DNA from: Scytonema tolypothrichoides VB-61278
GTDB lineage: Bacteria > Cyanobacteriota > Cyanobacteriia > Cyanobacteriales > Nostocaceae
NCBI RefSeq assembly: GCF_000828085.3
Contig: NZ_JXCA02000001.1
Location: 1,131,191-1,195,190 of the forward strand
Direction of reading: 5' to 3'
Length of the DNA stretch: 64,000 nucleotides
Shown here: in pieces, positions 1 through 64,000 of the stretch
Layout of the letters: every line of letters begins with the position of its first letter
Numbering within the stretch: the stretch's first letter is position 1
The notes under the pieces: model-generated
Told to the model about the DNA's origin: nothing
What the model saw: only the letters and a program-made list of their open reading frames with translations
Database searches by the model: none
Position numbers and translations under genes: made by a program

Positions 1-2
1 CT

Positions 3-146
3 AAACCCAAGAGCTATATAACTTTCCAAATCCCGGAACACGAAAAAGATATCTTGCTTGAGTACTGTGAGCAAGAAGACAGAACTCAATCTGACGTACT
101 AACAGAGCTAGTACGTTCACTAAAGAAAAAGCTTGGCGGGAAATGA
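3..146 (+). CDS. C-terminal end of a small ribbon-helix-helix-like protein (partial)
   Basis: The window opens inside this reading frame; the last 47 codons end with TGA at 144-146. The visible part reads KPKSYITFQIPEHEKDILLE and continues into a basic helix ending KKKLGGK. A beta strand carrying a TFQIPE-type motif followed by two helices resembles the small RHH/CopG-like proteins of cyanobacteria, which bind DNA as dimers and often act as antitoxins or repressors. The N-terminus lies outside the window, so size and partner are unknown. The family assignment is an inference from pattern only. Confidence 0.55.
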   Translation, partial: KPKSYITFQIPEHEKDILLEYCEQEDRTQSDVLTELVRSLKKKLGGK

Positions 147-158
147 ATTTCCCCAACG

Positions 159-402
159 GGGGTCTTACACGTAAAAAAATTGGGTCGGGGGTCTAACACG
201 AAAAAATCTGGCAGCCTTAATAAGAACGAGTACCCGACTTCGACCACTAATAAACAAGACGTTCAGCGAAGCCTGCCGTTAGGCATAGGCTGCCAGATTT
301 TTAGGGGACAATGCGTCGGCAGCCTTATTGCAACGAGTACGCGTCTTGCTTGACAGATCAACAGACAAAGGCTGCCCAATTTTTTAGGGGACAATGCGTC
401 GT
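159..402. repeat. Structured tandem repeat block (two hairpin units)
   Basis: Two related units lie in tandem. The first has a perfect 16-bp inverted repeat (202-217 and 287-302, core GGCAGCCT/AGGCTGCC) around a 69-base loop. The second has the same core as a 9-bp inverted repeat (318-326 and 368-376). Both loops contain AACGAGTAC (225-233, 332-340) and both units end in the same 20-mer, TTTTAGGGGACAATGCGTCG (299-318, 382-401). Just upstream a motif GGGGGTCTWACACG occurs twice (near 159 and 187). A short hairpin (GGCAC/GTGCC, 436-448) follows. No gene is visible from 147 to 551. Confidence 0.7.
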
Positions 403-551
403 CGTCTTTCATCCCCGGTCTAAAGAACGGAGTTCGGCACATAGTGCCTGCTCCTGGGGGGCTTTCAGTCTCCCGCGCGAATCACCGTAAATAGTAAATA
501 AATTAAGCTTCCTGACTCATCCTCTGCGCCTTTGCGCCTTGGCGTGATCTA

Positions 552-1355
552 TTAAACAGGACGACAACCAGATAACATTGCATGCATCTTAACCACTGAA
601 CCAATAACAACAATTGCTGGGGCTTCAAACCCAGTTGCCTCAACTTGCTCTACAATTGTTCCGAACTGACCAATTAATTCTTCTTGATCCGGTCGCGTAC
701 CCCACCGTACCAGAGCAATAGGTGTTTCTGAATTCAACCCAGCTTCGGTTAAATGTTCGACAATGTGAGTTAGATTGTGAATACCCATGTATATCACTAT
801 TGTTTCAGAACCGTGGGCGATCGCACTCCAATTCACCGCAGGACGATACTTACCCGCAGACTCATGCCCTGTCACAAAAGTGACAGATGAACTATATAAC
901 CGATGCGTCAAAGGTATACCTGCATAAGCAGGAGCAGCAATTCCTGATGTCACACCAGGCACAACTTCCACAGGAATTCCAGCTTCTACCAATTCTTCCA
1001 TCTCCTCGCCACCGCGACCAAATATAAACGGGTCGCCCCCCTTAAGCCGCACAACAATGGCATTATCCTGCGCCTTAGCAATCAGCAAGTGTGTTGTTTC
1101 TTCCTGTATAATTGAATGACGCCCCCGGCGTTTACCAGCATCAATCTTCTGGGCTTGAGGATTTATCATTGCCAAAATTGCTGGACTGACCAGGGCATCA
1201 TAGATGACCACATCAGCACACTCTAACAAAGTCTTGCCTTTGAGAGTCATCAACCCCGGATCTCCCGGTCCCGCGCCTACTAGGTAGACTTTACCCAAAT
1301 GCCTCTTGTTCTCTTCTTTTTCTTCCTTCGCACCCTTTGTGTCTTCGCGGTTCAT
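552..1355 (-). CDS. cobA: Uroporphyrinogen-III C-methyltransferase (SUMT)
   Basis: This enzyme transfers two methyl groups from SAM to uroporphyrinogen III, giving precorrin-2, the entry to siroheme and cobalamin. The frame shows the family P-loop-like motif [15 protein letters not shown] near the N-terminus, then [17 protein letters not shown] and [20 protein letters not shown], and covers a full-length single-domain SUMT. I chose the ATG at 1355, which overlaps the upstream cbiX stop as TAATG, implying translational coupling; a TTG six codons further upstream is less likely. The first 17 or so residues ([16 protein letters not shown]) match a dispersed non-coding repeat rather than the enzyme family. 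The neighbouring chelatase indicates siroheme synthesis for nitrite and sulfite reductases. Confidence 0.93.
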
Positions 1356-2110
1356 TACTTTAACAAATCCCAAATCAATTCCACTAATTCTGCACTTGCT
1401 CCCAGAGGCGAAGTCAGTTGAAAGTTCACCTCAGGAAACTGTAATTTTAACTCTTGTTGCCTTCGAGCAACAGCGTCCGTCATGCCACCTGGAAATAGAA
1501 AGTATGGTACTATCACGAAATTCTTATATCCAGCAGCTACCAACTCTTGCACCCGTGCTTCCAAGCTGGGAGACACACTTAAGTATGCAGCTACTGCTCC
1601 TATTTTCGCTGCTATTGCTTCCACTGGAACATTAGCTTCAAAGCGACGACTACCATGAGCCAAAAGAATTTTTGCTTCTGCTTTTGTAGCAATCAATTGC
1701 TGCCCCAGTAAGCACTCTAAACCAGGGTGACAGCCTAAGTATGGTTGTAAAAATATCTTAATATCTTGACCGATAGCCTGCTCTGCCAGTGCGACTTGGG
1801 CTGGAATATCTTCCATCACATGAACTCCTGGCAGTAAAAATAGTGGTTGGATTTTGAGACTATCACATCCAGAATCTAAAGCATTCTTAGCAAATTTTAT
1901 GATTTGCTGATGCAGGGGTTCGGGATTTAGTTCCAAGTACGCTGTACCGACCAAGGTTTCACATTTCAACTGAGAAGTTATACCTCCAGTTGTCATAGTG
2001 AGTAAATCGCTTTGTATTTTATGACATAACTGGCCTGCCAGATGTTGCATAGCAATTTCCGGACGCGGATCGTGACTTCCGTGGGATACCAACAGATATG
2101 CAGATGCCAT
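1355..2110 (-). CDS. Sirohydrochlorin chelatase, CbiX/SirB type (two-domain)
   Basis: This protein inserts metal into sirohydrochlorin, most likely iron for siroheme given its partner SUMT. The N-terminal half starts with LLVSHGSHDPRP, the class II chelatase signature, and the second half repeats the fold with LLAHGSRRFEAN, so it is the long duplicated form (251 aa). The histidines of both SHGS/AHGS motifs are the expected metal-binding residues. The ATG at 2110 is preferred over the TTG two codons upstream. The gene is the first of a coupled pair with cobA (one-base TAATG overlap). Cobalt insertion for B12 cannot be excluded from sequence. Confidence 0.9.
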   Translation of the reverse strand: MASAYLLVSHGSHDPRPEIAMQHLAGQLCHKIQSDLLTMTTGGITSQLKCETLVGTAYLELNPEPLHQQIIKFAKNALDSGCDSLKIQPLFLLPGVHVMEDIPAQVALAEQAIGQDIKIFLQPYLGCHPGLECLLGQQLIATKAEAKILLAHGSRRFEANVPVEAIAAKIGAVAAYLSVSPSLEARVQELVAAGYKNFVIVPYFLFPGGMTDAVARRQQELKLQFPEVNFQLTSPLGASAELVELIWDLLK

Positions 2111-2248
2111 TAGCAAGGACGTTACGTCAAATGTTTCAGTTTATTAAATATAGCGTAGGTTGAATTAGGTGACAAAATGACTATTAGCCAGGAGCTGTTA
2201 GTTCCTGGCTGTTCTCGTACTTAATTGAGAATCTAGTTAGATAGCGAC

Positions 2249-2947
2249 TTATTTCTCAGCTTTCTTTTGTTCTGCAACGGGGTCAGCAATGTAACGGAAA
2301 GTAGGTTCAGAGTTCCAAGGACCACGCTCATCCTTACCGTTGCTAGACAAGTTATAGTAAATGTCTACAGTGCTATCAGGTTGGATATTACCGAAAAATG
2401 GCTCAGTTAACTTACCCAAAGAGTCCAGCGCCTTCATGAACATTTGGGTATGAGAAATTTCCCGCGTCAGAAGATGAACAAGTGCTTCTTTGGTTCCTTC
2501 ATCAGGGGCTAACTTAATCAATGACTCGTAAGTTTGACGTGCACCTGCTTCAGCAGCAATGTCTGCCCGCAAATCACGCACTACGTCACCACCTTCATTA
2601 ATATAGGCTGCTGACCAAGCTTGACCTTGACTATCTAGCAAGTGAGGTCCTACACCCCGCACAGCAAATAAAGTACTTTTGTAAGCTTCAGTTTGGTCAG
2701 CATTTTTGGTATGAGATTCGATGAGCTTACCAATCATTTCTAAGTGGCTAAACTCTTCGATAGCAATATCTTGCAACATATCCTTAATTCCAGCGTGTTC
2801 GCAGTGTAAGGACTGTGTCCAGTATTGCAAAGCTGCTGTTAATTCACCTGTTGCACCACCAAACTGTTCTAGAAGCAGTTGAGCAAAACGTGGATTTGGA
2901 TCAGCAATGTTAACAGGTCGAATTGTTTCTTTCTTATGAAAAAACAC
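2249..2947 (-). CDS. Manganese (non-haem) catalase
   Basis: A dimanganese catalase disproportionating hydrogen peroxide in the cytoplasm. The ferritin-like four-helix fold is visible, with metal ligands E35 (GELTAALQYW), E65 and H68 (EEFSHLEM), a later Glu in EAGARQTYE and a His in REISHTQMF. Length (232 aa) is typical of the short cyanobacterial KatA/KatB type, which lacks the long C-terminal tail of the Lactobacillus enzyme. The start is GTG at 2947, supported by AAGGAG eight bases upstream. It stands alone, with about 190 bases before the next gene on the same strand. Confidence 0.93.
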   Translation of the reverse strand: MFFHKKETIRPVNIADPNPRFAQLLLEQFGGATGELTAALQYWTQSLHCEHAGIKDMLQDIAIEEFSHLEMIGKLIESHTKNADQTEAYKSTLFAVRGVGPHLLDSQGQAWSAAYINEGGDVVRDLRADIAAEAGARQTYESLIKLAPDEGTKEALVHLLTREISHTQMFMKALDSLGKLTEPFFGNIQPDSTVDIYYNLSSNGKDERGPWNSEPTFRYIADPVAEQKKAEK

Positions 2948-3137
2948 AATAGTTCTCCTTTCTTTTAGGTATTTGTGCCAATTTCTTAGGTGTTTCGTGA
3001 ATCAGACTCAAGAAAATCGGAAAATTCCCTACTCTCATTACAAAATGTTAATGGTGGCAGCTTGCTAAAACCTTGATCCTGGGAAAGACTTGCTATCTAA
3101 GTAGCTCTATCGAAAGTCGCTATTATTTTTATGTAAA

Positions 3138-3518
3138 CTATTGCTTTTGGGCGTTGTATGTGTAGAAATTTTCCAAAGCCCCCACCGTTTCAAATTTATA
3201 AGAAGGTACCCAATCATTAAGTTTTAAATCTGTACGGTAAACACTAAAAATAAGAAAATCTTGTTTTTCTGTACTAATAGAGATAATTTCCCTCATACGC
3301 GGGTTTGCTGCTTCTAGCAGTTTATCGCAGTTCATTTGTATTAAATTTTCTAATGGATTTTGACTTTTCTTACACACATTGCTTTTCAAATACTCGCTCA
3401 GCCTTTGTACTGCATACTCTTCATATTTACCCTGACTAGGATTTGTATTCGCCATTGCCATACCCAAGACTGCTACTCCCACGACTCCCAGGCATGTAAT
3501 AATAGTGATAGGTCTCAT
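3138..3518 (-). CDS. DUF4359 protein, secreted or membrane-anchored
   Basis: A 126-residue protein with an N-terminal hydrophobic segment (about residues 4-24) that is a signal or anchor, followed by NPSQGKYEEYAVQRLSEYL and a compact domain with two cysteines (VCKK and MNCDKL). This matches the cyanobacterial DUF4359 family, whose function is unknown. The ATG at 3518 is preferred to a TTG three codons upstream. The end of the frame (ENFYTYNAQKQ) is intact. Nothing in the neighbourhood indicates a role. Confidence 0.8.
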   Translation of the reverse strand: MRPITIITCLGVVGVAVLGMAMANTNPSQGKYEEYAVQRLSEYLKSNVCKKSQNPLENLIQMNCDKLLEAANPRMREIISISTEKQDFLIFSVYRTDLKLNDWVPSYKFETVGALENFYTYNAQKQ

Positions 3519-3632
3519 TTGTCCCAACTGCTATTTACCATAGATCTTAGACTCCACATTATTGAAGTCCGTTCCTTTGCCAAAAGCACTTGATCTATTC
3601 AGCAGCTAGCTGTTATAATATGGAAAATAATG

Positions 3633-3705
3633 GCGAGCGTAGCCAAGCGGTTAAGGCAGAGGTTTGTGGTTCCTCCACTGGTGGGTTCGACTCCCATCGT
3701 TCGCC
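3633..3705 (+). tRNA. tRNA-His (anticodon GTG)
   Basis: The sequence folds as a cloverleaf: acceptor GCGAGCG (3634-3640) pairs with CGTTCGC (3698-3704), followed by T8-A9, a D-arm with AGCCAAGCGGTTAAGGC, an anticodon loop TTGTGGT reading GTG, and a T-arm with TTCGACT. An encoded G at 3633 faces C at 3705, giving the extra G-1:C73 pair that identifies tRNA-His. The CCA tail is not encoded. A strong terminator follows about 50 bases downstream. Confidence 0.96.
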
Positions 3706-3754
3706 CTGAGGTGATTTTTAGCTGTTGACAAGAACCTGACTAATAATCAAAGCG

Positions 3755-3784
3755 AAATCCCCCAACCTTGAGTTGGGGGATTTT
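3755..3784 (+). terminator. Rho-independent terminator after tRNA-His
   Basis: A perfect 12-bp stem (AAATCCCCCAAC at 3755-3766 with its complement at 3772-3783) closes a five-base CTTGA loop and runs into TTTTG. It is placed to end the tRNA-His transcript. Confidence 0.85.
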
Positions 3785-3785
3785 G

Positions 3786-4100
3786 TTAATACAATTTTTA
3801 ACAGTTATCAGTTATTAAGTACCAGCCGCAGTTATCAGGTAGGAAACGGACTCGTCCACCCCTTGTTCACCCTTCGGGTATCTCCTGCACAGACGCTGCG
3901 CTTTAGCCCTTTGGGCGTGCGCAAAGCGCATACGCCAGATGCCTGGCTGTCGGGAAACACTCATCAAGCACGCTTACTCACTGTTCACTGTTAAGCATTC
4001 CCTGTTAAGCGTTCCCTGTTCCCTGATTGAAGGTTAGAGAAATTTTTTATCTTCATTCTCAAACTCAAAGCCCTTGACTATCTACTGAAAAATCATCTAC
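3786..4100. repeat. Repeat-rich spacer (REP-like palindrome and heptamer repeats)
   Basis: Between the tRNA and susA there is no supportable gene (3786-4803). It holds AACTGAT/TTATCAG heptamers (about 3795-3840), a REP-like block at 3893-3938 (ACGCTGCGCTTTAGCCCTTT and following) that recurs nearly exactly at 27627-27672, and TTCCCTG heptamers near 3995-4025. From 4026 to 4803 the DNA is AT-rich and presumably holds the susA promoter, but I see no clear operator. Confidence 0.6.
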
Positions 4101-4803
4101 TACTAGAAGATGCCAAGCAGAAAAATGAAAGTCAACCCACATAAGGCAAGGAAAGAGAAAATAATGATATTGCCTATACTGTGGTCTTGTACTGTTGCGT
4201 GTTGTGGATGTTCAGTCATAAAAACCGACCTTGTTTTAAAGACTATGCTGAAATTATAAATACCCGAACAGATATTTTTCTTAGTAGAATAAAATACTTG
4301 ACTTTAATTCAATTAAGTTTATCTTTTTCGGTAACTAAAAAAGAAAAAGATAAAGTTTTGTTTCAGCTTTTTCAGTAATGATCACGAAAAAACTGAAGAA
4401 AACGAAAAGAAGTTTGATTGCTACTCCCAAATATATTTCCCCTCGCAACTTAACTAAAATTTATGTAAGAGTAGCTGTAAAAGTCTATTCTTTGAAGGAA
4501 AATGGATTTTTCCAGAATACCTTTAGGTATCTGTACTAACAAGGATCATTAGGTAGCTTGATGTTTTCGCGTTTTGTGCTTAACAAAAAGACAATAAAGA
4601 CTACGCCTTTAGTCAGAGTACAAAATACTCATATATAAGATAAGCGTAAAAAGGTAGAGAGATTTAAAAATACTCACAGTAGTAATAATTGCTAATTGCC
4701 AAGGTGTAGTACTTGTTTATACGATTACCCATGGGCAGTTGGCAATTGGCTATTGCTCAGTCAAACGCTGAATCCAAAACCTACAATTATCTCACAAGTT
4801 ACC

Positions 4804-7224
4804 ATGTCTGAATTACTTCAAGCTGTGCTAGATAGTGAAGAAAAAAGTGATTTGCGTTCCCTGATCAGCGAATTACGTCAGCAAGAAAAAAAGTACTTGC
4901 TGCGTAACGACATACTCAATTTATATGGTGAATATTGCTCTAAGTACGAAAAACCTGAGCAATTTTACACTGCTTCTCACTTAGGAAAACTTGTTTACTA
5001 CACTCAAGAAATCATTCAAGAGGAATCAAGCCTCTGCTTCATCATACGACCAAAGATTGCTAGTCAAGAGGTTTATCGACTGACAGCCGACTTGAGTATA
5101 GAACCGATGACGGTTCAGGAACTGTTGGATTTGCGCGATCGCCTAGTCAATCGATACAACCCCAACGAAGGCGACCTCTTGGAATTGGATTTTGGTCCAT
5201 TTTATGATTACACCCCAGTGATTCGCGATCCAAAAAATATTGGCAGGGGGGTGCAGTTTCTCAACCGCTATCTATCCAGCAAGCTATTTGCTGACCCCAA
5301 GCAATGGCTAGAAGGCTTGTTTAACTTCTTGCGCCTACACCAATACAACGGCGTTCAACTGCTTATCAACCAGCGGATTCAGTCACAGCAGCAACTGTCT
5401 GAACAAGTCAAAAAAGCCATCTCTTTCGTAAGTTCTCGTCCCAGTGGCCAACCTTACGAAGAATTCCGATTTGACTTGCAAGTGATGGGCTTTGAACCGG
5501 GTTGGGGACACACTGCGCAGCGAGTCCAGGAAAGCTTGAGTATTCTGGATGAATTGATTGACTCTCCCGATCCTCAGACGTTGGAAGCTTTCATCTCTCG
5601 CATCCCGATGATTTTTAGAATCGTCTTGGTTTCTGCCCACGGTTGGTTTGGGCAAGAGGGAGTTTTGGGGCGTCCCGACACTGGCGGTCAAGTGGTTTAC
5701 GTCCTCGACCAAGCGAAGAACTTGGAAAAGCAACTGCAAGAAGATGCGATGCTGGCTGGTTTAGAAGGATTGAATGTCCAGCCGAAGGTGATTATTCTCA
5801 CCCGCCTTATCCCCAACAGTGATGGCACCCTTTGTAACCAGCGCCTAGAAAAAGTTTACGATACTGAAAACGCCTGGATTTTGCGAGTGCCTTTGCGGGA
5901 ATTCAATCCCAACATGACACAAAACTGGATTTCGCGGTTTGAATTTTGGCCTTATCTGGAAACCTTCGCCATTGATTCTGAAAAAGAACTGCTGGCAGAG
6001 TTTCAGGGTAGACCAGATTTAATTGTTGGTAACTATACTGATGGGAATTTGGTAGCGTTTTTGCTGGCACGCAGACTGCGTGTCACCCAGTGTAACATTG
6101 CCCATGCCTTAGAAAAGTCCAAATACTTGTTCAGTAACCTCTATTGGCAAGATTTGGAGGAGAAATATCATTTTTCGTTGCAATTCAGCGCTGACTTGTT
6201 GGCGATGAATGCTGCCAACTTTATCATCAGCAGCACTTACCAAGAAATTGTGGGCACGCCGGATAGTGTAGGACAGTACGAATCACTCAAGTGCTTCACC
6301 ATGCCGGAACTGTACCACGTTGTTAATGGGGTTGAACTGTTTAGTCCCAAGTTTAACGTGGTACCGCCTGGAGTGAACGAGAATGCTTTTTTCCCATATA
6401 CTCGTAGTGAAGACAGGGTTGAAAGCGATCGCGCCAGAATAGAAGAAATGCTCTTCACTCTGGAAGACGACTCTCAAATTTTTGGTACTCTTGATGATCC
6501 AACCAAGCGCCCACTTTTCTCAATGGCGCGTCTTGATCGCATTAAAAACCTCACTGGTTTAGCCGAATGCTTTGGTCGGAGTCAACAATTGCAAGACCAA
6601 TGCAACCTCATTTTGGTAGCGGGTAAGTTGCGTGTTGAAGAATCAGGCGACAACGAAGAACGCGATGAGATTGTCAAACTTTACCGAATCATAGAGCAAT
6701 ACAATCTTTATGGTAAGATTCGCTGGTTGGGTGTGCGTTTGACCAAATCTGACTCTGGCGAAATCTATCGGGTCATTGCTGACCACAAAGGAATCTTTGT
6801 ACAACCTGCTTTATTTGAAGCATTTGGCTTGACAATTTTAGAAGCGATGATTTCAGGATTACCAACTTTTGCTACGCAATTTGGTGGTCCATTAGAAATC
6901 ATTCAAGATAAGGTCAATGGCTTTTATATCAACCCAACCAATTTAGAAGAAACAGCCGAAAAACTTCTTGAGTTTGTCCAGAACTGCGAACAAAATCCCA
7001 ATTATTGGAATCAAATTTCCAAACAAGCCATTGACCGAGTTTATAGCACTTATACATGGAAAATTCACACTTCCAAGCTGCTATCATTAGCACGAATTTA
7101 TGGCTTTTGGAACTTTATCTCAAAAGAAAATCGGGAAGATTTGCTGCGCTATATCGAGGCTTTGTTCTATTTAATTTACAAGCCAAGAGCACAACAGCTA
7201 TTAGAGCAGCATAAGTATCGTTAA
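4804..7224 (+). CDS. susA: Sucrose synthase
   Basis: Reversibly cleaves sucrose with UDP or ADP to fructose and nucleotide-sugar; in filamentous nitrogen fixers it feeds sucrose into polysaccharide and heterocyst metabolism. The 806-residue frame from ATG 4804 begins MSELLQAVLDSEEKSDLR, matching the known length and N-terminus of Anabaena-type SusA. The N-terminal regulatory domain is followed by the GT4 region with SAHGWFGQEGVLGRPDTGGQ, the nucleotide-binding RLDRIKNLTGL and the E-x7-E motif EAFGLTILEAM. An upstream in-frame TTG (4696) adds residues without family resemblance. There is no obvious Shine-Dalgarno at 4804. Downstream lies a hairpin and a MITE-like element. Confidence 0.96.
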   Translation: MSELLQAVLDSEEKSDLRSLISELRQQEKKYLLRNDILNLYGEYCSKYEKPEQFYTASHLGKLVYYTQEIIQEESSLCFIIRPKIASQEVYRLTADLSIEPMTVQELLDLRDRLVNRYNPNEGDLLELDFGPFYDYTPVIRDPKNIGRGVQFLNRYLSSKLFADPKQWLEGLFNFLRLHQYNGVQLLINQRIQSQQQLSEQVKKAISFVSSRPSGQPYEEFRFDLQVMGFEPGWGHTAQRVQESLSILDELIDSPDPQTLEAFISRIPMIFRIVLVSAHGWFGQEGVLGRPDTGGQVVYVLDQAKNLEKQLQEDAMLAGLEGLNVQPKVIILTRLIPNSDGTLCNQRLEKVYDTENAWILRVPLREFNPNMTQNWISRFEFWPYLETFAIDSEKELLAEFQGRPDLIVGNYTDGNLVAFLLARRLRVTQCNIAHALEKSKYLFSNLYWQDLEEKYHFSLQFSADLLAMNAANFIISSTYQEIVGTPDSVGQYESLKCFTMPELYHVVNGVELFSPKFNVVPPGVNENAFFPYTRSEDRVESDRARIEEMLFTLEDDSQIFGTLDDPTKRPLFSMARLDRIKNLTGLAECFGRSQQLQDQCNLILVAGKLRVEESGDNEERDEIVKLYRIIEQYNLYGKIRWLGVRLTKSDSGEIYRVIADHKGIFVQPALFEAFGLTILEAMISGLPTFATQFGGPLEIIQDKVNGFYINPTNLEETAEKLLEFVQNCEQNPNYWNQISKQAIDRVYSTYTWKIHTSKLLSLARIYGFWNFISKENREDLLRYIEALFYLIYKPRAQQLLEQHKYR

Positions 7225-7238
7225 GTTGTCAGTCATTT

Positions 7239-7269
7239 GTCTATTGTTCTTTTGAAAAGAACAATAGAC
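7239..7269 (+). terminator. Hairpin after susA
   Basis: A perfect 15-bp inverted repeat, GTCTATTGTTCTTTT at 7239-7253 and its complement at 7255-7269 around a single G, lies 14 bases after the susA stop. It is followed by a C-rich stretch rather than a U-run, so termination is plausible but not certain. Its right arm overlaps the start of the next repeat element. Confidence 0.6.
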
Positions 7270-7334
7270 CTCTCCAAAAATGGCTATCAAACCTTTACGG
7301 CGCTTGCACTAGAAATCGATTTTTGGAGAGGTCT
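7266..7334. mobile_element. 69-bp MITE-like element with 16-bp terminal inverted repeats
   Basis: AGACCTCTCCAAAAAT at 7266-7281 is repeated as its exact complement at 7319-7334, flanking a 37-base centre with no coding capacity. Perfect termini and small size suggest a non-autonomous insertion element between susA and the convergent gene. No second copy is seen in the window, so mobility is inferred only from structure. Confidence 0.5.
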
Positions 7335-7347
7335 AATAGACAAATGA

Positions 7348-8157
7348 TTATTTTGTCAACTCATACCAAGTTCTTTGACCAACTATGCCATCCACTGGTA
7401 AATTCCGTTTGTTTTGGAAAGCTTTGACAGCAGCTTCGGTCAAGGCACCAAAAACCCCATCAGGTCGAATAGTATAACCATTAGACGATAACAACTGTTG
7501 CAAGACTTTTACAGCAAGACCTGAGCTACGAAAACTCAGAACTGGCAAAGATTGACTAGTATTTCTTTGAGAAACAATTTGATCATTACCTATATTAGTA
7601 GCTCTTTGCTTTCTTTGGCGAATAACCCTTTTAGCAGAAGGTTCTGAAGCTACTTGGAACCCAAAAAAAGAAGTAGAAGCAAGCATAATCTTCTGACTTT
7701 CTTTAAGCGGACTCCTTGGAAAATTTCGCACAGTGTTTTCCCACTCTGCTACCAACTGAGGAATAGCATCAAAGGGCAAAAGTATTTCTGGTTCTGCACA
7801 TAGATGAAAGCATTGAGTGTCTGTAATCACATCTTCTGTTGTGTCCTTTCTTGCAACCTGAAAATTCTTTGCTCTAGCAATATTAGAAGATATTTTATAA
7901 GCAATCTTGATTTCTGCTGGATTAACTATACTTTTCTTTTCTATACTTATAACTGACATAGCAGCTTGAACAGCCATATCAGGCTGCACAAATTCAGGTG
8001 GCGTAATTTGAGCAGTTGACACTATCTGAGATAGTTGCCTTTGTGTTAACTTCTCCTGGTTATTGTCTCGCTGAACTAGTCGCAGTTGCGGTGCAATGGT
8101 CGGAGATAGTTGTCCTGTTGTTAACACGCTCGTCATCAGCAGGGCAATATCTGTCAT
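7348..8157 (-). CDS. Peptidoglycan-binding (PG_binding_1) domain protein
   Basis: A 269-residue protein whose C-terminal 65 residues form a PG_binding_1 domain (LSFRSSGLAVKVLQQLLSSN, then GVFGALTEAAVKAFQ and VDGIVGQRTW). The N-terminal 200 residues are not recognised; they include a short hydrophobic stretch near the start (MTDIALLMTSVL) that may be a weak signal. Cell-wall association is likely from the domain; no catalytic motif is visible. Together with the gene at 8590 it forms two similarly built proteins on one strand, about 430 bases apart. Confidence 0.8.
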   Translation of the reverse strand: MTDIALLMTSVLTTGQLSPTIAPQLRLVQRDNNQEKLTQRQLSQIVSTAQITPPEFVQPDMAVQAAMSVISIEKKSIVNPAEIKIAYKISSNIARAKNFQVARKDTTEDVITDTQCFHLCAEPEILLPFDAIPQLVAEWENTVRNFPRSPLKESQKIMLASTSFFGFQVASEPSAKRVIRQRKQRATNIGNDQIVSQRNTSQSLPVLSFRSSGLAVKVLQQLLSSNGYTIRPDGVFGALTEAAVKAFQNKRNLPVDGIVGQRTWYELTK

Positions 8158-8589
8158 TGTATTTCATTTTACTAACACCCATGTTTCCTTTCACAGGAAA
8201 AATTGCTGGTGTTCCGGAATAGCCAGGACAGAAAAATAAAAAAATCTCATAAATTCTTTGAAAAGAATCAGCAAAATATAATTCAGCAGTATCTGTCAAG
8301 GTGTAACGCATTCAAAATCTGCTGCGGACTTGTGGAGGTCGTCCTTTGTCAAAAGTCATTTGTCATCTGTATTGCTTTGGACAAATAAAAGTCTTCAGAT
8401 CACGATATGTAGACTATACCGCAGCAGCTTATTTGTCAAGATATACACAAAATACATAAAATATAGAAGACTCATGAAATCCAAAAGTTTTTTCCAGAAA
8501 TCCTGAGCAATTAATTATAAAAATTACGAATTATGAGTTATCTAAAGTTTCACAATCCATAATTAATAGTATATCGACTCAATTTTTGA
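8158..8589. other. Intergenic region, no gene seen
   Basis: This 432-base AT-rich stretch separates two genes with peptidoglycan-binding domains. Short frames in it look like chance. No strong hairpin or operator is visible. Confidence 0.6.
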
Positions 8590-8925
8590 CTAACCTGACA
8601 ATAAAGCCCAAGTTCTTGGACCAACGACTCCGTCCGCTTTTAAACCGCGTGAACTCTGGAAGGCCCTAACAGCAACCTCTGTCAGCGCCCCGAAAACTCC
8701 ATCAACTTGAACAAAGTAGCCATTAGATATTAAAAGTCGCTGTAAGGTTCTTACAGTGCTTCCTGTGTTACCAAATCGTAGAGTAGGTAGACCTGAACTG
8801 GAGAGAGCTTTCATCTTGACAGATTGTGCTAATGGTTGTATTGCAGGATAGGATGTCGGTTGTGCCTTAGGCTGTGACTCAGACTTTGCTAATGGTTGTT
8901 CTTCTGGTTGTGCTTGATTTGTCAT
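8590..8925 (-). CDS. Small peptidoglycan-binding domain protein
   Basis: A 111-residue protein: a Gln/Pro-rich N-terminal segment (QPEEQPLAKSESQPKAQP) with no signal peptide, then one PG_binding_1 domain (LRFGNTGSTVRTLQRLLISN, GVFGALTEVAVRAFQ, ADGVVGPRTW). The domain closely resembles that of the neighbouring 7348-8157 protein, suggesting duplication. Start is set at the ATG at 8925; a TTG three codons upstream is the alternative. Function beyond a probable cell-wall or polymer-binding role is unknown. Confidence 0.8.
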   Translation of the reverse strand: MTNQAQPEEQPLAKSESQPKAQPTSYPAIQPLAQSVKMKALSSSGLPTLRFGNTGSTVRTLQRLLISNGYFVQVDGVFGALTEVAVRAFQSSRGLKADGVVGPRTWALLSG

Positions 8926-9191
8926 ATAAATCAATTTATAAAACTATTTTTCATATGTTTCAACCGTATCTAGGCTGCCAAAGAAACGACTCACCCAGAA
9001 GAAGTAGTTTTCGCTTCTTGGCAGTGCGTACATAGGTCAACAGCCAGCATGAGTTGCTCGCTATTATTCTACGGATATTATTCATATTCAGGAACTTTGT
9101 TTCCGCATTTTTTTGCTAATTTTAATTCATAAAAATGAAGATAGGGGAAAATTGTCTTCCCCTACGACTTTGGCTAAATTTCTGACTTTAT

Positions 9192-10568
9192 TTACTCACC
9201 TGCTAGGAGGATGTCTGTACTACTGTTCCCTTCTTCACAAATGGAATCAAAAGCCTTAATATAACTTTTGCGCCGCCAGAGAAAAGCTGCACCCAAAGCA
9301 CCTAAACTTAACAGACCGAATATAGAATCTGATTCCGGGACTTTTTTGACAAGAGTGTCATAAGTGTAGCTGTACTTCCGCCAATCCAGAGTGTCTACCG
9401 GTCTGACGATATCACCGGGTGCGATACTTGGTAAATATGGTTTGATATCTATGCTACCAATTGAGCCGGGTATAGAATCACCTCCGTCCCAAGGCCACAT
9501 TCGATCATAGAGATTGTGTCCGTAAGGTTCTGTACCTGGAACAGCATAAAATTCGCTACCTTGGCGACCATTATTCTGCCATTCGGCCCAAAGACGATCT
9601 ATGTTGGTATGAAGCAGCCAGAAAACTGGGTCGTTGGGAGAACCAGGAGTGTTACTCATGGTGCCGAATGTTAGTATGCGTCGATCCGTCTCGTTCGGAT
9701 TAGGATTAGCCACACTCCCACCAACCAATCCATGAACGAGGTTATGATTACATGGGTTTTGACATTCACTTTGAGTGCCGTCTGGATTGATGGTAATTTC
9801 TCCCTCTATGAAACGGCGAAACGTAGCATAATCTGGTGACTGGACTATTCGGTTTGTTTGTGCCTGATCTAAGGGGAATCCAAATCCAGGAGGCGCATCT
9901 GGGGGTGGGAGATAGCGTACGAGTGACGTGCCTAGAGTTTCGGCTGTACCGATGTTACTATGTAAGCCCGGGATGATAGTCCAGCCATTAGCTTCGGAAA
10001 AATTACCGGACACGACCGGACCCCCATCAAGCCTAATGGTAGGTCTACCATCTGGATACTCAATAATTAGTGTTGATCCTGAGCCATTTGTCCCCAAAAA
10101 GTTGGGATCAAAAATAACGCCAACAGATCTTGGATCTGCCCAATCCCAGTAGGGAAGAGTGACGTTAGGATTGACTGATTGCAAAGCTTTTTCAAATCGG
10201 CTTAAATATTCACGGTGCCAAGGTAAAAATCCCCCATGTTCATGAGCCGCATCAGCTCCACTCGCAGGTCCTGTAGAAGGTGTGTCTTGTGGTAGCATAA
10301 CCTGACCACCCAATTGCATTGGGTCAAATGTCATTGCTCCTGCATGAATGGCAACAGTCTCGTCATACAGACTCACGCCCTTGTCATTATTGCCAGGTGT
10401 GTTTTTTAATGTTTTGATAGCATTAACAAAGTCTGCTTTTTCCTCTGGTGTTAGGTCAATAGCGTTTTTTCTCACCAAGGTAGAAGCCATTGCTGGAATT
10501 TCCAACATAGTCATGGCAATAGCCATGCCAACACTTATTGTTGTGACGATTTTTTGAATAAGCTTCAT
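9192..10568 (-). CDS. Secreted tyrosinase-family copper oxidase with PEP-CTERM-like tail
   Basis: A type-3 copper protein likely oxidising phenols. Residues 1-28 form a signal peptide ending in AMA. CuA histidines are in AIHAGAM and AHEHGGFLPWHREYL; CuB histidines are in HNLVHGLVGG and NDPVFWLLHTNIDRLWAEWQ. Near the C-terminus VPESDSIFGLLSLGALGAAF followed by LWRRK looks like a PEP-CTERM sorting signal (exosortase-type), so the enzyme is probably surface-displayed. A further 20 or so residues after the RRK anchor is longer than usual. Cyanobacterial tyrosinases can be part of scytonemin clusters, but no scytonemin gene is adjacent here. Confidence 0.9.
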   Translation of the reverse strand: MKLIQKIVTTISVGMAIAMTMLEIPAMASTLVRKNAIDLTPEEKADFVNAIKTLKNTPGNNDKGVSLYDETVAIHAGAMTFDPMQLGGQVMLPQDTPSTGPASGADAAHEHGGFLPWHREYLSRFEKALQSVNPNVTLPYWDWADPRSVGVIFDPNFLGTNGSGSTLIIEYPDGRPTIRLDGGPVVSGNFSEANGWTIIPGLHSNIGTAETLGTSLVRYLPPPDAPPGFGFPLDQAQTNRIVQSPDYATFRRFIEGEITINPDGTQSECQNPCNHNLVHGLVGGSVANPNPNETDRRILTFGTMSNTPGSPNDPVFWLLHTNIDRLWAEWQNNGRQGSEFYAVPGTEPYGHNLYDRMWPWDGGDSIPGSIGSIDIKPYLPSIAPGDIVRPVDTLDWRKYSYTYDTLVKKVPESDSIFGLLSLGALGAAFLWRRKSYIKAFDSICEEGNSSTDILLAGE

Positions 10569-10842
10569 AGTCTTGTCTGTGCTCTACTAGAAACGTCGTG
10601 TGAATATGCGACCTAGTAGTGCACCCTGTACGCAAGCTATGTCGTCTGCACGTGTTAAATAATTAACGACGCTCGGCGGGCGATGCTTTATCTCATTCCT
10701 AAAAGAAAGCAGATCACCCGTCCTATTTAGGTAATTAGGCTACACATATTAATATGAAAAATTACTGTAGCTACACTTGATATAAAAAGTTACTAAAGTT
10801 AGGTGAGAAAGTTTGAAGAATTACTAAAGTTAGTTGACTTAC

Positions 10843-11034
10843 ATCTTGCACCTGAGCCATAACATGTAACAAGAATGACATTTTATTTCACTTCGTTCTC
10901 GTCCGCCTAGGACTGTAAGTCCCAGGCTAATAAGCGAAGTCCATTAAAATGGACTAAAACTGGAACTAATTTTTGAGTATTTTTAAACATTAAACAATAA
11001 AAGTATTAGTGGTTTACTCGTAATGGTGCAAGAT
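10843..11034. mobile_element. MITE-like dispersed repeat, copy A (192 bp)
   Basis: The element is bounded by ATCTTGCACC (10843-10852) and its exact complement GGTGCAAGAT (11025-11034). Inside are a hairpin GCCTAGGACT/AGTCCCAGGC and a palindrome AGTCCATT-AA-AATGGACT. A diverged copy in the same orientation lies at 55188-55373. No coding capacity is present. The rest of the 719-base gap (10569-11287) shows only AT-rich DNA with TTACTAAAGTTAG twice (about 10789 and 10821). Confidence 0.75.
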
Positions 11035-11225
11035 CTCAGTTTATCCACTTTAATTATCAATAATCTTACATATCGCTTTTCAAGCATCTACTATCTGGTG
11101 AACAATTCAACTGTGCTTCATATGATAGGGGTATTACATATCACATTTTTGTTCCTATTATCAATTTTTGTGTCAACTACATAAGATTGTGAAGTACTAT
11201 TTTTTACATAAACTAAAAAGCAAAG

Positions 11226-11259
11226 CCCCTGAACTACCCTACTAAGGGTGAGTCAGGGG
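11226..11259 (-). terminator. Terminator hairpin after the Ca2+/H+ antiporter gene
   Basis: CCCCTGA at 11226-11232 pairs with TCAGGGG at 11253-11259, with an inner CTACCCT/AGGGTGAG helix. On the minus strand it comes 28 bases after the stop and is followed by a T-rich stretch. Confidence 0.75.
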
Positions 11260-11287
11260 ATCATCCATAATTGCAGCTAAGCTATTC

Positions 11288-12379
11288 TCAAACCATACCA
11301 TTAACAACTGGAAGGAAGTAGAAAGCAAACCCCAACACTGCATATGCTGCTAAGAGTAGTACGCCTTCTAACCAATTTGACTTACCGTCGGAACTGATGC
11401 TATTTGCAATTAACACCGCTACAGCCACAGCTACCAATTCAAAAGGATTAAAATTTAAATCCATCGGTTGACCAAGTACCCACCCTGCTAAAACTAAAAA
11501 GGGAGCAACAAATAGAGCAATCTGCATACTTGATCCCACCGCCACAGAAACAGAAAGATCCATTTTATCTTTCATAGCCACAGTAACAGCTGTTGCGTGT
11601 TCTGCAGCATTGCCAATAATGGGTACCAGGATCACCCCTGTAAAAAGTGCTGTCAAACCTAACTCTGATGTAGCTACTTCTAAAGAATCAACTAGCAATT
11701 CTGATTCCAATGCAACTAACAGGGTACATACTAGTAGCACCCCAGTCCACAACCAAATATTTGGTTTCTTGAGATGTGTTTCCTCTTCGTCTGTTTCTGC
11801 CATACCCACTTCGTAAAGATAAGTGTGGGTTTTCATGGAAAATAACAAAGTTAGGGCATAGACGAGAATGAGTACCACAGCAACGGCAAGGGACAGATCT
11901 TGCAGGGTTTTTTCCTCAATCCCTTTAGCGGTAAATTTCATCGCTGTGGGCAATAGAATTGCAATCACCGCCAAATTCATAGAAGAAGCGTTGACTCGCG
12001 CGACAACTGGCTGAAATGTCTGTTCTTTGTAGCGCAGTCCACCTAAAAACATGGAAAGACCCATCACCAGTAGTAAGTTGCCGATAATTGATCCGGTGAT
12101 ACTGGCTTTGACGACATTCACAAGTCCGGCGTTTAGGGCAACTAAGGCAATAATCAGTTCTGTGGCGTTACCAAAGGTGGCGTTCAGCAACCCCCCTAGT
12201 GTTGGACCAACCACCACAGCCACTTCTTCTGTAGCTGTCCCCATCCAAGCTGCTAAGGGCAAAATAGCTAAACCAGCAGTGATAAAAACTGTTAACTCTC
12301 CCCACTCTAAGTAATGAGCCGCTATGGAAACCGGAATAAACAGTAACAAAACCAAAAATAGAATGTTTTTACCTGACAT
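11288..12379 (-). CDS. cax: Calcium/proton exchanger (CaCA family, CAX type)
   Basis: A 363-residue integral membrane antiporter with about 10-11 hydrophobic segments. The two duplicated alpha-repeat signatures are clear: GLLNATFGNATELIIALVAL in the first half and PIIGNAAEHATAVTVAMKDK in the second, with a short acidic loop (ETDEEETH) between the halves. These Glu residues form the ion-exchange site in CAX proteins. Expected role is Ca2+ export driven by the proton gradient. The frame starts at ATG 12379 and the gene is monocistronic. Confidence 0.93.
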   Translation of the reverse strand: MSGKNILFLVLLLFIPVSIAAHYLEWGELTVFITAGLAILPLAAWMGTATEEVAVVVGPTLGGLLNATFGNATELIIALVALNAGLVNVVKASITGSIIGNLLLVMGLSMFLGGLRYKEQTFQPVVARVNASSMNLAVIAILLPTAMKFTAKGIEEKTLQDLSLAVAVVLILVYALTLLFSMKTHTYLYEVGMAETDEEETHLKKPNIWLWTGVLLVCTLLVALESELLVDSLEVATSELGLTALFTGVILVPIIGNAAEHATAVTVAMKDKMDLSVSVAVGSSMQIALFVAPFLVLAGWVLGQPMDLNFNPFELVAVAVAVLIANSISSDGKSNWLEGVLLLAAYAVLGFAFYFLPVVNGMV

Positions 12380-12834
12380 TTGTCATTTTGAACTGAAAGT
12401 ATTAATTAGAAACAGATGCCTGAGGAGGAAGTCCTCCGCAAATCCTGGGCACAATGAGTTTTCTGTGGAACAGAGTCCTGAGTTTTGAATAGTTTTGAAT
12501 ATATTACACTACAACACTCAGCACTCGTGTAGACCAAACTCTAGTAGTCTGCCAAAGCAACTTTGATGGGTTAACAGCAGCAAGAAAAATCTCTTTCTCC
12601 CCCTGCTTCCCCAACTTCCCCTGCTCCCCCTACTTACCCTAACCCGGCAATTTTGGGTTGGTCGAGTACTAGGATACTCCCAGCCCTCTAATTCAGGAGT
12701 TCTCAAATTTGACTATTTGCTTTCTCGACTGAGATTTGTAAAATAAAATTGCAATATGAGTACAATCCGAAATGTTTCGTTGCAAAAGTTTCCAATAAAC
12801 TTACGATTTTACACCAAGGATGGGGTTTAATATA

Positions 12835-13068
12835 TTAAAAGACAATTAAATTTTTAGTAGTACCAACGACAAAGCCTGCTAACATGGCTTGTGTCAATGA
12901 TTGACTGCATCGGGCAAAGCGCTGCTTGATAATGCAGATTACCCCCAACACGAACACCACTACCTCGGAATTTGGTTTGATCTCATAGTTGCTGTTGAAA
13001 CTAACTGTTGTTGAAATGCCGCTGTAGGAAGGTTTATCAGCATTATCAAAAAACGCAACTGCAAGCAC
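12835..13068 (-). CDS. Possible small hypothetical membrane protein
   Basis: A frame of up to 77 codons reads KPNSEVVVFVLGVICIIKQR, then a segment ending in a hydrophobic AMLAGFVVGTTKNLIVF. Two hydrophobic stretches separated by a basic segment look protein-like rather than random. The only start near its beginning is GTG at 13068, inside the leader of the opposite gene, and the true start may be further in. I do not recognise it. The rest of the 12380-13091 gap has CT-rich octamer repeats (about 12597-12650) and nothing else I can support. Confidence 0.35.
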   Translation of the reverse strand: MLAVAFFDNADKPSYSGISTTVSFNSNYEIKPNSEVVVFVLGVICIIKQRFARCSQSLTQAMLAGFVVGTTKNLIVF

Positions 13069-13091
13069 TGTTTATTTTTTGGAATAACTTC

Positions 13092-15800
13092 ATGACTTCT
13101 GCTGCTGAACTACCAGCTAGTACTGGTTCAAACTTGACGCCGCATGAAAATATCAAAAACACCAAAATGCCCGATCCCCTGAGACAGGCTACTGGTGTTT
13201 ACGTCACTGTTCATGGGCATTTTTATCAACCACCACGAGAAAACCCTTATCTAGACGCGATTGAGCGCCAATCTGGTGCAGCGCCTTTCCATGATTGGAA
13301 CGAACGAATTCATCATGAATGCTATCGCCCCAATGCCTTTGCCAGGGTGTTAAATGAACGAGGCGAAGTGGTGGGGATCGTGAATAATTATGAGTATTTG
13401 AGCTTTAATATAGGACCAACGCTGATGTCGTGGCTAGAACGCCACGATGTAGAGGTTTATCAGCGAATTTTGGAAGCAGATGCGAAAAGTTGCGATCGCC
13501 TAAACGGACATGGTAATGCGATCGCCCAAGTATATAACCACATCATCATGCCCCTGGCAAACGAGCATGATAAATACACCCAAATCCGCTGGGGCAAAGA
13601 AGATTTCCGCTCCCGCTTTGGACGCGAACCCGAAGGAATGTGGCTGGCGGAAACTGCTGTAGACTACGCCACATTGAAAGCTTTAGTCGATGAGGGAATT
13701 CGCTTTATTGTGCTTGCACCATCACAAGCACAACGTTGTCGTCTTTTACCCACCGAGGATAATCCCAACCCTGAATGGCACGAAGTTGGTGGGAATCAGA
13801 TTGATCCCACACGCCCATATCGTTGCTTTTTGAAAGAGAGTGAGGAATTAGAACAAGAAGCAGGATCAGATAACTCATCTCTCCAATCCCGCCGCTACAT
13901 AGACATCTTCTTCTACGATGGTCCGATCTCCCGAGATATGGGTTTTAGTGATGTCCTGTTCAATTCCAATCATTTAGCAGGACGCATTGGTTCAGCAGTG
14001 CGTGGGGATCATCGTCCTGCACAGTTAATTTCTGTCGCCACAGATGGGGAAACCTTTGGACATCACAAAGGCGGAACCGAGAAAACATTAGCCTATGCCT
14101 TTACACAAGAGTTTCCCCATTGGGGTTGGACAGTCAGCAACTTTGCTCACTACCTCAGCTTAAATACTCCTACATGGGAAGTAAAACTCAAGCCAGTCAC
14201 AGCTTGGAGTTGCGCCCACGGCGTGGATAGATGGCAAGATGATTGCGGTTGTGGTGGTGGCGGCACATGGCACCAAAAATGGCGTCGCCCCTTACGGGAT
14301 GCGTTGAATTGGCTCCGGGATCAGCTCATTTCCGTGTACGAACAACATGGTAAACAGTTTTTCGTTGATCCCTGGCAGGCAAGAGATGAATATATCCAAG
14401 TGATACGCGATCGCTCTCCAGAAAATGTGAGTCGCTTCCTGTCACGTCATCAAACTCGTAAACTCACAGCCAGTGAACAAATAGACGCCCTGCGCTTATT
14501 GGAAATGCAACGTCATGCTTTGCTCATGTTCACCAGTTGTGGATGGTTTTTTGAAGAACTTTCGCGTCCAGAGGGAACACAAATTCTGCGTTACGCCGCC
14601 CGTGCTTTGGAACTCGCAGGGGATGTCGCTGGCGTACAGTTGGAAAAAGAGTTCATCAAACGCCTAACCCAAGCACCCAGCAATGTTGATTCGTTCAAAC
14701 ATGGTGGCGAAGTTTATCGCCAGTTGGTGCTTACAGCTCAAGTCAGCTTTAAACAAGTTGCTGCCCAATACGCCATTACTTCACTATTTGCCAACCACAA
14801 ACCTGTAGAGACGTCCCAGACAGCGTCTTCACAAAATGGGCACAATGGTTCCATCAAACATTCTCATCCACATCAAAAGCGGGTTTATTGCTACACCGCC
14901 AACGAACTCGATTACCAATTGCAACGGATGGGATCATTGACTTTGGCGGTAGGAAATTTGAACCTCGTCTCAGAGATTACCTGGGAAAGCGAACATTTAG
15001 TGTTTGCAGTTCTGCATCTTGGTGGTTGGGATTTCCATTGTTGCATTCAACCTTTCGAGGGACGACTGGCTTACACTGAGTTGAAAGAAAAGCTGTTTGG
15101 GGCGCTACAAGAGGCTAGTGCAGCTCACACGATCCTAGCTATGACGCAGTTGTTTGGTGAAGAATCTTTCAGCTTGCGGAATCTATTTGCAGAAGAACGC
15201 CACCGACTCATGCACCTCTTGAGTCAAGAAACCCTGTCACGATTGGATCAACTTTATACTCAAGCATACCGTGATAATTACGGTGTACTGATGGCGTTTC
15301 ATCGTGATGAAGTTCCTGCACCGCGAGAGTTGCAAGTTGCAGCAGAAATTGCCTTGGGTTCTCGATGTATGATAAATTTACGCTCACTTGAGCAAGACAT
15401 CGCTGAACCGCTATCAAGTTGGAATCACATCGTCGAGTTAGAGGCGATCGCCACAGAAACCAAGCACCTGCATTGTCATCTAAATATACCCGAAGGCAAG
15501 CAGATGTTAGAGCAGTTGATATTGCGTTCTCTCTGGCAATTGTTGCATGATCCCAACGGGACTTTTGATGCAGATTTACAACGCCTAGAACGATTAATTG
15601 ATGTGGCAAATCAGTTAAATCTTGGTATCTCTCTTGAGCGTTCTCAAGAACTCTACTTCAGTTGTTTGCACAGTCTGATTGTGCCACTCTTTATGGCTAA
15701 AACTACTCAAAGTCAGGATACCGCTCAGTGCCGTCAGTTGTTGAAACTGGGGCAAAAGTTAAGGGTAGATGTGAGTACTTGGTTAAGTCAGTTGGGCTGA
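13092..15800 (+). CDS. GH57-fold glycoside hydrolase with DUF3536 domain
   Basis: A 902-residue enzyme-like protein. The N-terminal half is a GH57 barrel: VYVTVHGHFYQPPRENPYLD at the start, later MWLAETAVDYATLKAL carrying the expected nucleophile Glu, and VATDGETFGHHKGG with the second acidic residue. The C-terminal half belongs to DUF3536, which is usually fused to this barrel in cyanobacteria. A role on alpha-glucans is expected from the family, but substrate is unproven. ATG at 13092 (MTSAAELP) is preferred over an in-frame start at 13008, which would overlap the possible opposite frame. A Cys/Gly-rich stretch DDCGCGGGGTWHQKW is conserved-looking and could bind metal. Confidence 0.88.
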   Translation: MTSAAELPASTGSNLTPHENIKNTKMPDPLRQATGVYVTVHGHFYQPPRENPYLDAIERQSGAAPFHDWNERIHHECYRPNAFARVLNERGEVVGIVNNYEYLSFNIGPTLMSWLERHDVEVYQRILEADAKSCDRLNGHGNAIAQVYNHIIMPLANEHDKYTQIRWGKEDFRSRFGREPEGMWLAETAVDYATLKALVDEGIRFIVLAPSQAQRCRLLPTEDNPNPEWHEVGGNQIDPTRPYRCFLKESEELEQEAGSDNSSLQSRRYIDIFFYDGPISRDMGFSDVLFNSNHLAGRIGSAVRGDHRPAQLISVATDGETFGHHKGGTEKTLAYAFTQEFPHWGWTVSNFAHYLSLNTPTWEVKLKPVTAWSCAHGVDRWQDDCGCGGGGTWHQKWRRPLRDALNWLRDQLISVYEQHGKQFFVDPWQARDEYIQVIRDRSPENVSRFLSRHQTRKLTASEQIDALRLLEMQRHALLMFTSCGWFFEELSRPEGTQILRYAARALELAGDVAGVQLEKEFIKRLTQAPSNVDSFKHGGEVYRQLVLTAQVSFKQVAAQYAITSLFANHKPVETSQTASSQNGHNGSIKHSHPHQKRVYCYTANELDYQLQRMGSLTLAVGNLNLVSEITWESEHLVFAVLHLGGWDFHCCIQPFEGRLAYTELKEKLFGALQEASAAHTILAMTQLFGEESFSLRNLFAEERHRLMHLLSQETLSRLDQLYTQAYRDNYGVLMAFHRDEVPAPRELQVAAEIALGSRCMINLRSLEQDIAEPLSSWNHIVELEAIATETKHLHCHLNIPEGKQMLEQLILRSLWQLLHDPNGTFDADLQRLERLIDVANQLNLGISLERSQELYFSCLHSLIVPLFMAKTTQSQDTAQCRQLLKLGQKLRVDVSTWLSQLG

Positions 15801-15828
15801 GATTCTTATTTTGCGTAACAAAAATCTT

Positions 15829-15853
15829 TCCCTCTCCTTTATAAGGAGAGGGA
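15829..15853. repeat. Palindromic repeat / possible terminator
   Basis: TCCCTCTCCTT (15829-15839), loop TAT, then the perfect complement. It lies 29 bases after the GH57 stop and may end that transcript, although no U-run follows. AACTGATA heptamers occur three times nearby (about 16005-16030). Confidence 0.6.
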
Positions 15854-16046
15854 TGCCCGATAGGGCAGGGTGAGGTTTTCCCGGAATTTTGGGTAATTTG
15901 ATCAAGGGATACTCGACAGGGTAGGTTATAAAAAGTGAAAAACAGTCATACCCGACGCCTTCAGTGTTCTTGGTGTGGTGTTTTCCCCAGTTCGCCATGA
16001 AACTATAACTGATAACTGATAACTGATAACTCTGTGAGGTGAATTG

Positions 16047-16286
16047 TCAATCTACTAACTTTTGACCAACCGCAATAGCTGTAGCTGCTCCAACTCCAGC
16101 ACACAACCCTACTGCCATAGCGTTTATGACTTTATTCTTTAAAGATGCGCTTAATGAGCATCGTATGGGTAATAATGTAAAATTGCAATCACTATTTTCT
16201 ATCCAGCCAGATACACCCCCAACAAACATTCCTCCTAGCGCACAAAGGCAGAAAAATATCAGGAAGCGCTTTTCTTTTTTATTCAT
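16047..16286 (-). CDS. Small hypothetical membrane protein
   Basis: A 79-residue protein with a hydrophobic segment at about residues 8-28 (FLIFFCLCALGGMFVGGVSG), a cysteine-containing loop and a second hydrophobic Gly/Ala-rich segment at about 56-74. Two-pass membrane topology is likely. No family is recognised. ATG at 16286 has no clear Shine-Dalgarno. It diverges from the nuclease gene at 16411. Confidence 0.55.
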   Translation of the reverse strand: MNKKEKRFLIFFCLCALGGMFVGGVSGWIENSDCNFTLLPIRCSLSASLKNKVINAMAVGLCAGVGAATAIAVGQKLVD

Positions 16287-16410
16287 TGACAGATAAAAAG
16301 AACAACTTTAAAATATATGCTTATTTTTTTGTGATAACAACAGATAGTTAAATTTATTAACTCCTAAGAAATACATTCTGTGGAGCTTGAAATAGAAAAC
16401 AGATTTTGAA

Positions 16411-16959
16411 ATGAAACAGACGTTAATTTGGCTTTGTGCAGCTACCCTCATTTTTGGTTTGATGAGCTGTGATCGTATTTTTCCCTCTGGTGACTTAGTG
16501 CAAAAAGTTAGTGATGGTGATACTCTGGCGGTGAAAGACGCCAAGGGGGACAAAATCAATGTGCGGTTTGCATGTGTGGATGCACCGGAAATCCCGCACT
16601 CTAAGAAGGAAAAAGAAAGTAAAAGTTCTGTGTTTCGCAACCAATTTGATTGGGGTGCAAAGGCGCAAGAACGGGTGCAGGAACTGGTGAAACAAGGAGG
16701 CGATCGCGTCAAACTAAATATCACCGATAGCGATAGGTACGGACGCAAAGTGGCTGAAATTCGTTTGCGCGACGGGACTTTTATCCAAGAAGTATTAGTA
16801 CGAGAGGGGTTAGCGCTTGTTTACCGTCCTTATTTAAACAAGTGTCCCAGCAGAAATATCATTGAACAAGCTGAAACTCAAGCAAAAAATAGTCGGCGAG
16901 GAGTCTGGAGTGATTCTAAGTTTGTCAAGCCTTGGGAGTACAGGAGTCTATATAAGTAA
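16411..16959 (+). CDS. Lipoprotein thermonuclease (SNase-like)
   Basis: A 182-residue staphylococcal-nuclease-like enzyme, calcium-dependent in its family, cutting DNA and RNA. The N-terminus is a lipoprotein signal with lipobox LMSC (Cys20), so the nuclease should be anchored outside the cytoplasmic membrane. The OB-fold core shows VSDGDTLAV, VRFACVDAPE, SDRYGRKVAEIRLRDG and a terminal VWSDSKFVKPWEYR, as expected. It is probably monocistronic; the downstream MOSC gene follows after about 50 bases on the same strand, so co-transcription is possible. Confidence 0.9.
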   Translation: MKQTLIWLCAATLIFGLMSCDRIFPSGDLVQKVSDGDTLAVKDAKGDKINVRFACVDAPEIPHSKKEKESKSSVFRNQFDWGAKAQERVQELVKQGGDRVKLNITDSDRYGRKVAEIRLRDGTFIQEVLVREGLALVYRPYLNKCPSRNIIEQAETQAKNSRRGVWSDSKFVKPWEYRSLYK

Positions 16960-17011
16960 CATTTAAAATCTGAGTAGCGAGTTTTGCAAGCTTCGTGAAA
17001 AGATTTTGATA

Positions 17012-17818
17012 ATGTCACCCTATCTAGCAGCAATTTCTATTTACCCGGTAAAATCTCTTGACAGAATTGATGTCAATCAAGCAACAATTCTTGAGAGTGG
17101 CGCACTTGAGCATGATCGAGAGTTCGCCTTATTTGATCAGCAAGGTCATTTTGTCAATGCAAAGCGCAATGCCAAGATTCACTTGTTGCGATCAACGTTT
17201 GATCCTAACTTAAAAACAATCTCCCTACACATTCAGGAGACTGACCAAAAAGCTATTTTCCAGGTTGATCATGAGCGAACCTTGCTAGAAGCCTGGTTCA
17301 GTGATTACTTTGCTTTTCCAGTTAAACTTGTGCAAAACACTAACTCAGGCTTTCCAGACGATACTGATGCCAAAGGACCCACTGTTATTAGTACAGCCAC
17401 ACTAGAAGAAGTTGCTTCCTGGTTTCCTGATGTGAGTGTTGATGAAATGCGACTCCGTCTGCGATCAAATATAGAAATTGGTGGAGTTCCACCATTTTGG
17501 GAAGATCAATTATTTACTGAACTAGGGAAGTACGTTCACTTTCAAGTGGGAGAAGTCTTGTTTGAGGGGATTAATCCTTGTCAGCGTTGCGTTGTTCCCT
17601 CACGAGATTCTCAAACAGGAAAGGTGACAACTCATTTTCAGAAGGTGTTTGTGGCTAAGCGCAAGGATTCTCTACCATCTTGGACGACGCCAACCCGTTT
17701 CAATCATTTCTACAAGTTAAGCGTGAATACAAACATACCTGCATCAGAAGCAGGAAAAATATTACATCAAGGAGATGAGGTCAAAATTTTGAGTGTCAGC
17801 GAAAGCAACCTTAGTTAA
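17012..17818 (+). CDS. MOSC domain protein (MOSC_N plus MOSC)
   Basis: A 268-residue protein with an N-terminal beta-barrel (AISIYPVKSLDRIDVNQATI, then ALEHDREFALFDQQGHFVNA) and a C-terminal MOSC domain containing the conserved Cys in INPCQRCVVPSRDSQTG. MOSC proteins bind molybdenum cofactor through this cysteine and act in sulfur or N-hydroxylated compound reduction (mARC/YcbX type). ATG at 17012 is chosen over a TTG two codons upstream. No ferredoxin domain is fused, unlike E. coli YcbX. Confidence 0.87.
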   Translation: MSPYLAAISIYPVKSLDRIDVNQATILESGALEHDREFALFDQQGHFVNAKRNAKIHLLRSTFDPNLKTISLHIQETDQKAIFQVDHERTLLEAWFSDYFAFPVKLVQNTNSGFPDDTDAKGPTVISTATLEEVASWFPDVSVDEMRLRLRSNIEIGGVPPFWEDQLFTELGKYVHFQVGEVLFEGINPCQRCVVPSRDSQTGKVTTHFQKVFVAKRKDSLPSWTTPTRFNHFYKLSVNTNIPASEAGKILHQGDEVKILSVSESNLS

Positions 17819-17925
17819 ATTTTTACAGATTTGTATGCAAATCATTCACTAAATGTACTCACAGCATGACAAAATCGAAAGATTGACAAACTTGTATATC
17901 TAGAGATAGAAATAGAGGTTCTGGT

Positions 17926-18570
17926 GTGAGTACATTCCTATCTAGTGTCGCTGTCTTACTCTCGACTTTGGCTTTATTATGCAGTGGCTATACAGCTTAC
18001 CAAGTTTTCACCTTACAACAGACGTTGAATGTTGCAACTGCTGGTAATAAGAACGCCACCACTTCTACTCAAAAAACTTCCAGTCCAGAAACCAGTACTG
18101 TTCCTCCTGACAATAAGCCTAATCCATCAGAAGCGTCTTCATCTTCAACCACAACAGCACAATCACCAGCCACCACTGGTAGTGGTATTAAACCGGGTCA
18201 ATTTGTGCAACCTTCCTTTGGAAAGAAAGCAGAAGTAGAGTTACTCTCGGTAAAGCGGATTAAAGATCCAGAAACAGGAAACCGTGATGTCGTGAATGTG
18301 CAGATGCGTATCCGTCGCGTGGCTACGGATGGAATTAATCCTGGTGAATCTGTAGGAGTCTACAACACAACAGCACGTAATCCTGACACAAGCGAAACCT
18401 ATAAAGGAGTTGACATCAAACGTTCAACGGGTAGTGTTGATCTATCTTCTTTGCGTCCTCAAGCTTCGGCTGATGCTTATGTGTGGTTAAGGATTCCTGA
18501 TAGCGTTAACAGCATAGACGTTTTTGTACCAGATACAGCGGCATTTAAAAATGTGCCGGTTTCTAATTAG
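17926..18570 (+). CDS. Membrane-anchored hypothetical protein with Ser/Thr/Pro linker
   Basis: A 214-residue protein beginning with a GTG start. Residues 4-25 are a hydrophobic anchor, residues 40-85 a Ser/Thr/Pro-rich linker (SSPETSTVPPDNKPNPSEAS), and the remainder a beta-rich domain (EVELLSVKRIKDPETGNRDV, then MRIRRVATDGINPGESVGVY) resembling DUF4352-like extracellular domains. The layout suggests an outward-facing domain on a flexible stalk. No function can be assigned. A hairpin follows 28 bases downstream. Confidence 0.75.
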   Translation: MSTFLSSVAVLLSTLALLCSGYTAYQVFTLQQTLNVATAGNKNATTSTQKTSSPETSTVPPDNKPNPSEASSSSTTTAQSPATTGSGIKPGQFVQPSFGKKAEVELLSVKRIKDPETGNRDVVNVQMRIRRVATDGINPGESVGVYNTTARNPDTSETYKGVDIKRSTGSVDLSSLRPQASADAYVWLRIPDSVNSIDVFVPDTAAFKNVPVSN

Positions 18571-18598
18571 TCCGGAGTCTTTGTATGAACAACAAGAC

Positions 18599-18623
18599 CC
18601 CCGACTTATCAAATAAGTCGGGG
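18599..18623. terminator. Hairpin between convergent genes
   Basis: CCCCGACTTAT (18599-18609), loop CAA, then the perfect complement (18613-18623). It sits 28 bases after the stop of the upstream plus-strand gene and 115 bases beyond the stop of the peptide gene on the other strand. There is no U-run, so it may be a repeat element acting as a terminator. Confidence 0.6.
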
Positions 18624-18738
18624 ATCTCAAGCCCCCTGATTTTCACAAGTCTACGCAGGATTGCGATAGTGTGCCGAGATTTTATTGAGACGAATACCTC
18701 TACTGTTGCTTTTGCACACTATGGTAATCTAACTGAGT

Positions 18739-18936
18739 TTAATCAGCACCCACGCCAATTGGTATGCCAAGTATATTTCCCTTTACTGACACTTCAACTC
18801 CTGGCACGGCATCTTCTGGTAACAATATACCACCACCAGAGTTTGTACCTCCGACAACCGCCTGTAACTCCTCTGCTGTCAATTCTATCTTCTGTGTTTG
18901 GTTTTCTAGGTTATAGCTGGTTTTGGATTCTTTCAT
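18739..18936 (-). CDS. Double-glycine-leader peptide precursor (putative bacteriocin or RiPP) 1
   Basis: A 65-residue frame from ATG 18936. Residues 1-30 look like a double-glycine leader: polar N-terminus, then IELTAEELQAVVGG. The predicted mature part is 35 residues, starting TNSGGGILLPEDAV and ending LGIPIGVGAD, with no cysteine, so not a disulfide or lanthionine peptide. Leaders of this type are cut by C39 peptidase ABC exporters in the family. A TTG 13 codons upstream (18975) is an alternative start. The gene follows directly behind the second peptide gene on the same strand. No maturase or C39 transporter is in the window, so processing in trans is inferred. Confidence 0.6.
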   Translation of the reverse strand: MKESKTSYNLENQTQKIELTAEELQAVVGGTNSGGGILLPEDAVPGVEVSVKGNILGIPIGVGAD

Positions 18937-18994
18937 GATTTTTAAGATGGATCGAGTCAATAGGTTACTGTTCAAAAACCTTTATTTAACAGAA

Positions 18995-19201
18995 TTAAAC
19001 CTCAAGACCGATATTTCCAAGGTCTACGCTTACAACACCACCACTGATAGCCTGCATCTCAAGGTCACTCAACTCATCTGCCCATGCATCTTCCCATGAG
19101 CGATGATTGTTTGCAATGTTGGTATTTTCTTGCCGTGAGTGATTTTTGTCAGCAACGTTGGTATTGATTGCGGTTTGTTGTTGGTTGATGTTGCGATGCA
19201 T
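18995..19201 (-). CDS. Double-glycine-leader peptide precursor (putative bacteriocin or RiPP) 2
   Basis: A 68-residue frame starting at ATG 19201, seven bases after GAGGA, which is a good ribosome site. The N-terminal half is Asn/Gln-rich, then WADELSDLEMQAISGG gives a double-glycine leader and leaves a 13-residue tail VVSVDLGNIGLEV. That tail shares the pattern VSV-x-GNI-G with the predicted mature part of peptide 1 (VSVKGNILGI), so the two genes look related. The long leader and very short tail are unusual. It lies just upstream of peptide 1 and is probably co-transcribed with it. Confidence 0.6.
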   Translation of the reverse strand: MHRNINQQQTAINTNVADKNHSRQENTNIANNHRSWEDAWADELSDLEMQAISGGVVSVDLGNIGLEV

Positions 19202-19379
19202 GTGAATTCCTCGATAAATAGTATGTGTTTGATTGATGATTCGAGAATACCAAGTAGATACTGATGATTCTATCTATCGACAGGGTCAAAAAATGTCTTT
19301 TTTTTTTACATAAATCTCTATACGTAGACGGGTGTCGCCCGACTCTACCCACAAGCTAGGGTTTTTCTGTTACATCTCG

Positions 19380-19500
19380 TTACAAGGCTCTGCCTTGTAA
19401 TGTTTCTGTCAGAGGCTCAGCCTCCCGATTTGAGGGGAGGCTGAGCCTCTAGGTAATCGCATTCCCAGGCAGCAGCCCAGGAACGAGTCTGGGCAAGATT
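19380..19500. repeat. Dispersed palindromic repeat block, copy 1
   Basis: TTACAAGGC (19380-19388) and complement (19392-19400) form a hairpin with loop TCT; then a perfect 16-bp inverted repeat, 19411-19426 with 19435-19450 (core GAGGCTCAGCCTCC), and a CCCAGG/CCTGGG-type segment ending in GAACGAG. A related block lies at 21409-21530. The remaining bases of the 19202-19712 gap show no gene. Confidence 0.7.
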
Positions 19501-19712
19501 TTGAACTTAACAAGTCTACAATTCACATAATTGTCAATGTGTAAAGTGCGTAAGTCCTACAATCTACAAATTATTTTTTGATTATCTATCGAGATTCAGA
19601 CACTTCGTTGAGATCCTGCCAAAAAGCTAGGTTTAGTCTTGAATCTTAAGTGATAAGTCCTGAGTTGTAAGATATGTGTACTCACAATTCAGGACTGGAA
19701 ACTTAGTAGTTT

Positions 19713-20639
19713 TTACCTCATCGAATAGCGGTATTCTCGTCTTGACATAAACTGCCTGTATCCAGCGCGTTGAAAGGCGCGAATCATCGGTGCATTATTA
19801 ATATCAGCATCACTACGGATGCGTACAGCACCGTTGGACTTAAGGGTGAGGGTTCCTTGCTGTAGCAAATCGTTAACGTAGCCTTGTCCCCGATATTCGG
19901 GGACTACACCAATACACGCAATGATAGGTCCACCATCGTTTTCTGCTGGCATAATCAAACCAACAAGAGTACCGTCCTGGGTGTATGCTAGTTGCCACCA
20001 TGTCGGCTTGTACTTGAAAGCCTTCGACATATGAAAGCGTTGCAGTGCCTCTTGCTCTAAACCCAGTTTAGCTTGCTCATGCAAGATGGAACGATCGCGA
20101 GTTTGTGACGATACTTGCATCATGGCATGAATGAAAGCATTTTCACCAACCTCATTAAGCGAACGGAAAGTCAGCCGATTTGATGGCGTTATCTGAGTCT
20201 GAGTATCTTTCCACTCAAAACGAATCGTTTCCCTTTTTAGAGAGAATCCAAAGTTTTCCAACAGCTCAATTCGTTTCTCAAGATATGTGGAGTAGGGTGA
20301 TGGAATATCGAGTTGATACTCCATACTGTGCTTATCATGAAGGTGCAACTGTGTCAAGCTTTGTTGTAAAAGCTGTGTGCCGACTTCAAGATAGTTGGCG
20401 TTCCAAGGGAGTTCCAAAAAATCACAGATGAAAGGTTTGCCGAGTGATGGTAAACTCCAGTAAACAATACGCCCGACGAACTCTCCTGCTTCTTCAGCGA
20501 CAAAGCACCACTCAGGGCGAACGTAGCCTTCATCCCACATATCTCTTAAATAATTGAGAAAATGCTCGTTTAGCTCTGCTTGATTGCTGAAATTAGCGAA
20601 GACTTCCAGTTCCTCGCGGCGAATGGGGCGAATATCCAT
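19713..20639 (-). CDS. GNAT acetyltransferase, possibly two-domain
   Basis: A 308-residue protein. The C-terminal half has a clear GNAT acetyl-CoA site: IACIGVVPEYRGQGYVNDLL, with the RGQGY pyrophosphate-binding loop, followed by ADINNAPMIRAFQRAGY. The N-terminal half (MDIRPIRREELEVFANFSNQ, EWCFVAEEAGEFVGRIVYWS) also resembles a GNAT fold with a degenerate acetyl-CoA loop, so this may be a duplicated GNAT. Substrate is unknown. It diverges from a second GNAT gene across 113 bases, suggesting a shared control region. Confidence 0.85.
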   Translation of the reverse strand: MDIRPIRREELEVFANFSNQAELNEHFLNYLRDMWDEGYVRPEWCFVAEEAGEFVGRIVYWSLPSLGKPFICDFLELPWNANYLEVGTQLLQQSLTQLHLHDKHSMEYQLDIPSPYSTYLEKRIELLENFGFSLKRETIRFEWKDTQTQITPSNRLTFRSLNEVGENAFIHAMMQVSSQTRDRSILHEQAKLGLEQEALQRFHMSKAFKYKPTWWQLAYTQDGTLVGLIMPAENDGGPIIACIGVVPEYRGQGYVNDLLQQGTLTLKSNGAVRIRSDADINNAPMIRAFQRAGYRQFMSRREYRYSMR

Positions 20640-20752
20640 GATGAATCTCCTAAGACTGTAGCGATAGTTACTTGCTTGCTGAATGTCATCATAGGTATCA
20701 CCCCCTAGGCAGGAATAATTATAATTACCAACATTAGATTATATCATCTTGA

Positions 20753-21304
20753 ATGATGAGTATAAACAGTTCTACAGATTTTGCGCTGGAACTTGCTGGT
20801 TACTCAGTAAGGCGACTAGAGCCAAATGATGAAGAAGTTCTTCAGCAGCTCTACGAACAGTGTACAGACTTTGCTTATCTTACAGAAGGGCATCCGCCCT
20901 CACCTTCTGCTGCTCGTGAGGAATTTCTCGCTGTTCCTGAAGGGAAAACTTTACAGGACAAATTTATGTTTGGTTTTTTCGACGTGCATAACGTCTTGGT
21001 GGGATTAATCGAAGCAATTCGGCATTATCCTGATGACAGAAGCTGGTGGGTAGGCTTGATGATGCTTGCTCCCCAAGAACGAGGCAAAGGTTTAGGCTCT
21101 AAGTTTTATAAGGCTTTTGAGCGTTGGGTATCAACGCATAAAGCGCAGCAGGTGATGCTAGCTGTTATTGAAGAGAATCAGCAAGGATTTCTTTTTTGGA
21201 AAAAATTAGGGTTTGAGGTGACACGTAAAACGCCACCTAGGAAATTCGGCAACAAAACGCACACGCTCTACGTTATGAAGCGAACTGTGAACACAACTGC
21301 TTAA
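20753..21304 (+). CDS. GNAT acetyltransferase
   Basis: A 183-residue single GNAT domain: VRRLEPNDEEVLQQLYEQC at the start, WWVGLMMLAPQERGKGLGSK as the acetyl-CoA loop (ERGKGLG) and VIEENQQGFLFWKKLGFE as the C-terminal motif. The start is the first ATG of an ATGATG pair at 20753. The substrate is unknown. Divergence from the 19713-20639 GNAT gene is notable because the two are not close homologues. Confidence 0.87.
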   Translation: MMSINSSTDFALELAGYSVRRLEPNDEEVLQQLYEQCTDFAYLTEGHPPSPSAAREEFLAVPEGKTLQDKFMFGFFDVHNVLVGLIEAIRHYPDDRSWWVGLMMLAPQERGKGLGSKFYKAFERWVSTHKAQQVMLAVIEENQQGFLFWKKLGFEVTRKTPPRKFGNKTHTLYVMKRTVNTTA

Positions 21305-21408
21305 ACAGCGAGTCAACAAGACGCTGGGGAGTCAAAAAGAAATGAGGGTGGGTAATACCATAGGTGTTAACTTAAGGTGAAAACCAGTATAGAACAAGCT
21401 TTAAGAGA

Positions 21409-21530
21409 TTGTCTCGTTCCCAGCCTCAGGCTGGGAATGCAGCCTTAGGAGGCTCTCTCTGCCTGCCTTAAAAGCGGCAGAGCCGCTTCAATTGCATTTC
21501 CAGGTGGAACCTGGAAACGAGATTTTAGAA
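21409..21530. repeat. Dispersed palindromic repeat block, copy 2
   Basis: This block between convergent genes contains CCCAGCCTCAGGCTGGG, GCGGCAGAGCCGC and TTTCCAGGT-GGA-ACCTGGAAA palindromes and is bounded by CTCGTTCCCAG and AACGAGAT, the same kinds of modules as at 19380-19500. Such blocks are common in filamentous cyanobacteria and are probably transcribed as hairpins. Confidence 0.65.
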
Positions 21531-21560
21531 GGGTTTTAGCTTAAGTTAACCCGGATTACT

Positions 21561-23456
21561 TCACAACTTCGTACCGCACTCAGGACAGAAGTTGTTATTT
21601 GGCGCGTTTTTCGCACCGCAGTTGTTGCAATAAACTGGCTCTAGTGAAGCTTTCTTTGGTTGGCGTCGTAACCCAACCATCTGAGCGTTGCTCTTTCCAG
21701 GAGCCACCATTGGGTAACAGTTTTCGTCTCTGGTAACATAAGCATTGACGATAACTGGACCAGGATGTGCGAGCATTTCGGCGATCGCCTCCTTCAACTC
21801 CTCTCGGTTTTTAATCACCATCCCCTTGATGCCATACGCCTTTGCCAAAAATTCAATGTCCGGCATTCCTACTTCCATATTCGAGCAGGAGTAACGCTCA
21901 CCGTAGAACGCTTCTTGCCACTGGCGCACCATTCCCTGCCAGCCGTTATTGATAATCACAGTCTTGACATTTAGACCATACTGTGCTGCTGTTCCCAGTT
22001 CCTGTAAATTCATTTGGAAACTGGCGTCACCGCTAATACAGATGACTTGTTCATCGGGGAACGCCACCTTCGCGCCTATGGCTGCTGGTAAGCCAAAACC
22101 CATCGTTCCCAAACCACCACTGGAAATCCAGCGCCGGGGACCATTCTTGAGGAATTGTGCCGACCACATTTGATGTTGACCTACATCTGTGGTGTAGTAG
22201 GCGTGGGGTGCTTGGCGTGCGATTTCTACAATCACCTCTTGCGGCGACATACTATCAGCATGGTGTGGCACCTCCAGAGGATACTCTTCTTTCCAGCGGT
22301 TGATCAGGTTCAGCCACTCTTGCGTTTGGTTGGATGCATCCTTTGTACCTGCTTGCTGAACGCGACGCAACAAATCAAGCAACACTTTCCGCACATCGCC
22401 GACGATGGGTACATCAGGAACGCGGTTTTTGCCAACTTCCGCCGGGTCAATGTCGATGTGAATAACTTTAGCGCGGGTGGCGAATTCATCCAACTTGCCT
22501 GTCACACGGTCATCAAATCTTGCACCAACACAAATCAGCAAGTCACAATCTGTGACAGCAAAGTTAGCGTAGGCGGTGCCGTGCATTCCCAACATTCCCA
22601 AAGAGAGGGGATGATGTTCATCAAAGGCACCGATACCCATGAATGTTGTGCTGACGGGGATATTGAATAATTCCGCCAGTTGTTTAATTTCTTCGTGTGC
22701 TCCTGAGGCGATCGCACCTCCACCGACATACAACAACGGACGGCGACTTTCACGGATTAATTGTATTGCTGCACAAACCTGCCGTGGATTTCCTTTCACT
22801 GTGGGACGATACCCGGGTAACTTCACTTTTCCCGGTTCCACGGGCACATAGTCAAATTCTTCAAGCGCCACATCCTTAGGAACATCAATCAAAACTGGTC
22901 CTGGACGCCCAGTGCTAGCAATATGGAAAGCTTCAGCAACAATTCGCGCCATATCTTTAGCGTCACGCACCACATAGGAGTGCTTGACAATTGGTAGCGT
23001 AATTCCGTAAATATCAGTTTCCTGAAACGCGTCCGTACCAATTACCGCCCGTGAGACCTGCCCGGTGACAATAATCATTGGGATTGAGTCCATATAGGCA
23101 GTGGCGATGCCCGTCACCAAATTCGTCGCCCCTGGACCCGAAGTTCCAAAGCACACTCCTACCTTCCCCGTCGCACGGGCGTAACCGTCGGCGGCGTGTG
23201 CGGCACCTTGTTCGTGTCTCACCAAGATATGCTTAATATCACCACCAGCAGCTTCTACTTTGTATAGATCGTCGTAAATCGGCAGAATTGCACCACCAGG
23301 ATAACCAAAAATATACTCAACGCCGTGGCGCTTGAGACTATCAAGCAACGCAAAACCACCTGATGCACGTTTTGGCGTCACGGCTGGCGAGACAGAGACA
23401 GTGGAGATGCTTTCGTTTTCGGTTTGTGGGAGACTAATTTGGGAAGGCGAACGCAC
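21561..23456 (-). CDS. ilvB: Acetolactate synthase large subunit with C-terminal zinc ribbon
   Basis: Thiamine-diphosphate enzyme making acetolactate or acetohydroxybutyrate for branched-chain amino acids. The ThDP N-domain motif [20 protein letters not shown], the FAD-domain region and the metal/ThDP motif [12 protein letters not shown] with [12 protein letters not shown] are complete. After the normal C-terminus comes a short zinc ribbon, with CNNC and CPEC pairs ten residues apart. GTG at 23456 has GAGG seven bases upstream; a TTG two codons earlier is the alternative. The small regulatory subunit is not adjacent. The start, the catalytic core and the frame are otherwise ordinary. Confidence 0.95.
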
Positions 23457-23597
23457 AGTCAAACCTCACGCAATAGCTAAGTTAATGCTGAATCTTTAGT
23501 AGTTAAAACTTCATTTTAATTGAAAAGCTTAATACAATAGCGAAAACATTTCCTATAAAAAATAGAAAATTCATTTTAGAAAAATGTCTCGCAATAC

Positions 23598-24839
23598 TCA
23601 ACGAGTGTTTTGCCAAGCCCAAACGCCTACAATCGCCACGACAACACTCGTTCCCACAAGAACAATTCGCAACCCAAGAGCATCAGTCAGTGGACCAGTG
23701 ATTGCTAGTGGTGCGCTAAGGGCTATGTTTACGGCATGATTTTGAAACCCAAACACTTTACCATGCATTGTGGGTGGTGTTTGCTGTTGAATCAGAGTTT
23801 GCATTGGTACGCCAATAAAAGCAGCGCCTATACCCAACAATGCACAAAGTGCTAAAGCTAAGAGCAAGTTGTGAGTAAAACTGAACACTCCTAAAACCAG
23901 CGCCATAATTAAAAACCCAATCAGGGGTAGGGGTTTCTGGTGAACTTTCTCACCCCAGTGACCCAAAATCGCCGCTCCCAAAACCATACCAACCCCAGCT
24001 GCTGCTAAGAAAAAGCCAAATTGTTTCCCTTGTAAGCCAAACTTTTCTGCTAATCTAATAGCCAGTACTGTTAACGCTGCAAACACACAATACAAAGTCG
24101 TCAGTTGCAGCATGGCATTCAACACGAGACGATTTTTCTTAAGATAACGCAAACCATCTTTAAAATCAGCCCAAGGATTGATGACTGGCTGAGTGTTATC
24201 AAAAGATACCTTGTCTCTAAAATTAATCGGTTGCATAATGCCCGCAGACAACAGGTACAACCCTGCTACCACAAGCTCTTGACCATATTTTGCTCCAATT
24301 GAGTCTTTCGCCCAACTCAAAATTGGCTCTCCCACCGCAAAGCCAACAATCAAAGCTCCCATCATCGTGCTGCTAAACAACGCATTGGCTGCCATCAAAT
24401 TTTCTTTTTTCACCAACAGCGGAATGGCGGCTTGCTCAGCAGGTGCAAAAAACTGCGTCACAGTGGAGATGGCAAAGGTTATTATAAGCAGAATCAGAAA
24501 TTCTCGTGGCAAAAAAGGAATACACAGCGTTAATAGCCCGCGCACGATATCAGAACCAATCATAATCAGCTTTTTGGGGAAGCGGTCAACAAATACACCG
24601 CCTGCGGAACCAAACAATATCGCTGGTACTGTAAAGGCCACCATCAAGATCGAATACATCGAGTTTTGCGCCAATCCAGCAGGGGCTGGGTAGTTCTCAA
24701 GTAGAGCAACCATTAAAACAAAAAAGACTTTATCTGCTAATTGAGATATCAATTGCCCAATCCACAGCAGCATGAAGCCACGGTTTTTGAGAATGGCAAT
24801 AAACCCTTTATTCACAGCAGCAGGTTCAGTTGGAAACAT
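23598..24839 (-). CDS. Major facilitator superfamily transporter
   Basis: A 413-residue membrane protein with about 12 hydrophobic segments, starting GFIAILKNRGFMLLWIGQLI and carrying an MFS loop motif GGVFVDRFPKKLIMIGSDIV after the second segment. This layout is typical of the H+-coupled efflux-type MFS (DHA/enterobactin-exporter-like) proteins. Substrate unknown. It is on the same strand as ilvB but 140 bases upstream of it, so co-transcription is possible but unproven. It lies 4 kb from the double-glycine peptides, too far to imply a link. Confidence 0.87.
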   Translation of the reverse strand: MFPTEPAAVNKGFIAILKNRGFMLLWIGQLISQLADKVFFVLMVALLENYPAPAGLAQNSMYSILMVAFTVPAILFGSAGGVFVDRFPKKLIMIGSDIVRGLLTLCIPFLPREFLILLIITFAISTVTQFFAPAEQAAIPLLVKKENLMAANALFSSTMMGALIVGFAVGEPILSWAKDSIGAKYGQELVVAGLYLLSAGIMQPINFRDKVSFDNTQPVINPWADFKDGLRYLKKNRLVLNAMLQLTTLYCVFAALTVLAIRLAEKFGLQGKQFGFFLAAAGVGMVLGAAILGHWGEKVHQKPLPLIGFLIMALVLGVFSFTHNLLLALALCALLGIGAAFIGVPMQTLIQQQTPPTMHGKVFGFQNHAVNIALSAPLAITGPLTDALGLRIVLVGTSVVVAIVGVWAWQNTR

Positions 24840-25099
24840 CAGAATCTTTTGAGATAGCGATTAGGGAACGAAAGAAGTGAAAAAGTAAGGGAAGCAGGTG
24901 AGACAGCGCTCTTGGTAGGGGAGCCAGTGCGTTCGCTTTTTGCCTCAACGAAGGAAAACGCCAGATCCGAAGAAAGCCGGAAGCCTTCAAAACAGAACAC
25001 GCTGCCTCATCAAGGGCGCACTGCCTCATAGTCTTCCTCATCATCTTTATTCCCTGATCTTCTTTTACTCACTCCTGCTTTGCAAATCTGTTTTCCGGA
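24840..25099. repeat. Spacer with dispersed GGGGAGCCAGTGCGTT repeat
   Basis: The motif GGGGAGCCAGTGCGTT at 24918-24933 belongs to the family also found at 27681-27700 and 36002-36021. Frames over this region look like repeat shadows; no gene is supported. Confidence 0.55.
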
Positions 25100-25672
25100 C
25101 TAGTTATCTTCATAATGCTTTAAAAGCAAGTGCAAAAACTCAGCTGCGCTTAGACGCTGTTTCGGGGGTGATTCGCCAAAACAAGAGTCTAAAGCATAGC
25201 CTTGTACAGTTTGGGGCGATCGCCACATTTCTAAATGCTCAACAGGTGGATCCGCATAAAAGTTATTTTCCCCGCTTCCTAGCACAGAAGAACTCCAGTG
25301 GGTGAAATAATCATGACTCATCCGATGGATAGGAAAATTTCCCCACATAGGCACTCCCCATCCATCTATAGCAATAAAAGCTTTGACAGAACCGCCAATT
25401 TGTTGCCATTTATGAGCAGCGAGTATTGCCCCAACCACACCAGCACTAAAGCTAATGAATACAACTGGCGATTCTATCCTATCCTGCAAGTGTTTGTGTA
25501 AAAATTGCAATATGTGAAATGCTGATAAAGCTAAACCACTCTCACCAGAAAATATCAGTAAATCTACTGATATTTTATTTTTTGCTTCATCTATAACTTG
25601 GTCTATCCACCCTGATACAAAACATTGAGTTAAGGCTGATTCATGAATACCAGGGCAAATAATTATACTCAT
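25100..25672 (-). CDS. Alpha/beta-hydrolase-like hypothetical protein
   Basis: A 190-residue protein starting MSIIICPGIHES and continuing with VDLLIFSGESG and VVFISFSAGVVGAILAAHKW. The SFSAG pattern after a hydrophobic strand resembles a nucleophile elbow (G/S-x-S-x-G), suggesting a small serine hydrolase or a catalytically altered relative. The HSWSS and HLEMWRSPQTV segments near the end could supply the acid and histidine but cannot be assigned. ATG at 25672 is preferred over a TTG ten codons upstream. Function unknown. Confidence 0.7.
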   Translation of the reverse strand: MSIIICPGIHESALTQCFVSGWIDQVIDEAKNKISVDLLIFSGESGLALSAFHILQFLHKHLQDRIESPVVFISFSAGVVGAILAAHKWQQIGGSVKAFIAIDGWGVPMWGNFPIHRMSHDYFTHWSSSVLGSGENNFYADPPVEHLEMWRSPQTVQGYALDSCFGESPPKQRLSAAEFLHLLLKHYEDN

Positions 25673-25864
25673 GTTTTCTTGTCTTAGCGTCTTTTTCCTC
25701 AAGTTGCTTCAGTATTATAGTTATAAAATTAACATGATTGACAATGCTTTTCCGGACACATTCCGGCTTGCAATGTTCAAAAAAAGTTCAACCTGTTTGA
25801 ACTCAGCAAAGCGGTGACTTGTCCTTATAATTAACAACTCAACATATCAATTCAAGTCTATCAA

Positions 25865-26078
25865 GCGCTACACCTGACTTTTCCCGTTATCTTTTTGGTG
25901 AAGCGATTGCCCAAAGGGCAGACGCCTGCATGCGTATCGCGAACTCAGCTTCTACCCCAAAGTCTTATTCTCTCGTGCTTCATTGTCAGGAACTTTAGTT
26001 TGTTGAGAATAAAGTTGGGTGTAAAACCCTTGCTATTTCGATGGTTTCCGACTTAACGGGAAAAGTCAGGCGCTACAC
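25865..26078. mobile_element. 196-bp non-autonomous transposon (MITE) with 9-bp target duplications
   Basis: CTGACTTTTCCCGTTA (25874-25889) and its exact complement (26054-26069) are 16-bp terminal inverted repeats. Immediately outside both ends is the same 9-mer, GCGCTACAC (25865-25873 and 26070-26078), a perfect target-site duplication. There is no transposase frame. Nine-base duplications fit families such as IS4. The rest of the 25673-26346 gap has no gene. Confidence 0.85.
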
Positions 26079-26346
26079 AATAATTTGCGAGACAAGTATA
26101 TGTCAAGCCTCTAAAGTCATTTTTTGTTGTGTTTCTATCTTCGGTAGTAAATAGAGTATGTCATTACAGATACGAGTCATATTTACTTTTTTATCCTATC
26201 CCCCTAGATAGGATAAAATTTTACGAGTATGGAAAACAACAAAACCCAAGCAGTGTTGAGTTATGAGTACCAAGATTGAAGTGGAAATCATCAAATGACT
26301 CATTGCTTAGCACTCAGAACTTTTGAAGTTGTATTGAGGAACTATT

Positions 26347-27465
26347 GTGGTTGCCACACCAGAAAAACTACAGTCAACACATGAGCAATTGCCCAGTCAA
26401 CGCCGAGTAGCAGTATTACTCATGGGTTACGGCGAAGTCGAAAGCTACGAAGATTTCGCTAACTATAATGAACAAGCACTAAATCTCCTGACAGCAAAAT
26501 TTGCACCCGTGCCTACTTGGATTTATCCTCCCCTAGCACGGCTTTTGGCATTATTTGACCGTCATGAGTGGGGACATCAGCACCATGATTTTATTTCCCC
26601 ACACAACGCCATTTTTGAAAAACAACGCGCTGGCATTGAAAAAGACCTACAAGCCAAGTGGGGTGAGGGTGTCCAAGTTTTTAAAGCTTTTAACTTTTGC
26701 GCCCCCTTCCTACCCAAACAAGTCCTAGCAGAAATCAAAAACCAAGGTTTTGACAAAATACTGATCTACCCACTGCTGGTTGTAGATTCCATTTTCACCA
26801 GCGGTATAGCCATAGAACAAGTCAACAACGCTTTATCCGAGATGACTCAGGGCGATGAACACTGGGTTAAAGGACTGCGCTACATTCCGTCGTTCTACAA
26901 TGAACCAGCTTACATCGACTTGATGGCGCATTTAGTCGAAGAGAAAATTACAGCTGACTTAGCCAGTGCTTACCTACCTTCTCAAATTGGCATTGTGCTG
27001 ATGAACCACGGTTGTCCCCATAAAGCCAAAGGATTCACCTCTGGAATTACCGAAAGTCAAATACTCTACGACTTAGTCCGCGACAAATTAATCTATCGCT
27101 ACCCTCTAATTTCTGTCGGATGGCTAAACCACGACACACCCTTGATTGAATGGACCCTGCCAAATGCTGAACAAGCAGCGAAAAACCTGATTCAATTAGG
27201 TGCCAAAGCAATTGTATTTATGCCGATTGGTTTTGCGACAGAAAACCATGAAACTCTCCTAGATGTACACCACATCATTCATGCCTTAGAGAAAAAGCAT
27301 TCTGATGTAAACTACGTCCAAATGCCATGCGTTAACGACCATCCTGAGTTCTTAAACATGGCAGCCCAGTGGGCAAATGCTCATATTAACGAGTTGTTGT
27401 CAGAAGAAACTGTGGCAGTTAATCCCGAGTTAGCTGTAGCGCATCATCATCACCATCATCATTAA
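26347..27465 (+). CDS. Ferrochelatase-family protein with natural hepta-histidine C-terminus
   Basis: A 372-residue class II chelatase-fold protein: RVAVLLMGYGEVESYEDFAN at the start, VFKAFNFCAPFLPKQVLAEI, GIVLMNHGCPHKAKGF with the likely metal-binding His, and MPIGFATENHETLLDVHHI in the second half. It resembles HemH but differs from the classic cyanobacterial ferrochelatase, lacks its chlorophyll-binding tail, and ends in seven consecutive histidines. It may chelate or deliver a metal other than, or besides, iron. GTG start at 26347 with AGGAAC eight bases upstream. Terminator directly after the stop. Frame and homologous core are intact. Confidence 0.85.
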   Translation: MVATPEKLQSTHEQLPSQRRVAVLLMGYGEVESYEDFANYNEQALNLLTAKFAPVPTWIYPPLARLLALFDRHEWGHQHHDFISPHNAIFEKQRAGIEKDLQAKWGEGVQVFKAFNFCAPFLPKQVLAEIKNQGFDKILIYPLLVVDSIFTSGIAIEQVNNALSEMTQGDEHWVKGLRYIPSFYNEPAYIDLMAHLVEEKITADLASAYLPSQIGIVLMNHGCPHKAKGFTSGITESQILYDLVRDKLIYRYPLISVGWLNHDTPLIEWTLPNAEQAAKNLIQLGAKAIVFMPIGFATENHETLLDVHHIIHALEKKHSDVNYVQMPCVNDHPEFLNMAAQWANAHINELLSEETVAVNPELAVAHHHHHHH

Positions 27466-27467
27466 AA

Positions 27468-27499
27468 AGTAGGGTGGGCAATGTTTTGCCCACCTTACT
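27468..27499 (+). terminator. Terminator after the ferrochelatase-like gene
   Basis: AGTA-G-GGTGGGCA pairs with TGCCCACC-T-TACT around a short T-rich loop (27468-27480 with 27487-27499), three bases past the stop. It is a perfect stem apart from one G-T wobble. Confidence 0.75.
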
Positions 27500-27516
27500 A
27501 CTGCTGAATTCTCATT

Positions 27517-27597
27517 CACGCCTCTCAACTTGCGAGTGTTGTCAACCAAACTCTGAGTAAATTGGTCGAAACGTTGAGAGACTTTTTCATCTGACAT
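27517..27597 (-). pseudogene. 3' fragment of the NADPH-dependent FMN reductase gene (duplicate)
   Basis: The minus-strand frame reads SDEKVSQRFDQFTQSLVDNT followed by RKLRGV, nearly identical to the last 26 residues of the intact reductase at 28031-28576 (VDEKLSQRLDQFAQSLVENT). Nothing of the rest of the gene precedes it, so this is a partial duplication, separated from the complete gene by a repeat block. It cannot encode a functional enzyme. Confidence 0.75.
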
Positions 27598-27599
27598 CT

Positions 27600-28005
27600 G
27601 GCACCCTTGGGGTATGCGCAAGGCGCACGCTGCGCTTTAGCCCTTTGGGCGTGCGCTTTGCGCATACGCCAGTCGCTCATGGGGAGCCAGTGCGTTGCGG
27701 TGAATAAGGGCGCGAATGACGGGTTTCCCGACAGAGGCGACTGGTGAACCCGAAGGGGGGTTCCCAAGGACGGTGCACCTGGCGTGGAAACCTCCAAGAC
27801 CGCGCTGGCTCACTATTCTCAACAAGACAGGATTTACGCAAACAAACCCGGTTTCTACCAAAAATCGTCTGTTTCACAACCAAAGACGAACGAATAAACC
27901 GGGTTTCTAGCAGATGGTGCGTAAGTCCTACAAGACCTAAAAAACCGGGTTTTTGAACGGCAAATTAAGGTTTACAAGTGTCGTCATTCTCAAGAAACCC
28001 GGTTA
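27600..28005. repeat. Composite repeat block between reductase fragment and gene
   Basis: In order: a REP-like block (27627-27672) nearly identical to 3893-3938; GGGGAGCCAGTGCGTTGCGG (27681-27700); a segment with CCCGACAGAGGCGACTGGTG-type modules; then four copies of an AAACCCGGTTT/AAACCGGGTTT motif at 27844, 27896, 27942 and 27995. Frames over this block are shadows of the repeats. Confidence 0.7.
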
Positions 28006-28030
28006 ACAAGGCTTGTAGGCGAAAAATAAG

Positions 28031-28576
28031 CTAATCAACACCTCGTAACTTCCGTGTATTTTCAACCAAACTCTGAGCGAATTGGTCTAATCTTTGGGAA
28101 AGTTTTTCGTCTACAAGTTTACCTTCAGGACTAAAAGCTTTCCAAGCTTGCCCAATTGCTACCTGTTCTGGAATAGACCATGCATGCACCCATCGGAGAA
28201 TGACTCTCAAGTCATTGAGTGCATTGTTATTAGATTGACCGCCCAAGATACTAATAAATCCTGCAACCTTACCTTCTAGGTGCTCAAAGCTCATCAAATC
28301 AAGAGCATTTTTCAGGACACCACTAACGCTACCGTGATATTCAGGTGTAACCATAATTAAACCATCAGCACGGCTAAAAGCGTCTTGCAGCCGTTTAACG
28401 TCTGGGTAATCTGGATAATCGTCCCCTCCGTCACAAAATGGTAGGTTCATTTTGCGCAAATCAAGAACTTCTACTTCTGCACCTAGTTCTTGTGTTTTTT
28501 GCGCTGCTAATTCTAAAGCCAATTGGCTGTAAGACTGTGGTCGTAAGCTACCAGCAATGCCTACTATCCTTACCAT
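28031..28576 (-). CDS. NADPH-dependent FMN reductase family protein
   Basis: A 181-residue flavodoxin-like protein. VRIVGIAGSLRPQSYSQLAL is the FMN phosphate-binding loop, MVTPEYHGSVSGVLKNALDL is the conserved GSVSGVLKNALD-type region and FISILGGQSNNNALNDLRV follows. Members reduce FMN or quinones with NADPH (SsuE/ChrR/ArsH relatives). The start at ATG 28576 is unambiguous. A duplicate 3' fragment lies about 430 bases downstream. Neighbours give no hint of substrate. Confidence 0.9.
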   Translation of the reverse strand: MVRIVGIAGSLRPQSYSQLALELAAQKTQELGAEVEVLDLRKMNLPFCDGGDDYPDYPDVKRLQDAFSRADGLIMVTPEYHGSVSGVLKNALDLMSFEHLEGKVAGFISILGGQSNNNALNDLRVILRWVHAWSIPEQVAIGQAWKAFSPEGKLVDEKLSQRLDQFAQSLVENTRKLRGVD

Positions 28577-29022
28577 AACTGAATCCTCATGTTGTTTTTT
28601 TTACAATATTTGCGACAATATGTCTTTACATTCAAACACTGATATTTGGCAAAGTGTAATCATTACGAGTATGATTTGATTATAGCGATTTGTGACATAG
28701 TATGCCAAATGCCAATTAACAGAGAATTCCATGCTAGGAAGTCAGAAATATAGCAATGTGGAAGTAGTACTTCAAAAGATTTTTGAGCGTCATAGTCTAA
28801 CCTGTGAGGAATCCTAAGCTTCCAATTAGGCGTCTAACATAGAGAAATATTCATAATTCATAAACAGACGTACTTATGGGTATTGCAAGGAAAAACTTAG
28901 GAATGCTTTTTTTTGGAAGCTACACTAGAAGATTAGACACCCCTGATATCTACTCTTGGTAGAGGAAAAGGCATAAAAATGAGTGCTCAAGCTGATAGAG
29001 CAGCAAACAAAGGATAATTATT
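28577..29022. other. Intergenic region upstream of ftsH
   Basis: This 446-base region lies between divergent genes and must hold both promoters. I see AT-rich DNA with no convincing operator, repeat or small gene. Confidence 0.5.
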
Positions 29023-30927
29023 ATGAAAAATTTTGAGAAAAAGACATCCAGAAAACAGCACCCTACAAAGAGTGCAGCCTTGACTGGAGCGCTAGCAGCC
29101 GGTTTAATCATGTTGCCAGGAATGTTAGGGGCGACTCCTGCATTAGCACAAAAAGGAGAGCGCGAGCCTCTATCTTATGGTAAACTAATTGAGAAAATAG
29201 AGAATAAAGAAGTCAAAAGAGTAGAGCTTGACGAAACCGACCAGCTAGCAAGAGTTTATCTAAAAGAACAAAAGCAAGGTGAACAACCGATACAAGTGCG
29301 GCTTTTAGAACAAAACAGTGAGTTAATTAATAAGCTAAAAGAAAAGGACGTTGAGTTTGGGGAAGCTCCCTCTGCCAATAGTAGAGCGGCTCTCGGACTT
29401 TTGATCAACCTCATGTGGATTTTACCACTAGTTGCTTTGATGTTATTGTTCCTTCGCCGCTCTACTAATGCCTCTAGCCAGGCAATGAACTTTGGTAAAA
29501 CCAGAGCTCGCTTCCAGATGGAGGCAAAAACTGGAGTGAAATTTGACGACGTTGCAGGTATTGAAGAAGCGAAAGAAGAACTGCAAGAAGTCGTCACCTT
29601 CCTCAAACAGCCAGAAAAATTCACTGCTGTGGGCGCACGCATTCCCAAAGGAGTACTGTTAGTGGGACCTCCGGGGACAGGTAAAACACTGCTTGCAAAA
29701 GCGATCGCCGGTGAAGCAGGCGTACCATTCTTCAGCATTTCCGGCTCAGAATTCGTAGAAATGTTTGTGGGTGTGGGTGCATCCCGTGTGCGTGATTTAT
29801 TCAAAAAAGCAAAAGAAAATGCTCCCTGTCTGATATTTATCGATGAAATCGACGCTGTAGGACGCCAAAGAGGTGCGGGTATTGGTGGTGGAAATGATGA
29901 GCGGGAACAAACCCTCAATCAATTGCTCACCGAGATGGACGGTTTTGAGGGTAACACTGGTATTATTATAATTGCTGCTACCAACCGTCCCGATGTGCTG
30001 GATACCGCATTGCTTCGACCAGGACGGTTTGACCGACAGGTGATTGTAGATGCACCAGACCGCAAAGGTCGTCTGGAAATTTTAAGAGTCCATGCTCGTA
30101 ATAAGAAAGTTGATCCATCCGTTTCATTGGAAATTATTGCCCGCCGCACGCCTGGTTTTACAGGAGCAGACTTAGCAAATTTACTCAATGAAGCAGCAAT
30201 TCTGACGGCACGTAGACGTAAAGAGGGTATCACACAGCTAGAAATTGACGATGCTATTGACAGATTGACAATTGGGTTGACCCTCAACCCACTCATGGAT
30301 AGCAAGAAAAAGCGGTTGATTGCCTATCATGAAGTTGGACACGCTCTTTTGTCTACACTTCTGGAAAATGCTGACCCTTTAAATAAGGTGACAATTATTC
30401 CCCGTTCTGGTGGAGTGGGTGGTTTTTCTCAGCAAATTCTCAATGAAGAAATGATTGACAGCGGGCTTTATACTAAAGCTTGGCTGCACGATAACATTAT
30501 CATGACTTTAGGAGGAAAGGCAGCAGAAGTAGAGGTATTTGGGGAAGCTGAGGTCACGGGTGGTGCTAGCAACGACCTCAAAGTTGTGACAAACCTTGCT
30601 CGTAAAATGGTGACTATGTATGGTATGTCTGAGTTAGGGTTAGTAGCTCTGGAAAATCAGAGTAGTGACGTTTTTCTTGGTCGAGATTGGATGAATCGCT
30701 CTGAATATTCAGAGGAAATGGCGACTAAGATTGACCGACAAGTGCGAGAAATGGCAGTTGCTTGCTATAGAAAAGCTCGTCAAATTATTCGTGAAAATAG
30801 AGCTTTACTAGATCGCCTTGTCGATTTGCTTGTTGAACAGGAAACAATAGAGGGTGAGCAATTTCGGAAAATTGTCTCTGAATATACTCAACTGCCAAAG
30901 AAACAACAATTAGTTGTATCCGGTTAA
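29023..30927 (+). CDS. ftsH: ATP-dependent zinc metalloprotease FtsH
   Basis: Membrane-bound AAA+ protease for quality control, in cyanobacteria notably photosystem II repair. Residues 1-43 form a signal-like first membrane segment ending ATPALAQ, a lumenal domain follows, and a second segment at about 128-146 anchors it. Walker A GPPGTGKT is at residues 215-222, Walker B FIDEID follows, then the second-region-of-homology RPGRFDRQ. The zinc site is HEVGH at 436-440 (the usual HEAGH with Val), with a downstream Asp in SNDLKV. Length of 634 is normal. Several FtsH paralogues exist per cyanobacterial genome; which one this is cannot be told here. Confidence 0.96.
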
Positions 30928-31171
30928 ATGAAGTCTTGAGTGATATCATGTCCGGATAAACACTTATAAAAACGAGAAACCCCAACCCTCCGGGGAATTC
31001 AAAGTCACCGAAGATTTGAGTCTCCGGAGGAGACGCTGCGCGTAAGTCCCAAGGGGACACACTGCGTGAACGCCCAAGCCGCGTGCGCTTGCGCTTACGG
31101 AGGAAACCTCCGCTCAAACTTCTCTCAAAATTCAAAGTATGCCCGAAGGGCACGCTGCGCTATCAAAAAAA

Positions 31172-31311
31172 GAATTCTTAATTTTGGGCGTTGCATATTT
31201 GTGGGATGATTTTCATTTCTCTCCTTCTCTGAAAACTCTTTCTTCGTGTACTTCGCGTCTTTGCGGTTCGTTATTTCATCCCCATTTTGTGCAACGCCTA
31301 ATTTTGAATTC
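31172..31311. mobile_element. MITE-like element with 40-bp imperfect inverted repeats
   Basis: Both ends begin GAATTC (31172 and 31311) and share about 40 bases in inverted orientation including GGCGTTGCA and GGGATGA, with several mismatches. The centre carries a TTCGCGTCTTTGCGGTTCG sequence, a dispersed repeat also related to 1310-1355. Upstream (31020-31140) is another repeat with several short palindromes. No gene is seen between 30928 and 31471. Confidence 0.6.
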
Positions 31312-31417
31312 TCGCGAAGCGAGAGGGGTGAGGTCAAGCAGGAATTATAAGTAATTAAGCGGACTTGATATGAGAAATACTCAGCATTCAGTACCTAGAA
31401 TTCAGTACTTAAATTAA

Positions 31418-31462
31418 CAGTGATCAGTTATCAGTAGCCTGTTCAGTGATAACTGATCACTG
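31418..31462. terminator. Hairpin downstream of the M23 peptidase gene
   Basis: CAGTGATCAGTTATCA (31418-31433) and its exact complement (31447-31462) form a 16-bp stem around 13 bases, 10 bases past the stop of the minus-strand gene. The arms are made of AACTGATC-type heptamer repeat sequence. Termination is plausible. Confidence 0.6.
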
Positions 31463-31471
31463 TTCACTGAC

Positions 31472-32269
31472 TTAATATCCCGAATCTCCTACAGCTTTTG
31501 ATTCCTGAATGATGACTTGTGACTGTTGAGGAGTCCAACCTTGCGATGAACTCCTAGCAATTTGCTGCTGGGAGAACATTTCTCGAAGAACCATTGCTGG
31601 ATCGACATATTGTTTAGCATACTTGAGTCCCCAATGAACGTGAGGACCTGTGGTTCGTCCGGTCATTCCTACTCGACCAATTCTCATACCAGCGCTTAGT
31701 TGCTGACCTTCTGCAATTTGAATTCCACCTGTTCTATCTACTAGATAACGGCGATTATCTACAGTTTCAACTTGTCCTTCCATATGACAGTAGGTGTGTT
31801 CCCATTCGCCAGATTGAATGACTATATGAGTTCCGCAAGCATCGCGATCGCCAACCTTAATCACCGTACCTGTCCACCAATTGCGAATGTAACTCCCTTG
31901 TGGCGCGGCGATATCTAAGCCACTGTGAAATTCTAAATTAGAACCCCCAGTTGCAGAACGACGGTAGCCAAATGCGGATGTATAAGACTGAAAATTTTCT
32001 ACTGGAAAAGACGCTGATAACCAATTGTTAGCTCTTGCTATCTGCTTGGTGTTAAATTCTACAGGTAGTTTTGGCTTGCTGGTCTGAAAATTTTCGACCC
32101 TGATTGAGGCTGGTAACGGATTTTTGACAGTTGCTATCTGCTTGGAACTCAATTCTACAGCTTCTACTGTTTTTAATTTGGTCAATAGAGTGATAAAACT
32201 GACAACACCAATACCTAGTATAGATAGGCTGACTACGGAAAGTGCTACTGTTTGTCGCCACTTACTCAT
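31472..32269 (-). CDS. M23 (LytM-type) zinc metalloendopeptidase, membrane-anchored
   Basis: A 265-residue envelope protein with one N-terminal membrane segment (about residues 8-30). The C-terminal M23 domain shows YTSAFGYRRS, the zinc ligands in LEFHSGLDIAAPQG and GPHVHWGLKY, and the conserved VIKVGDRDACGTHIVIQ. These cleave peptidoglycan cross-links or activate amidases. The linker contains a 26-residue internal duplication (residues 38-63 and 70-95; KQIA and VENFQ in both). Start at ATG 32269. Cell-wall remodelling is the likely role. Confidence 0.9.
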   Translation of the reverse strand: MSKWRQTVALSVVSLSILGIGVVSFITLLTKLKTVEAVELSSKQIATVKNPLPASIRVENFQTSKPKLPVEFNTKQIARANNWLSASFPVENFQSYTSAFGYRRSATGGSNLEFHSGLDIAAPQGSYIRNWWTGTVIKVGDRDACGTHIVIQSGEWEHTYCHMEGQVETVDNRRYLVDRTGGIQIAEGQQLSAGMRIGRVGMTGRTTGPHVHWGLKYAKQYVDPAMVLREMFSQQQIARSSSQGWTPQQSQVIIQESKAVGDSGY

Positions 32270-32703
32270 TTTTTAGTCCTCTAGCTCTTACTATATATCC
32301 GTAAATTGATCTAAATTTCAGCCGGATCAAAGATTTAAATTTTGATTAGGAATTGACATTTGTTTTGGAGTGCTTTCACCCTGTGACCACTAGAAAAAGC
32401 GTATATTTTGTACTGATTCATCGCAATACTTTTACCTTGAAAATGTTGCTATGTCAAGTCATTTTTCAAAAATAGTATTTTTTCAGGTATCAAAATGACC
32501 TGATTGATTTGATAATCAAAAATCTAAAATATTTTCTAATTTCATTAGAATTTTAAATACCTTTGAGCAGTGATGATTTGTTGATAGTTCAGTGCTGTAC
32601 TAGCTAGTGATCATCAGTTTTCAAAAAAAAGTATTGATAATGACCTTTGTTGTTACGTATATACTGAGTGGAAAAAATGTAAACTTGTGCACAATAAAAT
32701 GTA

Positions 32704-32833
32704 ATATAGGACTCCTATTTGGTTTTTGAAAAAAACTCCGTACACCTTTATTGCTTCTTCCCTGTTCCCTGTTCCCTGTTCCCTGTTAAGCGCCCTGACG
32801 AGTCAATTCAGAAATCAAACCGGATTCCTATAG
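32704..32833. mobile_element. Dispersed element, copy A (MITE-like)
   Basis: It runs from TATAGGACTCC to GGATTCCTATA, which are near-complementary ends, and includes GAAAAAAACTCCGTAC, a heptamer array of TTCCCTG units, CCCTGACGAGT and AATCAAACCGGATTCCTA. A second copy in reverse orientation lies at 53319-53469. The preceding 32270-32703 is AT-rich with no gene visible. Confidence 0.7.
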
Positions 32834-32931
32834 TGCAAGAGTTGCAAATAAGTAACAATGCTGTTAAGTTTATCGTTATTATTATTGGTTTAACTTCCCA
32901 AACGCAACTTCCACAAGACTTCCACCAAGCC

Positions 32932-33321
32932 ATGCTGACTGAAATATTGCCTTTCAGCTTTGAGTTAGACACAATCGCGATCGCCGGAGCAAGTTTGTGG
33001 TCTTTGGCGCTGTATCTTGGTTTTTCCCCAATCAGGGAATGGGTGATACTGCAATTGAACCGTTGGTTTAATTTTGCTGAGCGATCGCTCTACACCAGTC
33101 AGTCAGAATTTGAAAAAACAAGAAAAGCGAGAGAATCACAAAATGCGTTTTACGCCTCAGTTTTCAGTATCCTGCCCTTTCTGGTCATTGGTGCTTTACT
33201 AAATTGGGGAGTAGAAATTAGTTTAGGTTCGAGCTGGGCAATTAGCATGGGGATACTTGCTTGTATGGGTTGTGGCGTGTATGAATTAGGACGAAGAGAT
33301 GGAGAGTCTTCTGGGAAGTAG
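32932..33321 (+). CDS. Small membrane protein, hypothetical
   Basis: A 129-residue protein from ATG 32932 (MLTEILPFSFELDTIAIAGA). It has a hydrophobic segment at about residues 14-30, a charged middle (REWVILQLNRWFNFAERSLY) and two more hydrophobic stretches near the end (FSILPFLVIGALLNWGVE, WAISMGILACMGCGVYELG). I do not recognise the family. The longer frame reaching back to 32719 is repeat sequence and not part of the gene. It precedes dienelactone hydrolase by 47 bases on the same strand. Confidence 0.7.
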   Translation: MLTEILPFSFELDTIAIAGASLWSLALYLGFSPIREWVILQLNRWFNFAERSLYTSQSEFEKTRKARESQNAFYASVFSILPFLVIGALLNWGVEISLGSSWAISMGILACMGCGVYELGRRDGESSGK

Positions 33322-33368
33322 GGTTGGTTCTCGGTGTGGCGATTCAGTCAACAAACAGGAGTGAAAAA

Positions 33369-34091
33369 ATGCATTCTCGACAGACAGAGGTGATGATTCC
33401 CACGCCCGACGGACAGATGCCCGCCTTCTTGTGTACACCTGCTGAGAATAGTCACAAGCCAGCTGTTATCCTTCTTATGGAAGCCTTTGGCTTAACATCG
33501 CACATCCGAGACGTTGCAGCCCGGATTGCTAACGAAGGTTACGTGGTTCTCGCACCAGACTTATATTACCGCGAGTTGCCGAACAATAAGTTTGGATACG
33601 ATGAGGTTGAGGAAGCCAGGGCCATGATGTTCCGCCTTGATTTCGGTAAGCCCGTGGAGGAGGACATTCAGGCGGCATTAACTTATGTGAAGTCGCGACC
33701 AGATGTTAACCCAGGTAAAGTTGGCGTCACTGGGTTCTGCTTGGGCGGCGGTTTGACCTTTCTCACCGCCTGCAAGTTGTCGGACGAAATCGCGGCAGCA
33801 GCTTCCTTCTACGGTGTGGTTCTAGATGAGTGGATCGACGCGGTGACAAATATCACCGTGCCCCTATACTTTTTCTTTGGTGGCGTCGATCCATTCATTC
33901 CTAACGAACGCGTTAAACAAATCGAGTCTCGGTTCAAGGAACAAGGCAAAGAGTACACATTGAAAGTTTACAGCAATGCGGATCATGGGTTTTTCTGCCA
34001 TGAGCGTTCTTCCTACAACAGTTCAGCAGCTGAAGACTCTTGGCGCGAACTTACACGGTTCTTCCATAAACATCTACAGGAAGGCGTCTAA
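33369..34091 (+). CDS. Dienelactone hydrolase family protein
   Basis: A 240-residue alpha/beta-hydrolase from ATG 33369, which has AGGAG eight bases upstream. The catalytic cysteine lies in VGVTGFCLGGGLTFL, the acid in FFFGGVDPFIPNERV and the histidine in NADHGFFCHERS. Family members cleave dienelactones or carboxylic esters; substrate here is unknown. The 3' end overlaps the convergent LpxB-like gene by 41 bases, so both terminal codons are shared DNA. Possibly co-transcribed with the small membrane gene upstream. Confidence 0.9.
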   Translation: MHSRQTEVMIPTPDGQMPAFLCTPAENSHKPAVILLMEAFGLTSHIRDVAARIANEGYVVLAPDLYYRELPNNKFGYDEVEEARAMMFRLDFGKPVEEDIQAALTYVKSRPDVNPGKVGVTGFCLGGGLTFLTACKLSDEIAAAASFYGVVLDEWIDAVTNITVPLYFFFGGVDPFIPNERVKQIESRFKEQGKEYTLKVYSNADHGFFCHERSSYNSSAAEDSWRELTRFFHKHLQEGV

Positions 34092-35427
34092 CTTCCTGCT
34101 TGCCTAATTCTTCCTCTACTAAAGTTGCTAGCTTTTGTGCTGCACCAGGTTCACCTCGGATACTCCGCAGCTTCGCTCGAATTTCTGCTAACTTTTCTGG
34201 ATGAGCAAGAAAATCTAAAACCATTTCTCCAACTTCTTGGGATTGAAGCTTTCCGACTAATTCTGGTACGACCATTTCTTGCGCCCAAATATTCGGCCAT
34301 GCTAGCAAACCCAATCGTCTCAGTACCAGCCAATTAATCACCTTAGCAAAACCAGAACCAACTATTGGCAAATTTGCTAATAAACCAGGTAACCCATCCC
34401 AAGATCTCATCGCATCTAGCTGTTGTGTTGGTAGCAAAACAATCATTGGTACAGCTAAAGCACCTAGTTCAGCAGTGTTTGCTCCTACTGTCGTTAGGCA
34501 GAGGCAGCACTGGGATAATAAATCGTATGCTGGCGTCTGAGTCCACAACTCCACACATAAACCTGTTCCTGTTTTGAGGAAGGGACGCTCTGAATGAGTG
34601 CCGAGTTTTGGGACAATCAAAGAAGCACCACTAAAACCAAAAGTTTGAACAAAAGAGTTTTTCTGTGGATCGGCAAACTTAGCTAAAGTTTGTAAATCCA
34701 AAGTCGGGGCGACAGGAATCACAAACTTGGTTTGTGGTCTTTTTGCATGAACATATTCCGCAATTGCCAAAGTTAAGGGCACCCCTTGCATCAACTTTGA
34801 CGGCTTTGAACCAGGCAAAACACCAATCAGTTCGGTGCTGGGTTCTGAGTGCTGAGTGGGCGGATTAGAGGAATTTTCTCCTCTGCTCCCCTGCTCCCCT
34901 GCTCCCCTGCTCCCCTGCTCCCCTGCTTCCCCTGCTTCCAAATTCTGGGCTTCTTGCATCAAATCTCCCACAACGCTAAACTTGTGGGCAAATTTCTGAG
35001 GAACACGGTCAGCTACTGTAGCTTTCATCACTCCAAAACGGTCAATCATGCTGTGCCAACGTGCATCCCATTCAGCGTAGACAACGGTGCGATACCTTAG
35101 CCTTTTGCCGATGACAACAGGGAAAAACTGATCCCCACCCAGGAAAACAACAACACCGCGCTTGTACCACTCCCAATTCTCAAATGTCTTTCCCCACAGC
35201 AAGAACTGCCAAAAATGTTCTGCTGCTTGCACTCGGTCAACTTCGGGATAAGATCGGGCAATATCTGCTTCTTTGCCACTGGAGTTTGGGCAAGGTGACA
35301 AAACTACAGAAATTCTTATTTGATTTCGGTCATCTCCTAGTTGTTGGCGCAATTGCCTAACGACTGGACGTACCCAAGTGGTTACTTCTCCAGGACCGTT
35401 TGAGAGAATCAGAATATCAGCAGTCAT
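34051..35427 (-). CDS. LpxB-like lipid-A-disaccharide synthase-related glycosyltransferase
   Basis: A 458-residue protein beginning with the family pattern ILSNGPGEVTTWVRPVV, then VVVFLGGDQFFPVVIGKRLR and VGANTAELGALAVPMIVLLP. The family is related to LpxB but cyanobacteria lack classical lipid A, so the acceptor is unknown. Around residues 162-185 a low-complexity stretch (GEQGSRGA twice) is encoded by an octanucleotide tandem repeat, interrupting the conserved fold. The gene ends inside the convergent dienelactone hydrolase gene (41-base overlap). The start at ATG 35427 is firm. Confidence 0.85.
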   Translation of the reverse strand: MTADILILSNGPGEVTTWVRPVVRQLRQQLGDDRNQIRISVVLSPCPNSSGKEADIARSYPEVDRVQAAEHFWQFLLWGKTFENWEWYKRGVVVFLGGDQFFPVVIGKRLRYRTVVYAEWDARWHSMIDRFGVMKATVADRVPQKFAHKFSVVGDLMQEAQNLEAGEAGEQGSRGAGEQGSRGENSSNPPTQHSEPSTELIGVLPGSKPSKLMQGVPLTLAIAEYVHAKRPQTKFVIPVAPTLDLQTLAKFADPQKNSFVQTFGFSGASLIVPKLGTHSERPFLKTGTGLCVELWTQTPAYDLLSQCCLCLTTVGANTAELGALAVPMIVLLPTQQLDAMRSWDGLPGLLANLPIVGSGFAKVINWLVLRRLGLLAWPNIWAQEMVVPELVGKLQSQEVGEMVLDFLAHPEKLAEIRAKLRSIRGEPGAAQKLATLVEEELGKQEVRRLPVDVYGRTV

Positions 35428-36081
35428 GAGTCATGAGTCATTGGTCATTAGTCACTAGTCAATTTTTAGCAGATATTGGTTCCCAGCCCTTGCCAAGGAT
35501 ATCAACGCCCAATCAATAACTTCTGGCTAAATAAACCTAAAGGTTATAAGCTAATTGAGATTGGGACTGACATATTGACAAAAGTATGATGATGTGAATT
35601 TTTGAAATAGAAAGTAAGCTTAGAAAGTTTTCCTTCTACATTCCTAATAGGTATCAGCAAAATCAAGTTATGCACCTGTTCATATACAAGGCAAAAGTGA
35701 ATAAGTCTAAGTAGTTATTAGTTCATCTGTAGAGGCGCTGGTGCGTCGAGTCATTGGTGGACAAGGACTATGGCAAGTATCAAGTGTTGTTGACTTGTAC
35801 AATTGTGTATCTGTTCTCACTCTACTTTCTATAGGAGCGTATGATTTGAGAAAAATTAGGGGAGACATACATCTACGATATGGGCACAATGGTGAGGTGT
35901 TTCTACCTCTTAGCTCACAAGAAGTTATATCAAGTTCGCTTAATCACTTATAAATCCCGAAATACCCCACCCGCGCACATCAAGCACCCTCCCCTTACTA
36001 AGGGGAGCCAGTGCGTTGCGGGGGTTCCCCCCGTTGTAGCACCTGGCGTGAGGGTTAGGGAGGCGTAACGCGAGGACTGCA
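35428..36081. repeat. Spacer with GGGGAGCCAGTGCGTT repeat, no gene
   Basis: The only clear structure is the repeat at 36002-36055, starting GGGGAGCCAGTGCGTTGCGG and ending ACCTGGCGTG. Frames within the gap look like chance. No promoter was recognised. Confidence 0.55.
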
Positions 36082-36369
36082 ATGATAACTAATCATCCGA
36101 ACTTGATATTATCCCTGTTAGTGAGAAACAGATTATACGCAGATGAAGAAAAAGTTTTATGTTATCTATGGAACCATAGAGATTCGCAATTGTCTGCAAT
36201 TGATGCTGACACGCGACACGCCCTGTTCTTTATAGATACAGCCTTTCACCCACAAACCTGCTCTATGCAAGAAGCATTACAAACTTTATCACGGCATCTA
36301 AGTCAAATTGGGGGTGTTGAACTTGGTTCGGGACTACTTAATGTCAACTATCCTAGTGTTGAAGTTTAA
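36082..36369 (+). CDS. Small hypothetical protein
   Basis: A 95-residue soluble-looking protein starting MITNHPNLILSLLVRNRLYA, with AGGA six bases before the ATG. It shows acidic and aromatic residues (LYADEEKVLCYLWNHRDS) and a C-terminal GVELGSGLLNVNYPSVEV. No family is recognised. It lies 50 bases upstream of the LysE exporter on the same strand and may be co-transcribed; a repeat lies just upstream of its start. Confidence 0.55.
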   Translation: MITNHPNLILSLLVRNRLYADEEKVLCYLWNHRDSQLSAIDADTRHALFFIDTAFHPQTCSMQEALQTLSRHLSQIGGVELGSGLLNVNYPSVEV

Positions 36370-36419
36370 GGCAAATACTCACTCTTTAAGCTCTACCTGC
36401 TTGTCTATAAAATTGAACT

Positions 36420-37028
36420 ATGATTAGTGCATTTATCCACGGAATAATCTTAGCCTTTGGTCTGATACTACCACTTGGTCCGCAAAACGTGTTTGTTTTT
36501 ACGCAAGGTGCAACCCAGCCTCGCCTGTTTTACGCATTGCCAATAGCTTTAGTTGCTTCACTCTCAGATACGTTGCTTATTCTGTTAGCTGTGCTTGGTG
36601 TATCTGTTGTCGTATTGTCTTTGCCTTGGGTTAAAACGGTGTTAGTAGTGGGTGGAGTGTTATTTCTTTGCTATATTGGGTGGATCACCTGGAAAAGTGA
36701 TGAAGAGACAAATGGGAAATCGAACAATGCGTCAAACTGGTCTCTGAAGCAAAAAATTCTGTTTACTTTGTCCGTATCCCTACTTAATCCTCACGCCATA
36801 TTAGATACTATCGGCGTTATTGGTACCAGTTCACTATCATATACAGGTTTGGACAAGGTCGTTTTTACTCTAACGTGTATTTCAGTATCCTGGCTATGGT
36901 TTTTCACGTTAACAGTTGTAGGGCGACTGGTGGGAACATTCAAGCACACCCGCAAAATGTTTAACCGCGTGTCTGCCGTCATTATGTGGCTGAGTGCGCT
37001 TTACTTAGTGTACAACTTTACTAACTGA
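36420..37028 (+). CDS. LysE/ArgO-type amino acid exporter
   Basis: A 202-residue protein with about six membrane segments. The N-terminal motif GLILPLGPQNVFVFTQGATQ is the LysE/ArgO signature, followed by FLCYIGWITWKSDEET, SLLNPHAILDTIGVIG and a terminal VIMWLSALYLVY. These export basic amino acids or their analogues such as canavanine. No LysG regulator is adjacent. Start at ATG 36420. Confidence 0.9.
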   Translation: MISAFIHGIILAFGLILPLGPQNVFVFTQGATQPRLFYALPIALVASLSDTLLILLAVLGVSVVVLSLPWVKTVLVVGGVLFLCYIGWITWKSDEETNGKSNNASNWSLKQKILFTLSVSLLNPHAILDTIGVIGTSSLSYTGLDKVVFTLTCISVSWLWFFTLTVVGRLVGTFKHTRKMFNRVSAVIMWLSALYLVYNFTN

Positions 37029-37786
37029 ATCCATTTAGGGCGTGTTTTCAAACTCGTTGTATCCTAAAAAAACAGTGATTGCAGGGTGTATTAATGAACC
37101 GAGGAGACTTAAGTAACGCACAGTGGTAAAGGTTAAAATCGTTACTAACGCCACAAAAACCTAGAACGGATAAGCCAAATAAAAGACTATCGCATGGTTA
37201 TAAATGCATTCTGTGAATACTAAGTACATCTCACCATAAAAAAGGGTCGAAATTTTAATTATGGTAGGTTGGGGAGCCACTGCCCTTCGGGTAAGCGCAA
37301 AGCGCACGCTACGCGAACGCAGTCGCCTGCGGAGGGAAACCCTCCCGCAGCGCTGTCTCACCGTGCGCGGGTTAAGCGCGTTGAGACATGTGGCGTGAGC
37401 GTAAGCTCCGATACAACAAGTTTTCAAATTCCGTTAAGATACTTGCAACAGGTTTTTAATACATATGTACTAAATTAGATTTGACTGCTCTACAACATAC
37501 TGGCTTCTGTTCAACTATCGGCTTTTTGACTAAAGTATCTCATGACAGATTTGTAAAATTTACGTAACTTATACCTGAGTAAATACCTCACTTATTAGTT
37601 AACAATTTTTAAAAAATATTTCGCTTTTTATATCGTTTTGTGTCAGATGAGCGATAAAATGCCCACTGGGCAAGCATTTTCTGATAAAAATCTCATATTG
37701 CCCAACAAACAAAGTCATCATTAGGCAAATTTTGCCTACATATTACTTTACAAAACGAGAACACGCATCAAAGGAGCCGAGGAAGC
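37029..37786. other. Long region upstream of chlH
   Basis: This 758-base gap contains a repeat with several short palindromes and the GGGGAGCCACTGCC variant (37271 onwards, to about 37400), then AT-rich DNA presumably carrying the chlH promoter. The stretch 37600-37760 has ATTGCCC/GGGCAA-type motifs. No gene, operator or riboswitch could be supported. Confidence 0.45.
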
Positions 37787-40700
37787 ATGTTCACTCACGT
37801 CAAGTCCACCATTAGACATATTGCGCCTGATAATCTGCGGGGGCGTCATTTAATTAAGGTGGTCTATGTCGTGTTAGAGTCCCAGTACCAGAGTGCATTG
37901 TCACAAGCGGTTCGGGAAATTAACCAAAATCATCCCAATCTGGCGATTGAAATCAGTGGTTACTTGATTGAAGAACTCCGAGACCAAGAAAACTACGAGG
38001 AGTTCAAAAAGGAAATGGCAAGTGCCAATATCTTTATTGCCTCGCTGATTTTTATAGAAGACTTAGCACAAAAGTTAGTTGCAGCAGTAGCACCATATCG
38101 CGATCGCCTGGACGTTGCCGTTGTTTTCCCCTCAATGCCCGAAGTTATGCGCCTAAACAAAATGGGCAGCTTCTCTTTGGCACAATTGGGGCAATCTAAA
38201 AGTGTAATAGCACAGTTCATGCGCAAGCGCAAGGAAAAATCCGGCGCTGGCTTCCAAGATGGAATGCTCAAGCTGCTGCGGACACTGCCGCAAGTGCTCA
38301 AGTATCTGCCAGTAGATAAAGCACAAGACGCCCGCAATTTCATGCTTAGCTTTCAGTATTGGCTAGGGGGTTCTCCAGACAACTTGGAAAACTTCTTGCT
38401 GATGCTAGCTGATAAGTACGTCTTGAAAAAGAATGTAGAAACGAAAAATTTCGCATCCGTACAATACAAAGCACCAGTTGTCTATCCTGATATGGGGATA
38501 TGGCATCCTCTAGCGCCGACAATGTTTGAGGATGTCAAGGAATACCTCAACTGGTACAACAGCCGTAAGGATATCCCCAGTGATTTAAAAGACCCACTAG
38601 CACCTTGTGTTGGGTTGGTGTTGCAGCGGACACACCTTGTGACTGGTGATGATGCCCATTATGTAGCAATCGTGCAGGAACTCGAAGCTATGGGCGCACG
38701 AGTTCTTCCAGTGTTTGCAGGAGGTTTAGACTTCTCCAAACCTGTGGATGCCTACTTGTACGAACCGACTACCAAAACACCCTTAGTGGATGCTGTTGTA
38801 TCCTTGACAGGTTTTGCCCTAGTAGGTGGACCAGCACGCCAAGACCATCCTAAGGCAATTGAAGCGCTTAAGCGGTTGAACCGTCCTTACATGGTAGCGC
38901 TGCCTCTGGTGTTTCAAACAACGGAAGAATGGCAAGATAGCGATTTGGGATTACATCCAATTCAGGTGGCGTTGCAAATTGCGATTCCTGAATTAGATGG
39001 CGCAATTGAACCGATAATTTTATCAGGACGGGATGGAACCACAGGGAAGGCGATCGCCCTACAAGACCGCGTCGAAGCAGTCGCACAACGCGCCCTCAAA
39101 TGGGCTAACCTCCGCCGTAAGCCGAAGTTAAATAAGAAAGTTGCCATCACCGTTTTCAGTTTCCCACCAGATAAAGGTAACGTGGGAACAGCCGCATATC
39201 TGGATGTGTTCGGCTCAATTTATGAGGTGATGAAAGCCCTCAAGAACAACGGGTATGATGTGCAAGACTTGCCTGAGTCTGCCAAGGAGTTGATGCAAGA
39301 AGTCATTCACGACGCGCAGGCGCAGTACAGCAGCCCCGAACTCAACATTGCCTACCGGATGTCGGTTCCTGAGTATGAAGCACTCACACCTTACTCGCAA
39401 CGGCTAGAGGAAAACTGGGGACCACCTCCCGGACAACTCAACAGCGATGGACAAAACCTGCTCGTTTATGGTAAGCAATTTGGTAACGTTTTCATCGGTG
39501 TTCAGCCCACCTTTGGTTACGAAGGCGACCCGATGCGGTTGTTGTTCTCGCGTTCTGCAAGTCCGCACCACGGTTTTGCTGCTTACTACACTTATTTAGA
39601 ACAAATTTGGCAAGCTGACGCAGTGCTGCACTTCGGGACTCACGGTTCCTTGGAATTCATGCCAGGAAAACAGATGGGGATGTCTGGAGAATGTTATCCA
39701 GATAACTTGATTGGCACAATTCCTAATCTTTACTACTACGCTGCAAATAACCCCAGTGAAGCGACAATTGCCAAGCGTCGCAGCTATGCGGAGACAATTT
39801 CCTACCTGACTCCTCCAGCAGAAAATGCTGGGTTGTACAAAGGTTTGAAAGAACTCAGCGAGTTGATTGGTTCTTACCAAACCTTGAAAGATACTGGACG
39901 CGGTATTCCTATCGTGAACACCATCATGGATAAATGCCGGATGGTGAACTTGGATAAGGATATCGTCTTAAGCGAGCAAGATGCCAAGGATATGACCGCC
40001 GAAGAGCGCGATAATATTGTTGGCTCTGTGTACCGTAAGTTGATGGAGATTGAATCGCGACTGTTGCCATGTGGATTACACGTTGTTGGGAAACCACCTT
40101 CGGCGGAGGAGGCGATCGCAACTCTCGTCAACATTGCTAGTTTAGACCGTTCGGAAGAAGAGATTCAAAGTCTACCCCGGATTATCGCAAGCAGTATTGG
40201 GCGTAACATCGACGAAGTATACCAAAACAGTGACAAAGGCATTTTAGATGATGTCCAGCTGCTGCAAGACATCACAATGACAACCCGTGCTGCAGTTTCC
40301 GCCCTTGTGAAAGAGCAAACCGACGCAGAAGGACGAGTTTCCCTCGTTTCCAAGCTCAACTTCTTCAACATGGGCAAAAAAGAACCTTGGGTAGAAGCAC
40401 TGCACAAAGCAGGTTATACCAAAGTGGATGTGACAGCACTCAAACCACTGTTTGAGTATCTAGAATTCTGCTTGCAGCAAGTTTGTGCTGATAATGAACT
40501 GGGGGCATTACTCAAAGGCTTAGAAGGGGAGTACATTCTTCCTGGTCCTGGTGGCGACCCCATTCGTAACCCGGATGTCTTGCCCACAGGTAAAAATATC
40601 CACGCCCTTGATCCCCAATCTATCCCGACCACAGCTGCTGTACAATCGGCTAAAATCGTTGTAGACCGACTCCTGGCACGTCAGATGGCAGAAAACGGCG

Positions 40701-41776
40701 GCAAATATCCCGAAACAATTGCTTGTGTGTTATGGGGAACCGACAATATCAAAACCTACGGGGAATCACTGGCACAAATCATGTGGATGGTCGGAGTACG
40801 TCCGGTTCCTGATGCGTTGGGACGAGTTAACAAGTTAGAATTAATACCTCTGGAAGAGTTGGGACGTCCCCGCATTGATGTGGTTGTCAACTGTTCCGGT
40901 GTCTTCCGCGACTTGTTCATCAACCAAATGAACCTGCTAGATCAAGCGGTGAAAATGGCGGCGGAAGCAGATGAACCATTATCAATGAACTATGTCCGCA
41001 AACATGCCCTTGAACAAGCGGAGGAAATGGGGATTAACTTGCGCCAAGCAGCAACTCGCATCTTCTCCAATGCTTCTGGTTCCTACTCGTCCAATATCAA
41101 CTTGGCGGTGGAAAACAGCACTTGGGACAGCGAAGCCGAGTTGCAGGAAATGTACCTCAACCGCAAATCCTTCGCCTTTAGTGCCGATAACCCCGGTACG
41201 ATGGAAGAATCCCGAAAGATTTTTGAACGCACTCTGAAAACTGCTGAGGTGACTTTCCAAAATCTCGACTCATCCGAAATTAGCTTAACGGATGTTTCCC
41301 ATTACTTCGATTCTGATCCCACAAAAGTTGTCGCTAGCTTGCGGGGTGATGGTAAGACACCAGCATCCTACATCGCTGACACCACCACAGCTAATGCTCA
41401 AGTTCGTAGTTTATCAGAAACCGTGCGTTTAGATGCTCGTACCAAATTGTTAAATCCCAAATGGTACGAAGGAATGCTGTCTCACGGTTACGAAGGTGTG
41501 CGCGAACTTTCCAAGCGCTTAGTAAATACAATGGGTTGGAGTGCAACCGCAGGTGCTGTGGATAACTGGGTTTATGAGGACACCAATGAAACCTTCATCA
41601 AAGATGAAGCAATGCGGAACCGCTTGCTGAATCTCAATCCTCATTCTTTCCGCAAAGTTGTTTCCACCTTGTTGGAAGTTAATGGTCGCGGTTATTGGGA
41701 GACAAGCGAGAGCAATTTGGAATTGCTACGCGAGTTGTATCAGGAGGTTGAAGATCGGATTGAAGGAATTGAGTAG
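37787..41776 (+). CDS. chlH: Magnesium-chelatase subunit H
   Basis: The 1329-residue porphyrin-binding subunit that, with ChlI and ChlD, inserts Mg2+ into protoporphyrin IX at the branch to chlorophyll. The frame is complete: N-terminal [20 protein letters not shown], the region [37 protein letters not shown]-like segment ([18 protein letters not shown]), [19 protein letters not shown] with likely porphyrin/metal ligands, and [20 protein letters not shown]. Length is normal. ATG at 37787 lies in GGAGCCGAGGAAGC-ATG with two candidate ribosome sites. ChlI and ChlD are not adjacent. Mg-chelatase is the counterpart of the ferrochelatase-like and sirohydrochlorin enzymes in this window. Confidence 0.97.
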
Positions 41777-41801
41777 GTTATAACCGTGTAAATACCCCAA
41801 A

Positions 41802-41831
41802 TGTAGAGACGTTGCATGCAACGTCTCTACA
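41802..41831. repeat. GTAGAGACG palindrome, copy 1
   Basis: A perfect 30-base palindrome (TGTAGAGACGTTGCA and its complement) 25 bases after chlH. A half copy follows near 41858-41875. The same type recurs at 44216-44243, 57903-57932 and 63354-63383. Confidence 0.8.
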
Positions 41832-41921
41832 CATTGTCTGTTAGCACAAGACAGTCCGTGCAGCGTCTCTACAATAAAATCGCTAAAAATAGATATATAA
41901 TCCTCAATCTTAAATCCCCCT

Positions 41922-42497
41922 ATGACTGCCCTAACAGTTAATCTCAATCCTGTGATTGAACTGACAGATGAGCAATTTTTCCAGCTATGTCAGGCAAACC
42001 GCGATTTGAGGTTTGAACGCACTGCAACCGGAGAATTAATTATTATGCCACCCACAGGGGGAGAAACAGGAAACCGCAATGCTGGACTAACTGGTCAGCT
42101 TTGGTTATGGAATGAACAAAATAAACTAGGTATAGTTTTCGATTCTTCAACAGGATTTAAACTTCCCAACAGCGCCGATCGTTCCCCTGATGCTGCTTGG
42201 GTGAAACTGGAACGCTGGAACGCACTGACTCAAGAACAACAAACCAGATTTCTACCACTTTGTCCTGATTTTGTAGTTGAATTACTTTCGCCAAGTGATA
42301 GTTTGAAAGTAGCTCAGGAGAAGATGAAAGAATATCGAGAGAATGGTGCTCTTTTGGGTTGGTTAATTAACCGTAAATCTCGGCAAGTAGAGATTTATCG
42401 AATCGGGCAAGAGGTTGAAGTTTTGGAGAATCCTAATAGGTTGTCAGGCGAGGATGTACTACCTGGGTTTGTGTTGAATCTTGAGGCGATTTGGTGA
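41922..42497 (+). CDS. Uma2-family (DUF820) PD-(D/E)XK endonuclease-like protein
   Basis: A 191-residue protein. FERTATGELIIMPPTGGETG near the start, then NSADRSPDAAWVKLERW and CPDFVVELLSPSDSLKVAQE with KMKEYRENGALLGWLINRKS form the usual Uma2 arrangement, with the acidic and lysine residues expected of the PD-(D/E)XK site. These are abundant in cyanobacteria and of uncertain role. It precedes the broken AIPR gene, but 289 bases separate them, with no gene. Confidence 0.9.
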   Translation: MTALTVNLNPVIELTDEQFFQLCQANRDLRFERTATGELIIMPPTGGETGNRNAGLTGQLWLWNEQNKLGIVFDSSTGFKLPNSADRSPDAAWVKLERWNALTQEQQTRFLPLCPDFVVELLSPSDSLKVAQEKMKEYRENGALLGWLINRKSRQVEIYRIGQEVEVLENPNRLSGEDVLPGFVLNLEAIW

Positions 42498-42786
42498 TGG
42501 TCAGAGGCTGAACATTTATGGATACGAATCCGTTTTTAACCTTGTAGAGAAAGTTGTGATTGTCAGATGTCTGACAACAAGCCAGTGTGCGTCTACACCT
42601 GTCAAAATAGAGAATTGTAGGTTGGGTTTCCCTGCGTCAACCTAACCTACGGCAATGGGCAATCGTACTGCTTGTGATATAAATCACAACTGTTTAGCAT
42701 TGTATTGTGGTAAAAGTCACAACTGACTCAGTTATTTACTGATTTCTACAAAGAGATCTATTTGTAATACAGTTAGGAAAAAATAC

Positions 42787-43797
42787 ATGGCTGGCAACGA
42801 TAGCATAGTTCTCGATAACATTATTAAGCAAAATATAAATAAAAGTGATAAAGTACACAATCAATCTGAAGTTTTAAAAGAAAATACTGGTAAATATTTT
42901 TCCGGAGCCAAGGTTAACGTTAGCTTTGTTGGTGCACGAGAACTAATTGATTCTTCACGACTTGAAAAAAGCTATACTTTACAGTTAAAATTTATTGAAA
43001 ATTATATTTCTAGAGGTGAAGATAATTACGTTGTTTTAGCATCTTTAACAGACTATTATAATTTTGTGACTTACCCTAACTTTGAATTACGCACATATAT
43101 ATTTGCATTCAATGTTCGAGATTATCAAGGTAGTAATGTAGAAGTTAATAAAGATATTAAAGCCACTTTGGAATCCAATGATCATTTAGATTTTTGGTGG
43201 CTCAATAATGGAATTACTATTTTATCTTCAAGAGCAAGTATTGCTGGTAAAACTATTAGCCTAGATGATGTACAAGTTGTCAATGGTTTACAAACAACAA
43301 ACACGATTTATCATTACATTAAGAATAAGAAATATGACAGCAACACGTCGAAGGAAGAAAGAGCTATCCTCATAAAAATAGTTGTTACAAATGACCCAGA
43401 AACTAGAGATCGTGTTATCAAAGCAACAAATTTCCAAACCCCTATTCCACCAGCCTCTTTAAAAGCTACAGATCCAATACAATTAGATATAGAAAATTTC
43501 TTTCTAAATCATGAATGGTTTTATGACCGTCGAAAAAATTATTATAAGAACACAGGTAAGCAAATAGATAGAATCATTAGTATTCCGTACTTAGCTCAGT
43601 CGGTCATAGCAATAGTTTTTCATGAGCCAGATATTGCACGTTCTAGACCCTCGTCAATTGTCAAGAAAAATAACGATTATAAACGTGTTTTCAGTCAAAA
43701 AATAAGTCTTGAATTGTATCTCTTCTGCGCGACAACCATGAAAAAGTTGGAAAGTTTTATTCGTCTTGTTACATCTAGTATAGCAGTTGCCCGGTAG
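42787..43797 (+). pseudogene. AIPR-family abortive-infection protein, 5' part of broken gene
   Basis: A 336-codon frame with strong AIPR (PF10592-type) features: YVVLASLTDYYNFVTYPNFE, IFAFNVRDYQGSNVEVNKDI, LDFWWLNNGITILSSRASIA and VQVVNGLQTTNTIYHYIKNK. The family acts in abortive phage resistance. ATG 42787 has AGGA upstream. The frame ends at SSIAVAR-stop; more sequence of apparently the same gene continues in another frame at 43883-44188, so it is likely inactive. The N-terminal part seems shorter than in long AIPR proteins. Could also be a short, functional variant if the second part is a separate gene. Confidence 0.7.
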
Positions 43798-43882
43798 ATC
43801 AGGACATAAACTAATGAGAAAATATGGACACCACGAGACTTTCAACCCTGTTCCCTGTTAAGAGTTCCCTGTTCCCTGCTAT

Positions 43883-44188
43883 AAATCAAATAACTTAGCT
43901 ATTAATGAACAGTGGAAACATGCATCTCCCATTCGTATCTTAATGTTTCATCTAGGAATGCTGCTGGTAGTCAAAACACTTAATCAACCTGATTATAAAC
44001 CTAAAGATGTAGAATTAATTAAAGAAATTAATTTTTCTGATGAACTTATTACTAATACCTTATCTGAGTTAATTCAATTAACGAATGATTATGTAAAATC
44101 AAAAGACTTGCCAATAAACATTGGTATAAAACAAAAATATTTTGTTACGTATATATTAGAAAATGTGGAATTAAATCACTCGAAATAA
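43883..44188 (+). pseudogene. AIPR gene, 3' remnant
   Basis: In a frame shifted by one from the 5' part, SNNLAINEQWKHASPIRILM continues to VELIKEINFSDELITNTLSE and ends KYFVTYILENVELNHSK. This looks like the C-terminal end of an AIPR-like protein. Between the parts lies about 85 bases that include TTCCCTG heptamers (43846-43879), suggesting repeat insertion or expansion disrupted the gene. An internal ATG at 43943 could start a short protein, but I favour a remnant. Confidence 0.6.
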
Positions 44189-44215
44189 GATCGATTGTCA
44201 AATAAATAGACTACA

Positions 44216-44243
44216 GTAGAGACGCGGAATTTCACGTCTCTAC
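44216..44243. repeat. GTAGAGACG palindrome, copy 2
   Basis: GTAGAGACG (44216-44224) and CGTCTCTAC (44235-44243) with a ten-base loop, 28 bases past the AIPR remnant. The rest of 44189-44585 shows no gene. Confidence 0.7.
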
Positions 44244-44585
44244 AGAGAATTTGGTTTTTATATGTAGTTCATACAACTGAAAACTGCTGTAAATGTAAAA
44301 AACTTACACCCGTGAGGTTCCCACAGGGTAGCAATATCAAACCCCTGCGATCGCTTCACTCCGAAGAAAGCTGCCTATGTTCTCTAGGCACACACTCGCG
44401 TTCGCTGCGGACAACTATTTAGACGGACTTGATATCCCAGGGCTTTTCATTTGCACAAACCACATGGTAGAGGCACAGCATTACTATGCCCCCATACCAT
44501 TTCACGAAAAGTCTACAAATAAAGCCGGGAGAACCTTAATCAGCTTCCCCTAGCTTTATTCATAATCCTGATGTCTCCAAACTTA

Positions 44586-44807
44586 TTAAGCTTGCAGTGC
44601 CACGCTGCCTTCTGTTGACTCTGCTAAGATCCAAGCGGAGTAGACATCCTCAAGAAATCTTTTCTGATTATCAACTCCCTGAAGGTTGCTTGCTCGTACT
44701 TTTAAGGTAGTTAAATAAACTCCATGCAGTATTTGATGTCCATAACCAATAACTTGACCTATCTGCCCTGTGATTTGATGGCGTGCGTAATCTCCAATGT
44801 TCAGCAT
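44586..44807 (-). CDS. Small hypothetical protein
   Basis: A 73-residue protein MLNIGDYARHQITGQIGQVI with GGGAG nine bases upstream of ATG 44807. The first 45 residues (VIGYGHQILHGVYLTTLKVR) look like a small beta domain. No family is recognised. It is on the same strand as, and downstream of, the GT4 gene and the small frame at 44865. Confidence 0.6.
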   Translation of the reverse strand: MLNIGDYARHQITGQIGQVIGYGHQILHGVYLTTLKVRASNLQGVDNQKRFLEDVYSAWILAESTEGSVALQA

Positions 44808-44864
44808 ATTGATAACTCCCTGACGTAAAAGGTTTAGTGACCTGTTTTTTACTGTTTGTGGACG

Positions 44865-45050
44865 TTAGGTGCCATTTGGTGCAGCATGATGCAGAATCGC
44901 TCTTTTTATTAATGCTGCGTTTTCAGTGCTAAGTCCGGAGTATTTTCCATCTTGCACTTGGTAACACCAGTCGCCACCGTTAGGAAAAGCTGGTGCTTTG
45001 TCTACAACGCACAGACTCTTTGCAGGCGAAAAGTTCCGCAACACTATCAA
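44865..45050 (-). CDS. Possible small protein downstream of the GT4 gene
   Basis: A 61-codon frame reading LRNFSPAKSLCVVDKAPAFP and GGDWCYQVQDGKYSGLSTEN. It starts with TTG at 45050 or GTG at 45044, 11 or more bases past the GT4 stop, so it could be translated as part of that transcript. Composition is protein-like. No family recognised and no Shine-Dalgarno stands out. Confidence 0.4.
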   Translation of the reverse strand: MIVLRNFSPAKSLCVVDKAPAFPNGGDWCYQVQDGKYSGLSTENAALIKRAILHHAAPNGT

Positions 45051-45061
45051 AGCCGCAGAAA

Positions 45062-46339
45062 TTAAGCTGCAATTTGAGGTTTGCTCTCTATTGAGGGCAT
45101 GGTTTGAGGTAGTAGATGTGTGTACAGCTGAGTCAAGCGGGATGCGACACTATGCCAACTAAAGGCAATCTCTACTCGTTGTCTACCAGCTTCACCTAAT
45201 TGATCTCGCCAATCTGGGTTGAGCAAAATGCGGTCTATAGCAGCAGCAAAAGCGACTTCATCTTTAGGAGGTACGAGTAACCCAGTCACTTCTGGTACGA
45301 CTGTAAATTGCAGCCCCCCAACATCACTAGCCACGACTGGAGTCTGACTAGCCATTGCCTCAATTGCAACTAAACCAAAAGGTTCGTAGTGACTAGGTAC
45401 AACACAAACATCTGCGGCTGCATAGTAGGAGGGGAGAACAGCTTCATTTAGGCGACCTGGAAAGGTTGTACAGTTTTCCAATCCGAGTTCAGCGACAATG
45501 CTGGCGATGCGATCGCGCTCGATCCCATCGCTATGACCTGGACGATAGCCACCTCCAATCACAAGTTGTAGGTTAGCACGATCCCGCAAACTAGACTTTG
45601 CGACGGCTCGTACTAATGTTTCAATTCCCTTGCGTCGATCAAAACGACCAACATAGAGGATCATCTTGACATCAGGTGCAATTCCCAACTCTTGCCGTGC
45701 TACAGATCTTTGAATCAACCCAAACTTATCCACATCAGTCCCACAAGGAATGACCTCGATTTTTCCTTTAGTAGAAACGAGTCTTCGCATATGTTCCTGT
45801 TCTTGAGGACTAGTTGCAACAACTCGATCCACGGTTTCTAGACAGGCTTTTTCAACGGCTATTCGCTTACTAGCAATTGCTGGAATATCAGAAATAGCGC
45901 TGTACTTGACTGTTCCTAAAGAGTGGTAAGTATGCAACTGAATCAACGGTTGTTGTTTTTTCAGTTCCATACCCACCCACGAGGACAACCAATAGTTAGT
46001 ATGAATCAAAGGGTATTGAAATCCTTGCTTTTGCTGGAATGCCTGAAACTCTGCAATGAATTCTGGCAGATGCTCGAATAAGTGATCTCGCCCTATAAAT
46101 TCAGCCGGTCCAGTCTTCAATCGGATAGTGCGACATAATGGTCCATGCTGCACAATCGTAGCCTGCTGTGGACTACTTTGGCGGGTGAACATATCCACCT
46201 GCCAACCTTGCCCAGCAAGTGCATAACCGACTTGACGCACATAGACGTTTTGTCCCCCAGCCTCTTCCTGTCCGATTTCTGCAGCAGGGTCTCCATCAAC
46301 AGAAATCAGAGCGATGCGATGTTTTCTGGTCGGTAACAT
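45062..46339 (-). CDS. GT4 glycosyltransferase, sucrose-phosphate-synthase-like
   Basis: A 425-residue GT-B enzyme. IALISVDGDPAAEIGQEEAG followed by GQNVYVRQVGYALAGQGWQV is the nucleotide-sugar-sensing N-domain pattern shared by sucrose-phosphate synthases and sucrose synthases. MILYVGRFDRRKGIETLV and the E-x7-E motif EPFGLVAIEAM complete the C-domain. The length matches the minimal, phosphatase-free SPS of filamentous cyanobacteria. I therefore call it SPS-like, but related GT4 enzymes with other acceptors share these features. Start ATG 46339. Confidence 0.82.
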   Translation of the reverse strand: MLPTRKHRIALISVDGDPAAEIGQEEAGGQNVYVRQVGYALAGQGWQVDMFTRQSSPQQATIVQHGPLCRTIRLKTGPAEFIGRDHLFEHLPEFIAEFQAFQQKQGFQYPLIHTNYWLSSWVGMELKKQQPLIQLHTYHSLGTVKYSAISDIPAIASKRIAVEKACLETVDRVVATSPQEQEHMRRLVSTKGKIEVIPCGTDVDKFGLIQRSVARQELGIAPDVKMILYVGRFDRRKGIETLVRAVAKSSLRDRANLQLVIGGGYRPGHSDGIERDRIASIVAELGLENCTTFPGRLNEAVLPSYYAAADVCVVPSHYEPFGLVAIEAMASQTPVVASDVGGLQFTVVPEVTGLLVPPKDEVAFAAAIDRILLNPDWRDQLGEAGRQRVEIAFSWHSVASRLTQLYTHLLPQTMPSIESKPQIAA

Positions 46340-47135
46340 AGTTTTACTTCACCATATGGCAATGACTCCTGCCTCACCAGACCGGAAGAAAAAGTTATAT
46401 AGTCCTTTCTCATGGTCAAGGGCAGGTACAACGAAGCGCACAGATACCAGCCAAGGACACTGACGAGAACAATGCATTACTTGTTAAGAATGCGACTCGT
46501 TCAGTCTCCTCTCAATGCCGACGAAGTTAGCTGACGGGCTAGAACTGAGAGATGTCCCTCTCAGAGAACAGAAGAAAGAAAAAAAAAGACAGGAGAAAAA
46601 ACCGGAGTAATTTTGTCTTTTTTCGTTCTTCATTTTTCATTCTTCGCTCTTCTACTGAGATTAGCCCCAAACTTGGTTCCTCCGCTCCAGGCTTACCCCG
46701 GTGTAACAAAATGTTTTGGGTAAACCCTAGATTAGGCAGACTAATGTAGATTTGTTAAGAATTTTACCTGTAAGCGTGACTTAAGTCAACCTCTTTTTAG
46801 AGTGATTTCTGCTATCTACAAGCAATAATGCGCTCTAATGATGTTCCATTGCAAGCTATACACACACATAACAGGATTATCTGGCAGTATCGCCATGTGA
46901 AAAGATTAAGTAGATATTGCGTTTTTAGCGTAATATTGCGTTCTTGGTGTAAACGTTATGTTGATTATATCTTTTACAGAGAATAAAAAGAAGTATTAAA
47001 CATAACTTAATCATACAATATAAATTTTCATCAATGAAAATATATAAACATAATGATGATAACCTCTGCGTTAGCAGAGAATTTTTGTTTTTGACAGATG
47101 TTTTTTGCAATTAGAGAGGCAATTAGGAAGATTCA
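46340..47135. other. Long gap between GT4 and GH31, no gene seen
   Basis: An A-rich stretch near 46570-46610 and palindromic CTGAGAG/CTCTCAG near 46546-46566 are the only structures. Other short frames are AT-rich and lack protein-like composition. Confidence 0.5.
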
Positions 47136-49580
47136 TCAAGGCATAATGTCAGCAAACTCTCCGTGAACGCGAACTTGATCAAAGCGATCGCAGCACTCCA
47201 ATATTTGCCCCTGACAAGCAACCTCTGCATCATCCACCCAAGCTTGCTGTGGCTTCATTCCATGTAGATGCACTTGCACACTCGTGTATGGGAAAGGATA
47301 TTCTCCCTGTTCGGACCAAGTTATTTCTAAACCATTCTCATTTCGCACCATACGAAACTTATCCAGTCGCGATTCTCCATATCCATCACCTTCATCAAAA
47401 TAGAAAGTGACCTCACTGCAACCCTCATCTGGTGGATAAATATGGAGAATGAGTTGCTGATGTTCCTCCATTGGAATGATACTTCCAGCTTTCACCAGCA
47501 CGGGAATTTGTTCTAGGGGTGCTTCCAGAGTGACTTGCTGTGAACCCTCGATAACTTTATCGTTCCAAAAATTATACCAACGTCCTTTCGGTAAGGTGAC
47601 TTGTCGCAATCGCCCTCCTTCCTCAACAATTGGACAAACAAGCAACGCATCACCCAAGAAGAACGCATCTTCCACACCCCAAACTACAGGTTCATCAATT
47701 GCAGACCAAAACACCGGACGTACGGGAGGATAACCCTTTTGCGTCGCTTCCCAAGACAAGGTGTAGAAGTAGGGAAGCAGTCGGTAGCGTAGTTGCAAAA
47801 ATTCTCGAATGATACTTAAATATGGTTCGCCATAAGTCCAAGGCGTGCGGTGTTCGACGTTATTGGAAGAGTGAGTGCGGTAGAACGTGAAGAAGGTTGC
47901 CATCTGGAACCAACGTAAGTAAAGTTCGCCACCAGGATTACCCTGGAAACCACCGATATCTGGTCCACTGTAGGGAATACCTGAAAGCCCATTACCTACC
48001 ACTGTTGCCATTGTAGTACGCAGCGCCGCCCAAGTACACTCAACATCACCCGTCCAAGTCCAAGCATAACGTTGAAGTCCTGCCCAACCAGCACGGGAGA
48101 CAATGAAGGGGCGTTTGTCGGATGAGTACTGAGATAGACTTTCGTATCCAGCTTCAGCTTGCAGCAACCCGTAAATATTGTGCGCTTCGCGGTGATCGCC
48201 GCCTCTACCTTCCATGTGATGCTGGGTGACTTTGGGAAGTGAGCGATCGCCCCAAGTAATAAAAGCAGCAGGCTCATTCATATCATGCCAAAAACCCGCT
48301 ACACCCACATCCAGCAAATACTGATACTGACGACTCCACCACCTGCGAACTTTTGGGTTAGTAAAATCTGGGAAAACTGACCAACCAGGCCAAACAGGCG
48401 CAACAACAAGTTTACCATTGGGAAGTTTACAAAATCCGTCCAGTATCTGACCTTCCAGAAATAAGTTACTGTGGCGGCTGTACTTAATTCCCGGATTGAG
48501 AATGGCAATAAATTGTACCCCACACTCCCTAAGTTCTTGCGTAAAACTGGCTAATTTAGGAAAGCGGTCTGGGTCGATAGTAAAAGCGCGGTTTCCAACT
48601 TGACAGTCAATATCTAAGTGAATAGCACTCAAAGGCAGATTATGAGCCGCAAACGCTTTAGCTTCTTCTCGGACTTTTTCTTCTGTACGATACCCCCATT
48701 TTGATTGATGATAACCTAATGCCCAACGGGGAGGTAAGGGAGCGCGTCCAGTTAACTCTGTGTAACGTTCTAGAAGTTGCGTGGGTAAGCCATAAGTGAA
48801 GTAGTAACGCAGCGTTCCTCCTTGGAAGTCGGCTACAGCAGTTTCAGCAAAGGTAAAATCAGCTTCAAAAGTGTTTTCATAAAAAACCAGATAACTCCCA
48901 AATGAGTGCAGACCTAAATAGACTGGGATGCAGATATACATTGGATCTGATCCCGGTGCATATTTCCCTGCAGCATCATAGTTCCACATTCGATAGGTTT
49001 TAGGTTGTTGCTTCTCATCTTTGGCTGCACGCAAATTGAGAGAAGAAGCTCTTTCTCCTAATCCGTAAATGTGTTCTTCTTGTCGCAGTTTTGCTTGATG
49101 AAGCCACCCCTCACTTTTACGTTGGGGTGGCAATTCTTGCCGTAGTATTTGTCCTGAAGAATCGCAGAATTTCAGGCTACCATCTTCTTTTATAACGACT
49201 TTTAACTTGTGGGTGGATACAGATAAACCATCACTAATCTCTTCCAATTTAGTTTCTACTTCCTGCCATTCTTTACGAAGAATAGAATAAGGAATCGGAG
49301 GTATCCCAGGTTTCCAGTTAATTCTAACTAAATCCTCAGTGAGAAAATAAACTTCCAACTCTGCAAGCTCAAAGTAGATATTAGCACCTCTAGTTGCAGG
49401 ATCAGCGCGGATTAGTTTTCCGGGTTTGTCAAAACCTTTTTCAGTTGAAGGCTTGGAAAACTCACGTTCTAGTCTGTCTCGCTTGCGAGTGTACAAGATT
49501 GCATGGGGCAAGTACTTTAAGTAAAATAGTGATCCCCAAAAATACTTAAGTTTTAATTGAATTTGCTTCAATATATCCAT
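47136..49580 (-). CDS. Alpha-glucosidase, glycoside hydrolase family 31
   Basis: An 814-residue GH31 enzyme. ERASSLNLRAAKD and YRMWNYDAAGKYAPGSDPMY lead into the barrel: LDIDCQVGNRAFTIDPDRFP, GFWHDMNEPAAFITWG with the nucleophile Asp of the WxDMNE signature, and IPYSGPDIGGFQGNPGGELY; the acid/base Asp is in the WTGDVECTW region. Family members release glucose from alpha-glucans. ATG 49580 (MDILKQIQLK) is taken; an in-frame GTG four codons earlier is possible. Divergent from the GT4 gene at 49806. Confidence 0.93.
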   Translation of the reverse strand: MDILKQIQLKLKYFWGSLFYLKYLPHAILYTRKRDRLEREFSKPSTEKGFDKPGKLIRADPATRGANIYFELAELEVYFLTEDLVRINWKPGIPPIPYSILRKEWQEVETKLEEISDGLSVSTHKLKVVIKEDGSLKFCDSSGQILRQELPPQRKSEGWLHQAKLRQEEHIYGLGERASSLNLRAAKDEKQQPKTYRMWNYDAAGKYAPGSDPMYICIPVYLGLHSFGSYLVFYENTFEADFTFAETAVADFQGGTLRYYFTYGLPTQLLERYTELTGRAPLPPRWALGYHQSKWGYRTEEKVREEAKAFAAHNLPLSAIHLDIDCQVGNRAFTIDPDRFPKLASFTQELRECGVQFIAILNPGIKYSRHSNLFLEGQILDGFCKLPNGKLVVAPVWPGWSVFPDFTNPKVRRWWSRQYQYLLDVGVAGFWHDMNEPAAFITWGDRSLPKVTQHHMEGRGGDHREAHNIYGLLQAEAGYESLSQYSSDKRPFIVSRAGWAGLQRYAWTWTGDVECTWAALRTTMATVVGNGLSGIPYSGPDIGGFQGNPGGELYLRWFQMATFFTFYRTHSSNNVEHRTPWTYGEPYLSIIREFLQLRYRLLPYFYTLSWEATQKGYPPVRPVFWSAIDEPVVWGVEDAFFLGDALLVCPIVEEGGRLRQVTLPKGRWYNFWNDKVIEGSQQVTLEAPLEQIPVLVKAGSIIPMEEHQQLILHIYPPDEGCSEVTFYFDEGDGYGESRLDKFRMVRNENGLEITWSEQGEYPFPYTSVQVHLHGMKPQQAWVDDAEVACQGQILECCDRFDQVRVHGEFADIMP

Positions 49581-49805
49581 AGCAATTTTCACCCTCTCCT
49601 AGTGACAGTCAATCTTTTTGACTTAGCTAACTCATTGAAAAAGCAAGACTCAACTTTTATAATATTGCACCCAATCAGTGTTTGAATAAGCATCATTCTA
49701 TGGTATGATTTTTCCGGTTACATTTAGCAGAGTAAACAAGACCTCAAGACAAATTAGACTTCACTTGAGAATGGACAACCAGATATTGGATATTGACGGT
49801 ACGCC

Positions 49806-50978
49806 ATGCAAGTACATAAAGTAAATTACGAGCACGAAAAATATAATGAGAACTATCAATCGCTAAGAGTAGCACAAGTAGCGTCAGTGTGGTTTTCAGT
49901 TCCTCCTAAAGATTATGGAGGAACTGAATCATTAATCAGTAACCTTAGCGAAGAGCTTATAAAGCAAGGACATCATGTTACTCTTTTTGCATCAGGGGAC
50001 TCTCAAACAAGTGGAGAGCTTAAATATTACATAGAAAAATACCTTTTTTCTATGCCAGGGACTTCATGGTATAACGAAACTGAAGCAGAATATCATTTGA
50101 TCAGCAGCTTTAGAGAAATTGCGAAACATCCAGAAAAGTATGACATTGTACATATCCATATTTCATCTGCATCAGACTTGATAGGGTTAAAATTAGCATC
50201 CCAGTTGAAACTTCCTCATATATGTACTCTTCACAATCGATTTCCTTTTGATTTAAGAAAAAATTATCTTGGTGAGGCAGACAAATACTATTTCACTTGG
50301 GGTGAAGACAGTCCGCTGATTGCAATTAGTAATAGTGCCAAGGAAAATGCACTCTTGGACTTCGGCTCGCCTCTTAATTTTATCGGGGTAATACATCATG
50401 GTCTGCCAGATCATGAATTTCTTAAAGAAGAAATATCCCAAAGGCGTTACCTTGTATGGATAGGTGGCATAAACAGACGTAAAGGCACAAAAACTGCAAT
50501 TGAGGCAGCAATTAAGGCAAAAAGAAAAATTATTATTGCTGGAGTAGTGGATAGGAATACACCTGAATCATTAGCTTACTTTGAGCAAGAAGTTTTGCCC
50601 TTAATCGAACAAAATCCAGATGACGCTGAGTATATAGGACCTGTGAATAGCAAGCAGAGGTTTGAATTATTAAAAAATGCCTACTGCTTTTTGAATCCCA
50701 TAGCATGGGAAGAGCCATTTGGACTTGTGATGATTGAAGCTATGGCTTGTGGATGTCCTGTAATATCTTTTAGAAGAGGAGCAGCTAAAGAGCTAATCAA
50801 ACCTGGAAAAAATGGAGCGTTTGCAGCGTCTGTAGATGAAATGGCAGCAATGATTGAATCGATTGGGAATAATATTGATCGCAAGCAAATGGTTACAGAT
50901 ACCTGGAACGATTACTCTATCACAAAAACGACCGAACGTTATGTCATGAAATACAGAGAAGTTTTGGGTTTGACCTAA
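49806..50978 (+). CDS. Glycosyltransferase family 4
   Basis: A 390-residue GT-B enzyme. VAQVASVWFSVPPKDYGGTE is the N-domain glycine-rich start, YLVWIGGINRRKGTKTAIEA the nucleotide-binding part and EEPFGLVMIEAMACGCPVIS the E-x7-E motif. Probably adds a sugar to a glycan or lipid acceptor. It faces the convergent GT4 gene at 51024-52379, with 45 bases between. Its first 20 residues are polar and precede the conserved core; ATG 49806 is the only reasonable start. Confidence 0.9.
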   Translation: MQVHKVNYEHEKYNENYQSLRVAQVASVWFSVPPKDYGGTESLISNLSEELIKQGHHVTLFASGDSQTSGELKYYIEKYLFSMPGTSWYNETEAEYHLISSFREIAKHPEKYDIVHIHISSASDLIGLKLASQLKLPHICTLHNRFPFDLRKNYLGEADKYYFTWGEDSPLIAISNSAKENALLDFGSPLNFIGVIHHGLPDHEFLKEEISQRRYLVWIGGINRRKGTKTAIEAAIKAKRKIIIAGVVDRNTPESLAYFEQEVLPLIEQNPDDAEYIGPVNSKQRFELLKNAYCFLNPIAWEEPFGLVMIEAMACGCPVISFRRGAAKELIKPGKNGAFAASVDEMAAMIESIGNNIDRKQMVTDTWNDYSITKTTERYVMKYREVLGLT

Positions 50979-51023
50979 ATTAGTGATATTTAAAAACGAC
51001 GAGGTCGTTCACGGTCAAAGTCG

Positions 51024-52379
51024 TTAAGTCGCTAAAGCCAAACTAAATCGCGTGCGTGCTTCTTCAAACACAGACAAATAAGAACGTGTAATTAGTTCCA
51101 AATTAAATTCTTGTTCGGCTTTTTCACGAGCACGTTCACAAAGTTTTTCATGCCGTTCTTTGTTCTCAATCACCCAAATAATTCCATTCGCTAAATCATC
51201 ATCACTAAAACACTTGGCTCGATAGCCATTCTTTTGGTGCTCAACAATATCTTTTAAGCCTGTCGAATCAAAAGAAACTACAGGTGTGCCACAAGCTAAA
51301 GATTCAGAAGCCGTTTGTCCAAAAGCTTCTTCAATTGATGGCACAATCATCACATCAGCTGCGCTATAGAGAAGTGCTAGCTTCTTCTCATCATTGATTC
51401 TGCCCTGGTAATATACCTTAAAACCAAGATCAACTGGATTTTTTGGTTGAGATGCACCAAAAATAATGAGTTCTATCTTGTCTTTCCACTCACAAGAGCT
51501 TAACTTTTGCAATGCCCCTTGCAGCAGATGGAATCCCTTTCTCTTGTTGCTAGTTGCGTTGAGGGCACCGAATAAAACCAGTTGCTTATTTTGCGGTAGG
51601 TTAAGTAATTTTCTTGCTGTTTGACGCTCAGTTGGTTTATATATGCCAATATCTAACCCGTTGGGAATAACTTTGATGTGACTATTTTGAAATAGTGAAC
51701 TTGACTGAGCACATTCAGCAAGCCACTTGCTAGGGGTGACAATCGTCAGTTTGAGATTTTGCCATGCTTTAGCTTTGCGCCTCCAAACCCAACTCGATAA
51801 ATCAAAAGCTTGGTTACTACCGAGTGCCGGACATCTTCCACAGGATTTTGTATAGCGATCGCACTCTTGGCTATAGCAGCATCCCCCAGTAAATGCCCAC
51901 AGATCATGGAATGTCCAAACAATAGGCTTATTAAACTTTGCCACAGCTTCAATTGGCACAAATCCGTCACATATCCAATGCAGGTTAATAATGTCTGGAT
52001 TGAGAGTAGTGATCTGCGAGGTAAGATTATTGGGAAGCCACTGTAAGCGCATAAATACAGGATTGCGTTTCCTATTCGGATAAAGTTTTAGCGGTAAAGC
52101 ATCTAAACTCGGACGAACTTTCGATATTATTTTGCCTAATTTGTTGGGGTAACCAATTACAGTTGGATCGTCAATTTCCTTATCTTGGACTAACATCTGG
52201 GAATTAATTCCCAACCTAAGTAGTCCCTGATGTAGTCTATAAGCAGCACGTGCATCTCCTGCTCCTCCTTCTGCTTTTGGATCACAAGCGTTCATCAACA
52301 GAGGCAAAACCATTTTTACATTACCTATTCTAAATTTTGTGACATCTTCCTTAGGACTGAAACATATGAAATTTACCAT
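51024..52379 (-). CDS. Glycosyltransferase family 4, exopolysaccharide-type
   Basis: A 451-residue GT4. The core begins at about residue 23 with MVLPLLMNACDPKAEGGAGD and continues with INLHWICDGFVPIEAVAKFN, WTFHDLWAFTGGCCYSQECD (a cysteine-rich insert typical of WcaC/WcaI-like colanic acid enzymes), KVIPNGLDIGIYKPTERQ and the E-x7-E motif EAFGQTASESLACGTPVVSF. Role in exopolysaccharide assembly is inferred from this resemblance. The extra N-terminal 22 residues may be part of the protein or start at an internal ATG at 52313. Confidence 0.88.
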   Translation of the reverse strand: MVNFICFSPKEDVTKFRIGNVKMVLPLLMNACDPKAEGGAGDARAAYRLHQGLLRLGINSQMLVQDKEIDDPTVIGYPNKLGKIISKVRPSLDALPLKLYPNRKRNPVFMRLQWLPNNLTSQITTLNPDIINLHWICDGFVPIEAVAKFNKPIVWTFHDLWAFTGGCCYSQECDRYTKSCGRCPALGSNQAFDLSSWVWRRKAKAWQNLKLTIVTPSKWLAECAQSSSLFQNSHIKVIPNGLDIGIYKPTERQTARKLLNLPQNKQLVLFGALNATSNKRKGFHLLQGALQKLSSCEWKDKIELIIFGASQPKNPVDLGFKVYYQGRINDEKKLALLYSAADVMIVPSIEEAFGQTASESLACGTPVVSFDSTGLKDIVEHQKNGYRAKCFSDDDLANGIIWVIENKERHEKLCERAREKAEQEFNLELITRSYLSVFEEARTRFSLALAT

Positions 52380-52473
52380 CAGCCATTTGGGCGAGAAACC
52401 GTTACTAACAAGTCGTCATTTGATTTTCGCCTTAAACTTATTAGATCGCAAAGATGAAACAACGGTGCTACCT

Positions 52474-53238
52474 TCACCCTCCCGCTGCAATTTTTCTTTG
52501 TAAAACAGAAATTCTTTCTCGTGCGCCTGGGTGACTACTCAAAAACGTTGGTGTAGAACGCTGGTTCACCAATTTGCTCAAGAATGCAGGCATACCATTA
52601 GGGTTATAACCTGCCCGTTGCATATACTGTAGTCCCTCGTCATCGGCATTGTATTCAGCATCGCGGCTGTTGGGTAGGTCTACAGCGAGTTTATAAGCCA
52701 CAGCCGCCACTGTACTGCGATCCAAACCAGCCAATGAAGCTGCACCTTGAGCTAGTTGTGCTTGTCTAAGCTTCTTAATTAGGTCGTCGTTGCAAATGTG
52801 ACCAATTTCGTGACCCATAACTCCCGCTACCTGGTCTTCATTATCCGCCGCATTAAGTAGTCCAGTGTGGACGTAAACATAACCACCCGTGGTTGCAAAA
52901 GCATTAATACTTCGGTCTTGAACGACATAGAATTTAAAAGGAACTTGAGAACAGTCACTGGCTCTCGCTAACCGTTGACCTATCCGGCTAACATTAGCAT
53001 TGGTACCGAGTCGGTAATTACTGCGTACTTGTTGATGAATTTGACTACCCAGTTCAACTTTTTGCTGTGTTGATAAATTGGACAGTTGCAGAAGCTGAAC
53101 GCCATTGAAAAGTAACTGACCCCAAGAAATAGCACTACCCGGCGTAGGAGTGATTAACCCTATACCTATAGCAGTTCCCAAGCCTGCAAGAAAGAAGGCA
53201 AGACTTTTACGCAATTTAGATAAGCGAGCAAGCATCAT
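52474..53238 (-). CDS. M48-family metalloprotease, secreted
   Basis: A 254-residue Ste24/HtpX-like protease with a signal peptide at residues 10-36 ending GSAI. The zinc motif is HEIGH in VAGVMGHEIGHICNDD, the third ligand Glu is in RDAEYNADDEGL, and SHPGARERI closes the family pattern. Resembles BepA-type periplasmic proteases of outer membrane quality control. Start is the first of an ATGATG pair. Confidence 0.9.
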   Translation of the reverse strand: MMLARLSKLRKSLAFFLAGLGTAIGIGLITPTPGSAISWGQLLFNGVQLLQLSNLSTQQKVELGSQIHQQVRSNYRLGTNANVSRIGQRLARASDCSQVPFKFYVVQDRSINAFATTGGYVYVHTGLLNAADNEDQVAGVMGHEIGHICNDDLIKKLRQAQLAQGAASLAGLDRSTVAAVAYKLAVDLPNSRDAEYNADDEGLQYMQRAGYNPNGMPAFLSKLVNQRSTPTFLSSHPGARERISVLQRKIAAGG

Positions 53239-53318
53239 AGTTAAAAGTGAATCATTCTATAGTTAAAAAAGCTTGTTTCTTGTTCTAGTTCAATTCAAAA
53301 ACTTTAAGATCAGGTTTC

Positions 53319-53469
53319 ATATAGGAATCCGGTTAGGAATCCGGTTTGATTTCTGTTAGCTTGCGTGGCAAAGCCATACTAACTCGTCAGGGTAAGGAAC
53401 TCTTAACATGGAAGAACCAATAAAAGCGTACGGAGTTTTTTTCAAAAATCAAATACTAGTCCTATATTA
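53319..53469. mobile_element. Dispersed element, copy B (reverse orientation)
   Basis: On the minus strand this matches 32704-32833: ends TATAGGACT... and ...ATTCCTATA, with GAAAAAAACTCCGTAC and CCCTGACGAGT in the same order. It differs by a tandem duplication AGGAATCCGGTT (53322-53345) and by lacking most of the heptamer array. The remaining 53239-53779 shows no gene. Confidence 0.7.
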
Positions 53470-53779
53470 GGTATTTTTAACTCAGTAGTCATTTGCCGTA
53501 ATTTATATAGATTTGACTTATTTTATTTCACTAAATCTAGCTGTGATGTTTGTTTAATTAAAATATAGACTAACAACTCAAGCCTTGAAGACAGCACTAG
53601 GGAGGAATTTTGTTTGTCTACCAATACCCTCTTAATGTATTAGTACGATGTCACGTCGTTGTCTTCTATCGAAAGAGGTAACTACTCATATGGATAATCT
53701 ATACTTGAAACCTCAAGCTCTGGCGATAAAACTATCATCAAAATATTCTTGCTCAGATTACCTCATGTTCTTATTTTGA

Positions 53780-53989
53780 TTGACTAATCAATCAATGATA
53801 GCTATGCCTCCACGTGACGAGCAAGACTTTGAAAATCGGCGACAGCAGATTATTGATGGTGCTTTGCAAGTCTTTGGTACAAAGGGTTTTGAGAAGGCGA
53901 ATAACAAGGATATTGCTGTAGCAGCAAGAATTGGCTCACCTGGGTTGATATATCATTACTTTAACAAGTACAGAGTACTTACTTGGTAA
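53780..53989 (+). pseudogene. Truncated TetR-family regulator
   Basis: The 69-codon frame holds only the DNA-binding domain: FENRRQQIIDGALQVFGTKG, then IAVAARIGSPGLIYHYFNK, after which homology stops and TAA follows. A complete TetR protein is 180-200 residues, so about two thirds is missing. It directly abuts a transporter remnant, consistent with an internal deletion of a regulator-exporter operon. Confidence 0.75.
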
Positions 53990-54000
53990 AGCAGCAGCAT

Positions 54001-54325
54001 TTTGGTTGGTGGGTAGGTATCAGCATCGGTATTTTGATTGCTTCTTATTCAAAAAGCGAACAGCAAACACAACTCACAGCGTTCTTTATCAACCCGCCAC
54101 TTGTTCTTTTATGTGGGGCGACAACACCAATTTCTAGTATGCCTGCTTTTGTGCAATGACTCACTTATTTAGATCCATTGCGTTACTTTATCGAAGTTTG
54201 TCGGGGAATTTTACTCAAAGGAGTTGGTATCGAGACACTTTGGCGTCAGGTGTTAATTTTACTGGTTTTTGCTGGGAGTGTTGATAACTTTGAGTATCCG
54301 TCAATTCCGACGACAGTTGCGTTGA
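54001..54325 (+). pseudogene. ABC-2 type transporter permease, C-terminal remnant
   Basis: Reading from 54001: GISIGILIASYSKSEQQTQL, then ISSMPAFVQ-stop-LTYLDPLRYFIEVCRGILLK, an unmistakable end of a YbhS/YhhJ-type ABC-2 permease. There is an in-frame TGA at 54157-54159 (probably from TGG) and a one-base frameshift near 54276-54280, after which VLITLSIRQFRRQLR ends at 54325. The first two thirds of the gene, and any ATPase and HlyD genes, are absent. Confidence 0.8.
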
Positions 54326-54350
54326 TATCCTCCTTGTCCTCTTGTCCTGT

Positions 54351-55058
54351 TCAGTCTTTCCACAAAGCGATACCACCCAATAAACCAGTGATATTAGGGA
54401 TAATCTTCACATTTGGTGCTAACTCGATATTCACTCTGACTGCTTCACCGCCGCCAATGTACAAGTAATCGTAATTGAATAGATGTTCTAGAGATGCGAT
54501 CGCCCTCTCTAACCGCCTGTTCCATTTCTTCTCACCCACCTTTTCCAAAGTTGCACGTCCTAGCTGTTCCTCGTAAGTCTCTCCTTTACGAAATTCATGA
54601 TGTCCCATTTCCAAATTCGGCACGAGTTTACCATCTACAAACAAAGCAGAACCAAAACCTGTACCTAGCGTAATCACCAATTCCACACCTTTGCCAGAAA
54701 TTGATCCCAAACCTTGCATATCGGCATCATTTATTACCCGCACAGGTTTGTTCAAACGCTTTGACAATGCTGTAGCTAAATCAAACCCGATCCAATCGGG
54801 ATTTAAATTTACAGCTGTTTCCGTCACTCCACCGCGCACCACACCAGGAAAACCCACCGAAACGCGATGAAACTCACCTTGAGTCGCTGCTAGCCCAACA
54901 ATTGCATCAATCACAGCCTCTGGTTTTGCAGGTTGCGGTGTTTCTGTTCGCGCCCTTTGTGTTAAAGGTTTTCCTGTAATATCCAAAACGATGACTTTGA
55001 CACCACTACCACCAATGTCAACTGATAGGGTGCGGATAGCTCCATTGTTTTCAACCAT
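54351..55058 (-). CDS. ROK-family glucokinase, probably polyphosphate-dependent (PpgK-like)
   Basis: A 235-residue sugar kinase. LSVDIGGSGVKVIVLDITGK is the phosphate-1 loop, INDADMQGLGSISGKGVELV includes the catalytic Asp, ITLGTGFGSALFVDGK is the phosphate-2 loop and NLEMGHHEFRKGETYEEQLG contains the ROK histidine. The short length and DIGGSGVK pattern match cyanobacterial PpgK, which phosphorylates glucose with polyphosphate. Zinc-binding ROK cysteines are absent. Start at ATG 55058. Its 3' end lies 25 bases from the permease remnant. Confidence 0.85.
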   Translation of the reverse strand: MVENNGAIRTLSVDIGGSGVKVIVLDITGKPLTQRARTETPQPAKPEAVIDAIVGLAATQGEFHRVSVGFPGVVRGGVTETAVNLNPDWIGFDLATALSKRLNKPVRVINDADMQGLGSISGKGVELVITLGTGFGSALFVDGKLVPNLEMGHHEFRKGETYEEQLGRATLEKVGEKKWNRRLERAIASLEHLFNYDYLYIGGGEAVRVNIELAPNVKIIPNITGLLGGIALWKD

Positions 55059-55187
55059 TTGGTTTTCTCTCGTCAGTGTTTGCTAACTGGTTGATATTTT
55101 CTACTGTATCTAGGAAATAGCCAATTGTAGTTAAGCTTTTTTATGGATTACACAATCTCTACGTAGACATATTTTATCATCTCTTAC

Positions 55188-55373
55188 ATCTTGTACCTGG
55201 AAAAAAATTAAAAATAATTACATATAAATCTCAGTGTTCTCGTCACGGAACTGTAAGTCCACTTGCTTATAGCCGAAGTCCATTAAAATGGACTCAAACT
55301 GGAATTGATTTTTGAGTAAATTGAAACACTATTTCATATAAGCATTAGTGGTCTACTCGTAATGGTGCAAGAT
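55188..55373. mobile_element. MITE-like dispersed repeat, copy B (186 bp)
   Basis: ATCTTGTACC (55188-55197) and GGTGCAAGAT (55364-55373) are near-perfect inverted ends. It shares with copy A (10843-11034) the same termini, the AGTCCATT-AA-AATGGACT palindrome and ATTAGTGGT-TACTCGTAATGG, in the same orientation, and both are preceded by CTTAC. It lies just upstream of the creatininase gene. Confidence 0.75.
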
Positions 55374-55425
55374 ATCAAATCTGAAAAATCTAGCTTTGGT
55401 TTACATTGCTTTTATAAAATCAGCA

Positions 55426-56256
55426 ATGAGTGCTGCAAACCTTGGTAAACATATGCACAGCTTTATTCCCCCAAAACGCTTTTTTCCCTACCTGACTTGG
55501 ACTGACATCCAAGCAATGCCGAATAAGGAAGATGTAGTCATTATCCAACCAGTAGGGTCAATTGAACAACATGGTCCTCATCTGCCGTTAATTGTCGATG
55601 CTGCCATTGGTATGGCGGTTCTGGGAAAAGCGTTGGAAAAGCTAGATACCAGCATTCCAGCATATGCTCTGCCAATCTTATATTATGGCAAATCGAATGA
55701 ACACTGGCACTTTCCCGGTACAATGACTCTCAGCGCTGAAACTCTCATAGCAACTCTGATGGAAGTTGGAGAAAGTGTTTACCGTGCTGGGTTTCGGAAA
55801 TTGGTGTTGATGAACTCCCACGGGGGACAACCCCAAGTTATGGATATTGTGGCGCGGGATTTGCATGTTAAGTATGGTGACTTGTTGGTATTTCCGCTGT
55901 TCACTTGGCGAGTCCCGCATATCACTTCGGAATTACTGACGCTAAAGGAAAAACAAGTAGGTATTCATGCAGGGGATGCTGAAACTAGCCTCATGTTGGC
56001 AATTTTACCAGAACAAGTGAAAATGGACGCTGCTATTGCAGAGTATCCGCCAGAACAGCCAGAAGGAAGTTTGTTGAGTATTGAGGGTAAGTTATCCTTT
56101 GCATGGGCGACGCGGGATTTAAGCAAAAGTGGAGTGGTGGGAGATCCGACAGTTGCAACAAAGGAGAAGGGCGATCGCATTCTCGAATCTGTTTCTGATG
56201 GTTGGGTGCGAGTTATAAAAGACGTGTATGGTTTTCAAAAACCACAACCTGAATAA
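55426..56256 (+). CDS. Creatininase-family amidohydrolase
   Basis: A 276-residue protein from ATG 55426 (MSAANLGKHMHSF); an ATG nine codons later (MHSFIPPKRF) fits family alignments equally well. VVIIQPVGSIEQHGPHLPLI and VDAAIGMAV, KLVLMNSHGGQPQVM and IHAGDAETSLMLAI are the metal-binding motifs of creatinine amidohydrolases/MftE-like enzymes. In cyanobacteria the substrate is unknown; it may hydrolyse cyclic amides. A repeat (MITE copy B) occupies the upstream region. Confidence 0.9.
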   Translation: MSAANLGKHMHSFIPPKRFFPYLTWTDIQAMPNKEDVVIIQPVGSIEQHGPHLPLIVDAAIGMAVLGKALEKLDTSIPAYALPILYYGKSNEHWHFPGTMTLSAETLIATLMEVGESVYRAGFRKLVLMNSHGGQPQVMDIVARDLHVKYGDLLVFPLFTWRVPHITSELLTLKEKQVGIHAGDAETSLMLAILPEQVKMDAAIAEYPPEQPEGSLLSIEGKLSFAWATRDLSKSGVVGDPTVATKEKGDRILESVSDGWVRVIKDVYGFQKPQPE

Positions 56257-56307
56257 ACTGGTAAACATTTTATAGAGGTTTCGGCGGGAGGAACAAAACT
56301 CCTGAGG

Positions 56308-56338
56308 ATGTAGCACGTAGCCGTGCTACGTGCTACAT
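56308..56338. terminator. Bidirectional hairpin between creatininase and fibrillin genes
   Basis: ATGTAGCACGTAGC and its complement surround CGT (56308-56338), midway between the two convergent stop codons. Such a position fits a shared terminator, though no U-run is evident. Confidence 0.6.
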
Positions 56339-56366
56339 CCGTACTTGAAGCAGGAGATGTAGTAAC

Positions 56367-56978
56367 TCACTCTCGCTGTAGCACATACAAATTCTGCTGA
56401 TTACCACGCATAAGGCGCAAATCTGCATCCAAATAGGTAATATCCACCCAACCACTGCCAGAAAGTGTTGATTTCAAAGGTAACGCCGGATCTACTCCTA
56501 AAGCCTCTGGAAAAGCGGCGTCATTCAAATCATCGGTTGCACTATAAGCAGAAGTTTCCAAAAAATCAATCGCAAGACGTTTAGAGTCCACCACTGTATA
56601 GCGCCCCATAACCACAGTAACACCCTTGACACCAGAGCCTGCGATAAACTCAATGAGGTTGTTGTACTGCCCGGTAGCCTTGTAAATCTCTTGGAACAAA
56701 CCAGTAACGCTGATTGTTACATTAGGCAACTTACCGAAAGAAAGACGAGAAAGAGTTGTTTGTTGTTCTAATCCAAACGTACTGTACAAAAGCCGCCAGC
56801 GCCCTTGAACCAATTCCATATGACTCGTCGGTTCACTGTTTTGATTGAGAACCTCAATTTGTTGGGCTAATTTCTCAATTTGCTGACAATACGTTGTGTT
56901 GCTGTTAAATCCAATATCAGTAGCTGTTGAAATAGAAATCAACTCTTGTTTCAGGTTAAACAGTGTGCTATCTCCCAT
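56367..56978 (-). CDS. PAP/fibrillin-family protein
   Basis: A 203-residue plastid-lipid-associated protein/fibrillin homologue. The lipocalin-like core shows QGRWRLLYSTFGLEQQTTLS, SVTGLFQEIYKATGQYNNLI, SGWVDITYLDADLRLMRGNQ and the terminal NLYVLQRE. These proteins associate with thylakoids or lipid droplets and are linked to photoprotection. Start at ATG 56978. Alone on its strand; convergent to the creatininase gene. Confidence 0.88.
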   Translation of the reverse strand: MGDSTLFNLKQELISISTATDIGFNSNTTYCQQIEKLAQQIEVLNQNSEPTSHMELVQGRWRLLYSTFGLEQQTTLSRLSFGKLPNVTISVTGLFQEIYKATGQYNNLIEFIAGSGVKGVTVVMGRYTVVDSKRLAIDFLETSAYSATDDLNDAAFPEALGVDPALPLKSTLSGSGWVDITYLDADLRLMRGNQQNLYVLQRE

Positions 56979-57109
56979 ATCTCTTTTCCCAAAAAATCTC
57001 TTCTAGTGCAAATGCTTTCAATCTACCTTAGTAATCAGAGGCGGTGTGTGCGGTAAAGTGCGTATATTACAAGCATTAGTCGTACACACTTTCTTAAATT
57101 CGATTAAAA

Positions 57110-57874
57110 ATGTTTAGTACTGATTTGAGCAAGCTTATCCCGTCGTTTCTCAACTTCTCTAAAAAGCTGCTTGTTGCTCGTTGGCGTTCCCTTGTGGTGC
57201 TATTGATTGGGGTTTATCTACCTTTGCAAATCTTTGGACTGCTGGCGTTAGAGGTATGGAAGAATCAAGGTGGTTTCCCTTGGGATGTACCGATTCTTAT
57301 GGCAGTTCATTCTACAGCACGGGCGCAATTGGATGTTATTGCCGTAACGCTAACTCAGTTTGGATCAATTCGGATTGTCTTTCCCATTGTCTGTGTGATT
57401 GGACTGGTGTTGTTGATCCAAAAACGGTGGCGATCGCTTACCTATCTACTCACCACTGCAATAGGAAGCGCCATCATCAATCGCACAGCAAAAGAATTCA
57501 TGCATCGAGTGCGTCCCCACCTCTGGGATTCACTTGCTCCTGAATCTAGTTTCTCATTTCCCAGCGGTCATTCTATGACAAGTATGACACTGGTGGCAGC
57601 TCTTGTCATTTTAACCTGGGGTAGTGTTTGGTGCTGGGTGGTTCTGATTGCTGGGAGTTTATTTGTATTAGGTATTGGCTGGACACGACTTTATTTAGGA
57701 GTTCACTTTCCCAGTGATATTCTGGCAGGATGGATGGTTTCTATAGCTTGGGCAATTGGCGTAAGCTTGGTTATTAGACCATCACTGACTAAAGACAGTA
57801 TCATTAGTGAAACTCCTCCCCAGGAGGAAACAACATTACTTCCAGAGGAAACGCAGTTGATAGGTGAGGAATAA
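57110..57874 (+). CDS. PAP2-family phosphatase, membrane protein
   Basis: A 254-residue type-2 phosphatidic acid phosphatase with about six membrane segments. The three catalytic motifs are visible: KEFMHRVRP, FPSGHSMTSMT and TRLYLGVHFPSDILAG, with the expected Lys/Arg, His and Asp residues. Substrates in the family include phosphatidic acid and undecaprenyl diphosphate. The last 25 residues are acidic and Glu/Thr-rich (EETTLLPEETQLIGEE). Start ATG 57110. Confidence 0.92.
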   Translation: MFSTDLSKLIPSFLNFSKKLLVARWRSLVVLLIGVYLPLQIFGLLALEVWKNQGGFPWDVPILMAVHSTARAQLDVIAVTLTQFGSIRIVFPIVCVIGLVLLIQKRWRSLTYLLTTAIGSAIINRTAKEFMHRVRPHLWDSLAPESSFSFPSGHSMTSMTLVAALVILTWGSVWCWVVLIAGSLFVLGIGWTRLYLGVHFPSDILAGWMVSIAWAIGVSLVIRPSLTKDSIISETPPQEETTLLPEETQLIGEE

Positions 57875-57902
57875 GAATTTATCTCACGTGATGACGCAAA
57901 GT

Positions 57903-57932
57903 TGTAGAGACGCGTAATTCCGCGTCTCTACA
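57903..57932. repeat. GTAGAGACG palindrome, copy 3
   Basis: TGTAGAGACGCG (57903-57914) pairs with CGCGTCTCTACA (57921-57932), 28 bases after the PAP2 stop, where it may act as a terminator. The rest of 57875-58101 shows no gene. Confidence 0.7.
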
Positions 57933-58101
57933 TTAGATGATTTATGTAGGGGAAAAATTTGGTATTATATCAAATCCGGTAGCATCTGAATGATAAAAAA
58001 ACCGCAGAGAGCGCAGCGAAAAGTTGTAAGGAGGAGCCAGTTTGCAAGAGGTCTAATGTATAGCCTTATAGGAGCATATTATTAATTTCTAATTAATTGT
58101 T

Positions 58102-58132
58102 AGAGTGCGTTAATTCAAAAGTAACGCACTCT
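58102..58132 (-). terminator. Terminator after small membrane gene
   Basis: AGAGTGCGTTA (58102-58112) and complement (58122-58132) form an 11-bp stem. On the minus strand it lies 26 bases past the stop at 58158. Confidence 0.7.
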
Positions 58133-58157
58133 TTAGCTACAGCTTATATGTGAAAGC

Positions 58158-58418
58158 TTAAAGTTGGATAATCAAACCAAGATTTTGTTGAATTTGCTGT
58201 GCCAAATAATTTCTTATCAAATCAACGAGTTCTACTGGAAATAATACTAAGACAACAGCACCAGTCAAGCTAAACAAACCAATAATTAAAGCTAACAATC
58301 TTCCAAAAAAACCAGGATTAATTTCAGCAAAACCCAATCTGGCTTGTCCGACAACAGCAATCGCAAGGAAAACGATTCCTGCTATTAACAAGAAATTCGT
58401 TAAAGGTGAATTAGTCAT
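58158..58418 (-). CDS. Small hypothetical membrane protein
   Basis: An 86-residue protein from ATG 58418 (MTNSPLTNFLLIAGIVFLAI). Two hydrophobic segments (about residues 9-27 and 40-62) flank a short polar loop (GQARLGFAEINPGFFGR); the C-terminal 20 residues are Gln-rich and amphipathic. The in-frame ATG six codons upstream (58436) is an alternative. Function unknown. A clear terminator follows. Confidence 0.7.
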   Translation of the reverse strand: MTNSPLTNFLLIAGIVFLAIAVVGQARLGFAEINPGFFGRLLALIIGLFSLTGAVVLVLFPVELVDLIRNYLAQQIQQNLGLIIQL

Positions 58419-58740
58419 ATTTTTTATAAAAAGCATTATCTTAATTATAGCTATCAGAATTCTTAGTCAATTGTGAAATTTCTCTCTTTGTGCTTCTTCT
58501 CTTGTTCTCTGCATTTGATACAGTTAATTTACTGTTTTTTTCACAAATTAAATAAAAATGTTACACGCTCAGGTTTGATTTTTTATGTAATATAAGTATA
58601 AAAAAATACTTTTTGTCTTCCAAGCCAAGTGTGGAAACGAGAAAGAATAGATCAATCTATGCTAAATGTTTGATCCCCCCTAGACTTTTTCTTAGTTTTG
58701 CGTTTAAAGTACGGTAAGGACATAGAATTTATGAATTATT

Positions 58741-59202
58741 ATGAGAAATCTTCCAGTCATCACTCAGGAGTCAAGCTTAGCAGGACAAACAACCCCAAAA
58801 CAGTTACTGTTAGCTGTTCTTGGGGACTGGAAACAAAATACATTTAAGAAACTTAGAGGTGGATTTTTTCTAGTTCTTGGATATTTGCTATCACCACTGT
58901 GTTGGTGGAATGACTTGTTATTCAATTTGCCAATTGCTTATGGTTTTGGGTATGTCTGTAGTTTATTTTATCCAAGGTTACTCTTGCCTTGCTCAATTCT
59001 AGGGTACTGGCTTTCTAACATTGTTGGTATCCTCTTTATGCAATTCGGAGCGATGGATATTCTGCCAAATCAAGCCAAGGAGCGTAATTTGAAAAAAGAA
59101 TTACTTACGGGTTTAGTTTCCTCAACGCTTTATACTCTTGTGATTCTGGCATTAGTTCAGTTGAAAGTTCTCGACGCTCCTATTCCGTTATTTGGTAGTT
59201 AA
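58741..59202 (+). CDS. Hypothetical membrane protein
   Basis: A 153-residue protein from ATG 58741 with three or four hydrophobic segments (FFLVLGYLLSPLCWWNDLLF, GFGYVCSLFYPRLLLPCSIL, LSNIVGILFMQFG and LVSSTLYTLVILALVQL). No family is recognised. It ends inside a long perfect hairpin (59199-59249). Confidence 0.72.
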   Translation: MRNLPVITQESSLAGQTTPKQLLLAVLGDWKQNTFKKLRGGFFLVLGYLLSPLCWWNDLLFNLPIAYGFGYVCSLFYPRLLLPCSILGYWLSNIVGILFMQFGAMDILPNQAKERNLKKELLTGLVSSTLYTLVILALVQLKVLDAPIPLFGS

Positions 59203-59249
59203 TTTCTTTTGGTGCGTTAGCATGAGCGTAACGCACCAAAAGAAATTAA
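59199..59249. terminator. Bidirectional terminator, perfect 21-bp stem
   Basis: The arms at 59199-59219 and 59229-59249 are exactly complementary (core TTTTGGTGCGTTA) around a nine-base loop. It overlaps the stop codon of the upstream gene and lies nine bases from the stop of the convergent frame, so it can serve both. A and T runs at the ends act as U-tracts in both directions. Confidence 0.85.
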
Positions 59250-59258
59250 GAATATTTT

Positions 59259-59477
59259 TTATACATATGTTGATTTCTCCATTGCTTTAAGATAGGGCAG
59301 AAATTCTTCTAAAGTATCAGCAAACATAAAAGGTACAGCAACTCCATTTTGAACAATCAGTTGCATACAGTACTTGGAGTCAATAGGAACATTATTATTT
59401 GTTTCAACACATGAATCGGGTAACTCTGTGATGACAATTTTCTCAAAATATTTAAGTACCACAAAAAGCCTCTTCAA
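59259..59477 (-). CDS. Small hypothetical protein
   Basis: A frame of up to 72 codons: MKRLFVVLKYFEKIVITELP, then VPIDSKYCMQLIVQNGVAVP and a C-terminal FMFADTLEEFLPYLKAMEKS. It is not AT-random and ends next to a shared terminator, which supports it. The start (TTG 59477 or GTG a few codons in) is uncertain and no Shine-Dalgarno stands out. No family recognised. Confidence 0.45.
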   Translation of the reverse strand: MKRLFVVLKYFEKIVITELPDSCVETNNNVPIDSKYCMQLIVQNGVAVPFMFADTLEEFLPYLKAMEKSTYV

Positions 59478-59543
59478 GGAGAATTATCGTTCATAAATGT
59501 ATTATTTACCATAAGTATGAATAAGTTGTGGCAATTATATGTT

Positions 59544-60221
59544 TTAACTATGAATATTCTGTTGCAAGTATGTAACTAGCTGCTCTCCTGCTATGTCAAT
59601 ATGTTTTTTGAGTAACCTAACAGCAGCTTTGGTATCGTGCTGTTGACAAGCCTCCAATAATTGATAATGTTCTTTTTGAGAGCGTTCTAAGTAATCCATC
59701 TGACTCATCTGAAGGCGGACATAACGGTCTACATTCAGGTGTAGAGTTTTAATTATTGTTAGTAACCGAGGACGTTCAGCACTCTTATAAAGTGTTTCAT
59801 GCAATTCCCAGTTTAGTTTTGCGAGCATTCCGGCGTCAGTTGTCTGGTCTGTCTGTTCTAAAATGACAGTGGCTTTTTCTAAATCTGATGCAGTCAGCTT
59901 GGGAATTGCCAGTTGGATAGCTTTTACCTCCAACGCGCTTCTAATCTCGAAGATTTCTTGTGCTTCTGCTGGAGAAATTGCTGACACTGTTGCTCCACGA
60001 TTGAGATGGAGTGTCACCAATCCTTCTGCCTCAAGCTGACGTAAAGCTTCTCGCACAGGAATGCGACTCACTCCAAACTGAGTCGCAATTTCATCTTGTC
60101 TGAGAGATTGTCCTTCCTGAAAAATTCCTGCTACGATCGCCTCTCGCAAAGCGTCTGCAATCAAATCTGGGGTACTGCGTTGTTGTTGCAGCACATTGGC
60201 TGCTAGGTCATTTAAGTTCAT
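59544..60221 (-). CDS. GntR-family (FCD-type) transcription regulator
   Basis: A 225-residue regulator: winged helix at residues 18-80 (LIADALREAIVAGIFQEGQS, DEIATQFGVSRIPVREALRQ, LEAEGLVTLHLNRGATV) and an FCD effector domain (IFEIRSALEVKAIQLAIPKL, LNWELHETLYKSAERPRLLT, HYQLLEACQQHDTKAAVRLL). It diverges from leuA across 98 bases that hold a palindromic operator, so it probably controls leuA and itself. The effector is unknown; FCD proteins usually bind organic acids. Confidence 0.9.
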   Translation of the reverse strand: MNLNDLAANVLQQQRSTPDLIADALREAIVAGIFQEGQSLRQDEIATQFGVSRIPVREALRQLEAEGLVTLHLNRGATVSAISPAEAQEIFEIRSALEVKAIQLAIPKLTASDLEKATVILEQTDQTTDAGMLAKLNWELHETLYKSAERPRLLTIIKTLHLNVDRYVRLQMSQMDYLERSQKEHYQLLEACQQHDTKAAVRLLKKHIDIAGEQLVTYLQQNIHS

Positions 60222-60242
60222 AATTTCTTCCGATATATTTTA

Positions 60243-60270
60243 TATTGTATACAATTTTGTGTATACAATA
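60243..60270. promoter_or_regulatory. Likely GntR operator between gntR and leuA
   Basis: TATTGTATAC (60243-60252) and GTATACAATA (60261-60270) form an inverted repeat; each half contains the TTGTATACAA pattern typical of FCD-type GntR sites (60245-60254). It lies 22 bases upstream of the gntR start and 49 before leuA, a position fit for repression of both. Confidence 0.72.
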
Positions 60271-60319
60271 TTCAAAAGATATCTAAACAATCCCTTTTTT
60301 AACACCACGGGAGACAGTG

Positions 60320-61948
60320 ATGAGTATTCAACCTCAACCAGACCGGGTCATTATCTTTGATACAACGCTACGAGATGGTGAACAGTCGCCAGGCGCAACG
60401 CTGCTGGTGGAAGAGAAATTGGCGATCGCTCATCAACTGTCTCTGTTAGGTGTTGATGTGATTGAAGCCGGATTTGCCGTAGCCAGTCCCGGAGATTTTG
60501 AAGCTGTCAAAACAATCGCTCAACAAGTCGGCGTCTTGGGTGGACCTATCATTTGCTCTTTGGCAAGAGCAATTCGGCAAGATATTCAAGCTGCGGCTGA
60601 AGCATTGAAAGAAGCTGCTCATCCGAGAATTCATACTTTCATTTCGACTTCAGATATTCACCTGAAGTACCAGTTGAAAAAGTCTCGGAGTGAGGTTATG
60701 GCGATCGCCGAAGAAATGGTAGCCTACGCCAAGTCTTTTGTAGAGGATGTGGAATTCTCACCAATGGATGCAAGCCGGACTGATCCAGAATTCCTCTACC
60801 AAATTTTAGAACAAGTGATTGCCGCAGGTGCAACCACGATCAATATTCCAGACACCGTCGGCTACTGCACACCCAAAGACATGGCGGCGCTGATTCAGGG
60901 TGTGCAAGAAAATGTTCCTAATATTGATCAAGTCATTCTTTCGGTTCACACTCAAAACGATTTGGGTTTGGCGACAGCGAACGCCTTGACAGCAATTGAA
61001 AATGGCGTGCGTCAAGTAGAGTGTACGGTGAATGGAATTGGTGAACGAGCAGGAAATGCAGCGCTGGAAGAGATTGTCATGGCATTGCAAGTTCGTAAAC
61101 CTCATTTTAATCCCTACTTTGGTCGTCCGGTTGATTCCGATGCACCTTTGACAAAAATTAAGACGCAAGAGATATACAAAACTTCTTGCTTGGTTTCGCA
61201 ATTCACAGGAATTGTAGTTCAACCTAATAAAGCCATTGTTGGAGCAAATGCTTTTGCTCATGAATCTGGAATTCACCAAGATGGAATTCTCAAACATCGG
61301 CAGACTTATGAGATTATGGAAGCTGCTGATATTGGTCTTTCTGAAAACAGCATTATTTTGGGCAAGCACTCTGGAAGAAATGCTTTCCGAACCAGGCTGC
61401 AGGAATTGGGGTTTGAGTTGAGTGAGGCAGATCTGAACAAAGCCTTTATGCGGTTTAAGGAAATTGCTGATAAGAAAAAGGAAATGTCTGATTGGGATTT
61501 AGAGGCGATCGTTCGGGATGAAACACAAATTCAAGTAGACAAAGGCTTTCAACTCGAACACGTCCAAGTCACCTGTGGAGATTGCACCTGTCCAACTGCA
61601 ACTATTACAATAGTGACTCCTGATGGACAAATCCTCACGGATGCAGCTGTAGGGGTAGGTCCAGTGGATGCGGTGTATAAAGCAATTAATCGACTAGTGA
61701 AGATTCCCAATCAACTGATTGACTTTTCTATCATGTCTGTCACTGGAGGAATTGATGCGCTGGGAACCGTTACAGTTCGGATGGGACATCAAGGACGCAT
61801 TTTCTCTGGACAAGCTTCCGATACTGACATTGTGGTCGCATCGGCTTATGCTTATATGAATGCGATGAATCGCTTCTATCGATTCTTGCAAAGGGAGACA
61901 CAGAAGTCACAGTCTCAGACTCAAGACTCTGCAGCAGTTCAGAACTGA
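60320..61948 (+). CDS. leuA: 2-isopropylmalate synthase
   Basis: First committed enzyme of leucine synthesis, condensing acetyl-CoA and 2-oxoisovalerate. The 542-residue frame from ATG 60320 (GGGAG seven bases upstream) has the HMGL-like barrel ([20 protein letters not shown]), [19 protein letters not shown] with the catalytic His and Asp, [16 protein letters not shown] with zinc ligands, and the LeuA C-terminal dimer/regulatory domain with a Cys-rich start ([13 protein letters not shown]), so feedback inhibition by leucine is expected. It is divergent from a GntR regulator with a clear operator. No other leu gene is adjacent; cyanobacterial leu genes are scattered. Confidence 0.94.
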
Positions 61949-61982
61949 TACCAAATCCGCATCTCATACCCGTGTGACGCGT

Positions 61983-62543
61983 TCACTCCTTCACGGTGGG
62001 TTTCGACCAAGCGTAGCGCCCAAACGCGTTATCGAGTGGCGTTTGGGCAATGTGATTAGTGTAGTTGTGGATTACCTTCACAGCGATACCAAGAATGACT
62101 TCTAGAACCTGCTGCTTTGTGTAACCAGCTTTCAAAAAAGTCTCGATTTCGTCGTCAGTGATCCAACCACGAGCTTGCACCATTCGCTGGGTGAAGTGAC
62201 GAAGTGCTTGTAGTTTTGGGTTTTGCAGAGGTTCACCATTTCGCATGCCATTTATATCCTCAGTTGACAAACCAACCATTTTTGCCAAACCAGAGTGTGC
62301 TGCCATGCAGTAGTGACACTCATTTTCATAATTAACTGCTAGGTATACTACCTGTTGTTCGAGTGGACTAAAGCTGGTTGTGCTGAAAAGATCCCACAAA
62401 GCCATACCACCCTTCAAGAGTGCAGGTGCAAGAGCGCATATACCCTCTAGGTTGGGAATAAAGCCAAATGTTTCCTTGGCATGGTGCAGAGCTTCTTTGG
62501 ACTCTTCGGGGGCGGTTTCTAGAGTGTAAATAGTGAATTCCAT
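61983..62543 (-). CDS. Carboxymuconolactone decarboxylase/AhpD-like protein
   Basis: A 186-residue protein from ATG 62543. NYENECHYCMAAHSGLAKMV contains the CxxC pair and downstream His of AhpD-type peroxidase-like proteins, and the surrounding helices (QQVVYLAVNYENE) fit the CMD family. It may act in alkyl-hydroperoxide or electrophile defence. It is divergent from a TetR gene with two operators in between. The frame upstream of 62543 (MPKPHKVALCQYF) lies over operator DNA and is unlikely to be translated. Confidence 0.88.
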   Translation of the reverse strand: MEFTIYTLETAPEESKEALHHAKETFGFIPNLEGICALAPALLKGGMALWDLFSTTSFSPLEQQVVYLAVNYENECHYCMAAHSGLAKMVGLSTEDINGMRNGEPLQNPKLQALRHFTQRMVQARGWITDDEIETFLKAGYTKQQVLEVILGIAVKVIHNYTNHIAQTPLDNAFGRYAWSKPTVKE

Positions 62544-62636
62544 TATGCTATATCTTTTGAAGTATTGACATAACGCAACTTTGTGTGGTTTAGGCAAAGA
62601 CCTGAATATTTACGCTCATTACACACTTGTTGCTGA

Positions 62637-62654
62637 GTAGACAAGTTTGTCTAC
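62637..62654. promoter_or_regulatory. TetR operator 1
   Basis: GTAGACAAGTTTGTCTAC, an 18-base palindrome (8+2+8) between the divergent AhpD-like and TetR genes. An identical copy begins 37 bases later. Confidence 0.85.
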
Positions 62655-62673
62655 ATTTAGTAGAATACTTTAA

Positions 62674-62691
62674 GTAGACAAGTTTGTCTAC
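62674..62691. promoter_or_regulatory. TetR operator 2
   Basis: Second exact copy of GTAGACAAGTTTGTCTAC, ending 18 bases before the tetR start. A 37-base centre-to-centre spacing is about 3.5 helical turns. It probably covers the tetR promoter and gives autoregulation. Confidence 0.85.
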
Positions 62692-62709
62692 TGTTGAGAA
62701 AACTAAAAT

Positions 62710-63282
62710 ATGGCATCAAATATCAACCAAATTTCTGATCGCATACTAGAAACTGCCTCCCAGCTTTTCTACCACAAGGGGATTCAGCACGTTGGGATTA
62801 ACGAAGTGATTGCTGCTTCAGACGTTGCAAAACGGACGTTCTATAAATACTTCCCCTCAAAAGACCAACTCATTTTGGAAGTCATGCGCTATCGCGAAAA
62901 GCAGTGGTTGAATTGGTTTGAGAAAGCTGTTGAGGAGCGAGGACAAACAGCTAAAGAAAAACTACTCGCAACATTTGATGTGCTTGGGGAGTGGTATGCT
63001 CAACCAGACTTTCGGGGGTGCCCATTCATTAATGCAGTTCTTGAAATAGCAGATGCAAATCATCCGGCTCATCATGTTTCCGTATCGTTGCGTGAGGCAA
63101 TTCGCACTCATATTATGAAACTAGGAATAGAAGCGGGGGTTCGTCATCCAGAAGCATTCTCTCAGCAGTACTTACTGTTAATTGGTGGTGCCAGTCTGAT
63201 GGCAACGATTGAAGGAACTCCAGCAGGTGCAAACTATGCCCGTCATGCTTTATCGATCCTCATTAATGAGAGCCAATCATAA
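62710..63282 (+). CDS. TetR-family transcriptional repressor
   Basis: A 190-residue regulator. ILETASQLFYHKGIQHVGIN and EVIAASDVAKRTFYKYFPSK form the HTH; the C-terminal domain includes DFRGCPFINAVLEIADANHP with a single Cys that could sense electrophiles, and RHALSILINE at the end. It resembles the subgroup controlling AhpD-like or oxidoreductase genes; here the neighbour is that gene, with two palindromic operators in between. Ligand unknown. Confidence 0.9.
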   Translation: MASNINQISDRILETASQLFYHKGIQHVGINEVIAASDVAKRTFYKYFPSKDQLILEVMRYREKQWLNWFEKAVEERGQTAKEKLLATFDVLGEWYAQPDFRGCPFINAVLEIADANHPAHHVSVSLREAIRTHIMKLGIEAGVRHPEAFSQQYLLLIGGASLMATIEGTPAGANYARHALSILINESQS

Positions 63283-63353
63283 ATTTCTTAAACAACTTCA
63301 CGGGGATTAACAGAACGAATATAGCGCTTCTGGTGTTGCGTGCAATATACGGC

Positions 63354-63383
63354 TGTAGAGACGTAGCATGCTACGTCTCTACA
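63354..63383. repeat. GTAGAGACG palindrome, copy 4
   Basis: A perfect 30-base palindrome, TGTAGAGACGTAGCA and its complement, about 70 bases past the tetR stop. The stretch to 63770 also contains TTCACTG heptamers (about 63676-63698) and no supportable gene. Confidence 0.75.
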
Positions 63384-63770
63384 TTCTGGTGATGTATGTG
63401 ATTCAAACGAGAACCGCTATAGGAGTTTTGCGCCCCAATAGATAGACTTTAATTTCATCAATGGTATTTTTCACCTGAAAATCACTATCAAACAAGCAAA
63501 AGCTGGTATCGCAGGAATTGGGTGCTAGTTGGAAACAAAACATAAATAACACCCAAAAACAGGAACCAGCTCAGAGAGATCAACGTTTTGTCAGACAGGA
63601 AAAAGCTGTACTAAGTACTGGAGGAGCTAAAAATTATCAGTTATCAGTGTCGTGTTCCGTTGGATCCCAAACCTGTTCACTGTTCACTGTTCACTGTTTG
63701 AATCGACTTGGTTGGAGGTGTATTGGAGGTAGGATGGAGATGAGATTTAGTTATTGCTGCACTGAAACTG

Positions 63771-63965
63771 TCATCGTGTCAAGATGAATTGAGATGAGAC
63801 TGGACGCTTTTGAATACGTCTGTGAGTCAAGGAGTCTGTCTGATAAGTATCTAAAGGTGGCACTTCTTGCCAGCAGGATTGACAAAACCAGTATACTCCT
63901 GTACTACGCACATGACGCAGCAAGCTACTGCCGCAACATGGACAACTATTTGTTGTCGTTTTCAT
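63771..63965 (-). CDS. Small zinc-ribbon protein
   Basis: A 64-residue protein from ATG 63965 (AAGGAG seven bases upstream). NSCPCCGSSLLRHVRSTGVY and WFCQSCWQEVPPL give two CxxC pairs, a zinc-ribbon knuckle. A basic tail follows (HRRIQKRPVSSQFILTR). Related small proteins are common in cyanobacteria with unknown role, probably nucleic-acid or protein binding. The ATG two codons upstream is too close to the ribosome site. Confidence 0.75.
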   Translation of the reverse strand: MKTTTNSCPCCGSSLLRHVRSTGVYWFCQSCWQEVPPLDTYQTDSLTHRRIQKRPVSSQFILTR

Positions 63966-64000
63966 AATCATTCTCCTTGACACCGAAAGCTGACGATGAC

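Follow-up and report, generated by a model that had tools for sequence, protein, structure and literature searches.

A lineage-specific tandem pair of double-glycine leader peptide genes in Brasilonema, and a candidate exporter with chaplin-associated relatives

Two short reading frames, each with a double-glycine leader, lie in tandem on one strand of a 64,000-nucleotide stretch of the genome of Scytonema tolypothrichoides VB-61278 (hereafter, the window). Are they genes, which exporter would handle their products, and what would those products do? An initial annotation, made from the sequence alone, proposed a small orphan bacteriocin or signaling locus that is matured in trans and whose two peptides have related tails. 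The frames and leaders of both peptides, termed A and B, are real. Their main features are as follows.

18995..19201 (-): peptide A gene, a 68-aa precursor with a 55-aa leader ending ELSDLEMQAISGG and the 13-aa core VVSVDLGNIGLEV (from the ORF list, the motif test and the ortholog)
18739..18936 (-): peptide B gene, a 65-aa precursor from ATG with a 30-aa leader ending ELTAEELQAVVGG and a 35-aa cysteine-free core (same basis as A)
19089..19165 (-): imperfect tandem duplication inside the leader of A, period 39, 38-nt copies 79% alike
19202..19371 (-): upstream region of A, including GAGG, with few changes in Brasilonema bromeliae (by alignment)
18593..18629 (-): terminator-like hairpin 3' of B, 17 pairs and a short T-rich tail, by consensus match only; it is also part of a dispersed repeat

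Both leaders match the pattern ELxxxExQAxxGG, and the parts that follow Gly-Gly are 13 and 35 residues long, as annotated. A lies upstream of B on the same minus strand, with 58 bases between them. B has an alternative start, a TTG at 18975, that would give 78 aa. On reading of the sequence, GAGG is located seven bases 5' of the ATG of A, which bears out the ribosome site previously noted for the upstream frame; no ribosome site is evident 5' of the ATG of B.

The tandem leader motif is far above chance. Within the window, the strict double-glycine motif is confined, among ORFs of 30-150 aa, to A and B, and 60 simulated windows (order-2 Markov) had a mean of 0.1 matches and a maximum of 1. It is highly improbable that A and B are chance ORFs with a leader-like stretch: the frames are short and offer little divergence on which to test them, but none of the 60 simulated windows had a same-strand motif pair within 500 bp, and A is preceded by a ribosome site. 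The same script, applied to 16 stretches of 19 kb each that were chosen in this genome around C39 genes and family matches, produced 11 further motif ORFs, two of which (L062 and L069) look like chance. Other tandem double-glycine peptide sets are present in the genome: four peptides with related leaders at C8:397.6k (L056 8649-9831 (+)) and two peptides at C6:572k (L057 9352-9767 (-)).

Double-glycine leaders are common among many peptides of the genus, and B also fits the motif ELX3E(I/L)X2(I/V)XG(G/A) as given in the available text of a published survey (PMC3140520); A fits except that it has M in place of I/L. Searches of NCBIfam and Pfam with A and B gave weak leader matches only, all below curated cut-offs. 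The bacteriocin leader model TIGR01847 comes closest, with 15.4 bits for B and 14.3 for A against a cut-off of 15.7. B scores 19.3 bits with the CCRG-2 RiPP model NF033456 (cut-off 24) and 14.5 bits with the CTB bacteriocin model NF038167 (cut-off 32), in both cases through its leader only, and A is listed for neither; thus, neither peptide is placed in these families. The cores are therefore without a described family in the two libraries.

The claim that did not hold is the tail pattern VSV-x-GNI-G, which the two mature peptides were said to share. The tails read VSVDLGNIG and VSVKGNILG, and pairing them by this pattern takes two gaps, one in each tail. In shuffle tests the likeness is not significant, with p values of ~0.76, 0.25-0.28 and 0.07 at gap-open costs of 11, 8 and 5, respectively. 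Moreover, of 13 other double-glycine tails, 7 score better with the tail of B than the tail of A does. Homology of the two tails is therefore rejected.

With no cysteine in either core, lanthionines and disulfides are not to be expected. In AlphaFold2 predictions the leader of A forms a long helix (mean pLDDT 79), and neither the core of A nor that of B takes on a fold; B is modeled at pLDDT 45. A promoter was sought in the region upstream of A, and none was convincing. A hairpin 5' of the ribosome site of A was rejected as a candidate element, because it folds no better than shuffled sequences (z -0.11; 86 of 200 shuffles as good). Rfam at a permissive threshold gave nine matches, all below gathering scores and mostly to microRNA models. 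Just 3' of B is a 16-nt inverted repeat (88%) at 18659-18674 and 18714-18729, and the peptide genes are flanked by two dispersed repeats, at 18586-18670 and 19369-19487, that have many other copies in genomes of the genus.

The initial annotation had made its reading depend on homologues with the conserved Gly-Gly in related genomes. These exist, with an ortholog pair found in only one other species, Brasilonema bromeliae SPC951 (taken here to be G389), where A is 94% and B 95% identical. B is thus present in two of the seven Brasilonema genomes compared, among which the present one is counted; the pair was not found in the other five. A scan of genome contigs gave B. bromeliae as the sole source of a relative of B. 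In a sample of 388 genomes of the order that excludes G389, B was detected in its own genome, together with seven weak matches (E 0.018-0.1) that we did not accept as relatives. A was detected in 6 of 217 genomes of the family: its own and G389 strongly, and four weakly (E 0.008-0.09) by the leader. Viral contigs contained no relatives of A or B, and plasmids gave no match.

In the Brasilonema genomes G388 and G393 the site of the pair is cleanly empty, and the flanks join directly; a segment of ~1.05 kb (18582-19632), bounded by a direct repeat, separates them in the window.

18567..18581 (no strand assigned): left copy of an imperfect 15-bp direct repeat bounding the segment that G388 and G393 lack (sequence reading, match limits)
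19633..19647 (no strand assigned): right copy of the same repeat, 12 of 15 bases alike (sequence reading, match limits)

G390 has ~90 other bases at this site, and in G391 and G392, where the pair was not found, the flanks are rearranged. The interval from the pair to ilvB holds two ORFs (19713-20639 and 20753-21304) that have no match in G389. The ilvB stretch itself is 95% identical to that of G389 and 88-90% identical to those of the other five Brasilonema genomes, which indicates that the two carriers of the pair are nearest to each other.

The two carriers differ at eight codons, mostly in or near the cores, with no indels. Seven of the differences are non-synonymous; thus, retention of the frames does not establish purifying selection on the protein. 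This leaves room for the reading that A and B are displaced precursor genes whose function is gone and that persist only because the species split recently. That the pair was not found in five of the seven Brasilonema genomes fits such decay, as does the degenerate duplicate that accompanies it in B. bromeliae and covers the 3' part of B with the adjoining flank (L108 1667-1781). However, both frames and both Gly-Gly motifs are intact in the two species, and ~190 bases, from the upstream region into the start of A, are identical between them. We consider a decaying remnant distinctly unlikely.

The genome-wide search for C39 transporters that had been called for detected 13 C39 loci that pass the cut-off (ten strongly, three weakly); the window contains none of them. 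For an orphan pair in such a genome it is natural to infer maturation in trans, and this part of the original proposal is supported.

One exporter gene can be named as the likeliest, G000:C2:157693-159966, although we put its being the right one at slightly below an even chance. Two hints point to it. The first is a short sequence at the upstream end of the segment.

19579..19628 (-): 50-bp relic matching the stretch just 3' of a C39 exporter gene in two other Brasilonema genomes

Of the six relatives, only G389 (96% of 50 bp) and G388 (91% of 33 bp) contain a match to this relic, a single one each, and its own genome has no other match. The two matches sit 12 and 42 bp past the stop codons of the orthologous exporter genes, and the orientation of the relic would place the exporter on the strand of A, upstream of it. 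The probability that a randomly chosen position lies no more than 100 bp from either end of any of 13 C39 genes is ~3e-4, before allowing for other looks. The second hint comes from G390: of all non-ortholog matches of A in the 217 genomes, the best, a weak one (E 0.008), lies there, 1.4 kb from the ortholog of the C2 exporter. Against the link, the pair occurs in B. bromeliae without the relic, the C2 exporter of the present genome has a different 3' flank, and leaders of this type are widespread in the genus.

Orthologs of this exporter are found in all seven Brasilonema genomes (six at 88-100%, and that of G388 by reading its locus). Since genomes in which the pair was not found have the exporter too, co-occurrence is uninformative. 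In the present genome, HlyD is followed directly by the exporter gene. Downstream of the G389 exporter is a partial second copy of the exporter C-terminal end (62% over 55 aa; L134 597-746 (-)), a sign of rearrangement at the 3' flank. Other exporters remain candidates for A and B, since HetC, according to the available text of PMC10986499, is still without a known substrate.

The tandem leader motif, the Gly-Gly motifs intact in B. bromeliae, the 13 C39 loci, the relic and the G390 match of A are together best explained if A and B are an operon of C39-exporter cargo matured in trans, which we regard as probable from the sequence comparisons. The two genes would be co-transcribed as a small operon of double-glycine precursors. 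A C39-peptidase ABC exporter whose gene lies elsewhere would recognize each precursor by its leader and presumably cleave it after Gly-Gly. Export would then release acidic, cysteine-free, glycine- and valine-rich peptides of 13 and 35 residues that act outside the cell. Leader-guided C39 export has precedents in EbfG1-4 with PteB (PMC4997328, PMC9981879) and in the precursors of PMC3140520, as far as the available texts of these papers describe them.

Such exported peptides might serve at the surface or in the matrix, as signals or as bacteriocins, and we place these candidate roles close together. The bacteriocin or signal view of the initial annotation, with A and B as small unmodified peptides, is a serious possibility that still falls well short of being probable. 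A has the length of a signal peptide and B that of a small bacteriocin, and both have cysteine-free cores in or near which most changes between the species fall. The leader type and tandem layout also resemble those of bacteriocin and signal precursors, judging from the leader matches and the available text of PMC3140520. Yet no immunity, receptor or regulator gene was recognized beside the pair in the ORF list, and the cores match no family in NCBIfam or Pfam.

A further option, beyond those of the initial annotation, is that the pair is former cargo of the C2 exporter, whose relatives adjoin chaplin genes. In G388, G389 and G393 the exporter locus has the order HlyD, chaplin, MauE-type protein and C39 exporter, with one further ORF in G389. 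The chaplin model PF03777 scores over its cut-off in 7 of the 217 family genomes and in 1 of the 388 genomes of the order sample; the same search found no chaplin in the present genome. In six of the seven genomes the chaplin core is preceded by a double-glycine-type leader, with GG in five and AG in G388.

L134 5123-5404 (-), L136 8101-8412 (-), L178 10260-10559 (-): chaplin domains (PF03777) behind double-glycine-type leaders
L159 8872-9144 (-), L193 6760-7032 (+), L194 7526-7840 (-): chaplin domains (PF03777) behind double-glycine-type leaders
L159 8385-8741 (-); L194 7044-7397 (-): GG-leader rodlins (NF041022) beside the GG chaplins of G374 and G467

A MauE-type gene adjoins all six of these chaplins, and HlyD and the C39 exporter do so as well in the three Brasilonema genomes; in G374, G467 and G492 no exporter or HlyD match is present within the 15-16 kb examined. 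G374 and G467 each encode another GG-leader peptide, which scores 129.8 and 109.5 bits, respectively, with the rodlin model NF041022 (cut-off 75). The seventh chaplin genome, G472 (L195 7262-7621 (+)), has an N-terminus that we read as a Sec signal and no MauE-type gene in 15 kb.

One of these chaplin cores, that of G389, was compared with plasmid records and is 67-88% identical to the best 15 of 17 matches, all from Streptomyces or near kin, and these matches include at most the last two residues of the G389 leader. Among the exporter loci surveyed (12 outside the genus plus the Brasilonema ones, among 20 stretches), a chaplin-type double-glycine peptide was found by anchors only in G393; the remaining loci have other double-glycine peptides, or none by the pattern used. 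Double-glycine chaplins are not named in the titles and abstract beginnings of the matches listed for chaplin or rodlin with double-glycine or cyanobacteria, nor in the matches listed for Brasilonema and bacteriocin.

B might be a relic chaplin, which we treat as a lead. It resembles the G389 chaplin with an E value of 2e-4 over leader plus core, and its core alone does so with p values of 0.014-0.031, uncorrected for several comparisons. With a chaplin-core HMM the core of B scores ~5 bits, a score that 18 of 1000 shuffles reach and several exceed; the B. bromeliae core is reached by 10 of 1000. Twenty other cores were given to the same HMM; 16 obtained a score, and B stands above them all. 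The PF03777 family model matches neither A nor B (E up to 10), nor the core of B (E up to 1), and the two conserved chaplin cysteines are absent from both cores. The core of A was also compared with rodlins (p 0.34-0.61) and chaplins (p 0.65-0.92); no likeness was found, and the chaplin-core HMM gave nothing.

These comparisons bear on a second role for the exported peptides, as coat or matrix material: B would be a shortened, diverged and cysteine-free chaplin-like peptide, with A as its companion, assembling on the filament surface. The double-glycine-type chaplins at the candidate exporter locus of three relatives and the likeness of B to one of them argue for it. A precedent is offered by the EbfG peptides of Synechococcus elongatus, which, in the available text of PMC9981879, are exported via a C39 protein and form amyloid. 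Against this stand the silence of the chaplin family model on B, the few bits and better-scoring shuffles of the core HMM, the lack of any chaplin likeness in A and the lack of a chaplin in the present genome. We therefore hold the coat reading only tentatively and think it rather improbable.

A broader proposal, which we judge somewhat less likely still, is that some filamentous cyanobacteria have a C39-exporter version of the Streptomyces coat, built from actinobacterial-type chaplins and rodlins that carry double-glycine-type leaders, together with an adjacent MauE-type redox protein. The pair would then be displaced and further reduced cargo of this exporter, with B as a minimal cysteine-free coat peptide and A as its companion. 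If this is true, cyanobacteria have redirected the amyloid coat of aerial Streptomyces hyphae (for rodlet biology, see the available text of PMC5314377) to a peptidase exporter, and a concrete function could be assigned to some of the peptides that are generally classed as bacteriocins. The setting of the relatives of the exporter, with its chaplins and rodlins, matters more than the pair itself.

Among known systems, the Streptomyces chaplins (PF03777) bear a weak likeness to the core of B in the first half of the chaplin core only, and differ from it in the cysteine pair and the second half, both of which B lacks. The CCRG-2 RiPP (NF033456) and CTB bacteriocin (NF038167) families resemble B in the leader residues around Gly-Gly, and in the leader only. 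EbfG1-4 of S. elongatus are alike in arrangement: the available texts of PMC4997328 and PMC9981879 describe neighboring small genes with GG leaders and a C39 exporter, PteB, that is needed for secretion. This likeness was read from gene layout and leader type, and the biofilm and amyloid role belongs to EbfG; for A and B it would be an analogy. The broadest comparison is with the 290 cyanobacterial double-glycine precursors of Wang, Fewer and Sivonen (2011), which, as the available text of PMC3140520 describes them, adjoin exporter or modification genes. The pair shares with these precursors the leader motif, the short length, the occurrence of several in a row and very variable cores, whereas it has no C39 gene in the window beside it. 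A and B are thus an orphan, lineage-specific addition to this large and mostly uncharacterized cyanobacterial double-glycine set, with a named candidate exporter.
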